Shown one piece after another: positions 1 through 44,713 of a stretch of 44,713 nucleotides of DNA (position 1 is its first letter; every line of letters starts with the position of its first letter). The notes beneath the pieces were generated by a model that saw nothing but the letters and a program-made list of their open reading frames with translations, was not told where the DNA came from and made no database searches. This DNA comes from Chloroflexota bacterium (GTDB lineage: Bacteria; Chloroflexota; Chloroflexia; Chloroflexales; Chloroflexaceae). The position numbers were made by a program, and so were the translations under genes. The stretch spans positions 1 through 44,713 of the forward strand of contig JAUQOZ010000193.1 of NCBI GenBank assembly GCA_030550625.1, in the 5' to 3' direction.

Positions 1-2
1 TA

Positions 3-623
3 CCGCGCATCTTCATCTCTGAGCTGCGCGTCGGCGATCTTTCGCCGGAAGCGGCGGCCATTATTCGCAGCTATACCGATGAAGTGACCGCTGATCCGGT
101 TGATGCGCTCGATTTGGATGATGCGGCGCAGGTGGATGACTTCCTGCACCGTCCGCTCTGGCGCTTGCCCACGTGGGCCGATTATCAACGCTTGGCCGCC
201 GAGAGTGAGTATGCCGCGTGGGTGATTTACAACCGCTACTACCTCAATCACTTTACGATCACGGTGCATAACTTGCCCGCCGGCTACAACACCATCGCCG
301 ATTTCAACGCCTTCCTTGAACGGCACGGCTTCAAGCTCAACGATGCCGGCGGCAAGATCAAGGTCAGCCCTGACGGCAAACTGTTGCAGTCGAGCACCGT
401 CGCCGAGATGATCTGGGCCGAATTTGCCGGCGGCGAGCGCCACCAGATCGCAGGGTCGTATGTGGAGTTTGCCGAACGGCGTCCGCTTGATGCCTTTGCC
501 CATCTGCCGCCGCACGAGCTGCGCCGCGAACATCGCCGCGAAGGATTTGAGGCCGGCAACGCCGATAAGATCTTCGAGAGCACCTACAGCGCGCAGACAG
601 CCAAACGTTCTGAGGAGCGTTAA
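3..623 (+). CDS. DUF1338 family protein (HglS/YdcJ-like 2-oxoadipate dioxygenase/decarboxylase), 5' truncated
   Basis: The open frame runs from the window edge (first full codon at 3) to TAA at 621-623. The GTG at 84 used by the ORF track is internal, because coding continues upstream in frame (PRIFISELRVGDLSPEA), so the true start lies outside the window. The segment has family hallmarks: HFTITVHNL, an LNDAGG stretch, LLQSSTVAEM and YVEFAERR. DUF1338 proteins belong to the vicinal-oxygen-chelate fold. Characterised members (HglS, YdcJ) are Fe(II) enzymes that convert 2-oxoadipate to 2-hydroxyglutarate in lysine catabolism. The visible His of HFTITVH and Glu of VEFAER are plausible metal ligands by family comparison. 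The substrate in this organism is unknown. The gene is followed at once by a palindrome and converges on the glutaredoxin gene. Confidence 0.8.
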   Translation, partial: PRIFISELRVGDLSPEAAAIIRSYTDEVTADPVDALDLDDAAQVDDFLHRPLWRLPTWADYQRLAAESEYAAWVIYNRYYLNHFTITVHNLPAGYNTIADFNAFLERHGFKLNDAGGKIKVSPDGKLLQSSTVAEMIWAEFAGGERHQIAGSYVEFAERRPLDAFAHLPPHELRREHRREGFEAGNADKIFESTYSAQTAKRSEER

Positions 624-626
624 GTA

Positions 627-657
627 GGTAGGGGCAGAGCACTGCTCTGCCCCTACC
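627..657. terminator. Perfect 15-bp palindrome between convergent genes (dispersed repeat, likely bidirectional terminator)
   Basis: Arms GGTAGGGGCAGAGCA and TGCTCTGCCCCTACC flank a single central C. The element begins 4 nt after the stop of the DUF1338 gene and ends 2 nt before the stop of the convergent glutaredoxin gene. There is no U-tract, so the terminator role is inferred from position and stem strength. The same core recurs at 5412-5465 and in the right-end repeats. Confidence 0.6.
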
Positions 658-659
658 GA

Positions 660-911
660 TTACGCCAACTGGCTCAATTTCTCTTGCAAAGCCCGGTTCG
701 ATGGCTCCACCAAAATCGAACCATCGGGGAAGACGATCGTCGGCACACTCTGATTGCCGTTGTTGACCTTCACCACAAACTCGGCTGCGGCTGGATCGTG
801 TTCGATGTTGATGTAGGTGTACGGTGCGCCGTGCTGGTCAAGCACCCGCTGAGCGCGGCGGCAATCGGGGCACCAGTTGGTGCCGTAGACGACGATAGGT
901 TGCAGTGACAT
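660..911 (-). CDS. Glutaredoxin-like (mycoredoxin/NrdH-type) thiol-disulfide oxidoreductase
   Basis: An 83-residue single-domain thioredoxin fold. The redox motif WCPDC (Cys14, Cys17) sits after the first beta strand. The cis-proline segment SVPTIVF and the terminal VEPSN motif are typical of small glutaredoxin/mycoredoxin proteins. Such proteins reduce mixed disulfides in the cytoplasm, drawing electrons from a low-molecular-weight thiol or thioredoxin reductase; which partner applies here cannot be told from sequence. The ATG is preceded by a strong GAGGAGG site. It lies downstream of the YceI gene on the same strand, with a hairpin (939-963) between them, so co-transcription is uncertain. 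It converges with the DUF1338 gene across a perfect palindrome. Confidence 0.85.
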   Translation of the reverse strand: MSLQPIVVYGTNWCPDCRRAQRVLDQHGAPYTYINIEHDPAAAEFVVKVNNGNQSVPTIVFPDGSILVEPSNRALQEKLSQLA

Positions 912-938
912 AGCCTCCTCACCAGATGTATTCCACGA

Positions 939-963
939 ATGAAGCCGCGTGAAGCGGCTTCAT
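939..963. other. Intergenic hairpin between the YceI and glutaredoxin genes
   Basis: Stem ATGAAGCCGC / GCGGCTTCAT (10 bp, perfect) with a 5-nt loop. It lies downstream of the YceI stop and just upstream of the glutaredoxin ribosome-binding site on the minus strand. No T-run follows in the direction of transcription, so it may be a weak terminator or an mRNA-processing or stability hairpin. Confidence 0.45.
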
Positions 964-1001
964 CATGAAGTATACCAGTATTTTGTGCGCCTGCTGTCGG
1001 T

Positions 1002-1550
1002 TTACGCTGCGACCGGCTCCTCTTGCGGCACCTGCTTGACAATCTCGATCTCGATCTCGATTGTCACCTCGTCGCCAACCAGTACGCCACCCGTCTCCAA
1101 CGCGACATTCCACGTCAGACCCCAATCTTTGCGGTTGATCTTGGTGCTGGCGCTGAAGCCGGCGCTGATCGTGCCCCACGGCGACTTCGATTGGCCGTTG
1201 TACTCGACCTCAAGCGTTACTTCACGGGTGACGCCGCGGATGGTCAGGTCGCCGATGATGCGGCCATGGCTGTCGTCAATGACCTCAATCCGCTTGCTGG
1301 TAAACGTGATCGTTGGGTAGTTAGCGACATCGAGGAAATCAGGTGACATCAGGTGGCCGTCGCGCCGCTCGTCGCGGGTGTCGATGCTGGTCGCGTCGAT
1401 GGTGACTTGTACCGACGAATTGGCCGGGTTCTGCTCATCAAAATTGACCGTGCCGTCAAACCGGCTAAAGCGGCCACGCACCTTCGAGATCATCATGTGG
1501 CGAACCGAGAAGGTAATCATCGAGTGTGAAGCGTCAATCACCCACGTCAT
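1002..1550 (-). CDS. YceI family protein (polyisoprenoid-binding-like lipocalin fold)
   Basis: 182 residues covering the complete YceI domain. The N-terminal MTWVIDASHS strand, SVRHMMISKVRGRF, the central DSxxGRIIGDLTIRGVTREV block and the C-terminal KINRKDWGLTWN segment are all typical. YceI proteins form an extended lipocalin-like beta barrel that holds a long amphiphilic ligand such as a polyisoprenoid; the role in this organism is unknown. No signal peptide or membrane segment is visible, so the protein is predicted cytoplasmic, unlike E. coli YceI, which is periplasmic. The ATG has an AGGAGC site upstream. The C-terminus carries a short acidic low-complexity tail. Neighbours on the same strand are a glutaredoxin (downstream) and OsmC (upstream), which fits a stress-response neighbourhood. 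Confidence 0.88.
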   Translation of the reverse strand: MTWVIDASHSMITFSVRHMMISKVRGRFSRFDGTVNFDEQNPANSSVQVTIDATSIDTRDERRDGHLMSPDFLDVANYPTITFTSKRIEVIDDSHGRIIGDLTIRGVTREVTLEVEYNGQSKSPWGTISAGFSASTKINRKDWGLTWNVALETGGVLVGDEVTIEIEIEIVKQVPQEEPVAA

Positions 1551-1669
1551 ACGGTTGTTGCTCCTGTGAGATTCAGCATATCTTGTTCACGTAACCCAGC
1601 ATAACGGGTGCGCGTCAACACGAGCGTCAACAGGAGCGTGAACAGCGGGCAAGGGGTTTGAGAAATGAG

Positions 1670-1694
1670 AGAGACGGCCCAGCGGGCCGTCTCT
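1670..1694 (-). terminator. Rho-independent-type terminator of the OsmC gene
   Basis: Perfect 11-bp stem AGAGACGGCCC / GGGCCGTCTCT with a 3-nt loop, 20 nt past the OsmC stop. In the minus-strand direction it is followed by a pyrimidine-rich tract (TCTCATTTCTC). The position and shape fit an intrinsic terminator that separates OsmC from the YceI gene. Confidence 0.7.
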
Positions 1695-1714
1695 GCGCTG
1701 CTGGTTGGTACGCG

Positions 1715-2155
1715 CTAGTTTGCCTCATCCAACGACGGCACGATCTCGTAGCGGTAGCGAATATCCACCGTGGCGCCAAGCATGCGCCAGACCGGGCAAT
1801 AGCGGTCGCGTGACAACTCGATCGCGCGTTCGAGCGCCGCCGGATCGACCTCACCGGCGCAGCGGTAGACCAGCTCGATCTCGGTGTATGGCTTGGGATA
1901 CTCGTCGCCGCGCACGCCTTGCGCCCGTACTTCAAGGCCGGCAACTGGCTGGCGCTTCTTGCGCAAGATGCTGATGACGTCCATCGCTGAACAACCGGCC
2001 AACGCCATCAGTACCGTCTCCATCGGCGAAGGGCCGGCAAGATCAGTATTGCCTTCGTGCGGGCTATCGAGTTCGATCGGGCGGCCCGAATTGGCCACGG
2101 CGGTAAAATGGAGACCTTCGCGCAGGCGGACGCTGGCGTTAATGACTGCTCCCAT
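1715..2155 (-). CDS. OsmC/Ohr family peroxiredoxin-like protein
   Basis: 146 residues from ATG 2155, which has a GAGAGG site about 7 nt upstream. The longer ORF-track start adds 26 residues rich in Cys, Arg and Gln that no OsmC protein carries, so it is rejected. The family's two catalytic cysteines are visible: Cys55 in the PMETVLMALAGCSAMD helix and Cys120 in DRYCPVWRML. OsmC/Ohr enzymes reduce organic hydroperoxides through this cysteine pair in the cytoplasm. The spacing and the KKRQ segment after the first helix look more like the YhfA/OsmC-like branch than classical Ohr, so the substrate is uncertain. It is transcribed divergently from crtY and has its own terminator. Confidence 0.88.
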   Translation of the reverse strand: MGAVINASVRLREGLHFTAVANSGRPIELDSPHEGNTDLAGPSPMETVLMALAGCSAMDVISILRKKRQPVAGLEVRAQGVRGDEYPKPYTEIELVYRCAGEVDPAALERAIELSRDRYCPVWRMLGATVDIRYRYEIVPSLDEAN

Positions 2156-2212
2156 ACACAACCTCTCAAGGTAGGCGGCGAATTGGCAGGCAAACCGGCA
2201 TTGCCGCCGATC

Positions 2213-2246
2213 TTGCCGCTTCCAGTATAGCACTCCGGGTTATAAT
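2213..2246 (+). promoter_or_regulatory. Candidate promoter for crtY
   Basis: A perfect TATAAT at 2241-2246 lies in the osmC-crtY divergent gap. The -35 is poor: TTGCCG at 2213 is too distant (22 bp) and CTTCCA at 2219 has a 16-bp spacer but weak match. The predicted start of transcription (about 2253) leaves a sensible leader for the ATG at 2289 but only about 12 nt for the ATG at 2265, which mildly favours the later start. Confidence 0.4.
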
Positions 2247-2288
2247 GCAAAAAGGGCAGGCCAAATGGCCGCAGGGAGAACAGGGCGT

Positions 2289-3464
2289 ATGGACTACGAT
2301 TACATCATTGCCGGCGCCGGCGCCGCCGGTCTCAGTCTGGCCTATCACCTTGGGCAGAGCGCACTGGCCGAACACTCGATCCTCTTGATTGACCCTAACC
2401 AAACGCGGCGGAATGATCGCACGTGGTGCTTTTGGGAAGTGGGCCGCGGCCCGTTTGAAGCGGTCGTGTCGCGGCGTTGGGATCATCTCTGGCTCTACGA
2501 TGAGCGCTGGTCGGCACGGCTAGCGATTGCGCCGTACCAGTACAAGTTGATACAGGGCATTGACTTTTACCGGTTTGTTGACGACTGGATGGCGAGCCGC
2601 CCGCAGATTACGCGCATACAGGGCAATGTCGAACGGTTTGTCGAGTTGCCTGATGGGGTGGCGGTGACGGTCGGCGGCAAGACCTACACCGCGCGGTTTG
2701 GTTTCAACAGCGTCTACCGGCCAACACCGGTGCCGCCCGGGTATCATGCGTGGTTGCAGCATTTTAAGGGGTGGGTGATCACAACCCCGCAACCGGTGTT
2801 CGACGCCGAAGCAGCCACCTTCATGGATTTTCGCATCCCGCAAGTGGGTGATGTGCGGTTTGGTTACGTCTTGCCGTTCGATGCCCATACTGCGCTGGTC
2901 GAGTACACGATCTTCTCGCCGCAACTGGTCAGCCAAGCCGAATACGAAGCCGGTTTACAGCAGTATATCGCCGAACAGTTAGGCATCGACCGCTACGAGA
3001 TCACGCACGTCGAATATGGCGTTATTCCGATGAGCGACGTGCCGTTGCCGCTGCGGCCCAGCCCGCACGTGCTCAATATCGGCACCGCCGGCGGGATGAG
3101 CAAGCCGTCCACTGGCTATACCTTCCAACGCATCCAGTGGCAGACGCGGCAAATCGTTGAGAGTTTGATCAAACACGGCCATCCGTTCTACCCGCAGCCG
3201 CGCTTTAACCGCCATGCGTGGATGGATAGCGTGCTGCTCAATGTGCTCGATGCCGGACGCACGCCGGGCCATCGCTTCTTCGCCAATCTGTTCCGCCACA
3301 ACCCGATCCAGCGCGTGCTGCGGTTCCTCGATGAAGAGACGACGCTTGCCGAGGATGTGGCGTTGATGGCGACGGTCGAAATTATGCCTTTTGCGATTGC
3401 GGCGCTCGCGGTGGCATGGGGCCGGATGAGCGCGCTGGGCCGGCGCGAATTGGAAATGGGTTGA
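2289..3464 (+). CDS. crtY: Lycopene beta-cyclase, CrtY type
   Basis: 391 residues from ATG 2289, which places the dinucleotide-binding strand at the N-terminus (DYIIAGAGAAGLS, residues 4-16) as in the family; ATG 2265 would add eight residues. CrtY hallmarks are visible: DRTWCFWE (about 43-50), GGMSKPSTGYTF in the C-terminal half, and a FLDEET motif (346-351) matching the catalytic FLEET region of CrtY/CrtL cyclases. The enzyme closes beta-ionone rings on lycopene or gamma-carotene in a redox-neutral, FAD-dependent reaction at the membrane. A C-terminal hydrophobic stretch (VEIMPFAIAALAVAW) could anchor it. The gene stands alone with its own promoter and terminator; no other crt gene is in the window. 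The sequence reminds me most of Bacteroidota/Deinococcus-type CrtY. Confidence 0.9.
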   Translation: MDYDYIIAGAGAAGLSLAYHLGQSALAEHSILLIDPNQTRRNDRTWCFWEVGRGPFEAVVSRRWDHLWLYDERWSARLAIAPYQYKLIQGIDFYRFVDDWMASRPQITRIQGNVERFVELPDGVAVTVGGKTYTARFGFNSVYRPTPVPPGYHAWLQHFKGWVITTPQPVFDAEAATFMDFRIPQVGDVRFGYVLPFDAHTALVEYTIFSPQLVSQAEYEAGLQQYIAEQLGIDRYEITHVEYGVIPMSDVPLPLRPSPHVLNIGTAGGMSKPSTGYTFQRIQWQTRQIVESLIKHGHPFYPQPRFNRHAWMDSVLLNVLDAGRTPGHRFFANLFRHNPIQRVLRFLDEETTLAEDVALMATVEIMPFAIAALAVAWGRMSALGRRELEMG

Positions 3465-3496
3465 TCGGGAATAGAGTCGATTGCGTTGACAGCCTT

Positions 3497-3525
3497 GAGC
3501 GCCGCGCAAACGTGCGGCGCTCTTT
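3497..3525 (+). terminator. Intrinsic terminator of crtY
   Basis: Stem GAGCGCCGC / GCGGCGCTC (9 bp, extendable through G-U and C-G pairs) followed by TTTAGTATT, 33 nt past the crtY stop. This is a textbook stem plus T-rich tail on the plus strand. Confidence 0.8.
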
Positions 3526-3599
3526 AGTATTGGATTCTTGCCAATAAATTAAGGGTAATGTTGTCGCGAAAGATTCGCCAAAGGTTATTTTCCTTTCTC

Positions 3600-3628
3600 T
3601 TGCAAACGACATTGCATTTGGCTACTGT
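3600..3628 (+). promoter_or_regulatory. Weak candidate promoter upstream of the tandem paralogs
   Basis: TTGCAA (3600-3605) and TACTGT (3623-3628) are spaced by exactly 17 bp, about 30 nt before a GAGAGGAG ribosome-binding site. Matches to consensus are 4/6 and 3/6, so this is only a candidate. The rest of the 220-bp gap after crtY holds the terminator and no gene. Confidence 0.3.
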
Positions 3629-3666
3629 GCAACCAAGATATCAGCCCAGCGAGAGAGGAGACGCCT

Positions 3667-4186
3667 ACGCCTACCTCTACTCCCATGCTTGAATGGCAAG
3701 CGCATGCATCGCCGTTTCGCAATCGCAAGCTTCTCAAGCAGTGGGCCGTGATTTTGGCGGTGATGCATGGTTTGCCGATCTTGTGGCTCGTCTTCATTGG
3801 CGGCAAGCAAGCAGCAGGGTTCATGTTCCTCATTGGGCTCGCTGTCGCGGCGGTTTCGCTGACGGTGTTTGTGATCGCAGCGTGGCTGTCCGATCGGATG
3901 GGATACCGGTACTCATTTAGTTATGTTCAATGAAGGCGTGATGGCGCAGGTTGGCCTGCCGGCGAGCGCGACGCTACCGGTGGCGTGGAAGACGGGCCCC
4001 CAGCCAATATCGCTGTCGAACATCGTTGATGCCGTGCTCTGGAGGGATGTGCAATACACGGAGGTGGATGAACCATCGCGGCAAATTATGTTGCACCGCC
4101 GTGGCAGGGGGCCGTTTCTGCTCGCCTGCACTGCCGACAATGTTGACCGAGTGTACGCCTTTGTACGGTCGAAAACGTGCCGGTAG
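3667..4186 (+). pseudogene. Frameshifted first copy of a tandem two-TM membrane protein family
   Basis: Two overlapping ORFs (3685-3933 and 3923-4186) together match the full length of the two paralogs that follow. The N-terminal part has LEWQAHASPFRN and two hydrophobic segments. The C-terminal part ends GPFLLACTADNVDRVYAFV, like GPPFLLACNADNFATVREIV of the next copy. Skipping a single base (c3928) joins them as FSYVNEGV, aligning without gaps to FQLDDEGV of copy 2, so a +1 insertion is the simplest lesion. The start is also odd. A strong GAGAGGAG site lies 6 nt before an ACG codon at 3667, exactly where copies 2 and 3 start relative to LEW, while ATG 3685 is far from any site. A sequencing error or programmed frameshift are alternatives. 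Function unknown. Confidence 0.7.
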
Positions 4187-4283
4187 CGATGCGTGGCGCG
4201 CTAGGCCGCCTCACCGCCGGTAGTGATTGCAGTCCGGATCTATGCCCCATGACGCTGGACGGTTGTAGCAAGGGAAGGAATAT

Positions 4284-4826
4284 ATGAATTCGGCCACGCT
4301 GTTGCTGGAATGGAAGATTGATGCGTCGCCGTTCCGGAATCGGGTCGTGCTCCAGCAGATGGGGTTGGTGTTCGGCATTCCGATCGTGTTGGTTGGGATG
4401 TTTGTCGTTGCGATCACGGAGCAGAATCGGTGGCAAATCGCTGTGCAGGTCATGGCGATGACCGGTGGCGTGATACTGGGATTGTTGCTAGTGGTGATGT
4501 TCCTGTTCACCCTCGTGGGGTACGAGCAGTATTTTCAACTTGACGACGAGGGTGTGCAGGCGAAGGTCAGCGGGCGCACCAGCGCCTTTTTGAAACTGGT
4601 GCGGATTGGCTTGCTGTTCAGTGGCCGGCCCTCGGCAATGGGAGCCGGGCTCGTGATGCGCACCGGCGATGCGATTCGCTGGCACAATGTGACTAAGGTG
4701 GAAGTTCATGAACGGCAGCGCCAGATGACCCTCTACCGCAAAGGCGGGCCGCCGTTTCTGCTCGCTTGCAACGCCGACAATTTTGCGACGGTGCGCGAGA
4801 TTGTGCAGGCGAAAACGAGGACGTAG
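4284..4826 (+). CDS. Two-TM membrane protein with C-terminal soluble domain, tandem paralog 2 (function unknown)
   Basis: 180 residues from ATG 4284, preceded by AAGGGAAGG. After a short N-terminal segment with LEWKIDASPFRN come two hydrophobic stretches (about 27-50 and 60-84), then a soluble, probably beta-rich domain. That domain includes YFQLDDEGVQAKVSGR and DAIRWHNVTKVEVHERQRQMTLY, and ends in FLLACNADNFATVREIVQAKT. The architecture (two TM then a cytoplasmic PH-like beta domain closed by a helix) resembles YcxB-like or bacterial-PH membrane proteins, but I cannot place it in a named family. It is the intact middle member of three adjacent paralogs, which points to local gene duplication. 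Intergenic spacing of 48-97 bp is consistent with one transcript. Confidence 0.75.
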   Translation: MNSATLLLEWKIDASPFRNRVVLQQMGLVFGIPIVLVGMFVVAITEQNRWQIAVQVMAMTGGVILGLLLVVMFLFTLVGYEQYFQLDDEGVQAKVSGRTSAFLKLVRIGLLFSGRPSAMGAGLVMRTGDAIRWHNVTKVEVHERQRQMTLYRKGGPPFLLACNADNFATVREIVQAKTRT

Positions 4827-4874
4827 AGATTTTGTTGTTACGCTAACGCACGCTTTGCTTAGAAAGTGTCACGT

Positions 4875-5417
4875 ATGAATTCCCCTGCGGTTGCGCTCGA
4901 ATGGCAGGTTGATGCATCACCGTTTCGGAACCCGGCCATTTGGCGGCAAATGGCGCTGGTGTTTGGCGTCCCGATCCTATTGCTTGGCTTGTTGATCGCC
5001 ATTGTGACCGAACACGATCGCTGGCTCACCGCCTTGCGGGTGATCGGTATTGGCGCTGCTGCTGTACTGGGTTTGCTGTTGGTCGCGATGGTGCTGTTCA
5101 AGTTGCTTGGCTACCAGCAACATATTCAGCTTGACGAGACAGGCGTGCGATCTCAGGTCAGCGGTCGGGCGCCGGTCTTTATGAAGACGGCGCGAGCCAG
5201 ATCGCTCTTGAGCGGGCAGACTTCAGTGGCGGCTTCCGGGATGGCGGTGCGCACGAACTATGCGATCCGCTGGGGGCAGGTGTGGAAGGTGGACGTTGAC
5301 GAACAAAAGTACGAACTGTTCCTCTACCCTCCCAGCGGGCCGCCGTTGTTGCTGGCTTGCACCGCTGAGAATTTTGCGACGGTGCGCGAGATTGTGCAGG
5401 CGAAAACGGGGGCGTAG
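4875..5417 (+). CDS. Two-TM membrane protein with C-terminal soluble domain, tandem paralog 3 (function unknown)
   Basis: 180 residues from ATG 4875, the same length as paralog 2, and both begin MNS. The ORF-track GTG at 4866 adds MSR and has no better ribosome-binding site. The layout is identical to paralog 2: LEWQVDASPFRNP, two hydrophobic segments, HIQLDETGVRSQVSGR, AIRWGQVWKVDVDEQ and a closing LLACTAENFATVREIVQAKT. The last 13 residues are almost identical to those of paralog 2 (FATVREIVQAKT), also at DNA level, suggesting recent duplication or gene conversion. The stop codon lies within the left arm of the 5412-5465 inverted repeat, and the gene converges on aroB. No functional assignment is possible from sequence. 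Confidence 0.75.
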   Translation: MNSPAVALEWQVDASPFRNPAIWRQMALVFGVPILLLGLLIAIVTEHDRWLTALRVIGIGAAAVLGLLLVAMVLFKLLGYQQHIQLDETGVRSQVSGRAPVFMKTARARSLLSGQTSVAASGMAVRTNYAIRWGQVWKVDVDEQKYELFLYPPSGPPLLLACTAENFATVREIVQAKTGA

Positions 5418-5465
5418 GGGCAGATCACGCTCTGTCTTGGGGCCGAGCACGCTCTGCCCCTACGC
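5412..5465. terminator. Inverted repeat between convergent paralog 3 and aroB (dispersed GGGGCAGAGC family)
   Basis: Outer arms GCGTAGGGGCAGA (5412-5424) and TCTGCCCCTACGC (5453-5465) are perfect 13-bp complements. The left arm overlaps the TAG stop of paralog 3, and the right arm ends 1 nt before the aroB stop codon. The interior holds two degenerate copies of the same short palindrome. Likely acts as a shared terminator for both strands. Confidence 0.6.
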
Positions 5466-5466
5466 C

Positions 5467-6585
5467 CTACGCCGGTGATAACACCGTTTCGATCACCTCG
5501 ATTGGCACATCGCTGCGCACGGTGACGTGCCCGATGGCGGTGGGCAACACCCAGCGCACCTTGCCGGCCTGCACCTTCTTGTCGCGAGTGATGAGCGCCA
5601 AAATCGCTTCGCGGTCAAGGTCTGCCGGCATTGCGGTAGCGAGGCCGTAAGCGGCGAGCAAGGCACGCTGCCGTTCGACCAGCTCTGGCGTACACATTCC
5701 GAGCGTGACCGCGATCCGCGCCGCGGCGTCCATGCCGATCGCGACGCATTCGCCGTGCAGCAGGCGGTAGCCAAGCAGTTGCTCGACCGCGTGGCCGATA
5801 GTGTGGCCGTAGTTGAGTGTAATCCGTTCGCCGCGCTCGAATTCGTCAATCGAGACGACTTCAACCTTCACTGCGACAGCGCGGGCGATGATGCCGGTGA
5901 GTTCGGCGGTCAACTCGGCGTCGCCGGCGTCCCACGCGGCGGGGTTGGCAGCGTGCCAGCCGCGCGCAGCGGCGAGGTCTTCGAGGGCGGCAAACAGACC
6001 GGCGTCGCGGATGACGCCATGCTTGATCACTTCGGCCCAACCGGCGCGTAACTCACGAGGGGGGAGCGTCGCCAGCAGGTTGGTGTCGGCCAGCACCAGC
6101 CGGGGTTGGTGAAAGGCGCCGATCAGGTTCTTGCCCAACGGATGGTTAATGCCGGTCTTGCCGCCGACGGCGGCATCGACCATCGCCAAGAGGGTGCTGG
6201 GCAGTTGCACCAACGCCACGCCACGCAAGACGGTCGCCGCGGCGAAGCCGGCCAGATCGCCGATCACGCCGCCACCCAGCGCCAACACGGCGTCGCGCCG
6301 CTCGATGCCGTTACCGATCATCCAATCGTAGAGCCGGTGCAGTTCGGTGAACGACTTGCTGTTTTCCCCTGACGGAACCGTGATGGTATGCACGCGGTAG
6401 CCGGCGGCGCGCAGGGTGGCCGCTGTCTGCTCGGCGACCGCCGCCAGATGCTCATCGGCGACCAGCCAGAGCGCGCCGCGCAAGCCAAGCTCGGCGAGCC
6501 GGTCAGCGAGGGTCGCCAACACGCCTGCGCCGGTGACGACCGGATATTGGGTGGTGCTGGTGGTGACGGTGAGGGTGGTTGTCAT
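5467..6585 (-). CDS. aroB: 3-dehydroquinate synthase
   Basis: 372 residues, normal length for AroB. The enzyme converts DAHP to 3-dehydroquinate, the second step of the shikimate pathway, using NAD+ and a divalent metal in the cytoplasm. Visible signatures are VPSGENSKS, the NAD-binding GGGVIGDLAGFAAA, TTLLAMVDAAVGGKTGIN, the Lys-containing WAEVIKHG, the metal-binding histidines in LNYGHTIGHAVE, and LHGECVAIGM. The ATG has an AAGG site 8 nt upstream. No other aro gene is adjacent. The gene has its own candidate promoter (6665-6693) after the terminator of the moeA unit, and a leader hairpin. Confidence 0.96.
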   Translation of the reverse strand: MTTTLTVTTSTTQYPVVTGAGVLATLADRLAELGLRGALWLVADEHLAAVAEQTAATLRAAGYRVHTITVPSGENSKSFTELHRLYDWMIGNGIERRDAVLALGGGVIGDLAGFAAATVLRGVALVQLPSTLLAMVDAAVGGKTGINHPLGKNLIGAFHQPRLVLADTNLLATLPPRELRAGWAEVIKHGVIRDAGLFAALEDLAAARGWHAANPAAWDAGDAELTAELTGIIARAVAVKVEVVSIDEFERGERITLNYGHTIGHAVEQLLGYRLLHGECVAIGMDAAARIAVTLGMCTPELVERQRALLAAYGLATAMPADLDREAILALITRDKKVQAGKVRWVLPTAIGHVTVRSDVPIEVIETVLSPA

Positions 6586-6626
6586 CGTGATAGCCTTGGG
6601 TACACGGATCTACGTCTTGACGTTCG

Positions 6627-6654
6627 TCACGCTCAGGCGATGAGGCGAGCGTGA
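6627..6654 (-). other. Hairpin near the 5' end of the aroB leader
   Basis: TCACGCTC / GAGCGTGA (8 bp, perfect) with a 12-nt loop lies about 40 nt upstream of the aroB ATG and just downstream of the candidate -10 box. It would form at the extreme 5' end of the mRNA, where such stems often protect against decay. No attenuator or riboswitch pattern is evident. Confidence 0.35.
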
Positions 6655-6664
6655 GCAAGGCTCA

Positions 6665-6693
6665 ATCATACCATTCCTTGGCGAGCATGAGTA
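6665..6693 (-). promoter_or_regulatory. Candidate promoter of aroB
   Basis: On the minus strand TATGAT (plus 6670-6665) matches the -10 consensus at 5 of 6 positions. A TACTCA (6693-6688) lies 17 bp upstream, matching -35 at 3 of 6. It falls between the twin-palindrome terminator of the moeA unit and aroB, where a promoter is needed. Confidence 0.35.
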
Positions 6694-6706
6694 TCGGGGA
6701 GGGGAG

Positions 6707-6756
6707 GCGGCAGTGAAACTGCCGCATGCCAAAGGCTAAGGCAGTTTCACTGCCGC
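6707..6756 (-). terminator. Twin palindrome / terminator after the moeA unit
   Basis: Perfect 17-bp inverted repeat GCGGCAGTGAAACTGCC / GGCAGTTTCACTGCCGC with a 16-nt loop. Each arm is itself a palindrome (GGCAGT-gaa-ACTGCC), so either one long stem or two small hairpins can form. It lies just past the small ORF downstream of moeA, so it probably ends that transcript. The same twin design recurs at 29482-29532. Confidence 0.6.
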
Positions 6757-6774
6757 ATTCCATACTAGCAATCG

Positions 6775-6909
6775 TTACTTCCGCCGCCGGTTATAGATGG
6801 TCATAATCACCGCGACCAGCAACAAGGCCAACCCCAGATAGGTCAACGGGCCGGGCCACGGTTCCGGCTCTTGCTGCAAGACACTGAGTAACACGACATA
6901 ATGTTCCAC
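6775..6909 (-). CDS. 44-residue single-TM peptide downstream of moeA (not in ORF track)
   Basis: GTG at 6909 begins 3 nt after the moeA stop, with AAGGA about 7 nt upstream. The frame runs to TAA at 6775-6777. The translation has a short N-terminal part (MEHYVVLLSVLQQEPEPWPG), then one hydrophobic segment (about residues 23-39, rich in Leu/Ala/Val), then a basic NRRRK tail, giving a predicted N-out/C-in single-pass orientation. Its placement between moeA and the twin-palindrome terminator and its near-overlap with moeA suggest translational coupling. I do not recognise a family. It could be a membrane-anchor microprotein or a chance ORF; the clean TM plus positive tail and the ribosome-binding site favour a real gene. 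Confidence 0.55.
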   Translation of the reverse strand: MEHYVVLLSVLQQEPEPWPGPLTYLGLALLLVAVIMTIYNRRRK

Positions 6910-6912
6910 GGG

Positions 6913-8148
6913 TTATCCTTCGCTCAGGAGCGGGCCGGTGAGTAGCGCCGGCAGGACGCTGCCAACCGGATAGACCGTTTCGCCCGCGGGCACGAGCAGG
7001 AGTCCATTAGCCCCGCGCAGCGAGAGGATGCGCGAGCTGCCTTGGCCGCCGGTGCTGGTGGCGAAGAGCCGGCCTTGCCGGTAGGTGACGATAATACGCT
7101 GGTATTCGGGCCGGTCAGGGGCCGGGGTGATCGGGCTATCCAGCGTCACTTCGACGTGCGGGCGGAACGGTTTGGCGTCGCCTTGCAGCGCGCGTAGCGC
7201 CGGACGGACGAACACTTCAAACGAGACCAGTGACGAAACGGGGAACCCCGGCAGGCCAAAGACGAGCTTGCCGTTCACAGTGGCGAAGGTGGTGGGCTTG
7301 CCGGGTTTGAAGGCGATGCGGCCAAAGTGAACCGTGCCAAGTTCGGCGAGCAGAGGCTTGATCAGGTCACGGGTACCCATACTGACGCCGCCGCTAGTGA
7401 TCAAGACATCGGCCTGTTCGAGGCCGCGCAAGATGGCTTGGCGCTGCACGGTAATGTCATCGCGGGCAATGCCGAGCGAGATCGGCTCGCCGCCGGCCTC
7501 ACGCACAGCCGCCATCAGCGCGTAGCGGTTGCTATCGCGCACCGCGCCGCCGGGCCGCGTTTCACCCGGCTCGACCACCTCATCGCCGGTGGCAAGCACC
7601 GCCACTCGGGGCCGGCGATACACGCTGATGCGGGTCATGCCAAAGGTGGCGAGGATGCCGATGTCGGCTGCGCCGAGCGTCGTGCCGGCGGTGAGTGCGA
7701 TCTGGCCGCGCGCGACATCTTGCCCGATCACATGCACGTAGTCGCCGGGTTTCAGCTCGCGCTTGATAAAGAGCATCCCATCGCGCTCTTCGGTCAGCTC
7801 AACCGGGATCATTGCGTCGGCGCCGGGCGGCATCGGTGCGCCGGTCATGATCCGGGTCGCTTCGCCGGGGCCAAGCGCCACCGTCGTGTCGCCGCCGGCG
7901 GTCAATTCAGCCACCACGCGGCGCGGGGCGAGGCCATCGCTAGCGCGGAGGGCATAGCCGTCCATGGCCGCTTTGGGTACGTCAGGAATATCTTCCGGCG
8001 CGGCAATATCGGTGGCCAGCACCCGGCCCAGCGCGGTGAGCGCGTCAATTTCTTCGCTGCCCAGCGGTTGGGCATGCGCCATGATCATCGCGGTGGCGTC
8101 GGCGATGCTGACCATTGGGTATGGTGATTCACGGAGCATATTAGACAC
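6913..8148 (-). CDS. moeA: Molybdopterin molybdenumtransferase MoeA
   Basis: 411 residues from GTG 8148, which has AAGGAG exactly 7 nt upstream; ATG 8139 is three codons later and too far from the site. The ORF-track start at 8223 reads into repeat DNA (a Cys/Leu-rich leader) and is rejected. MoeA inserts molybdate into adenylylated molybdopterin, the last common step of Mo-cofactor synthesis, in the cytoplasm. Visible motifs are PKAAMDGYALR, the RIMTGAPMPPGADAMIPVE block, ATGDEVV, TSGGVSMGTRDLIKP and GLPGFPVSSLVSFEVF, with the C-terminal domain IV present. It lies downstream of a molybdenum-hydroxylase subunit gene on the same strand, separated by repeats, which fits supply of cofactor to that enzyme. 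Confidence 0.95.
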   Translation of the reverse strand: MSNMLRESPYPMVSIADATAMIMAHAQPLGSEEIDALTALGRVLATDIAAPEDIPDVPKAAMDGYALRASDGLAPRRVVAELTAGGDTTVALGPGEATRIMTGAPMPPGADAMIPVELTEERDGMLFIKRELKPGDYVHVIGQDVARGQIALTAGTTLGAADIGILATFGMTRISVYRRPRVAVLATGDEVVEPGETRPGGAVRDSNRYALMAAVREAGGEPISLGIARDDITVQRQAILRGLEQADVLITSGGVSMGTRDLIKPLLAELGTVHFGRIAFKPGKPTTFATVNGKLVFGLPGFPVSSLVSFEVFVRPALRALQGDAKPFRPHVEVTLDSPITPAPDRPEYQRIIVTYRQGRLFATSTGGQGSSRILSLRGANGLLLVPAGETVYPVGSVLPALLTGPLLSEG

Positions 8149-8162
8149 AGTTGATCTCCTTG

Positions 8163-8497
8163 TTAGAGTTTTACCGCAGAGGGCGCAGAGAGCGCAGAGG
8201 GTAAGTGAGAACGGACAGGGCACACTTTTTTCCGTATTTTCTCAAACCTTTGCGCGCTCTGCGTTCTTTGCGCCTTTGCGTTTGATCCCTCTGCGCCTTT
8301 GGGTTGGCTCCCACCCCCGGCCCCTCCCCCGCTGGGGGAGGGGTGAATGTTACCGCAGGGGACGCAGAGGGCGATCCACATTCCCAACATCTTTGCGCCC
8401 TTTGCGGGCTTGGCGCCTTTGCGTTTGAATCCTTTGCAAGCTTTGCGCCTTTGCGTTTGAATCCTTTGCGCCCTCTGCGCCTTTGCTTCCCCTGCAC
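8163..8497. repeat. Non-coding repeat block (TTTGCG/GCAGAGG-rich plus CCCGCTGGGGG palindrome)
   Basis: The 350 bp between the hydroxylase stop and moeA hold no gene. They contain GCAGAGGGCGCAGAG-type units, then the complementary orientation (CTTTGCGC, CTTTGCGTT) repeated many times. A 25-nt direct repeat occurs twice (8413-8437 and 8445-8469). A GC-rich palindrome, CCCTCCCCCGCTGGGGGAGGG, sits near 8323-8343. The same families occur at 39521-39865, and the palindrome also at the right end. These look like dispersed intergenic repeats rather than an IS or CRISPR. Confidence 0.8.
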
Positions 8498-8498
8498 C

Positions 8499-10811
8499 TT
8501 ACAAATGATTCATCGCTCGCCACACTTTTTCCGAACGCAGCGGGATGTCGAGGTGGCGCACGCCGAACGGCGCTAGCGCATCGATCACCGCGTTGGCGAT
8601 GGCCGGCGTTGAGCCGATCGTTGCCGCTTCGCCGATGCCCTTCACGCCGAGCGGGTTGAGCGGGGTCGGCGTTTCGGTTTTGTCAACCGTAAAGGGTGGG
8701 AAGAGGTCGGCCCGCGGTAGGGCGTAATCCATCAGCGTGCCGCTAAGCAACTGGCCGTTAGCGTCGTACACCACCTCTTCGAGCAGGGCTTGGGCGATGC
8801 CTTGGGCCAACCCGCCATGCACTTGACCGGTGACGATCAGCGGGCTGATGCGCGGCCCGCAATCATCAACCGAGTAGTATTCGCGGATACGGATGTGTCC
8901 GGTTTCGCGATCGACTTCGACTACGGCGACGTGCGCGCCAAAGGGATAGATCAGGTCTGGCGGGCGGAAGTAGTCCACCGCTTCGAGGCCGGGATCGAGT
9001 TCGGGCGGCAGTTTGTTGCTGTAAGCGCGGCGGGCAATCTCGGCGAGGGTGAGGGCGCGATCGGGCACGCCGCGCACGCGGTAGCGACCCTCGTGCAGCT
9101 CGATATCGGCCACACTGGCTTCGAGCATTGCCGCTGCAATCTGGCGCGCCTTCTCGCGCACCTTAGCGGCGGCCCGCACCAGCGCCGCGCCGCCGACGGC
9201 CAGCGAGCGCGATCCCATCGTACCGACCCCCATCGGCGTGATTGCGGTATCGCTGTGCTTGACCACGATTCGCTCGAAATCGGCTCCAATCTGGTCGGCG
9301 ACGATCTGGGCGAAGGTAGTGGCGGTGCCTTGCCCATGCGGCGAGATACCGGTCGTCACCGTCACTGTCCCGCTCGGTTCAACCTTGATTTGGGCGCTTT
9401 CGTAGGGGCCGAAGCCGCACATTTCAACATAACAAGCAATGCCGATGCCGAGCAGCATACGGTCGCCGGCGGCGCGGCGGGCGGCCTGCTCGGCGCGCAA
9501 CTGCTCGTACTTCGCCAGCGTCAGGGCTTTGGTGAGGGCGCGGTCATACTCGCCGCTGTCATACGTCAGGCCGGTCGGTGTCTTATAAGGGAAGGCATCG
9601 GGCGGAATAAAATTGCGCCGGCGTACTTCAGCCGTATCTAAACCGAGCTCGGCGGCGACAAGATCCATGAGCCGTTCGATGTAGTAGGCGGCTTCAGGCC
9701 GGCCCGCGCCGCGGTAGGCGGCGACCGGCGTGGTATTGGTATAGACGCAAATCGCTTCGAGATCAACGGCGGGGATTTTGTACACGCCGACGGCCATCGC
9801 GGTGGTCAGATCGGGCAAACCGGGAGCAAGCGGATAAGCGCCGAGATCAGCCACAATCTGCATGCGCAGCGCGGTCACTTCACCCTCTGCTGTAACCGCC
9901 GCCTCGATGTCGCACACCTGCCCACGTCCGTGGGTCGTCGCCTGCACATGTTCGAGCCGGTGTTCGACCCAGCGCAACGGTGCGTGGAGTTGGCGAGCCA
10001 GCGCGGCCAGCAGCGCCTCTTCGGGGTAGATGCCGATCTTGACGCCGAAACCGCCGCCGACATCGGGCGCAATCACGCGCACCCGGTTCTCGTCGAGGCC
10101 GATTACCTTAGCGATCTCGCCGCGCACTTGATGCGGCGTTTGGGTGCTTGTCCACACGGTTACGCCATCGTTGGCGGGGTCGGGCGCGGCCACCACTGCG
10201 CGCCCCTCCATCGGGAAGCCGAGCAGGCGCTGGTTGACCATGCGTTGGCGCACGATGCGATGGGCGGCAGCGAAAGCGGCCTCAACATCACCCTTTTGAC
10301 GACGGCGGCGATGGTCAATATTGTCGGGCAAGCCATCGAAGATGATCGGCGCACCGGGGGCAATGGCGGCGAGCGGATCAACCACTGCTGGCAGCGGTTC
10401 CCATTCGATGGGTAGAGCCAGCGCCGCATCGAGCGCCGCTTCCGGGGTGCGAGCAATCACCGCGGCGACCGCTTCGCCAGCGTGGCGCACTCGCTCCACC
10501 GCCAGCACATAGCGGGTGCGGCCAGTGTAGCGCTGTGGCCCGCCGCCGCCTTCGCCTGAGCTGGCTAGCGGCAATGGCTGGCAACAATCGAGCAGGTCAG
10601 CGCCAGTATAAACGGCGACGACATCAGGCATCGCCAGCGCGGCTGCCTTATCAATCGCAACAATGCGGGCATGGGCATACGGGCTGCGGGCAATGGCAAC
10701 GTACAGCATGCCCGGCAGGCGCAAATCACTCACATACGTGCCCTGCCCCTGAATAAGACGCGGATCTTCACGGCGCTTGACTTCAGCGCCAATCAGGGCT
10801 GCATAGGCCAT
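8499..10811 (-). CDS. Xanthine dehydrogenase/CO dehydrogenase-family molybdenum-binding large subunit (form II-like CoxL)
   Basis: 770 residues, full length for the family. An N-terminal a/b-hammerhead domain (about 18-130) is followed by two molybdopterin-binding domains. Signatures are RREDPRLIQGQGTYVSD, DVGGGFGVK, and the active-site loop AAYRGAGR (around Tyr366), which is the form II pattern, not the AYxCSFR loop of true aerobic CO dehydrogenase. QVHGGLAQGIAQAL and the catalytic-Glu motif GVKGIGEA (Glu728) are also present. It should hydroxylate an aldehyde, purine or aromatic heterocycle using Mo-cofactor; the substrate is unknown. The usual FAD (CoxM) and 2Fe-2S (CoxS) partners are not adjacent in this window. 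moeA lies downstream beyond a repeat block. ATG 10811 is the family-typical start. Confidence 0.9.
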   Translation of the reverse strand: MAYAALIGAEVKRREDPRLIQGQGTYVSDLRLPGMLYVAIARSPYAHARIVAIDKAAALAMPDVVAVYTGADLLDCCQPLPLASSGEGGGGPQRYTGRTRYVLAVERVRHAGEAVAAVIARTPEAALDAALALPIEWEPLPAVVDPLAAIAPGAPIIFDGLPDNIDHRRRRQKGDVEAAFAAAHRIVRQRMVNQRLLGFPMEGRAVVAAPDPANDGVTVWTSTQTPHQVRGEIAKVIGLDENRVRVIAPDVGGGFGVKIGIYPEEALLAALARQLHAPLRWVEHRLEHVQATTHGRGQVCDIEAAVTAEGEVTALRMQIVADLGAYPLAPGLPDLTTAMAVGVYKIPAVDLEAICVYTNTTPVAAYRGAGRPEAAYYIERLMDLVAAELGLDTAEVRRRNFIPPDAFPYKTPTGLTYDSGEYDRALTKALTLAKYEQLRAEQAARRAAGDRMLLGIGIACYVEMCGFGPYESAQIKVEPSGTVTVTTGISPHGQGTATTFAQIVADQIGADFERIVVKHSDTAITPMGVGTMGSRSLAVGGAALVRAAAKVREKARQIAAAMLEASVADIELHEGRYRVRGVPDRALTLAEIARRAYSNKLPPELDPGLEAVDYFRPPDLIYPFGAHVAVVEVDRETGHIRIREYYSVDDCGPRISPLIVTGQVHGGLAQGIAQALLEEVVYDANGQLLSGTLMDYALPRADLFPPFTVDKTETPTPLNPLGVKGIGEAATIGSTPAIANAVIDALAPFGVRHLDIPLRSEKVWRAMNHL

Positions 10812-10954
10812 AGCATGGACTACCTTTCATTTTTGTTAGTAGCGATGCGATGAAGGTGCTGTTGGCATGATACCAGATTTACAGCGCAACTGGTTGCGAG
10901 TTGTTGATCCGCTGCACGCGGTTCGTTGCGGCTGAATGACTGACGAATTTGTAA

Positions 10955-10983
10955 TTGCACGATCGTATAGAACAGACTATGCT
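10955..10983 (+). promoter_or_regulatory. Candidate promoter of the exopolysaccharide operon
   Basis: TTGCAC (10955-10960), a 17-bp spacer and TATGCT (10978-10983) lie in the 304-bp divergent gap between the hydroxylase gene and wzm, on the plus strand. Matches to consensus are only moderate. The gap is visibly more AT-rich than its surroundings and contains no other gene; a second start nearer 11100 cannot be excluded. Confidence 0.35.
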
Positions 10984-11115
10984 ACATAGGGGAGGATACA
11001 ACGTCTTTACTAAGTTAATCGACACCGATGTGATCTATCCTTGCCAACGTGTTATCCTGTTCACATCATTGCTTTACAGTATCTTATGTGCGTGCAGCAA
11101 GGACAACAGGACACT

Positions 11116-12000
11116 ATGGCAACTCTGGAACCGCCAAGCACATCGATAACAAGCACTCCTTCCTCTGCCTCGACAGAGATGTCGCTTACCCCAATAATTA
11201 TCGAGCCGCGCAAAGGATGGTGGCAGTTCAATTGGCGCGATCTGTGGGCCTACCGCGAACTGCTCTTTTTTCTGGTTTGGCGCGATGTCAAAGTGCGCTA
11301 CAAACAGACCTTGCTCGGCGCTAGTTGGGCTATCATCCAGCCGGTTTTACAATTAGTTGTGTTTACCATCATCTTTGGGCGGTTGGCCGGCGTCAATACC
11401 AACGGCATTCCCTATCCGTTGTTCAATTTAGCTGGGTTGTTGCCGTGGCAGTTTTTCGCGAATACGGTCGGCCAAGCAGCGAATAGTCTGGTCGGCAGCG
11501 CCAACATCGTGCGCAAAGTCTATTTTCCGCGGCTAGCTATTCCCACCGCCAGCGTGCTGGCTGGTGTGGTCGATTTTGGCTTGTCGTTTCTGATCTTGCT
11601 CGCTTTGATGGTCTGGTATCAGTGGCCGCCGTCACCGGCTGTCTTCCTCTTGCCGATCTTCTTACTGCTGGCGATGATCACGGCGCTCGGCGTCGGGTAT
11701 TGGCTTTCAGCCATTAATGCCCGTTACCGCGATGTGCGCCATGCCACTCCATTTCTCGTGCAGCTTTGGCTGTTTGCCACGCCGGTCGTCTATCCCAGCA
11801 ACCTGATTGAAGGCTACTGGCAATTGCTCTACGCCCTCAACCCGATGGTTGGTGTCGTCGAGGGCTTTCGCTGGGCGTTGATTGGAACCCAGCCACCCAG
11901 CATGCTGTTACTGGTGTCGGTGACAACGGCGATCACGATCTTTTTCACCGGTTTGCTCTACTTCCAATCAGTCGAACGCAAATTTGCCGATGTGATTTAG
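11116..12000 (+). CDS. wzm: ABC-2 type polysaccharide export permease (Wzm/TagG-like)
   Basis: 294 residues from ATG 11116 with an AGGA site; the ORF-track start adds 25 residues upstream without a signal. After a Ser/Thr-rich N-terminal tail comes the amphipathic WRDLWAYRELLFFLVWRDVKVRYKQT segment characteristic of Wzm/TagG permeases. Six TM segments follow with GASWAIIQPVLQLVVFTIIFG, RKVYFPRLAIP and INARYRDVRHATPFLVQLWLFATPVVYP. Two copies form the membrane channel that moves an undecaprenyl-linked polymer across the cytoplasmic membrane, powered by Wzt. It opens a run of 24 same-strand genes and is separated by 3 nt from wzt. Confidence 0.93.
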   Translation: MATLEPPSTSITSTPSSASTEMSLTPIIIEPRKGWWQFNWRDLWAYRELLFFLVWRDVKVRYKQTLLGASWAIIQPVLQLVVFTIIFGRLAGVNTNGIPYPLFNLAGLLPWQFFANTVGQAANSLVGSANIVRKVYFPRLAIPTASVLAGVVDFGLSFLILLALMVWYQWPPSPAVFLLPIFLLLAMITALGVGYWLSAINARYRDVRHATPFLVQLWLFATPVVYPSNLIEGYWQLLYALNPMVGVVEGFRWALIGTQPPSMLLLVSVTTAITIFFTGLLYFQSVERKFADVI

Positions 12001-12003
12001 CCT

Positions 12004-13272
12004 ATGCAGTACGCAATTCGGGCGCGTGATTTAGCCAAACAGTACCAGATCGGCGCGCTCAAACAGCGCAATGCCGGATATGTGACGTTGCGCGATGCGA
12101 TTGTCGAACGCCTGCGTGGCCGGCGGGCCAAACCGGCCACCACCGAGCTGTGGGCGCTCAACGGGGTGTCGTTTGATGTGCAGCAGGGCGAAGTGGTTGG
12201 TATTATTGGCCGGAATGGCGCCGGCAAGAGCACCTTGCTCAAGGTGCTCTCGCGCATCACTGAGCCGACGCGCGGGCGGGCCGAGCTGTATGGCCGGGTG
12301 GCTTCGTTGCTCGAAGTTGGCACCGGTTTTCACCCTGAATTGACCGGGCGCGAGAATATCTATCTCAACGGCGCGATTCTCGGTATGCGCAAGCGCGAAA
12401 TTGACCGCAATTTCGATGCGATCGTCGATTTTGCCGAGGTGGAGCAATTTATTGACACGCCGGTCAAGTTCTACTCGTCGGGGATGTATGTGCGGTTGGC
12501 GTTTGCGGTTGCCGCGCATCTCGAACCGGAGATTTTGATCGTTGATGAGGTGCTGGCCGTCGGTGACGCCCGGTTTCAGAAGAAGTGCCTCAACAAGATG
12601 CAAGACGTTGGCCAGCAAGGGCGGACGGTGCTGTTTGTTTCGCACAGCATGCAGTCGATCTTGCGCATGTGCCAGCGCGCGATTTTGCTTCATCAGGGCA
12701 AAGTCGTAGCCGATGGGCCGGCCCAACAGGTGGTGGGCGTCTATCTCGGCAAAGGGGCGCATTCGATTGCCGAGCGAGTGTGGCCTGATCGGGCGAGCGC
12801 GCCGGGCAAAGAGGTGGCCTATCTGTGCGCGGTGCGTGTGCGTGATGCCGATGGCGACATCAGCGATACGATTGATATTCGCTCGCCGGTGACGATTGAA
12901 ATGGAGTTTGTCGTCACGCTCGGCGGGTATGTCTTGTTGCCGCATTTCCGCCTCTACAACGAAGATAACGTGGCGGTTTTCACTACGCTCGATCTCGACC
13001 CGGAATGGCGGCGGCGGCCCCGCCCTCCCGGCAAGTATTGGGCGCGAGTGACCATCCCCGGCAATTTTCTCGCTGAAGGCTCATTGTATGTGGAAGCAGC
13101 CTTGACCACGCTTGATCCGCCGATCAAGCAGTTTGCCGAACGCGATGCGGTGGCGTTTCAAGTCATCGACAGCCTTGAAGGCGATACGGCGCGCGGCGAT
13201 TGGGCCGGCAGCCTGTCGGGAGTAGTGCGCCCCGTCTTGCCGTGGACGACGACCTATGAGCCACTTGCTTGA
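12004..13272 (+). CDS. wzt: Polysaccharide ABC transporter ATPase with C-terminal glycan-recognition domain (Wzt)
   Basis: 422 residues. The N-terminal ATPase has Walker A GRNGAGKST (69-77), the signature YSSGMYVRLAF (157 onward), and Walker B ILIVDEVLAVGD (Asp181-Glu182). The additional C-terminal domain (about 270-420, beta-rich, ending in VVRPVLPWTTTYEP) matches the Wzt_C carbohydrate-binding module. In O9a-type systems that module reads the terminal modification of the polymer before export. Its presence implies that the exported chain carries a recognisable end cap, and candidate cap enzymes are encoded downstream. It starts 3 nt after wzm, and its end overlaps the next gene by 17 nt, so the three genes are translationally linked. 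Confidence 0.93.
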   Translation: MQYAIRARDLAKQYQIGALKQRNAGYVTLRDAIVERLRGRRAKPATTELWALNGVSFDVQQGEVVGIIGRNGAGKSTLLKVLSRITEPTRGRAELYGRVASLLEVGTGFHPELTGRENIYLNGAILGMRKREIDRNFDAIVDFAEVEQFIDTPVKFYSSGMYVRLAFAVAAHLEPEILIVDEVLAVGDARFQKKCLNKMQDVGQQGRTVLFVSHSMQSILRMCQRAILLHQGKVVADGPAQQVVGVYLGKGAHSIAERVWPDRASAPGKEVAYLCAVRVRDADGDISDTIDIRSPVTIEMEFVVTLGGYVLLPHFRLYNEDNVAVFTTLDLDPEWRRRPRPPGKYWARVTIPGNFLAEGSLYVEAALTTLDPPIKQFAERDAVAFQVIDSLEGDTARGDWAGSLSGVVRPVLPWTTTYEPLA

Positions 13273-14752
13273 TCGCCGGCAACAGTATGTGTCGCTGCGG
13301 CGTGGGGTGGCGTTGTTGCTGCCGGTGTTGGCGCTCATTTTTGCTCTCACCCTGTACCCCTTTGATTTCAGCGCTTCGTGGCCGCCGCAGCCGGCGCTAG
13401 CATTGCTCGTTGGCCTGAGCCACGGCCTTGATATGCTGCAAAACGTGCTGCTGTTTACGCCGCTGGGCATCGCGTTGCATTGGTTGTTGGCCGGTATGGG
13501 TGCGGGCCGGCGCGGGCAAGTCGTTGGCGCGGTGATCGTAGCCGGTGGACTAGCGTGCGGGATCGAGCTTGCGCAACTATGCATTCCCGGACGTACAGCG
13601 GCATTGGTTGATGTGCTGGCCAATGCTGGCGGGGCGGCGTTGGGTAGTTGGCGGCTGGCCCAGCCGGTGGCGCCGGTTGTTGACCGGTTTGGCGGTTGGT
13701 GCTTAGCCGTTGTTCGCCAGACCCCGGCGGCGCTAGCGGGGTTGGGATTCATTGGTTGGTTGATGGTTGCCGGCGGGTTGCAAGCGCACTGGCAGCGTGC
13801 AACCTTGCCGAGTAATTGGTCAGAGCGATACACGTTGCAGATTGGCGCGGCCAGTGATGGCAGGCGCTTTTGGCCGGGGTATGCCGGATTTGTCGCGCTC
13901 TATGACGATGCGGTTACGGCTGCCGAGGCCCGTGCAATGCTGACCCCATCCGCTGCTTTAGCAGGTGAACCACTGGTGGCGTATGACCTGACCCAGCGTC
14001 CGCCGGCGCTTGGCGGCCCGTTTGCCCGCCCGCTGGCGGCGCAAGGGAAGCCAACCTTTACCGCCGAAGGGGTGGGGGTGGGCTATCAACGGTGGCTCAC
14101 GAGCGGCGAACCGTTGGCCGGGGTGGCGGCAGCAGTGGCGCAGGCGCGCGCCTTTTCATTGATCGCGCAAGTGGCGCCGCGTGAACCGGAACGGAGCAGT
14201 GAGGGGTTGATGGTGAACTTCGGGCGTGAAATTGATAGCCACAACATCAGTTTGATCCAGTCGGGCCGTGATCTGCTGGTGCGGATACGGCTCCCGTTGA
14301 CCCGCCCGCGCAATGATCGTCCGGCCTTGCGCTTCGCTGAGGTGTTTCACGATGCCAAACCAAGCGTGGTCGCCTTCAGCTACGATGGCGTGGTGGCGCG
14401 CTTGTTTGTCGATGGCCAGCCACACTGGCAGACCTATACCTTCGGGCCGGGAGAGGTGCTGGCCAATCGCTGGTGGCCGGTGCAAGCTCACCAGATCGGC
14501 GGGTGGACGGTGGCGCTGGCAGTGGCGCTCAGCTTGCCGCTCGCGTTGGTTGGCGCGCCGTGGCGCGGTAGACGCTGGTGGTTTCTTCCGATCGCATTCG
14601 CTGGCCCGCTGATTATCGGTTACGCACCGTGGCTGGTGATACCGCAGCCGCTCAGTGGCGCGATGGCATGGGCGGCGGCGCTTACCGTGCTTGGCGGTAG
14701 TCTGCTTATGGTTTGGCTGACAAAACCCTTTGAGACTAGAAGTGGTGCATGA
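13256..14752 (+). CDS. VanZ-domain membrane protein with internal ConA-like (LamG) domain
   Basis: 498 residues. The N-terminal 150 residues form a VanZ-type bundle with LYPFDFS and the diagnostic GIELAQLCIPGRTAALVDVLANAGGA (quoted in parts: ELAQLCIPGRT, DVLANAGG). A TM near 155 leads into an extracytoplasmic beta-rich region (about 175-395). That region contains LYDDAVTAAEARAML, MVNFGREIDSHNISLIQSG and PSVVAFSYDGVVARLFVDG, typical of LamG/concanavalin-type jelly-rolls. Two or three C-terminal TM segments close the protein. The start overlaps the wzt end by 17 nt. Function is unknown; a surface lectin anchored in the membrane and acting on the exported glycan is a reasonable inference from the position right after the exporter. 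Confidence 0.75.
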   Translation: MSHLLDRRQQYVSLRRGVALLLPVLALIFALTLYPFDFSASWPPQPALALLVGLSHGLDMLQNVLLFTPLGIALHWLLAGMGAGRRGQVVGAVIVAGGLACGIELAQLCIPGRTAALVDVLANAGGAALGSWRLAQPVAPVVDRFGGWCLAVVRQTPAALAGLGFIGWLMVAGGLQAHWQRATLPSNWSERYTLQIGAASDGRRFWPGYAGFVALYDDAVTAAEARAMLTPSAALAGEPLVAYDLTQRPPALGGPFARPLAAQGKPTFTAEGVGVGYQRWLTSGEPLAGVAAAVAQARAFSLIAQVAPREPERSSEGLMVNFGREIDSHNISLIQSGRDLLVRIRLPLTRPRNDRPALRFAEVFHDAKPSVVAFSYDGVVARLFVDGQPHWQTYTFGPGEVLANRWWPVQAHQIGGWTVALAVALSLPLALVGAPWRGRRWWFLPIAFAGPLIIGYAPWLVIPQPLSGAMAWAAALTVLGGSLLMVWLTKPFETRSGA

Positions 14753-14755
14753 AAT

Positions 14756-16510
14756 ATGGTTTGGCGCGCAATTTTAGTTGGTGTGCTTGCCCTGCTAAGC
14801 ATTGTGGCCGGCAGTAGTGCGTTCGCGCAGACGCCGGCGTTCGATTGGCGGAGCGATTGGGCGGTGGCCGAAGGCTTTACGATTGTGGAAGATACCACCG
14901 GCTACCAATTCCCTAGCGCGATCGCGTTTGTGCCCGAACCCGGACCTGATCCGAAAGACCCGCTCTATTTTGTCACCGAGCTGCGCGGGACGATCAAAGT
15001 GGTCACGAACGATCGCAGCATCTACACCTTTGCTGAGAATGTCTTTCAGTTTAAGCCTGCCGAAGAGTTGCCATCAGGCCAAGGTCAAGGCGGTATGGGC
15101 GGCATTTGCCTTGATCCGGCCCGCGGCTACGTGTTTGTGACCTTTCTCTACAATGATGCCAATGGCCGGATGCGCAACAACATCGTGCGCTACCAAACCA
15201 AACCCGGCGTCTTTGGCCTCGTCCCCGACAGTTTTGTTGCCTTCACCGACACGTTTGCTAGCTATGAGTCAGGCTTAGCCCACCATATCGGCCCGTGCCA
15301 AGTTGTCGGCAATCAACTGTTTGTCGGCATCGGTGAAGCGTGGCAACCGCATCTAGCCCGCGATCCTGATCAGATGGTCGGCAAAATCTATCGCATGGAT
15401 CTCGATGGCCGGCCACTGCCCGATAACCCCTTCTACGTCGATGATGACATCACCAAGGCACGCAATTATGTCTGGGCCACCGGCTTTCGCAATCCGTATG
15501 CTATGCGGATCGTTGATGGCCGGGTCTTTGTCGGTGATAACGGGGTCGGCACGGATCGCTTCGTTGAGGTGCAGCGCGGTGAAGATTATGGCTGGAATGG
15601 TCAAGAGAGCAGTATCCATTTGCGCGCGGCGTATGTCTGGGTTCCGAGCCTCGCACCCACAACGTTGCAGTATCTGCCGCCCGATAGCACCCTGCTTGGC
15701 CCGGCTAACGCCGGCAAATTCTTTCTGGGTATGGCCGGTTCGGTGCGGCGTGGCAAAATGCCCGGCATTGTGCGGATTGCGTATGATATGGAAAAGAGCC
15801 GGGTGATGGCGGTGCCCGATTACTTCTTGCGCTTCCGCGGCAAGCAAGAGCAGATGGTCGTCGCGGTCGCGTTTGGGCCGGATGGCCTCTACTTTGCGCC
15901 GATCTATGCGAACCAAGCTGGCCAGACATCGGTGTACAAGATTGTGCCCGACTCGGCGAACAGTTACCCTTACCGCCCCACCCAAGTCGAAGATCCGCGC
16001 CAGATTATTCGCGAGCGCGGCTGTTTAGGATGCCACCAGATCAACGGCGATGGCGGCTTTGGCGGCGCCGCTGGGCCGCCATTGAGCCGCGAGTTGCTCA
16101 TCGCGAATATTCAGGCTCGGCTCAATAATGCCCAGTATCGCCAATTATTGGCCGATCTCGACAAATTGGAAGAAGAACCTTGGCTTTCGACGCGGGCAGC
16201 GCGAGCGGCGGTACTGTCGGCAGAGGGTGAAGCTGCGGTTCGCCAATGGATCATCAATCAGATTGTCGAACCACGATGGGATAATCGCGGTTCGCAGATG
16301 CCCAACCTTGGCGTTAGCCCGGCGGAAGCGGCAATTGTAGCGGATTACCTGTTAGCTCGCCCCGTCCAAAGTGGCTGGGTGGCGCGGATCAATACGGTAT
16401 TGCGCTCACGATTGGCATGGCTGGCGTTTGGCGCCGGATTGGTCGCTGGCGTGATAGGGACAGGCGGCGGAATTTGGCTCTGGAACCGCCGTCGCCGCTC
16501 TCGCCTATAA
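14756..16510 (+). CDS. PQQ-type glucose/sorbosone dehydrogenase fused to cytochrome c, membrane-anchored
   Basis: 584 residues. A Sec signal peptide (about 1-24, ending SSAFAQ) is followed by a six-bladed beta-propeller of the soluble glucose/aldose dehydrogenase type (about 30-395). Key positions include His176-His177 in GLAHHIGP (candidate base) and Arg245-Asn246 in GFRNPYAM, equivalent to the PQQ-binding Arg-Asn of sGDH. A c-type heme site RGCLGCHQ (Cys423, Cys426, His427) and a distal Met in SQMPNLGVSP form a cytochrome domain. A single TM (about 550-572) with a basic tail anchors it. The enzyme should oxidise a sugar outside the cell and pass electrons to its own heme. It starts 3 nt after the VanZ-lectin gene. 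Substrate and the true need for PQQ are unknown. Confidence 0.85.
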   Translation: MVWRAILVGVLALLSIVAGSSAFAQTPAFDWRSDWAVAEGFTIVEDTTGYQFPSAIAFVPEPGPDPKDPLYFVTELRGTIKVVTNDRSIYTFAENVFQFKPAEELPSGQGQGGMGGICLDPARGYVFVTFLYNDANGRMRNNIVRYQTKPGVFGLVPDSFVAFTDTFASYESGLAHHIGPCQVVGNQLFVGIGEAWQPHLARDPDQMVGKIYRMDLDGRPLPDNPFYVDDDITKARNYVWATGFRNPYAMRIVDGRVFVGDNGVGTDRFVEVQRGEDYGWNGQESSIHLRAAYVWVPSLAPTTLQYLPPDSTLLGPANAGKFFLGMAGSVRRGKMPGIVRIAYDMEKSRVMAVPDYFLRFRGKQEQMVVAVAFGPDGLYFAPIYANQAGQTSVYKIVPDSANSYPYRPTQVEDPRQIIRERGCLGCHQINGDGGFGGAAGPPLSRELLIANIQARLNNAQYRQLLADLDKLEEEPWLSTRAARAAVLSAEGEAAVRQWIINQIVEPRWDNRGSQMPNLGVSPAEAAIVADYLLARPVQSGWVARINTVLRSRLAWLAFGAGLVAGVIGTGGGIWLWNRRRRSRL

Positions 16511-16554
16511 TGGCCGTTCGTGAACGCTAGCCGTATAGTGTGGAGAATAAACGC

Positions 16555-17877
16555 ATGTTCCATCAATTGATGAACCGCATCCATGATCGTTCAGCCAAGG
16601 TCGGCGTGATCGGGCTGGGCTATGTTGGCTTGCCGCTCGCCGAACGCGCTGGCCGGGTTGGCTTTCCGGTGTTGGGGTTTGATGTCAGCCCTGAGCGTGT
16701 CGCGCACGTCAATCAGGGTGAGAGTTATATCGGCGATGTCGCGAGCAGTGCGCTGGCCGCGCTGCGCGCAGCGGGCCGGATCGAGGCGACAACCGATATG
16801 GCGCGGTTGCGTGAATGCGATGTTCTGGTCATCTGTGTACCCACGCCGCTGAATGCTACCCGTGAGCCTGATATGCGCTATGTCGAAGCAGCGAGCAATG
16901 AGATTGCCGCTAGCATTCGGCCCGGCCAACTGGTCATTCTCGAAAGTACCACCTATCCCGGCACCACCCGCGAGCTGATCATGCCGCGGATCGAGCGCGA
17001 TGGATTGCGGGTAGGCGATCAGATCTTTCTCGCCTTTTCACCCGAACGGATCGACCCCGGCCAGACGAGCAGCAAAGGCTTTAGTGTGGAAAATACGCCC
17101 AAAGTGGTTGGCGGGGTGACGGCTCACTGCACCGAATTGGCCGGCGCCTTCTACGGCTATATCACCAGCCGGGTCGTGCCGGTCAGCTCGCCGGATGTGG
17201 CGGAGCTGACCAAACTGTTCGAGAATATCTTTCGCGCCGTCAATATTGCGCTGGTCAATGAGCTAGCCTTGCTCTGCGACCGGATGGGGATCGACGTGTG
17301 GGAGGTGATCGAGGCGGCGGCGACCAAGCCCTACGGGTTTATGAAATTTACCCCCGGCCCCGGCCTTGGCGGTCACTGCATTCCGATTGATCCCTTCTAT
17401 TTGACGTGGAAGGCGCGCGCGTTTGATCTCACCACCCGGTTTATCGAACTGGCCGGCGAGATTAATGCGCAGATGCCGCGCCACGTGCATGATCTGGTCA
17501 TTCGCGCGCTCAATCGGGCGCGTAAGCCGCTCAACGGCAGTACGATTCTGCTGCTGGGCATTGCCTACAAACCTGATGTTGACGACTACCGCGAATCACC
17601 GGCATTTAAGGTGTACGATCTGTTAACCGCCGACGGCGCGACGGTGATACCGTGCGATCCGCATATCGATGAGTTTGAAATGCATGATGGCCGTCGTATG
17701 CGCACGATACCCTTGAGCGATGATCTGTTGCAGAGCTGCGATTGCGCGGTCATCATTACTAATCATCGCGCTTTCGATTACGAGCGGATTGTCACCTTAG
17801 CGCCGGTAGTGGTTGATACGCGCAACGCGACGCGGGCGATCCAAGGGCCGCTGCGCGCCAAGATTACAGTATTGTAG
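16555..17877 (+). CDS. UDP-sugar 6-dehydrogenase, WbpA/WecC-like (UDP-GlcNAc or related)
   Basis: 440 residues from ATG 16555, with GGAG 9 nt upstream; GTG 16540 is an in-frame alternative. The N-terminal Rossmann fold has VGVIGLGYVGLPLA. The middle domain has ICVPTPLNATREPD, ESTTYPGTT and AFSPERIDPG. The catalytic cysteine is Cys275 in GLGGHCIPIDPFYL. The C-terminal UDP-binding domain has GIAYKPDVDDYRESP. The ESTTYPGTT and CIPIDPFY motifs are those of WbpA/VipA-type UDP-HexNAc dehydrogenases rather than UDP-glucose dehydrogenase, so the product is probably a UDP-N-acetylhexosaminuronate; this substrate choice is an inference. It supplies an acidic sugar to the polymer. Confidence 0.88.
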   Translation: MFHQLMNRIHDRSAKVGVIGLGYVGLPLAERAGRVGFPVLGFDVSPERVAHVNQGESYIGDVASSALAALRAAGRIEATTDMARLRECDVLVICVPTPLNATREPDMRYVEAASNEIAASIRPGQLVILESTTYPGTTRELIMPRIERDGLRVGDQIFLAFSPERIDPGQTSSKGFSVENTPKVVGGVTAHCTELAGAFYGYITSRVVPVSSPDVAELTKLFENIFRAVNIALVNELALLCDRMGIDVWEVIEAAATKPYGFMKFTPGPGLGGHCIPIDPFYLTWKARAFDLTTRFIELAGEINAQMPRHVHDLVIRALNRARKPLNGSTILLLGIAYKPDVDDYRESPAFKVYDLLTADGATVIPCDPHIDEFEMHDGRRMRTIPLSDDLLQSCDCAVIITNHRAFDYERIVTLAPVVVDTRNATRAIQGPLRAKITVL

Positions 17878-17964
17878 GCTGTTCGTTGCGCCGGTAATCA
17901 TCACTCTTTCACCCGGAAATAGTATACCGGTAGTACACCACATTGCGCGCGAGGAGGATCATCT

Positions 17965-18864
17965 GTGCAAGCAGAGATGCGACTCAGTATCATTATTCCA
18001 TGCTACAACGCAGCAGCAACGCTCGGCGAACAACTAGCGGCGTTAGCTGATCAGCAGTGGGATCGGCCATGGGAAGTGATTGTAGCCGACAATGGGTCGC
18101 GGGATGATTCACGGCGCGTGGCCGCCAGTTTTCTCGCGCGCATGCCCAACTTGCGCATTATCGACGCTAGCGCTCGCCGTGGCGGCGCCTTCGCGCGCAA
18201 CGAAGGAGCGCGGCATGCGCGCGGTACAGCGTTGGCCTTTGTTGATGCTGATGATGTAGTCGCGCCGGATTGGGTGGCGGCGATCGGCAATGCGCTTGAC
18301 CGCTATCCGTTTGTTGCATCCCGGTTTGACATCGAGCGCCTTAACCGGCATTCGTGGCTGAGCCGGATCCGGCGTAATCCACAGTCCGATGGCTTGCAAC
18401 GGGTGAGTTATCCGCCGTATCTGCCGCATGCCGGTGGTTGCGGGTTGGCCATCGAACGAGCATTGCACGAGCAGGTAGGCGGCTTTGATGAGACGCTGTT
18501 GCGTTTAATGGATACCGACTACTGTTTTCGTGTGCAGTTGCAGTGTCACGTTGCCTTGACATTTGTGCCGGAAGCCCTAGTCTACGTTCGGTATCGCGAT
18601 ACCCTGCGCGGGATGCTGCGCCAGACCCGCGAACGAGCGATTGCGAATGTCGCGCTGGCGCGCCGTTATGGTGGTGACCAGCAGGTTCAGCGGCGTTCAT
18701 TATCGCCGTGGGTGGCGTATACCCGGCGTTGGATGCGCCAATTGGCCCGCGCCACGCGCATCCGCCGGCGTGAACAGTTGGCGGAATGGTTGCGCATGAA
18801 TGCGTGGTTGATCGGTTTGTTGCAAGCAAGTTGGCGGTACCGTTGCCCGCCGTTGGCGATTTAA
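17965..18864 (+). CDS. Glycosyltransferase family 2
   Basis: 299 residues from GTG 17965, chosen because a strong GAGGAGG lies 8 nt upstream. The GT-A fold starts at RLSIIIPCYNAAATL, with the nucleotide-sugar Asp in VIVADNGSRDDS and the metal-binding DAD (94-96) in FVDADDVV. GGFDETLLRLMDTDYCFRV is the acceptor-side ED-like motif. No TM segments except a weak C-terminal hydrophobic patch, so it acts at the inner face of the membrane. It is separated from the dehydrogenase by 87 bp, in which nothing but a short AT-rich stretch is seen. Donor and linkage are unknown. Confidence 0.88.
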   Translation: MQAEMRLSIIIPCYNAAATLGEQLAALADQQWDRPWEVIVADNGSRDDSRRVAASFLARMPNLRIIDASARRGGAFARNEGARHARGTALAFVDADDVVAPDWVAAIGNALDRYPFVASRFDIERLNRHSWLSRIRRNPQSDGLQRVSYPPYLPHAGGCGLAIERALHEQVGGFDETLLRLMDTDYCFRVQLQCHVALTFVPEALVYVRYRDTLRGMLRQTRERAIANVALARRYGGDQQVQRRSLSPWVAYTRRWMRQLARATRIRRREQLAEWLRMNAWLIGLLQASWRYRCPPLAI

Positions 18865-18894
18865 GCAATCTTGCATGCACCTAAACGAGGTGTT

Positions 18895-19626
18895 ATGGCC
18901 CAACCGCAATCGATCCAACTGTCTCCCGCGCGAGCGTTTTGGCGTTGGCTGGCCCCGGTAGGGCGGCGGTTGTTCGGCACGTTGGCGCGGGTTGATACAA
19001 CCGAGCCGGTGGTGGCCTTAACCTTCGATGATGGCCCGCATCCGGTCTATACCCCGCAACTTCTTGATCTGTTGGCGCAGTATCAAGCGCGGGCGACTTT
19101 CTTTCTGTTGGGCCGGCATGCTGCCGGGCAACGCGATCTGGTGGCGCGAATGGCCGCTGCCGGCCATGCAATTGGCAATCACACATTCACGCACATCCGC
19201 ATGCCGCAGACGCCGCGCTGGCAACGCTGGCGCGAGCTGTGGCTGGCGCGGCGCGCGCTGGCTCCCTTCGGTTCCGCTCTCTTTCGCCCGCCCTACGGCG
19301 GCCAGTCGTATGGGTCGCGGCTTGATGCTTTGCTGTTTGGCTACGAGGTAGTTGGCTGGAGCTGCCACATCGAAGATTGGGTGGCGCAGCCAGCCGATCG
19401 GTTAGCCGAGCGGTTGCTGGCGCAGATCCAGCCGGGCAGCATCGTCTTGCTGCATGACCGGTTGGCCAACCCGCGTGATCCGGCGGCTGCCGATCGAGGG
19501 CCGTTGATCGAGGCGCTCACGATCGCATTCGATCACTTGCATGCCACGTATCGATTCGTTACCGTGCCGGAATTGATCCGTACCGGAACACCGGTGCGGG
19601 TGCCGTGGTTCCGTCCGGCGCTGTGA
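18895..19626 (+). CDS. Polysaccharide deacetylase (NodB domain)
   Basis: 243 residues from ATG 18895 with CGAGG about 5 nt upstream; the TTG start of the ORF track adds eight residues without a signal. All NodB motifs are present: ALTFDDGPHP (motif 1, catalytic Asp pair), the metal-binding His pair in GNHTFTHIRMP (motif 2), FRPPYGG (motif 3), SCHIEDW (motif 4) and SIVLLHD (motif 5). CE4 enzymes remove N-acetyl groups from GlcNAc-type residues. There is no clear signal peptide; the N-terminal 35 residues are basic and weakly hydrophobic, so the cellular side is uncertain. In this locus it probably trims acetyl groups from the polymer or its lipid-linked precursor. Confidence 0.9.
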   Translation: MAQPQSIQLSPARAFWRWLAPVGRRLFGTLARVDTTEPVVALTFDDGPHPVYTPQLLDLLAQYQARATFFLLGRHAAGQRDLVARMAAAGHAIGNHTFTHIRMPQTPRWQRWRELWLARRALAPFGSALFRPPYGGQSYGSRLDALLFGYEVVGWSCHIEDWVAQPADRLAERLLAQIQPGSIVLLHDRLANPRDPAAADRGPLIEALTIAFDHLHATYRFVTVPELIRTGTPVRVPWFRPAL

Positions 19627-19637
19627 TAATTGTATAG

Positions 19638-21368
<1,731 letters not shown>

Positions 21369-21369
21369 T

Positions 21370-22152
21370 ATGCTCAATGTCTTCCGTAGCGCGCGCCGCA
21401 CGCTGCGCCGTTGGATCAAGGGGCCGCATGCCGATCTGGGGTTTAAGCCCCAGCCTGACTTCTATTACCTCGCCTCGTTCCCGAAGTCGGGCAACACGTG
21501 GGTGCGTTTTCTGCTTGCCAATCTGCTGGCCGGCGAGGAGCTGGGCTTGCAGGGATTTGGCCGGTATGTGCCCGATAGCCATATCAAAGGCGATCTAACG
21601 TATATGGCCGACCCGGCCACGCCGTTCAACCAGATGCGGCCGCGCTTCGTGAAGACCCATCTTCACTATCGCCCGATCTTCCGCCGCGCGATCTACATTG
21701 TGCGCGATGGGCGCGACGCGATGACCTCGTATTACCACTGGCGCAATAAACGGTCAAATCAGCCGGTTACGCTGCGCGAGATTATTACCGGCAGTATCTA
21801 CTGGGGTAGGTGGTCGGATCATGTGCTGGGCTGGCTGAACAGTGGCTGCGAGTTGCTCGTGGTGAAGTACGAAGACCTCTACGCCGATACTGCTGGGCAA
21901 GTGCGCCGCATCCTTCATTTTTGCGGGATGCGGGCAAGCGATGAACAGATTGCGGCGGCAGTGGCTGCCTCGTCGTTTGACCGGATGCGGGCGAAAGAAC
22001 AGGCGGCGCAGGGCGCTGCCACGCCGTTGTTCGTTCGCAAGGGCGGATCGGGCGATTGGCGCAATCTCTTTTCGCCAGAGGACGAAGAACTTTTTTGGCG
22101 TTACCACCGCGCTGGTATGCTGGCAGCCGGGTATGGCGATCGCAGCGGGTGA
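21370..22152 (+). CDS. PAPS-dependent sulfotransferase (Sulfotransfer_1)
   Basis: 260 residues from ATG 21370 (GGAGG 7 nt upstream); the ORF-track start lies inside the preceding gene. The 5'-phosphosulfate loop is SFPKSGNTW (36-44), followed by FVKTHLHY with a candidate catalytic His. The 3'-phosphate-binding segment is YIVRDGRDAMTSYYH (109 onward), and the C-terminal RKGGSGDWRN contacts the nucleotide in related enzymes. It transfers sulfate from PAPS to an alcohol or amine. It has no signal or TM, so it acts in the cytoplasm. Position between PAPS synthetase and an acyltransferase inside a polysaccharide locus points to a sugar acceptor, either a polymer repeat or a chain end. A lipid or peptide acceptor cannot be excluded. 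Confidence 0.92.
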   Translation: MLNVFRSARRTLRRWIKGPHADLGFKPQPDFYYLASFPKSGNTWVRFLLANLLAGEELGLQGFGRYVPDSHIKGDLTYMADPATPFNQMRPRFVKTHLHYRPIFRRAIYIVRDGRDAMTSYYHWRNKRSNQPVTLREIITGSIYWGRWSDHVLGWLNSGCELLVVKYEDLYADTAGQVRRILHFCGMRASDEQIAAAVAASSFDRMRAKEQAAQGAATPLFVRKGGSGDWRNLFSPEDEELFWRYHRAGMLAAGYGDRSG

Positions 22153-22170
22153 TTGAGAAGGGAGCAGGCG

Positions 22171-22866
22171 ATGCGCCGGCAACTGATACAAGCGTGGACG
22201 GAACTGTGGATGCGGCGGGCCGGCCCGGATCGGTTTGGCAAGCTGGCTACGTGGCTCGCTGGTCTGCCCCATGCTCCCTACAAAGCGCGGGTGGCGCTGG
22301 CCCATCGCTATCCGCAAGGCTACGTTGCCCCATCCGCTCAATTAAGCGGGCGACGCATCCGGCGCGGTCGCCATGTCTTTATTGGTGATGGGGTTGTCAT
22401 CTATCAACGCCAAGATGGCGGCCCAATCGAGTTAGCCGATTACGTTGAGATCCACCGCGACACAATCATCGAATGCGGGCGTGGTGGTGGCGTGGTCATT
22501 GGCGAGCGCACCGGCATTCAACCGCGCTGCCAGCTTTCGGCCTACCTTGAGCAGATTGTGATCGGGCGCGGCTGCCAGATCGCACCGCAGTGCGCCTTCT
22601 ACCCCTACGATCACAGCACTGCCCCCGGCCAAGCGATCGCTAATCAGCCGCTCACCAGTAAGGGGCCGATTGTGCTGGAAGATGATGTCTGGCTGGGGTA
22701 TGGCGTGGTGGTGCTATCAGGCGTCACAATTGGCGCTGGCGCCGTGGTGGGGGCTGGCAGCGTGGTCACGCGCAGCCTGCCGGCGGGAGTGATAGCTGTA
22801 GGCGCGCCGGCGCGCATTGTGCGCGAACGAACAGCGATTGATGTTGGCCCTATCACAACCCAATGA
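22171..22866 (+). CDS. Left-handed beta-helix (hexapeptide) O/N-acyltransferase
   Basis: 231 residues from ATG 22171, with AGGGAG about 7 nt upstream. After a basic N-terminal helical part, hexapeptide repeats begin near residue 65. They include ITxIECGRGGGVVIGERTGIQPRC-type turns (VVIGERTGI), IVIGRGCQIAPQCAFYPYDHS with a catalytic-type His, and IVLEDDVWLGYGVVVLSG followed by VTIGAGAVVGAGSVVTRSLP and VIAVGAPARIVRER. This is the WcaF/maa-like trimeric acetyltransferase pattern, using acetyl-CoA or another acyl-CoA. It lies 18 nt after the sulfotransferase gene, so acylation and sulfation of the same glycan are likely. Confidence 0.9.
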   Translation: MRRQLIQAWTELWMRRAGPDRFGKLATWLAGLPHAPYKARVALAHRYPQGYVAPSAQLSGRRIRRGRHVFIGDGVVIYQRQDGGPIELADYVEIHRDTIIECGRGGGVVIGERTGIQPRCQLSAYLEQIVIGRGCQIAPQCAFYPYDHSTAPGQAIANQPLTSKGPIVLEDDVWLGYGVVVLSGVTIGAGAVVGAGSVVTRSLPAGVIAVGAPARIVRERTAIDVGPITTQ

Positions 22867-22874
22867 GGTGGCGC

Positions 22875-23855
22875 ATGCCAGCGACGGTAACAGTTGCAAT
22901 TCCAGTGTACAAACGGCTCACCTATGTAGCGCAGGCGATCCGTTCGGTAGCCGCCCAAGACTATCCCGCGATCGAATTGATGGTGTCGGATAACGGCTGC
23001 AATGGTGATCAGGTGCTGAATATCGCTCGCGCCAACTACCCGCGCCCATTTGTCTTTCGCCAGAATCCGGCCTCAGTGCCGATTGTGCCGCATTTCAACC
23101 AGTTGCTGGCGGCGGCGAGCGGCGACTATTTTGTCTTGCTGAGCGATGATGATGAGTTAGCGCCGGGGTATCTCTCGGCGATGGTGGCGGCGCTCGAAGC
23201 GCACCCTGAAGCGGCGGCGGCTATCTCGCGAGTTGAGGTGCTCGATGAGCAGGGTCGGGTGGTGGGTTCAACCGCCGATCGGCCATTGCCGCCGCGCTTG
23301 ATGAGCGGGCCTGATTGGATTAAGCGTTGGGGGTCTAATGAGCATAAGTTTATCTGTTTTACCACCAATCTAGCGCGCACGGCGGAATTGCGTGCGGCTG
23401 GCGGTTATCCTGATTTTGATGGCGGGAATGGAGTTGATAATGCGTTATTGGTCGCGTTGAGCATCGAGCGCGGGCTGGTGTATTGTGACGAAGCGATCTT
23501 TCGCCATCGCATCTATGACACCAGTTTTGGCAAATCGGTCAGCGTGGCTAGTTTGGCCCGCGCCTCGCGCCAATTTCTTGCTTTTCTCAATCGCCATCCG
23601 CGGTTACGCGCTTATGCGCAGCGCCATCCGCGCGAGTGGGCTGTCTGCCGGGCAGCGATAACTCGCGTGATCTGGACGACCTACTATGGGCGGTGGCGCA
23701 ATCTCTACCGTGGCCGCGAGGCCTATTTCCATTGGTTAACCGCCGGCTTTGCTTTGCCCTTCATTCCAGCCTACTACCGGCGCGCCATCCCAGAGATCAT
23801 CTATTCATTGCCGGCGATTGGGCCGTTAGCGCGCCGCCGGCTAGCGGTGCGGTAA
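22875..23855 (+). CDS. Glycosyltransferase family 2
   Basis: 326 residues from ATG 22875, with GAGG 6 nt upstream. ATG 22863, which overlaps the preceding stop as ATGA, is the alternative. GT-A fold: TVAIPVYKRLTYVAQAIRS, a nucleotide-binding VSDNGCNGD and the metal-binding DDD (91-93) in FVLLSDDDELAPGY. The C-terminal third is basic and aromatic with a hydrophobic segment (WLTAGFALPFIPAYY), possibly membrane-associated. Donor and acceptor unknown. Gene order places it with the sulfation and acylation enzymes. Confidence 0.88.
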   Translation: MPATVTVAIPVYKRLTYVAQAIRSVAAQDYPAIELMVSDNGCNGDQVLNIARANYPRPFVFRQNPASVPIVPHFNQLLAAASGDYFVLLSDDDELAPGYLSAMVAALEAHPEAAAAISRVEVLDEQGRVVGSTADRPLPPRLMSGPDWIKRWGSNEHKFICFTTNLARTAELRAAGGYPDFDGGNGVDNALLVALSIERGLVYCDEAIFRHRIYDTSFGKSVSVASLARASRQFLAFLNRHPRLRAYAQRHPREWAVCRAAITRVIWTTYYGRWRNLYRGREAYFHWLTAGFALPFIPAYYRRAIPEIIYSLPAIGPLARRRLAVR

Positions 23856-23859
23856 AGCG

Positions 23860-25152
23860 ATGCGGGTTGTTCACCTCAGCACCAACGACATCAGCGGCGG
23901 TGCGGCGCGGGCGGCGTACCGGCTGCACCGGGCGTTGCTCGCGCTCGGTTACCCTTCCACGATGCTGGTCGCAAACCGGCGCAGTCATGATCCAACGGTG
24001 CAGGCATTGCCGGCGCCTGCCGATCCAGTCGGGTATTGGCAACGGCGCTGGCGGGGGTGGCAAATCCGGCGGGCAATGCAGCCGTACCGGCAAACCCGTC
24101 CGGCTGGGTTAGAGCCGTTTAGCGATGATCGGAGCCGGTACGGCGGTGAGGTGGCGCGGGCACTCCCGCCGTGCGATGTGGTCAATCTGCATTGGGTGGC
24201 CGGATTCGTCGATTATTCCTCATTCTTTCGCACCGTGCCGCGCCGGGTGCCGGTGGTGTGGCGGCTATCTGACCAGCAGCCCTTTACTGGCGGCTGCCAT
24301 TACGATGAAGGCTGCGGGCGCTATACCGCCGCCTGCGGCGCATGCCCGCAACTCGGTTCGCGTGACGAATGCGACCTCTCGCGCCAGATCTGGGCGCGCA
24401 AGCGGGATGCGCTGGCGGCTGTGCCTCCCGGCCGGTTGCATATTGTGGCGCTGAATCAGTGGATGGCGGCTGAAGTCCAGCGAAGTTCGCTCTTTGGCCA
24501 TCTGCCGGTGCATGTCATTCCCAACGGTTTGGATACGTCCGTCTTCTCGCCAGCCGATCGCACCCATGCGCGGGTTGTGCTCGGCTTGCCGTTACACGCC
24601 AAAATTGTGCTCTTTGTGGCTGTGTCGGTTGACAACCGGCGCAAGGGCTTTGCCCAATTGGCAGCGGCGTTAGCTGGCCTGAGCGACGAGCCGGATCTAG
24701 TGTTGGTCTCGATTGGCAAAAACCCGCCGCCATTGGCTGCGCCGATTGCCCACCATCCGCTCGGCGTGGTCGAGGATGATAGCCGGTTGGCCTTGGTTTA
24801 CAGCGCGGCTGATCTTTTTGTTATTCCGTCATTGCAAGACAATATGCCAAGCACCGTGCTTGAATCGTTGGCGTGCGGGACGCCAGTGGCGGGGTTTGAT
24901 ACCGGCGGGATTAGCGAACTGGTGCGGCCCGGCCAAACGGGTTGGCTGGCGCCGGTGGGAGATGTCGAAGGGTTGCGAGCAGCGATGCGTCGCTTGCTGC
25001 GCAATGATGATGAACGGCTGGCGATGGGGCGGCGGTGCCGCGAGATTGCGCTGGCCGAATACCGGCAAGAGCTACAGGCTCAGCGCTATCTTGAACTCTA
25101 TCGCCAGATCATTGCTCCGTCTGCTATGAAGACAGTGTCTCGGATAAGGTGA
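23860..25152 (+). CDS. Glycosyltransferase family 4 with Cys-rich insert (WcaC-like)
   Basis: 430 residues, starting 4 nt after the preceding stop. GT-B fold: N-terminal MRVVHLSTNDISGGAARAAYRL, and C-terminal nucleotide-binding half with IPNGLDTSVFSP, the ENMPSTVLES-type motif (DNMPSTVLESLACG) and GGISELV. A conserved insertion, FTGGCHYDEGCGRYTAACGACP, contains five Cys and one His. It is found in a WcaC-like subset of GT4 enzymes and could bind a metal or form disulfides. Retaining transferase acting at the cytoplasmic face; donor unknown. It ends the first operon half; a 211-bp gap follows. Confidence 0.9.
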   Translation: MRVVHLSTNDISGGAARAAYRLHRALLALGYPSTMLVANRRSHDPTVQALPAPADPVGYWQRRWRGWQIRRAMQPYRQTRPAGLEPFSDDRSRYGGEVARALPPCDVVNLHWVAGFVDYSSFFRTVPRRVPVVWRLSDQQPFTGGCHYDEGCGRYTAACGACPQLGSRDECDLSRQIWARKRDALAAVPPGRLHIVALNQWMAAEVQRSSLFGHLPVHVIPNGLDTSVFSPADRTHARVVLGLPLHAKIVLFVAVSVDNRRKGFAQLAAALAGLSDEPDLVLVSIGKNPPPLAAPIAHHPLGVVEDDSRLALVYSAADLFVIPSLQDNMPSTVLESLACGTPVAGFDTGGISELVRPGQTGWLAPVGDVEGLRAAMRRLLRNDDERLAMGRRCREIALAEYRQELQAQRYLELYRQIIAPSAMKTVSRIR

Positions 25153-25179
25153 ACGTTTTGTCATAACGAGTTTCTGTAG

Positions 25180-25197
25180 GTGACATCTCACTGTCAC
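25180..25197. promoter_or_regulatory. Dyad in the gap before the Wzz/BY-kinase-like gene
   Basis: GTGACA-TCTCAC-TGTCAC is a 6+6 inverted repeat with a 6-nt spacer, 28 nt after the GT4 stop and 167 nt before the next start. Small symmetric dyads of this size are typical operators. No regulator gene is adjacent and no strong promoter boxes are seen in the remaining AT-richer gap, so the role is speculative. Confidence 0.3.
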
Positions 25198-25363
25198 ATC
25201 AACCGGCTACAACTAGTGTGCGATGACTGTGGTATTGGCTATTTCGGTCTGTCCTCTTGGCTCACAATGCTCCACGCTTACAGACCAGCGTTCGTTATCG
25301 GGATAGTCTTAGTTTTTGGCGCGTCATGGCTTGCAACATAGCGCGCATTGCGTGGAGGGTCAC

Positions 25364-26773
25364 TTGGAACTTAGAAACTATCTTCTCTTCGTGTGGCGCT
25401 GGGCATGGTTACTCATTCTCTTTGCGGCGATTGGCGCAGGCATTGGCTTCGCCTATTCCCAAACCCAACCCCGCTTGTATGCCGCTTCGACCATGCTCAT
25501 GGTGAATCAGGATCAGGGCAACTTCGCCCGGCCTTCTCCCACCTTCGATGATTTGCGCGCGCGGGAACGGTATGCGTTAACAGTGCGCCAGCTCTTGCTG
25601 GTGCGGCCGGTGCTGCAACGGGCGGCTGAGATGGTTGATGGCGTGACTGCTGCTCAACTGGCCGTTCGTGCGAGCACGGCTGACGTCGGCAAGACAGAAT
25701 TGTTTGTGCTGACGGTGCAGGATACCGATCGCCAGCGCGCGGTGGCGTTAGCCGATGCGATCGTGTCCTCGTTCCGCGCGCTTGAGCGTGATCTGCTCGA
25801 TAATCCGTATGCGCAGGGATCGAGCTTGATCGTCGTTGATCCTGCCTATGCCAAGCGCAATCCGGTCAGTCCTGATTATGCTCGCAATATGACGCTCAGC
25901 GTCTTTATTGCTGTTCTGATCGCAATTGTCATTGGCTTTCTCTACGACTATTTCAACACCCGCATCAAAGATGAAGGCGATCTCGACCGGCGCGGCGGCG
26001 GGCGCCCGTTAGTGGTGGTCGGCAAGCTGAAGGGTTCTACGCCGGCGGCGCAGTTGGTGACGCTCAATGATCCAACCTCGCTGGAGGCTGAATCCTACCG
26101 GATGTTTCGCCTGCATCTCGATGCACTGGCGGCGGCCGAGCGTCCGCAAGTGATTGCCATCATTAGTGCCGCAGCCGGCGAAGGGCGTAGCCTGACGGCG
26201 GCTAATTTGGCGGTGGCCTTAGCGCAAACCGGACGGCGCGTCGTGTTGGTTGATGCTAATCTGCGCCATCCAACTATTCATGCCTTTTTTGATCTCGCGA
26301 ATCAAGGCGGGCTGTCGAATCTGCTGGGTGGTTCGGCGCAGGCCATCGAGCCGTTCCTGCGCGTAACAGCCCAGCCTGATCTCTATGTGCTGACGGCAGG
26401 GAATATGGCCGGTTTGCCGGCCCAATTGTTGGGCGGGCCGCAACTTGAGCGGGTGCTCAATGGCTTGCGCCAACACGCCGATGTGGTCATTATCGATACG
26501 GCGCCGTTGCTGATGTTTGCCGATACAACCTTGCTGTTGCGAGCGGTTGATACCACACTGGCGGTCGTGCGCGCCAATCGCACCACTGAGAGCGAATTGC
26601 GCCAAATGCTCGATTTGCTGCGCCAAACTGAGATTGGTTGCATGGGTATGGTGTTGAACAGCGTGAACAAGCGCCCGCGACGGTTGCCGTTTCCCACGGC
26701 GCAACGTCCCCAGCCGGCTGTCTCGTTGCCGGTGTCGCATCGGAGTGAGACAATCGGTGATGCAGGAGATTGA
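25364..26773 (+). CDS. Wzz/BY-kinase-like polysaccharide co-polymerase with degenerate ATPase motifs
   Basis: 469 residues from TTG 25364 (MELRNYLLF...), chosen because GGAGGG lies 5 nt upstream; the ORF-track start has no site. TM1 (about 11-33) is followed by a short extracytoplasmic region (about 130 residues), the Wzz-like proline segment KRNPVSP, TM2 (about 182-203), and a cytoplasmic Wzc/CapB-type ATPase domain. The ATPase motifs are altered. Walker A reads AAGEGRSLT with Arg275 in place of the invariant Lys; Walker A' reads VLVDANLR with Asn for the second Asp; Walker B IIDTAP is intact. The C-terminal tail has no tyrosine cluster. It probably still sets chain length structurally but not as an active tyrosine kinase. 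The next gene starts 3 nt later. Confidence 0.85.
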   Translation: MELRNYLLFVWRWAWLLILFAAIGAGIGFAYSQTQPRLYAASTMLMVNQDQGNFARPSPTFDDLRARERYALTVRQLLLVRPVLQRAAEMVDGVTAAQLAVRASTADVGKTELFVLTVQDTDRQRAVALADAIVSSFRALERDLLDNPYAQGSSLIVVDPAYAKRNPVSPDYARNMTLSVFIAVLIAIVIGFLYDYFNTRIKDEGDLDRRGGGRPLVVVGKLKGSTPAAQLVTLNDPTSLEAESYRMFRLHLDALAAAERPQVIAIISAAAGEGRSLTAANLAVALAQTGRRVVLVDANLRHPTIHAFFDLANQGGLSNLLGGSAQAIEPFLRVTAQPDLYVLTAGNMAGLPAQLLGGPQLERVLNGLRQHADVVIIDTAPLLMFADTTLLLRAVDTTLAVVRANRTTESELRQMLDLLRQTEIGCMGMVLNSVNKRPRRLPFPTAQRPQPAVSLPVSHRSETIGDAGD

Positions 26774-26776
26774 ACC

Positions 26777-28297
26777 ATGCGACGTTTTTGGCTCTTTGTG
26801 ATCGCGGTATGTGTGGTGCTGCTGAATGCGTGTAGCCAACCAGCCGCCACAGATAGCGAACCGGCTGTTGCGTCGCCTGTACCAACGGCTGCAACCTCGC
26901 CTGCCGCTGCTCCTACGGCTGCGCCAGCGATTGTGAATGGGACGCTGATTGCCAGTGGCCGGGTGCAGCCGGTCACCGTGCTCGATCTGAGTTTTGTCAA
27001 TGCTGGTTCGGTAGCCGAGGTGTTGGTGAAGCCGGGTGATCGGGTGCGCGCCGGCGACATGTTGGCCAGTCTTGATATTCGCACGCTTGATTTGACGATG
27101 GCTGAGGCGAAGGTGGCGTTGGCTGAAGCGCAGGCCAATTATGAGCTGTTGATCAGTGGGGCTACGCCTGAACAAATCGAGCAGGCACAAGCCGAGATTG
27201 CCCGCGCGCGGGCCCGCGTGGCCGATGGCCGCACCAATGTAACCCAGAGCGATATTGCCGCAGCTCAGGCTGAATTGCGCGAAGCTCGCGAAGTGCTCAA
27301 TCGGTTGCGCAATGGCATTAATCCCGAAGATCGGGCACGGTTAGAGGCGGCAGTAGCCGAGGCGAAGTCTCGTTTGCAGACCCGGATCAACACGCTGGCC
27401 GGCGAAAAGACCCAGCTTGAGTCGCAGATCGAGCGGTTTGCAAACGAACTGCGCAATGCACAAGATGACTATTCGCGCACCAAGTGGGCGAATGAGCAGA
27501 TTGTGGCTGGCGGCGGCCAGTTGACCCAAGCTCAGATCGACAATGAAGCGCGCCTGTTGCGCGCGGTGGAAAACGCCGAGCATCGGTTGCAAGAGGCGCG
27601 GGTTGCGCTTGAGACGGTGCGTCAAAACGAGTTTAGTGAAATTGCTGCTTATCGCGCAATGGTTGAACAAGCGGAAGCGCGGCTAGCTGACGCTTTGCGC
27701 CCGGCGACGCCTGACCAAATCGCCGCTGCTGAAAAGCGGATCTTGCAGGCAGAGGCGCGGTTGGCGCAACTGACCATTAATCATCCGAATGAAGTGGCAG
27801 TGTATGAGGCTGAATTGCGTAAAGCTGAAGCTGATTTGGCGCGTCTGACAGCCAAACCGGCCAGCGCTCAGATCGCGTTGGCGCAAGCGCGTATCGAGCG
27901 CGCCGAGATCGAGTTGCGCAAGATCGAATTGAATCGTGAACGCTATCAGATCCGCGCTCCGATTGACGCAACCGTGGTGAGTGTCAATGCCCAACCCGGC
28001 CAGACGGTTGAGGCTACCCAACGGGTTATTACCATCGCAACGCTTGACCAGTGGCAGATTGTGGTGCCAAATCTCAGCGAAATCCACATTAGTCTGGTGC
28101 AAGAGAACGATCCGGTGACGATTAGCTTCATTGCCCTGCCTGATGTGCGCTTAAGCGGTCGGGTGAGTTATATCGAGCCGGTTGGCCAAGAGAGCGGGAT
28201 TGGCACGACCTACACGGTGCGCATTAAGCCCGATAGCTGGGATCCGCGGTTGCGCTGGAATATGAATGCGCAAGTGACGTTTTCGGCGGGTAGCTGA
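26777..28297 (+). CDS. HlyD-family (membrane fusion) lipoprotein with long coiled coil
   Basis: 506 residues. A lipoprotein signal with lipobox LNAC (Cys19) is followed by a Pro/Ala/Thr linker. Next come a lipoyl/biotinyl half-domain (SVAEVLVKPGDRVRAGDMLA, about 76-95), a very long alpha-helical hairpin rich in Ala/Glu/Arg (about 110-385), the second lipoyl half (RAPIDATVVSVNAQPGQTV), and a beta-barrel domain to the end. This is the HlyD/AcrA layout of export adaptors. It starts 3 nt after the Wzz-like gene and ends a sub-operon. In EPS systems such adaptors are uncommon. It may link the polymerase/exporter to the outer surface, or serve a transporter encoded elsewhere. Confidence 0.88.
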   Translation: MRRFWLFVIAVCVVLLNACSQPAATDSEPAVASPVPTAATSPAAAPTAAPAIVNGTLIASGRVQPVTVLDLSFVNAGSVAEVLVKPGDRVRAGDMLASLDIRTLDLTMAEAKVALAEAQANYELLISGATPEQIEQAQAEIARARARVADGRTNVTQSDIAAAQAELREAREVLNRLRNGINPEDRARLEAAVAEAKSRLQTRINTLAGEKTQLESQIERFANELRNAQDDYSRTKWANEQIVAGGGQLTQAQIDNEARLLRAVENAEHRLQEARVALETVRQNEFSEIAAYRAMVEQAEARLADALRPATPDQIAAAEKRILQAEARLAQLTINHPNEVAVYEAELRKAEADLARLTAKPASAQIALAQARIERAEIELRKIELNRERYQIRAPIDATVVSVNAQPGQTVEATQRVITIATLDQWQIVVPNLSEIHISLVQENDPVTISFIALPDVRLSGRVSYIEPVGQESGIGTTYTVRIKPDSWDPRLRWNMNAQVTFSAGS

Positions 28298-28334
28298 CCT
28301 GTTGGCGTCGCGAATATTGTGTGTGCGAGTAAGT

Positions 28335-28351
28335 ACACAGCGGTACTGTGT
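28335..28351. other. Short hairpin after the HlyD lipoprotein gene
   Basis: ACACAG-CGGTA-CTGTGT, a 6-bp stem with a 5-nt loop, 38 nt past the stop. There is no T-run. It lies in the 144-bp gap before the epimerase gene and could be a weak terminator or an operator. Nothing else is evident in that gap. Confidence 0.3.
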
Positions 28352-28441
28352 CTCAGCGCAATGATTGATACACGAGCAACCTGCTGATTGTACACCGGCA
28401 CATTTGCTTCACAGAGCGTCGAACGCTCAGGAGGGATCGCA

Positions 28442-30603
<2,162 letters not shown>

Positions 30604-30604
30604 T

Positions 30605-31519
30605 ATGGCAACAATGATCCGTCTGATGCCAACAATCACCGACCTGCCGCCGCCGCCACCCGGACGGCACGGGTGGCCGTGGACGGTCGCCACGCCGCCG
30701 GCAGCGCCGGTGATGGCTAACAACCGGCCGTGGCCGCGCATCACCATCGTGACGCCTTCGTACCAGCAGGCGCAATACCTCGAAGAGGCGATCCGTTCGG
30801 TGTTGTTGCAAGGCTATCCCAATCTTGAGTATATCGTGATGGATGGCGGCAGCCGCGATGGAAGCGTAGAGATTATCCAACGCTATGCGCCGTGGCTCAG
30901 TTATTGGCAATCACAGCCTGATGGCGGCCAATCGGCGGCGTTGGCCGATGGTTTTTCCCGCGCTACCGGCGAGATTTTGGCATGGATCAACTCTGATGAT
31001 CGTTTGCAGCCGGGAGCATTGCAGCGCGTTGGCCAATTTTTTGCGAATCGACCGTGGCTGGCATTTGCCAATGGCGATGTGCATTTTATTGACGCTGATA
31101 GCCGGGTGACAGCACGGATCTTTGCTTTGCCGCCGAATGCTACCCTCACTGCGCTGCTCGGTGTGCATCGCTGGCCGCAACAGGGGTGCTTTTGGCGGCG
31201 CAGCGTCTACGAACAGGTTGGCGGCGTTGATCGCAGCCTGCGGTTCTGCATGGATCGCGATCTCTTTATTCGCCTCAGCGCCGCCGGGCCGAGCCGGCGC
31301 ATTCCGGGGCCGCCATTGGGTGATTTTCGCTTGCACGAAGAGGCGAAGACGGCCACGTTACACAAGGTTTGGCAACACGAACACGCGCTGTTACAGCGTC
31401 GTTACTGGCGTCCGCTGAATCTCCACCAGTATGCTGGGTTGCGCATGCTCTGGTGGTTGTGGCAAAAGCATGCCAGTGTACGCAACCGGCTGTATCGCGC
31501 GTATGGCGTTGAATGCTAG
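30605..31519 (+). CDS. Glycosyltransferase family 2
   Basis: 304 residues, starting 1 nt after the fcl stop. The first 45 residues are proline-rich and unusual for the family; an internal ATG at codon 37 is an alternative start but lacks a clear site. GT-A fold: RITIVTPSYQQAQYLEEAIRSVL, IVMDGGSRDGS and the donor-site INSDDR (129-133) in place of a strict DxD. QQGCFWRRSVYEQVGGVD is the typical acceptor-side segment. The YWQSQPDGGQSAALADGF motif is characteristic of WcaA-like GT2 enzymes in EPS clusters. Donor unknown; adjacency to fcl makes a fucosyltransferase role possible but unproven. Confidence 0.88.
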   Translation: MATMIRLMPTITDLPPPPPGRHGWPWTVATPPAAPVMANNRPWPRITIVTPSYQQAQYLEEAIRSVLLQGYPNLEYIVMDGGSRDGSVEIIQRYAPWLSYWQSQPDGGQSAALADGFSRATGEILAWINSDDRLQPGALQRVGQFFANRPWLAFANGDVHFIDADSRVTARIFALPPNATLTALLGVHRWPQQGCFWRRSVYEQVGGVDRSLRFCMDRDLFIRLSAAGPSRRIPGPPLGDFRLHEEAKTATLHKVWQHEHALLQRRYWRPLNLHQYAGLRMLWWLWQKHASVRNRLYRAYGVEC

Positions 31520-31531
31520 TAAGGCGGCACT

Positions 31532-32887
31532 ATGACCGTTAGCGGGCCGATTATTCTTAATCCCTTGGAATTGGCTGTGCTGGGCCTGATCTGTCTGTAT
31601 GCGGTCTGGCGCGGACGGCCTGAGATTCCGCTGGCGATCTATCTGTCTGTGGCGCTGTGGACGCGCACGGTCTTTGTAGGGCCGAGTGCCGCAACGTGGC
31701 CGCTCTTGGCAGTGACAATACTGGCTCTTATCCGCTATTTGCACGTGGTGCAATCGTGGTCGTTGTTGCCCAAGCGGCTTGATCTGACGACTCGCCAGCT
31801 CTTTCCGCGCAGCGATGCGTGGATCGTGCCTTGGATGGCGTTGTGGTGGGCATGGGCGCTGTGCGTGCTCTTTCAGTTTGAGTTGCGCGATAAGATGTCG
31901 ATAATGCGCCCTCTCTTGCTATTCATTATCATTGCTTCTTTGGTTGCATTCATAGCGATTCGTGATGCCGCTGCCGCCCGCCGGTTTGCTATCGCCTATT
32001 TGCTTACAGGTAGCTATGGGCTTTATGTGGCTCTGCGGTTTATTGAGGTGCCGTTAAGCTACCTGCTCAGCGATCCCGGTCTCTCATCATTGCCATACCG
32101 TAATCTAGGCATTGCCTACTACAATCTTTTCTCGCACCATTTGAGCATTGCCTTTTTGCTGGGCATTGGTCTCTTTTTGCAGGCGCGCCGGCTATGGTCA
32201 ATGACATTCTTTATAGTGTTAGCGCTTTGGTGCGGCTACGGGGTATTTCTCACCGGCGCGCGCCAGTCGTTGAGTGGATCAGGTGTCGCCGCCGCGTTGA
32301 TCTTTGCTTGGGCGTTGAGCCGAGCTGGCAAGAAGCCGTGGCGGGTGCCGTTAGCGATCGCGGCGATTGTGATCGTCGTGGTTGCACTCTACCAAGTGGC
32401 GCCGCATCTGGTGGTGCGTGAAGGCGAGAGCGGTCTCGAAGAGTCGTTCAATGTCTTCGAGGATCGTGGCGGGTTGTGGGCTATTGGCTGGAACTATTTC
32501 CTTGCTTCGCCAGTGTGGGGGTGGGGCTTTGAATACAAACTCTGGTCGCACAACCTTATTGTGGGAACCCTCGCCGATCAAGGATTGGTTGGCATGCTGT
32601 TCTTTATTGGTTATCTGGTTTGGGCTGGCCGGCGCTTGCCAGTGGTATGGGCACAGACGCCTGATGATGATCGTTCGGTTTGGCGGGTGACCTTCTTTGC
32701 GCTGTTTGTGTTCGCGCTTATTCATGGTCAAGCCTCGGGCAATACAATGTCTACCGCTCATCTCCACTGGCCATTATGGGCAGTATGGGCGCTAAGCAAC
32801 GGTGTGATGGTTGCAACTACGCGCCAGCCTTTCCCAACACCGCCGCGCGTCCGCTTGTGCGCCGCGCCGGCAGGAGGACGGTCGTGA
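31532..32887 (+). CDS. O-antigen ligase / Wzy-type polymerase family membrane protein
   Basis: 451 residues with about ten TM segments and one larger extracytoplasmic loop between about 290 and 340 (HLVVREGESGLEESFNVFEDR). The Wzy_C/WaaL signatures are LTGARQSLSG before that loop and SHNLIVGTLADQGLVGML after it, with the His commonly needed for transfer. Members either polymerise lipid-linked repeats (Wzy) or ligate glycans onto an acceptor (WaaL, or teichoic-acid and protein ligases). Which one applies here is not decidable from sequence. The first half of the gene is visibly more AT-rich than its neighbours, a common property of wzy genes. Overlaps the next gene as GTGA. Confidence 0.85.
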   Translation: MTVSGPIILNPLELAVLGLICLYAVWRGRPEIPLAIYLSVALWTRTVFVGPSAATWPLLAVTILALIRYLHVVQSWSLLPKRLDLTTRQLFPRSDAWIVPWMALWWAWALCVLFQFELRDKMSIMRPLLLFIIIASLVAFIAIRDAAAARRFAIAYLLTGSYGLYVALRFIEVPLSYLLSDPGLSSLPYRNLGIAYYNLFSHHLSIAFLLGIGLFLQARRLWSMTFFIVLALWCGYGVFLTGARQSLSGSGVAAALIFAWALSRAGKKPWRVPLAIAAIVIVVVALYQVAPHLVVREGESGLEESFNVFEDRGGLWAIGWNYFLASPVWGWGFEYKLWSHNLIVGTLADQGLVGMLFFIGYLVWAGRRLPVVWAQTPDDDRSVWRVTFFALFVFALIHGQASGNTMSTAHLHWPLWAVWALSNGVMVATTRQPFPTPPRVRLCAAPAGGRS

Positions 32888-34077
32888 GCAGCATACCGCG
32901 CATCACCTTTGGCATGATCGTGCTCAATGGCGAGCCGTTTCTGCGCTACAACCTGCGCGCTATCTACCCATTCGCCCACCAGATCATCGTCGCCGAGGGC
33001 GCCAGTCCGCGTGCCGCCCATGCCGCCACTCCTGATGGCCATTCGATCGATGGCACCTTGCAGGCGCTCTATCGCTTTAAGGCTGAAGAGGATCCTGACG
33101 ATAAATTGATCATCGTCACCGCCGAGATGTGCGGCTATCCCAATGGTTTCTGGCCGGGCGAAAAGGACGAGCAGAGCCGGGCGTATGCCGAACGAGCCAC
33201 TGGTGATTGGTTGTGGCAGATTGATGTTGATGAATTTTACCATCCGGCTGATATCGAGCGGGTAGCAGCCTTTTTAGCCCAGCACCCCGATGCTACTTGT
33301 CTCTGTTTTCGCGCTTACCACTTTTGGGGCGGGTTCGATTATCTCGCCGATGGCGGCTTCTTTTGGCATCGCCAATACCAAGGCGAGCCGTGGGGCCGTT
33401 ACCGGCGGGTGTTTCGCTGGCGACCGGGGTATCGCTACGATAGCCATCGCCCGCCAACGATTGTTGATGAACGCGGGCGCGATATTACTCGTCGCCGTAT
33501 CTATCACGCCGATGCCTTTGGTGTATGGATGTATCACTACTTTATGGTCTTCCCTCACCAATTTGCGCGCAAAGGGGCGTATTACCAAAACCAACCATGG
33601 GAGCGGGAACGCGAGCGGTTGCGGAAGAATCTCGATTTGCTCGACGAGGTGCATCTCGCCAATGGTCTGCGAATTATGGATCAGTATGGCACGCAGAATT
33701 GGCTCACTCGCTTTACCGGCCAGCATCCACAGCCTATTCTCGATCTGCAAGCCGATTTGGCGGCTGGCAAGCTGGCAATCGAATTGCGCCGCACCGATGA
33801 TATCGAGCGGTTGCTTGCCGATCCACGCTATGCACAGATGGTGCGGGCAGCGGCCCGGCGTGAGCGGTTGCGCACGTGGCGCGATTACCTCGTCTACCTG
33901 CTGTGGTGGCGACCGCGCGCGCGCCTGATTCAACTGGTGCGCGAACAGACGCCGCCAGCGGTGGTGAAACGGTTGCCTCCCGCGATCCAGCGCAAGTTTA
34001 TTCCTGAGCATCGCCGGCGTTATCAAGAACAATTGGCCCGGTATCAGCAATCTATGCAATCGGGAGATGCCGTGTGA
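32884..34077 (+). CDS. Glycosyltransferase (GT2-like) with basic C-terminal tail
   Basis: 397 residues from GTG 32884, which overlaps the preceding stop (GTGA) and has GGAGG 8 nt upstream; the ORF-track start lies within the ligase gene. The N-terminal part resembles GT2 enzymes: ITFGMIVLNGEPFLRYNLRA, YPFAHQIIVAEGA and the metal-binding DVDE (114-117) in WLWQIDVDEFY. The middle is rich in aromatic residues (YHFWGGFDYLADGGFFWHRQ). The last 120 residues are strongly basic with RLRTWRDYLVYLLWWRPRARL, suggesting peripheral membrane binding. This subgroup is common in EPS loci and poorly characterised. Donor unknown. Confidence 0.75.
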   Translation: MSSIPRITFGMIVLNGEPFLRYNLRAIYPFAHQIIVAEGASPRAAHAATPDGHSIDGTLQALYRFKAEEDPDDKLIIVTAEMCGYPNGFWPGEKDEQSRAYAERATGDWLWQIDVDEFYHPADIERVAAFLAQHPDATCLCFRAYHFWGGFDYLADGGFFWHRQYQGEPWGRYRRVFRWRPGYRYDSHRPPTIVDERGRDITRRRIYHADAFGVWMYHYFMVFPHQFARKGAYYQNQPWERERERLRKNLDLLDEVHLANGLRIMDQYGTQNWLTRFTGQHPQPILDLQADLAAGKLAIELRRTDDIERLLADPRYAQMVRAAARRERLRTWRDYLVYLLWWRPRARLIQLVREQTPPAVVKRLPPAIQRKFIPEHRRRYQEQLARYQQSMQSGDAV

Positions 34078-34886
34078 AACAGCCACTCTTTAGCGTTATT
34101 ACTGTGACCCTAAACTGCGCTGACGATGCCGAACTGACGGCGCGCAGCGTGTTGGCGCAAGATTTCGCCGATGTTGAGTATTTGGTCAAAGATGGCGGCT
34201 CGACCGATGGCACGCCGGAACGGTTGCGCGCCTTGGGAGTGCGCGTGATAGTTTCGCCCGATACCGGTATCTACGATGCAATGAATCAAGGCGTTGCCCA
34301 TGCGCAAGGCCGGTATATTTGCTTTCTCAATGCTGGCGACCGCTTTGCTGATCCAACCGTATTGTCAACGGTGGCAACGGCGCTTGACCGCCACCATGAG
34401 CCCGATTTTCTCTATGGTGATGTACGCTCGTTTGTTAACCATCCTCATCTCGGCACGGGACGCGCCGGTGAAGGCCGCCTGATTCGCTACCCCGATCGAC
34501 TCAATCGGTTCTGGCTCTATCGTAAGATGATCTGCCATCAGGTGTGGTTTGTGCGCCGCGCAATCTATGCGGCGCAGCCGTTTGACTCTGATTACCGCAT
34601 TCTGGCTGATTATGCCTATCTGCTCGACATGATCCTGCGCCAGCGAGTGCGTTATGTCCATTTAGCCAAAGAAGTTGCTATTTTCGATGGCGGCGGTGTC
34701 AGTACAAAATCCTCGCTGCGCCGCGATGCCGAACGGGTGCGCGCGTTAGCGACGGTCTATGCGCCGTGGGAATTGCGTCTGTATGAGGCTGTCTTTGGGG
34801 GGATGCGATGGCTCAACCGCACTCTTATCTATCCAGTGATCCCACTACTACCCGAACGGCTGCGCGCGCGCTTGAGCGGTCTCTGA
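34074..34886 (+). CDS. Glycosyltransferase family 2 (WcaE-like)
   Basis: 270 residues from GTG 34074, overlapping the previous stop (GTGTGA) with GGGAG 8 nt upstream. GT-A fold: LFSVITVTLNCADDAELTAR, YLVKDGGSTDGT, the GIYDAMNQGVAHAQG segment and a NAGD motif (86-89) in CFLNAGDRF. These features are shared with colanic-acid WcaE-type enzymes. HQVWFVRRAIYAAQPFDSDYRILADYAYLLDM is the acceptor-side region (quoted in part: DYRILADYAYLL). The C-terminal 30 residues are weakly hydrophobic. Its 3' end overlaps the next gene by 79 nt. Confidence 0.88.
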   Translation: MKQPLFSVITVTLNCADDAELTARSVLAQDFADVEYLVKDGGSTDGTPERLRALGVRVIVSPDTGIYDAMNQGVAHAQGRYICFLNAGDRFADPTVLSTVATALDRHHEPDFLYGDVRSFVNHPHLGTGRAGEGRLIRYPDRLNRFWLYRKMICHQVWFVRRAIYAAQPFDSDYRILADYAYLLDMILRQRVRYVHLAKEVAIFDGGGVSTKSSLRRDAERVRALATVYAPWELRLYEAVFGGMRWLNRTLIYPVIPLLPERLRARLSGL

Positions 34887-36034
34887 CGGTTGCGCGCCGG
34901 ATCGTCCATGTCTCGACCGTTCATCAGCCGTTTGATCAGCGGATTTTTTATCGTGAATGCGCTAGTTTGGCGGCAGCCGGTTATGAGACGCATTTGCTGG
35001 CGCCGTTGCCGGTGACTGAGCTTGAACGGCAAGGCGTGTATCTGCACAGTGTTGGCGCTTCAGTCGATCAGCGGTTGGGTTTGGCGCTCAAGCGGCGTTG
35101 GCAGCGTATCCGGCAAGCGGCCATTTTGGCGCGCCAGTTGCGGGCCGATCTATATCACTTGCACGATCCGGAGCTGATCCCGCTTGGATTATGGTTAAAG
35201 GCGAGAACGCGAGCGCGAGTGGTGTTTGATTGCCACGAGAATAATGCAGCCTATATCCGGCAGAAACGCCATTTGCCGGTTATCCTGCGCGGTGGTTTGG
35301 CTTTTGGCATGGAGGCATTGGAACGCTTAGCGTCTCGTTCATTTGACGCGATTATTACCGCCGATCGCGGCGTGGCCGACCTCTATCTACGCCGGTTTGG
35401 CGCGCGCCGGGTGGTGACGATCCACAATTTCCCTCAGCTCGATCTGTTTTTACAACAACCGCCTCCCGCTGATGATGCGCCGTTCGATCTGGTCTACCAC
35501 GGTACCATCCCTCGTTACCACCTTGAAGTGACTTTTGCTGTCGCCGAGACGCTGCGCCAGCGTGGCCGGCGGGTGCGCTGGCTCTTTTTCGGCAAGTGCC
35601 CCGAAGCGGCATGGGCGCAGGCTGAAATCGCGCGGCGCGGCTTGCAGGATGACATCGTGCTCGATGCCAATCTGGTGCCGCACGATCAGGTGGCGGCGCG
35701 GGTGCGGCAGGCGAAGATCGGGTTTATTCCCTTGCCCGATCTGCCCAAGTTTCAGCACAATATCCCGACCAAACTGTTTGAGTTTATGGCTCTCGGTATG
35801 CCCACGGTGCTGAGTGATTTGCCGCCGAGCCGTCCGTTTGTGGGTGATGGACGGTGCGCCATTATGGTGCCGCCTGATGATAGCGGGGCTTATGCTGATG
35901 CGATTATCCGGTTGCTTGACGATCCGGCGTTGCGACGTGCTATGGGGGCTGAGGGTCGCGCGCGCGTGATCAACGAGTTTAATTGGCAACGCGAGGCTCA
36001 GTATTTATTGGCGTTATACGCGGAACTGTTATGA
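34808..36034 (+). CDS. Glycosyltransferase family 4
   Basis: 408 residues from ATG 34808, preceded by a GGGGGG tract 5 nt upstream. This start makes a 79-nt overlap with the preceding gene and a 29-residue leader before the first beta strand (RRIVHVSTVHQPFDQRIFYRE). No better ATG/GTG/TTG exists near the overlap end, although a CTG at 34883 would give a minimal overlap. GT-B fold with YHLHDPELI, VFDCHENNAAY, AIITADRGVADLYLRRFG, a donor-binding HNIPTKLFEFMALGMPTVLSD and the Glu of FEFMALG. Retaining transferase, cytoplasmic, donor unknown. Confidence 0.86.
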   Translation: MAQPHSYLSSDPTTTRTAARALERSLTVARRIVHVSTVHQPFDQRIFYRECASLAAAGYETHLLAPLPVTELERQGVYLHSVGASVDQRLGLALKRRWQRIRQAAILARQLRADLYHLHDPELIPLGLWLKARTRARVVFDCHENNAAYIRQKRHLPVILRGGLAFGMEALERLASRSFDAIITADRGVADLYLRRFGARRVVTIHNFPQLDLFLQQPPPADDAPFDLVYHGTIPRYHLEVTFAVAETLRQRGRRVRWLFFGKCPEAAWAQAEIARRGLQDDIVLDANLVPHDQVAARVRQAKIGFIPLPDLPKFQHNIPTKLFEFMALGMPTVLSDLPPSRPFVGDGRCAIMVPPDDSGAYADAIIRLLDDPALRRAMGAEGRARVINEFNWQREAQYLLALYAELL

Positions 36035-36900
36035 ATCGGAATGGTGTTGCCCACCAACTGATTATTACGGCTGATGACTACGGGATGTGCCCGCCGGTCA
36101 ATCGGGCGATTGAGGAGTGTCTCGCTGCCGGCGCACTGCGCGCGACCTGTGTGATGGCGAATATGCCCGATTACACCGATGCTGCGCAGCTCCGCCGCTC
36201 CTTCCCGCAAGCGTCGGTCGGGATCCACTGGACGCTCACACTCGGCAAGCCGGCGGCTGACCCGGCGCAGGTGCCCGATCTGTTGGCGCCGGACGGCCAG
36301 TTCTGGCCGGCGCCGGAATTGCGCCGGCGTTGGCTTGCTCGCCAGATCGCGCCAGACCAGATCGAGATCGAGTTGCGTGCTCAGTATGATCGGTTTGTGG
36401 CTGTGGCTGGCCAACCCGATTTTTGGAATACTCACCAAAATGTGCATGTCTTGCCCGGTCTCTTTGCCTTGGCCGTAGCGGTGGCGCGCCGGCTCGGCAT
36501 TCCGGCGATGCGCTCGCACCGCCGCATTACCGCGCCGCGCAATGGTTCGGCGTTCAGTTACCATCTAACCCATCCGGTCTACTGGCTGAAAGGGCAAATG
36601 ATTGCGCGCTGGGCCGCTGCTGCTGCGCGCCAAGGTATGCGAATGCCGGCTGGTGTGGTGAGTACGCCGGGCTATGGGCCGGGCAAGGCGGCAGTCGAGC
36701 AGATTGTGCCGCGGGTGCCGTGGCCGCGCCACGGCCCTGCCGAACTCGTGATCCATCCCGCTACCCAGATGATCCCAGAACTCTTTGGTGAATTGACCGA
36801 GTCGCGCCTGCGTGAATATGAGGTCTTTCGCGATCCGGGGTTGGCCCGGCGGTTAGCGGCTGCTGGCGTGCGGACTGTGGGTTTCGAGGCATTGCTATGA
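36031..36900 (+). CDS. ChbG/HpnK (YdjC) family carbohydrate deacetylase
   Basis: 289 residues from ATG 36031, an ATGA overlap with the GT4 stop. Family motifs: LIITADDYGMCPPVN with the metal/catalytic Asp pair (15-16), GIHWTLTLGKP (His66), NTHQNVHVLPGLF with further metal-site histidines, MRSHRRITAP, and ELVIHPATQM near the end. ChbG removes an acetyl group from chitobiose and HpnK acts on a hopanoid-linked sugar. Here the substrate is presumably an N- or O-acetylated sugar of the polymer or its lipid carrier. It is coupled by ATGA overlaps to both the upstream GT4 and the downstream CapK-like gene. Confidence 0.9.
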   Translation: MNRNGVAHQLIITADDYGMCPPVNRAIEECLAAGALRATCVMANMPDYTDAAQLRRSFPQASVGIHWTLTLGKPAADPAQVPDLLAPDGQFWPAPELRRRWLARQIAPDQIEIELRAQYDRFVAVAGQPDFWNTHQNVHVLPGLFALAVAVARRLGIPAMRSHRRITAPRNGSAFSYHLTHPVYWLKGQMIARWAAAAARQGMRMPAGVVSTPGYGPGKAAVEQIVPRVPWPRHGPAELVIHPATQMIPELFGELTESRLREYEVFRDPGLARRLAAAGVRTVGFEALL

Positions 36901-38282
36901 ACATGCTGCGCTTGCCTTCCCAACAGCAGATTTACGATACCGCACCGCGCTGGCTTCAGCGCGTGCTGGTCAATGCCGAAGCGGTGCGCCGCGAGTGGTT
37001 TCGTCGCCACGGCGATTATCGAAGGCTCGTGGCTGCCCACGATCCGGCGTGGTACTATCGTTCGCGCGCCGAGCAAGAAGCATGGCAGCTTGCCCAACTC
37101 AATCGCTTGCTGGTCGAGGCGCGCCGGCGAGTGCCGTACTACCGGCGCGTGTTGCCTGATCGCCCGTTGGCGAGTTTGGCTGAATTGCCCAGCTTGCCGC
37201 TGCTGAGCAAAGAGCAGATCCGGCGCAACCCGCTCGATCTCGTCGCTGATGATCTCGACCGCCGTACCCTCTGGCCGCGCAAAACGAGCGGTTCAACCGG
37301 AACGCCGCTCACCTTCTACCTCGACCGTGAAGCGACCCGCAACCATCAGGCCCCTGCTGATGCGATGCTGGCCGCGCTTGGCTGTCGCTTTGGCGAGCCG
37401 CGCGCCCGTTTCTCCGGTGCGTATGTCGCTCCTTATACCCGCGCGAAACCGCCGTTCTGGATCTGGATTGACCTCTATCGCCAGTTGCAGTGTTCGGCTT
37501 ACCATCTCGCGCCTGCCTTCTACCCGCACTATCTGCGCGCCTTGCGCGAGCATAGCGTGGTGTATGGCACTGGTTACCCAACGGCGTGGCACCTCTTGGC
37601 AACGTACATCTTGGAAAGCGGTGACCGGCCGCCGCCCTTGCGCGCAATTATTACCGATAGCGAAGGGATTTCGCTTGAACAGCAGGCAGTGGTTGAGCAG
37701 GCGTTCGGCTGCCCAATGGTGCAGACCTATGGCACCGGCGAGATTGGGCAGATGGCGTGGCAATGCGAGCATCGCCGTTATCACGTGCTTAGCCGGGCCA
37801 CCATCGCTGAAGTGGTTGATGATGCCGGCCAGCCGGTTGCTCCCGGCGAGACGGGCCAGATTGTGGTGACAACTTTTGCCAGTTCGGGGACGCCGTTTAT
37901 TCGTTACCAGACCGGCGATCTCGCTACACTGGCCGCTGATGATTGCCCATGTGGCCGCCATAGCCCATCGTGGCTGGCGATCGAGGGCCGGATTGATGAC
38001 CGGATCAAAACCCCCGATGGACGCTGGATCGGGCGGCTCAGCCATGTTACCAAGCCGGGGGTGGGGATTAAAGAGAGCCAGATTGCCCAAGTCGCGCTCG
38101 ACCGGATCGTGATCCGGGTAGTGCCGGCACCTGATTTTGCGCCTGAGTCGATGCAGGCGGTGGTGGAAGCCGCGCGCCGTTATCTCGGCCCAACGATGCA
38201 GATCGAGTGGGAACTGGTCGAACGCTTGCCGCGCACCCGCGCTGGCAAATTGCGCCATGTTGTGCGTGAAATTCCGTTGTAA
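36897..38282 (+). CDS. CapK/PaaK-like adenylate-forming enzyme
   Basis: 461 residues from ATG 36897, overlapping the deacetylase stop as ATGA. ANL-superfamily motifs: the P-loop KTSGSTGTPLTFY (129 onward), YGTGEIGQMAWQCEH (A5-like), RYQTGDLA with the ribose-binding Asp, a CPCGRHSP cysteine pair, and the C-terminal RTRAGKLRHV with the adenylation Lys. PaaK activates phenylacetate as a CoA thioester. The CapK branch in polysaccharide loci is thought to activate a carboxylate, but its substrate is unknown. Adjacency to a deacetylase suggests a swap of acyl group on an amino or hydroxyl sugar, which is my inference. Confidence 0.88.
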   Translation: MNMLRLPSQQQIYDTAPRWLQRVLVNAEAVRREWFRRHGDYRRLVAAHDPAWYYRSRAEQEAWQLAQLNRLLVEARRRVPYYRRVLPDRPLASLAELPSLPLLSKEQIRRNPLDLVADDLDRRTLWPRKTSGSTGTPLTFYLDREATRNHQAPADAMLAALGCRFGEPRARFSGAYVAPYTRAKPPFWIWIDLYRQLQCSAYHLAPAFYPHYLRALREHSVVYGTGYPTAWHLLATYILESGDRPPPLRAIITDSEGISLEQQAVVEQAFGCPMVQTYGTGEIGQMAWQCEHRRYHVLSRATIAEVVDDAGQPVAPGETGQIVVTTFASSGTPFIRYQTGDLATLAADDCPCGRHSPSWLAIEGRIDDRIKTPDGRWIGRLSHVTKPGVGIKESQIAQVALDRIVIRVVPAPDFAPESMQAVVEAARRYLGPTMQIEWELVERLPRTRAGKLRHVVREIPL

Positions 38283-38296
38283 CGCGGTCAAACCCG

Positions 38297-39520
38297 ATGC
38301 ACATCCTCTACTTGCACCAATACTTCACCACCCGCGCCGGCGTTGGCGGCACTCGCTCGTATGAGTTCGCCCGTTTTTTTATCCAGCAAGGCCATCGGGT
38401 GACGCTCGTAACCGCCGCCGATCGGCAGACGCCGTGGTCGGGCGGATGGTGGCGGCGGCGCGAGGTTGACGGCATTCATGTCATCGAGGTGCGGGCTGGC
38501 TATGCCGACTATAGCCGCGGTACGGCGATTGGTTATGGGCAGCGGATGATTGCCTTTATCCTCTTCGCGCTGGCCAGCTTGCTGGCCGTGGTGCGGGTCG
38601 AGCGGCCCGATGTGGTGTTTGCTACCAGCACGCCGCTGACGATTGGCATTCCCGGTATCGTGGCCAGTCGCTGGCATCGTGCGCCGCTGGTCTTCGAGGT
38701 ACGCGATCTGTGGCCGGAAGCGCCGATCCAGATGGGGGCGCTGCGCCAACCCTTGTTGATCCTCGCCGCTCGCTGGCTCGAACGCGCCATCTATCGCCGG
38801 TCATGCCACATTATCGCGCTCTCGCCCGGCATGCGGCAGGGAATTATTGACGCCGGCGTTGCGCCGGAAAAGATCAGCGTCATACCTAACGCTGCCGATC
38901 TCGACCTTTTCCATCCCCAGCGCGATGGCAGCGCGTGGCGCGCGCGGCTGGGCAATCCACCCTTTCTCGTTCTCTACTTTGGCACGATGGGAGACGCGAA
39001 TGATTTGCGGCAGGTGATTGAAGCGGCACGGGTGTTGCAAGCACGCGGGTGTGACGATATTGTCATCGCGTTAGCCGGGCAAGGTCGCCAGCGCCCCCAG
39101 CTTGAGGCATTAGCGCATGAGTATGGTCTGCGCAATGTGCGTTTCCTTGAACCGTTGCCCAAAGCCGAAGTCGCCGACCTAGTCGCCGCCGCCGATGTTT
39201 GCCTGACCATCTTCAAAGCGGTGCCGGTGTTGGCTACCTGTTCACCCAACAAACTGTTCGACACCCTAGCTGCCGGGAAGCCAGCCATTGTCAACACGCC
39301 GGGTTGGTTGCGCCAATTGGTTGAAGAGCATCAGTGCGGTCGCTATGCCCGCGCCGGCGATCCCGCCGATCTGGCCGCACAGATCATCTTCTTACGCGAT
39401 CATCCTGACTTCACCCGCCAAGCCGGTTGCAATGCGCGAGCGCTCGCCGAACAGCAATTCGATCGCCGGCAACTGGCGGCGGCGGCATTGGCCGTCTTGC
39501 ACACCTGCGCGGCGCGCTAA
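38297..39520 (+). CDS. Glycosyltransferase family 4, WbuB/WcaI-like
   Basis: 407 residues, 14 nt after the CapK-like gene. GT-B fold: MHILYLHQYFTTRAGVGGTRSYEFAR, DVVFATSTPLTIGIPG, the hallmark VFEVRDLWPEAPIQMG, ISVIPNAADLDLF, LVLYFGTMGDANDL and the donor-binding FKAVPVLATCSPNKLFDTLAAGKP. These motifs are those of WbuB (N-acetyl-L-fucosamine transferase) and WcaI. Residues 85-105 form a hydrophobic segment that may tether it to the membrane. It is the last gene of the plus-strand locus; repeat DNA follows. Confidence 0.9.
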   Translation: MHILYLHQYFTTRAGVGGTRSYEFARFFIQQGHRVTLVTAADRQTPWSGGWWRRREVDGIHVIEVRAGYADYSRGTAIGYGQRMIAFILFALASLLAVVRVERPDVVFATSTPLTIGIPGIVASRWHRAPLVFEVRDLWPEAPIQMGALRQPLLILAARWLERAIYRRSCHIIALSPGMRQGIIDAGVAPEKISVIPNAADLDLFHPQRDGSAWRARLGNPPFLVLYFGTMGDANDLRQVIEAARVLQARGCDDIVIALAGQGRQRPQLEALAHEYGLRNVRFLEPLPKAEVADLVAAADVCLTIFKAVPVLATCSPNKLFDTLAAGKPAIVNTPGWLRQLVEEHQCGRYARAGDPADLAAQIIFLRDHPDFTRQAGCNARALAEQQFDRRQLAAAALAVLHTCAAR

Positions 39521-39865
39521 GGGTTGTGTGCCCCTGCCATTACGACGCGCCGCCATCTCCCGCTCTCCTGCTGTCATTGCGAACGGAGCAGGGCATCGCG
39601 GAGCGATAGCCTGCGGAGCGAAGCAATCTCCTGCTCTTGCGAAAGGCATGGCCTCTGCTCTCTCCCCTCCGCCAGCGGGGGAGGGGCCGGGGGTGGGGGC
39701 CACCGCATGCTTACCGCCGGGGGCGTGGAACATGATCCTAACCCAAAATCTCTTTGCGCCCTTTGCGTTCTCCGCGCCTTTGCGTTCCAACCGCTCTGCG
39801 TCCTCTGCGTTCGCTGCGGCTTTGCGTTCCAACCCTCTGCGCCCTTTGCGTGCAGCAAACGTCCA
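39521..39865. repeat. Non-coding repeat block after the EPS locus
   Basis: The 345 bp between the last EPS gene and the histidine kinase stop hold three repeat families in a row. The first is a GTCATTGCGA...GCGAAGCAATC unit (about 39591-39630). The second is a GC-rich near-palindrome CCCCTCCGCCAGCGGGGGAGGGG (about 39664-39686), in opposite orientation to the 8.3-kb copy. The third is a TTTGCG/CTCTGCG tract (39748-39859). The ORF-track reading frames here (for example 39524-39877) are translations of these repeats. No gene is seen. Confidence 0.8.
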
Positions 39866-42800
39866 TCACCACTCTAACGCCTGTTGCACCGCCACTTCCA
39901 ACGAACTAGCCCGAAACGGCTTCTCAATCAGCGGCGCATCGGTAATCTCAACTCCCTGCAAGGCGGCAAACCCGCTCATATAGAGCACTTTGAGCGCCGG
40001 CGCTATCTGCCGCGCTTGCGTCACTAACGCCCGTCCGTCTATCTCTGGCATCACCACATCGGTGAGGAGGAGATCGATCGACTCGTTGTGCAGGATCTCT
40101 AGCGCCGTCTTGCCATCTTGGGCGGCAAAAGCGGTGTAGCCAAGATTGCGTAACGTGGTGACAGTCATGCGTAACAGATCTGGATCATCATCCACCACCA
40201 GTATCCGCGCCTCGCGGCGCGATGCTGGCTCGATCAAAACTGGTTCCTCGACTGCCGGCAGGTTGGCGCACGGCAGATATAGCCGAACTGTAGTGCCGAT
40301 CCCCGGCGTCGAGTAGATTTGCGCCGTGCCGCCCGATTGGCGGGCAAAGCCGTAGACCATCGCCAACCCTAACCCAGTGCCGCGCCCGCGCTCTTTGGTG
40401 GTGAAGAAGGGTTCAAACGCGCGCGCGGCCACCTCTGGCGGCATACCGGTGCCGGTATCAATCACATCGATCACGATATAGCAGCCGGGGGCAAGAATGG
40501 CCAGCAACATCGTGTCTTCGTTGGTGACGCGCTGCTCTCTGATTTTGATAGTTAAGTTGCCGCCGTTTGGCATCGCATCGCGGCTGTTAATAACCAGATT
40601 AAGGATCGCAGCCTCAAGTCCTGCCCGGTCGGCGCGGGCCGGCAGAGTGGTTTGCTCGATTAACTCAAGCTTAATCGCCGAACCGACGGTCACTTGGATC
40701 AGCGGCAAAAATTCACGCAACACTTGACTGACATCAATGGTGGTTGGCGCTAACGGTTGCCGGCGGGCCACCGCCAAGAGACTCTTGGTCAGTTCGGCGC
40801 CACGGAGCGCTGCATGCAACGAGGCCTCGATCATCTGCCGCGTCGCTTCATCGCCTTGCCAATCACTGAGCGAGAGATCAAGGTTGCCGATGATAATGCC
40901 GAGCAGGTTGTTGAAATCGTGGGCCAACCCGCCGGTGAGCAAGCCGAGCGCCTCGAGCTTCTGCGTTTCGCGGATGCGTTCATCGAGCTGTTTGCGTTCG
41001 GTAATGTCGCTCAAGGCGCCGACCATGCGCGTCACCTTGCCGTCAGCGTCGCGCAACGCTTCACCCCGCGCCAAGATCCAGCGATAATTGCCATCGCGGT
41101 AGCGCATGCGAAATTCCATGTTGAATGGTTCGCTGCCGGCAAAGTGGCGATCGAGCGCCTTTGTCACGGCTGGCCAGTCGTCGGGATGGATGCGCTCGAA
41201 GAAGGTGGTGATGGCATTGGGCAGCTCATCCTCGCCAAACCCAAACAGCGCCTTCCACTGCGGCGAGAGATAGGTCACGCCGTTAACGATATCCCAATCC
41301 CATACGCCATCTTGCACCGCGCGTTCAGCTAGCGCGTACCGTTCCTCGCTAAGGCGCAACCGTTCGGCAATCACATGCTGCTCGATCACTGGCCCGGCGA
41401 GATGGCTGATAAATTGGAGGAGTGTGCGATCTTCGTTGGGCGGTGGTGCAGCCCGCGCCGACCAAACGGTAAACGCGCCAATCACTGCGCCGCCGGCGCC
41501 GAGGATCGGTTCCGCCCAAAGCGTAGTCAAGCCGCTCTCTTGCGCAGCGGACGCAAAACGCGCCCAGCCGGGATCAGTGTGCAATTCCGGTACGATCACG
41601 CGCTGCTGCGCGAGCAGCGCATGCCAGATGGCGTCCTGCCCCGATTGAAGGCTTTGCTCAAGCATCTGGCTGAGCGTAGGAGGCAAGTTGGGGGCGATGA
41701 CGTGGTGTGGCCGGCGGGTGGCGAGGTCGAAAAGCACAATCGCGCAGCGGGTGTCGGGTTGCTCTTCTTCAAAGGCTTGGATCAATATGTTCATCAGGGT
41801 TTGCAAACTTTCACCTCCTAACAGGCTGGTGAAGAGTTGGACCCGAAGCCGTTCGTGTAATTCGAGCCGTTTCAAGGCGCTGATGTCGGTATGGGTGCCG
41901 AGCATGCGCACTGGCTTGCCATCCGCATCGCGCTCGACAATCGCCCCCACCGATAGGATCCATTTCCATCCGCCCTGCCGCATCCGCGAGCGAAATTCGA
42001 CCCGATATTCGGGAATGCGCCCGCTGAGGTAGTTGAGGTAGGTCTGATAGACTGCGGTCGCATCGTTGGGGTGCAACCGGTCGCGCCATTGCTGGTTGGT
42101 TTCGGTGAACGTAGCCGGATCGTACCCCAACATGATTGCGTATTCATCATTGACAACGATGTTTCCATTGCGCAGATCGAGATCGTACAACCCTTGATTA
42201 GCGGCGCGTAACGCGAGTTCGAGCCGGCGTGCATTGATCTGAAGCGTTTGCAAACTTTCGTATTCAGTGGTGACATCGGTGAAAAAAACAAAAATAAAGG
42301 TCTGGCCGTTGCCATAAGCGCCTCCCGGCGCGATATTGCAGTAGAAGATTGAGCCATCGCGCCGCTGGCAAATGATATTGAGCAGGGGTGCGTCATCGCC
42401 GGCGCTCATGCGCTGAAAGGCGTCAATGATCGCTGGACGAGATTCGCTTGGGTGCAAATCTTCGATCAGCAGGGTGGTCATTTCCGCTGCCGAATACCCG
42501 AAGAGCACGTGCATAGCGCGGTTGGCCCACCGTACCTGCCGGCTGGCTAATTCGGCTTCGATTACGCCGTGCGGCGCATGTTCGACAACGGTGCGCAACC
42601 GGCGCGTTTCGCGGTCGGCCCAGCGCTGCATCCGCTCCTCGCGCTGCGCGATCAATGGCAAGCGAGCCAGATCGCTCTCGATCAAGAGATCGATAACGGC
42701 CTGCTCGTTGGCAAAATGCGTGACATCATATTCTTCCAAGGTGCAAATGAGCACGAGCGCTATGCCCACTGGCATGCTGTAGCGCGCGGCTGGCCGGCAG

Positions 42801-42961
42801 ACGATGAAGGCCGGTGGTTGGGTTTCGAGATGCTTGATCAGGTCGCTCAGCGTAGGAGCGAAGGAATAGCTGATCTGGGGAAAGGGAATGAGGGTCTGAA
42901 TGATCGACTCCCGCAGATCGTCAATGGCGAAGAGAAGAAGGTGGGTGCGAGTGCCGGCCAT
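39866..42961 (-). CDS. Soluble multi-PAS/GAF hybrid sensor histidine kinase
   Basis: 1031 residues, no TM segments, so cytoplasmic. The N-terminal 105 residues look receiver-like but lack an obvious phospho-Asp. Then come PAS1 (about 122-235), PAS2 (about 245-362), a GAF domain (about 375-530), PAS3 (about 545-665), and HisKA with His681 in GGLAHDFNNLLG. The HATPase has the N box VINSRDAMPNGG, the G1 DTGTGMPPE, the F box FEPFFTTK and the G2 GTGLGLAM. The C-terminal receiver has Asp968 in LLTDVVMPEIDGR and Lys in EKPF. It senses an unknown soluble or redox signal and phosphorylates its own receiver. No DNA-binding partner is adjacent. The ATG has AGGA upstream and a TATAAT box nearby. Confidence 0.93.
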   Translation of the reverse strand: MAGTRTHLLLFAIDDLRESIIQTLIPFPQISYSFAPTLSDLIKHLETQPPAFIVCRPAARYSMPVGIALVLICTLEEYDVTHFANEQAVIDLLIESDLARLPLIAQREERMQRWADRETRRLRTVVEHAPHGVIEAELASRQVRWANRAMHVLFGYSAAEMTTLLIEDLHPSESRPAIIDAFQRMSAGDDAPLLNIICQRRDGSIFYCNIAPGGAYGNGQTFIFVFFTDVTTEYESLQTLQINARRLELALRAANQGLYDLDLRNGNIVVNDEYAIMLGYDPATFTETNQQWRDRLHPNDATAVYQTYLNYLSGRIPEYRVEFRSRMRQGGWKWILSVGAIVERDADGKPVRMLGTHTDISALKRLELHERLRVQLFTSLLGGESLQTLMNILIQAFEEEQPDTRCAIVLFDLATRRPHHVIAPNLPPTLSQMLEQSLQSGQDAIWHALLAQQRVIVPELHTDPGWARFASAAQESGLTTLWAEPILGAGGAVIGAFTVWSARAAPPPNEDRTLLQFISHLAGPVIEQHVIAERLRLSEERYALAERAVQDGVWDWDIVNGVTYLSPQWKALFGFGEDELPNAITTFFERIHPDDWPAVTKALDRHFAGSEPFNMEFRMRYRDGNYRWILARGEALRDADGKVTRMVGALSDITERKQLDERIRETQKLEALGLLTGGLAHDFNNLLGIIIGNLDLSLSDWQGDEATRQMIEASLHAALRGAELTKSLLAVARRQPLAPTTIDVSQVLREFLPLIQVTVGSAIKLELIEQTTLPARADRAGLEAAILNLVINSRDAMPNGGNLTIKIREQRVTNEDTMLLAILAPGCYIVIDVIDTGTGMPPEVAARAFEPFFTTKERGRGTGLGLAMVYGFARQSGGTAQIYSTPGIGTTVRLYLPCANLPAVEEPVLIEPASRREARILVVDDDPDLLRMTVTTLRNLGYTAFAAQDGKTALEILHNESIDLLLTDVVMPEIDGRALVTQARQIAPALKVLYMSGFAALQGVEITDAPLIEKPFRASSLEVAVQQALEW

Positions 42962-43012
42962 GGTGGTATCCTATGTGTACACCGAGGCGACAGATCGCAC
43001 CGGGTATCTATT

Positions 43013-43041
43013 ATTATATCACTCTGCGTCACTATCGCCTA
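43013..43041 (-). promoter_or_regulatory. Candidate promoter of the histidine kinase gene
   Basis: A perfect TATAAT on the minus strand (plus 43018-43013) directly abuts the stop codon of the Rsm22-like gene, 51 nt upstream of the kinase ATG. The -35 position (TAGGCG, 17-bp spacer) is poor. The promoter would let the kinase be transcribed independently of the upstream gene. Confidence 0.4.
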
Positions 43042-44023
43042 TAGCCTGAGACGGATGTTCGCTTTGCCACCCATCACCCCATGCGCTGTCACGCGCTCGT
43101 CGCCATGCGTCGCCTTGGCTGCGAGTGATGGTGATGTGTTGTAGGCCCTGCGCTGTGCAAACTTGGAGTTCGATCCTCCCGCTGCGGGTGATCGGGTGGC
43201 GCACGATCCGCCCGTTAGCCGGTGGCGCGCCATGGCGGGCAGCGATGAGATAAGCGAACTTTTCGTCTTCAAACGGCGCGGCGGCGCCTTTGAGCCGGCG
43301 TTGGAAGGCAGGCCGCGCAATCCGTTGCCCGAAATGGCACCAGTCATTGCGGGCGGCGAGCGGGCACTCGCCGGTGTGCGGGCACGGCGCTAGTATCTGG
43401 GCATCGCGTTTGATCAGTTCACTGCGGATACTCAACATGGTGGCATGACCTGCCGGAGTGCCCGGTTCAACCAGCACCAATGCGCCGCTTGTGGCTTTCC
43501 AGAGCCGGCTAAGCAACAGCGCCCGCACTGCCGGCTCGATCTCGCCGTAGACATACCCAGCGACCACCAGATCGCTGTCTGGCAGCCGGTCGAGCGCCAG
43601 TACATCACTGCGTTGCCACATGATGGGCGGCAGATCGGCGCCGGCGGCCAATTGCTCGCCGAGGCGCGCCATGGCCGGTTGCCGTTCGATCGCGACGATC
43701 CGGCGCAGCGATGGCCACTGCTCGGCGGCGGCCCAGATTGCGGCGCCGCTGCCCGCGCCAACATCGAGCATGCGGGTCGGAGCAAAATCAGGTTGCGCCT
43801 CTGCCAACCGCTTGAACACAGCTCGTAGCGCGGCGTAGGTGGCCGGCATGCGCCATGCCGCATACGCTATTGCCTCAAGCGGCGAACTAATGACCGGCGC
43901 GCTGCCGGCGCTCGCTTCCCGGTAGCGATTCGATAACGCAGCGGCAGTCTGCTCAAGCGCCGCCGCCGGCTGGGTGGCGATCACACGCTCTAATGCGCGC
44001 TGTAACGAAGCTGGTAGTTGCAT
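43019..44023 (-). CDS. Rsm22/METTL17-like methyltransferase-fold protein (small-subunit assembly factor)
   Basis: 334 residues from ATG 44023 with GAGGA upstream. Rsm22-family marks: RMPATYAALRAVF, the SAM-binding MLDVGAGSGAAIWAA (85 onward), SDLVVAGYVYGEI, VLVEPGTPAGHATM, and the cysteine cluster PCPHTGECPL...DWCHFGQRIAR (Cys214, Cys220, Cys229). EDEKFAYLIA follows. Mitochondrial relatives are ribosome small-subunit assembly factors, and METTL17 has been reported to hold a Fe-S cluster in such a motif. Bacterial members are less studied. It is predicted cytoplasmic. It is the first gene of the right flank, 58 bp upstream of the kinase gene on the same strand. Confidence 0.88.
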   Translation of the reverse strand: MQLPASLQRALERVIATQPAAALEQTAAALSNRYREASAGSAPVISSPLEAIAYAAWRMPATYAALRAVFKRLAEAQPDFAPTRMLDVGAGSGAAIWAAAEQWPSLRRIVAIERQPAMARLGEQLAAGADLPPIMWQRSDVLALDRLPDSDLVVAGYVYGEIEPAVRALLLSRLWKATSGALVLVEPGTPAGHATMLSIRSELIKRDAQILAPCPHTGECPLAARNDWCHFGQRIARPAFQRRLKGAAAPFEDEKFAYLIAARHGAPPANGRIVRHPITRSGRIELQVCTAQGLQHITITRSQGDAWRRARDSAWGDGWQSEHPSQAIGDSDAE

Positions 44024-44303
44024 GGTTCGTTCCTCAACTGCTTTGGTAGTTCTCTCTATTCTATTGCATCCCTCAAGACGTGACCGAATCCCCGGAAGGT
44101 CGAGCCAGCGCGTTCCTCTCTATACTATAGGTGTAAGGGCGGGTAGAACACATGAGCGCAGATATGGTTGAAGGCTTTGCGATGCGCTGGTGTACCCCTA
44201 CCCCTAGCTCCTCTCCCACTGGCGTTCAAGGGCGGACAGAACATCGGTCTGGAACCCGGCCCTCAAGGGCTGGGCTAGGGGTACGAAGCGCTGCGCGGGC
44301 TGA
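44024..44303. other. Intergenic stretch upstream of the Rsm22-like gene, no gene seen
   Basis: No convincing CDS. It contains a short AT-rich region (44040-44066) suitable for the promoter of the Rsm22-like gene, but no clear hexamers. From 44190 on the sequence is GC-rich repeat DNA. The ORF-track frames at 44152-44361 and 44204-44605 run through repeats and lack family features. Confidence 0.6.
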
Positions 44304-44420
44304 TGCCCCCACCCCAGCCCTCCCCCGCTGGGGGAGGGAGTCGCCCCTCGCGCACCCCTGATGTCATTGCGAGCCGCGCGTAGGGGTAGAGCGATGCTCT
44401 GCCCACGCGCGGCGAAGCAA
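44304..44420. repeat. 117-bp direct repeat, copy 1
   Basis: Identical base for base to 44597-44713. It holds three sub-elements: a GC-rich palindrome (CCTCCCCCGCTGGGGGAGG), the GTCATTGCGAGC...GCGAAGCAA family, and inside the latter a hairpin (44373-44413) with outer arms GCCGCGCGT/ACGCGCGGC and inner AGAGC/GCTCT. Confidence 0.9.
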
Positions 44421-44596
44421 TCCCCTGCGAGCACGGGATCCATCACTGCACGCATCCTGTTCGCCCACGCAGGAGCTTGCTGCGGGCGCTGCGCGTCCGC
44501 GCACCGACAGGAGGAAAGTGGGTTACGCCCCCTTGAAATGACAACCGAACCAGCCTTGCGCTCCCCGCGGGTGCTGGTGCGCCAAGCGATAGAACT

Positions 44597-44713
44597 TGCC
44601 CCCACCCCAGCCCTCCCCCGCTGGGGGAGGGAGTCGCCCCTCGCGCACCCCTGATGTCATTGCGAGCCGCGCGTAGGGGTAGAGCGATGCTCTGCCCACG
44701 CGCGGCGAAGCAA
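44597..44713. repeat. 117-bp direct repeat, copy 2, cut by the window end
   Basis: Perfect copy of 44304-44420, offset 293 bp; its nested hairpin is at 44666-44706. It runs to the last base of the window, so the repeat may extend further. The 176 bp between the copies hold no convincing gene. Confidence 0.9.

Follow-up and report, generated by a model that had tools for sequence, protein, structure and literature searches.

Several gene ends in a stretch of Chloroflexota DNA of 44,713 nucleotides (the window) carry a short palindrome that is repeated in inverted orientation. The question raised by this locus is what such twins are, and whether selection on shape accounts for them. We consider it probable, at roughly 86%, that each twin is a dimer from one of two REP (repetitive extragenic palindrome) families, whose hairpins are non-autonomous and depend on a RAYT for copying. 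Repeats of this type are well known in bacteria; here they are piled up at gene ends and have apparently been spread by REP-type transposases.

The window (G+C content 60%) takes up the initial 44.7 kb of a contig of 71 kb, one of 395 in a 4.74-Mb genome. Its AroB has its best match, at 69%, in an uncultured Chloroflexales bacterium. Our genome sample comprises 1.58 Mb of fetched stretches in which genes were called by a hexamer model. Because its contigs were chosen partly by hits, densities in this sample are biased, and positions are unbiased. The genus set holds eight genomes (G000-G007), including single-contig genomes of 4.7-5.3 Mb, and the comparison of congeners is one of counts and coordinates.

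Twin palindromes of two families

The palindromes are genuine and greatly exceed what chance would give. Pairs with identical 6-nt arms and a gap of at most 20 nt are found twice in the window, against 0 in 30 first-order Markov copies. The enrichment at gene ends that an earlier note on this DNA had predicted is also seen in the 1.58-Mb sample, with 14 of 24 generic twins falling within 60 nt after a stop codon; this zone covers 5% of the sample.

All four sequences quoted in that note match the DNA, and inverted twins are present at three of its four sites. The first consists of two units of a family that we call F1. The unit at 6707..6725 on the plus strand (GCGGCAGTgaaACTGCCGC, loop GAA) has kept its right arm, gcatgcc, and its left outer arm is degraded. 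Its partner at 6740..6754 on the minus strand (GGCAGTttcACTGCC, loop TTC as read on the plus strand) has the outer arm gcattccata, which extends to about 6766. Together the two form one 22-nt inverted repeat at 91% identity, and position 6754 lies about 20 nt past the stop codon of a 44-aa, small membrane-protein-like ORF (6775..6909, minus strand) whose 3′ end faces the twin.

The other sites belong to a second family, F3. The dimer at 29479..29528 on the plus strand (stem triplet ACA, loops GT then AC) is built of GGCACAGCgtGCTGTGCC (29485-29502) and GGCACAGCacGCTGTGCC (29511-29528), an 18-nt inverted repeat at 100%. The GTAG at 29479-29482 includes the stop codon of the upstream ORF (28388..29482, plus strand; putatively sugar-nucleotide epimerase-like, by eye), and the first unit begins 2 nt after the TAG. 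A partly degraded dimer at 5410..5467 on the plus strand (GGGCGTAGGGGCAGATCACGCTCTGTC / GGCCGAGCACGCTCTGCCCCTACGCCC) lies between convergent ORFs, where 5410-5432 and 5445-5467 make up a 23-nt inverted repeat at 87% with degraded inner units; here, GTAG at 5414-5417 holds the TAG stop of ORF 4866-5417. The fourth site, 627..657, is not a twin but a single F3 palindrome (GGTAGGGGCAGAGCACTGCTCTGCCCCTACC, assigned to neither strand) that sits between convergent genes, 3 nt past a TAA stop.

The same architecture was thought to recur at 6707 and 29485 in different letters, but these are examples of two unrelated repeat families. A single class of F1 and F3 selected for its shape was rejected, since sequence, tag, RAYT and placement all differ. 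The idea that shape matters more than sequence does hold within F3, whose stems stay paired. Inversion is not the rule either. Among 10 close F1 pairs, 1 is exactly inverted and 5 are direct, and neighboring F3 units are inverted in 3 cases, direct in 4 and neither in 6. Dimers would arise by inverted or by tandem duplication of a unit, and the loop (GT/AC or GAA/TTC) would thus be the sole mark of orientation.

F1 and its probable transposase

The F1 consensus, taken from 50 copies, is TATGGAGTGCGGCAGTnnnACTGCCGCACTCCATA, 35 nt long with a free loop. Its core, GGCAGTnnnACTGCC, is found 202 times genome-wide as against 1 time for a reversed control, and the 10 close pairs compare with 0 in the control; most copies are therefore single. 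The family is extragenic, with 0 of 81 copies in genes. No GTAG or CGTC tag is present in the consensus of 50 copies, and for this reason we file F1 as a RAYT-associated palindrome rather than as a GTAG REP. Its preference for gene ends is weak (26 copies on the stop side and 17 on the start side of tandem regions), and convergent regions show no excess per region.

The earlier note had asked for a RAYT-type transposase gene, and one is present. P0001 is an intact RAYT of 187 aa that scores 93.1 bits against REP_Tyr_transpos (cut-off 80), carries the HUH motif NHYH and the tyrosine motif YVHHNPVKHG, and is bordered by F1 on either side. Strict F1 counts are 148 in G000 (P0001 intact, 100%) and 208 in G007 (ortholog intact, 92%), where F1 copies lie 13 and 62 nt from the ortholog. 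G002, in which the P0001 ortholog is broken by an internal TGA stop, has 17 strict copies, and G001, which lacks the ortholog, has 24. The remaining counts are 2 in G005 and 0 in each of G003, G004 and G006. In G003, a RAYT of 60% identity is present and F1 is absent. Having a RAYT relative is therefore not enough to predict F1 copies, and the REP of this one may be different. F1 numbers thus track P0001 in the genus, which fits RAYT-driven copying and decay after loss, although with n = 8 related genomes this is a strong hint and not proof.

F3 keeps its shape while its letters change

F3 has the layout GTAGGGGC-nnn-GC..GC-nnn'-GCCCCTAC with a loop of 2-4 nt. The strict form occurs 22 times versus 1 control hit, GGCACAGCnnGCTGTGCC with at most 2 mismatches occurs 47 times genome-wide versus 3, and a third of the genome holds 65 perfect intergenic cores. 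The family is found in all genomes of the genus, in up to 166 copies, with dominant stems that differ by congener. Canonical REPs carry their tag at one end; F3 does carry the GTAG tag, but its ends are symmetric (GTAG...CTAC).

There is clear evidence that the F3 hairpin keeps its shape while its letters change. Outside gene interiors, the inner triplets are fully paired at 66 of 99 sites, whereas shuffles give a mean of 12.4 and a maximum of 23. The family has 15 distinct stem triplets. Inside genes, the triplets pair at 2 of 163 sites.

F3 also occurs within RAYT-like genes. One ORF (L140, 6366-7052) contains a GAC-type unit in frame and another (L073, 3287-4078) an ACA-type pair in frame; in both, the F3 sequence lies in the linker between the HUH and tyrosine motifs, and the stems differ. 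Both ORFs score under the 80-bit cut-off. Pfam Y1_Tnp finds 2 RAYTs and misses these F3-bearing genes at its cut-off; they were recovered with NCBIfam. In G005, two RAYT hits enclose a GTAGGGGC palindrome, judging from coordinates. The link between F3 and RAYTs is thus based on two in-frame cases here and on coordinates in one congener. Taken together, the RAYT flanked by F1, the F1 numbers that track it in the genus and the two RAYT-like genes with F3 argue for REP-like mobile elements, one of the identities that had been suggested for the twins.

On the surface, an inverted double palindrome looks like a recombination site, and a different agent could be imagined for the twins: they might be recombination sites of the attC type, repeats like those of CRISPR arrays, or members of a known family of structured RNAs. 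Given that an Rfam search returned no match, that the elements are scattered without cassette arrays, and that they are associated with RAYTs, we consider this explanation negligible next to that of RAYT-copied repeats.

Gene ends, folding and termination

The placement of F3 is pronounced. Its regions are convergent in 20 cases and divergent in 1, where 7.5 and 16.9 are expected (p = 8e-10), and within tandem regions 39 of 45 copies are closer to the stop and 6 to the start (p = 5e-7). A stop codon lies within 60 nt of 52 of the 66 copies, and in 12 cases it is at most 4 nt from the F3 core, i.e., inside the element's own tag. TAG is the stop in 35 of 58 genes beside F3, compared with 29% of all genes. 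F3 is extragenic as well, with 12 of 92 copies genic when overlaps with gene ends are counted.

It is reasonable to ask whether the elements are chiefly transcription terminators or barriers at mRNA 3′ ends, selected for shape and evolving by compensatory change, with no mobility. The positions near stops and the near absence from divergent regions are what this would predict, as are the covarying stems and the very stable folds, with energies of -29 to -50 kcal/mol. However, the U tract of an intrinsic terminator is absent after F3. The mean is 1.8 T in the 9 nt that follow, lower than the 2.5 after other gene-end hairpins, and at least 5 T are present in 3 of 56 cases. A terminator role had been put forward for the twins; in its intrinsic form it is therefore unsupported and was rejected on T content. 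Rho-dependent stopping or a 3′-end barrier would be candidate roles. Furthermore, the fixed outer GTAGGGGC is common to dozens of loci, copies lie within RAYT ORFs, and elements are missing from orthologous gene ends. We therefore regard a terminator or barrier as the chief identity of the elements as improbable.

It had also been suggested that the twins switch between one long stem and two short hairpins. Both folds can be drawn, but in RNA folds of the twins examined the long stem is preferred by 13-23 kcal/mol, which makes an equilibrium switch unlikely. On a nascent strand, the hairpins may nonetheless be the first to form.

Sister species differ in the presence of elements and in the number of their tandem copies. 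G007, the closest congener (about 91%), retains most hairpins, and it differs by whole tandem units of 22 nt at L139 and 65 nt at L107. Window positions 5418-5456 and 6702-6762 have two alignments apiece in G007, corresponding to second copies of both twins. In G002 (80-86%), three gene ends that carry F3 dimers here are much shorter: 20 nt rather than 77 at L096, 32 rather than 114 at L104, and 12 rather than 133 at L107. Named relatives were too distant for intergenic alignment.

Nested palindromes and possible template switching

About one F3 element in five is nested within a larger palindrome, and the flanks differ at every locus. An outward palindrome of at least 8 nt past the core is present in 15 of 81 elements, where controls predict 2%, and beyond GTAG...CTAC the outward run averages 3.6 in 31 tagged elements, versus 0.37. 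In perfect or near-perfect hairpins at four loci (L127, 1208-1264; L133, 12585-12613; L136, 16696-16724; L137, 9488-9515), the mirrored sequence consists of the last codons and stop of the neighboring gene. Because the flanks are specific to each locus, we read them as growth via template switching. The flanks of another hairpin family, F2 (GTAGAGAC...GTCTCTAC), look mostly non-palindromic by eye, and nesting is therefore mainly an F3 trait.

These observations suggest another possible origin for the elements, namely that the palindromes are in the main made and perfected by template switching during replication at gene ends, which mirrors the gene ends as well, a mutational process that would need no transposase. 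The locus-specific flanks outside GTAG...CTAC, the arms made of a neighboring gene's last codons and the slippage units (22 and 64 bp) all agree with it. Yet such a process cannot yield an identical GTAGGGGC or TATGGAGTGCGGCAGT at many unrelated loci, and it leaves the RAYT correlation unexplained. As a full account it is very unlikely, although template switching may be superimposed on REP mobility.

Perhaps F3 REPs serve as seeds for perfect palindromes that extend outward, a proposal that we make tentatively and consider rather doubtful. Strand switching at the hairpin would copy the gene's last codons outward and rewrite the inner stem in matched pairs, such that shape is kept by mutation and not by selection. 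If this is true, then the gene merges with the repeat, and each locus gains a hairpin of its own whose letters diverge.

Comparison with known systems

GTAG REPs are palindromes of 20-40 nt with 2-3 nt loops and a GTAG end, and they form subfamilies with complementary stem changes. They occur as head-head (HH) and TT dimers, the HH dimers with GTAG outside. They are located at gene ends, where the TAG of the tag can be the stop codon, and copies are known inside ORFs; some families are nested in larger palindromes that share consensus targets (Di Nocera et al. 2013, PMC3733652). F3 resembles them in all of these respects: size, loops, GTAG end, paired stem changes, dimers, gene ends, TAG stops, ORF copies and nesting. 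GTAG ends lie outside in the L096 dimer and the L073 pair; the 29485 twin in the window, which has retained GTAG on the left only, is likewise the head-head dimer of the literature. F3 differs in having a mirror image of its tag (CTAC) at the opposite end and in that the nesting palindromes differ per locus. It is also dispersed, unlike the Chloroflexota family T. roseum GTAG-23, which is found in a few large blocks (PMC3733652).

REPtrons combine a TnpAREP/RAYT with REP and iREP sequences and BIMEs (PMC8266576; PMC6006769). P0001 flanked by F1, the paired REPs and the tandem amplification are reminiscent of this arrangement, but F1 has no GTAG guide, and F3 is found inside the coding sequence of RAYT-like genes instead of on their flanks. 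In a REPIN, two REPs form an inverted pair (Bertels and Rainey 2011, PMC3116915), as do the units of the 29485, L096 and L104 dimers. Here, however, most copies are single and an inverted dimer is uncommon; the dimer as a replicating unit is therefore unsupported, and the twins are not classed as REPINs. Intrinsic (Rho-independent) terminators share with the elements the GC-rich hairpin directly after a stop codon, but not the lack of a U tract, the sequence common between loci or the presence and absence among species. We found no description of these repeats in Chloroflexus in the papers searched. The kind is otherwise ordinary (REP dimers with RAYTs) and the families are new; the locus-specific mirror flanks are the least familiar detail.

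Several other repeats were observed in this genome. Further intergenic hairpin families include F2 (GTAGAGACGCACGGCCGTGCGTCTCTAC), F4 (CCCTCCCCC-AGC-GGGGGAGGG) and two smaller ones. Composite repeats of the form CCCTCCCCC-GCT/AGC-GGGGGAGGG lie at 8240-8500 and 44266-44631 of the window, with dozens of relatives here and in G007. An AGA-type F3 is central in a larger mosaic repeat, TGTCATTGCGAGC...GCGAAGCAATCTCC (L036, 5637-5711 and 6048-6122; L041, 1663-1737; L090, 4034-4475), which is among the genome's most frequent intergenic words. At L077, 7093-8420 (C361), a second RAYT-like gene, P0002 (62.8 bits, under the cut-off), ends shortly ahead of a CRISPR-like array with the repeat GTTCACCCCCACGTGCGTGGGGACAAC, and the hairpin AGAGACGGC...GCCGTCTCT lies between them. 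Finally, the hairpin unit GGGCGCAACGCGCCC is present in eight tandem copies of 37 bp at L008, 13494-13767.

Implications for REP biology

If the twins are RAYT-copied REPs, their features could be explained as follows. The RAYT, an HUH/Y1 REP-associated tyrosine transposase, would recognize the folded single strand and copy the hairpin. Placement at gene ends would result from purifying selection against genic insertion, together with the TAG within the GTAG tag. The stems would stay paired because the RAYT, and perhaps also a role as a 3′-end barrier, needs the hairpin, and template switching between arms during replication would supply many of the paired changes.

This genus offers a natural REP series outside Proteobacteria, in which the RAYT is intact, broken or lost and the repeat is abundant, dwindling or absent. 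F3, in turn, is a test bed for the origin of paired hairpin changes, whether by selection on shape or by template switching, and it suits that question because, at dozens of loci, its stems vary independently of its flanks.
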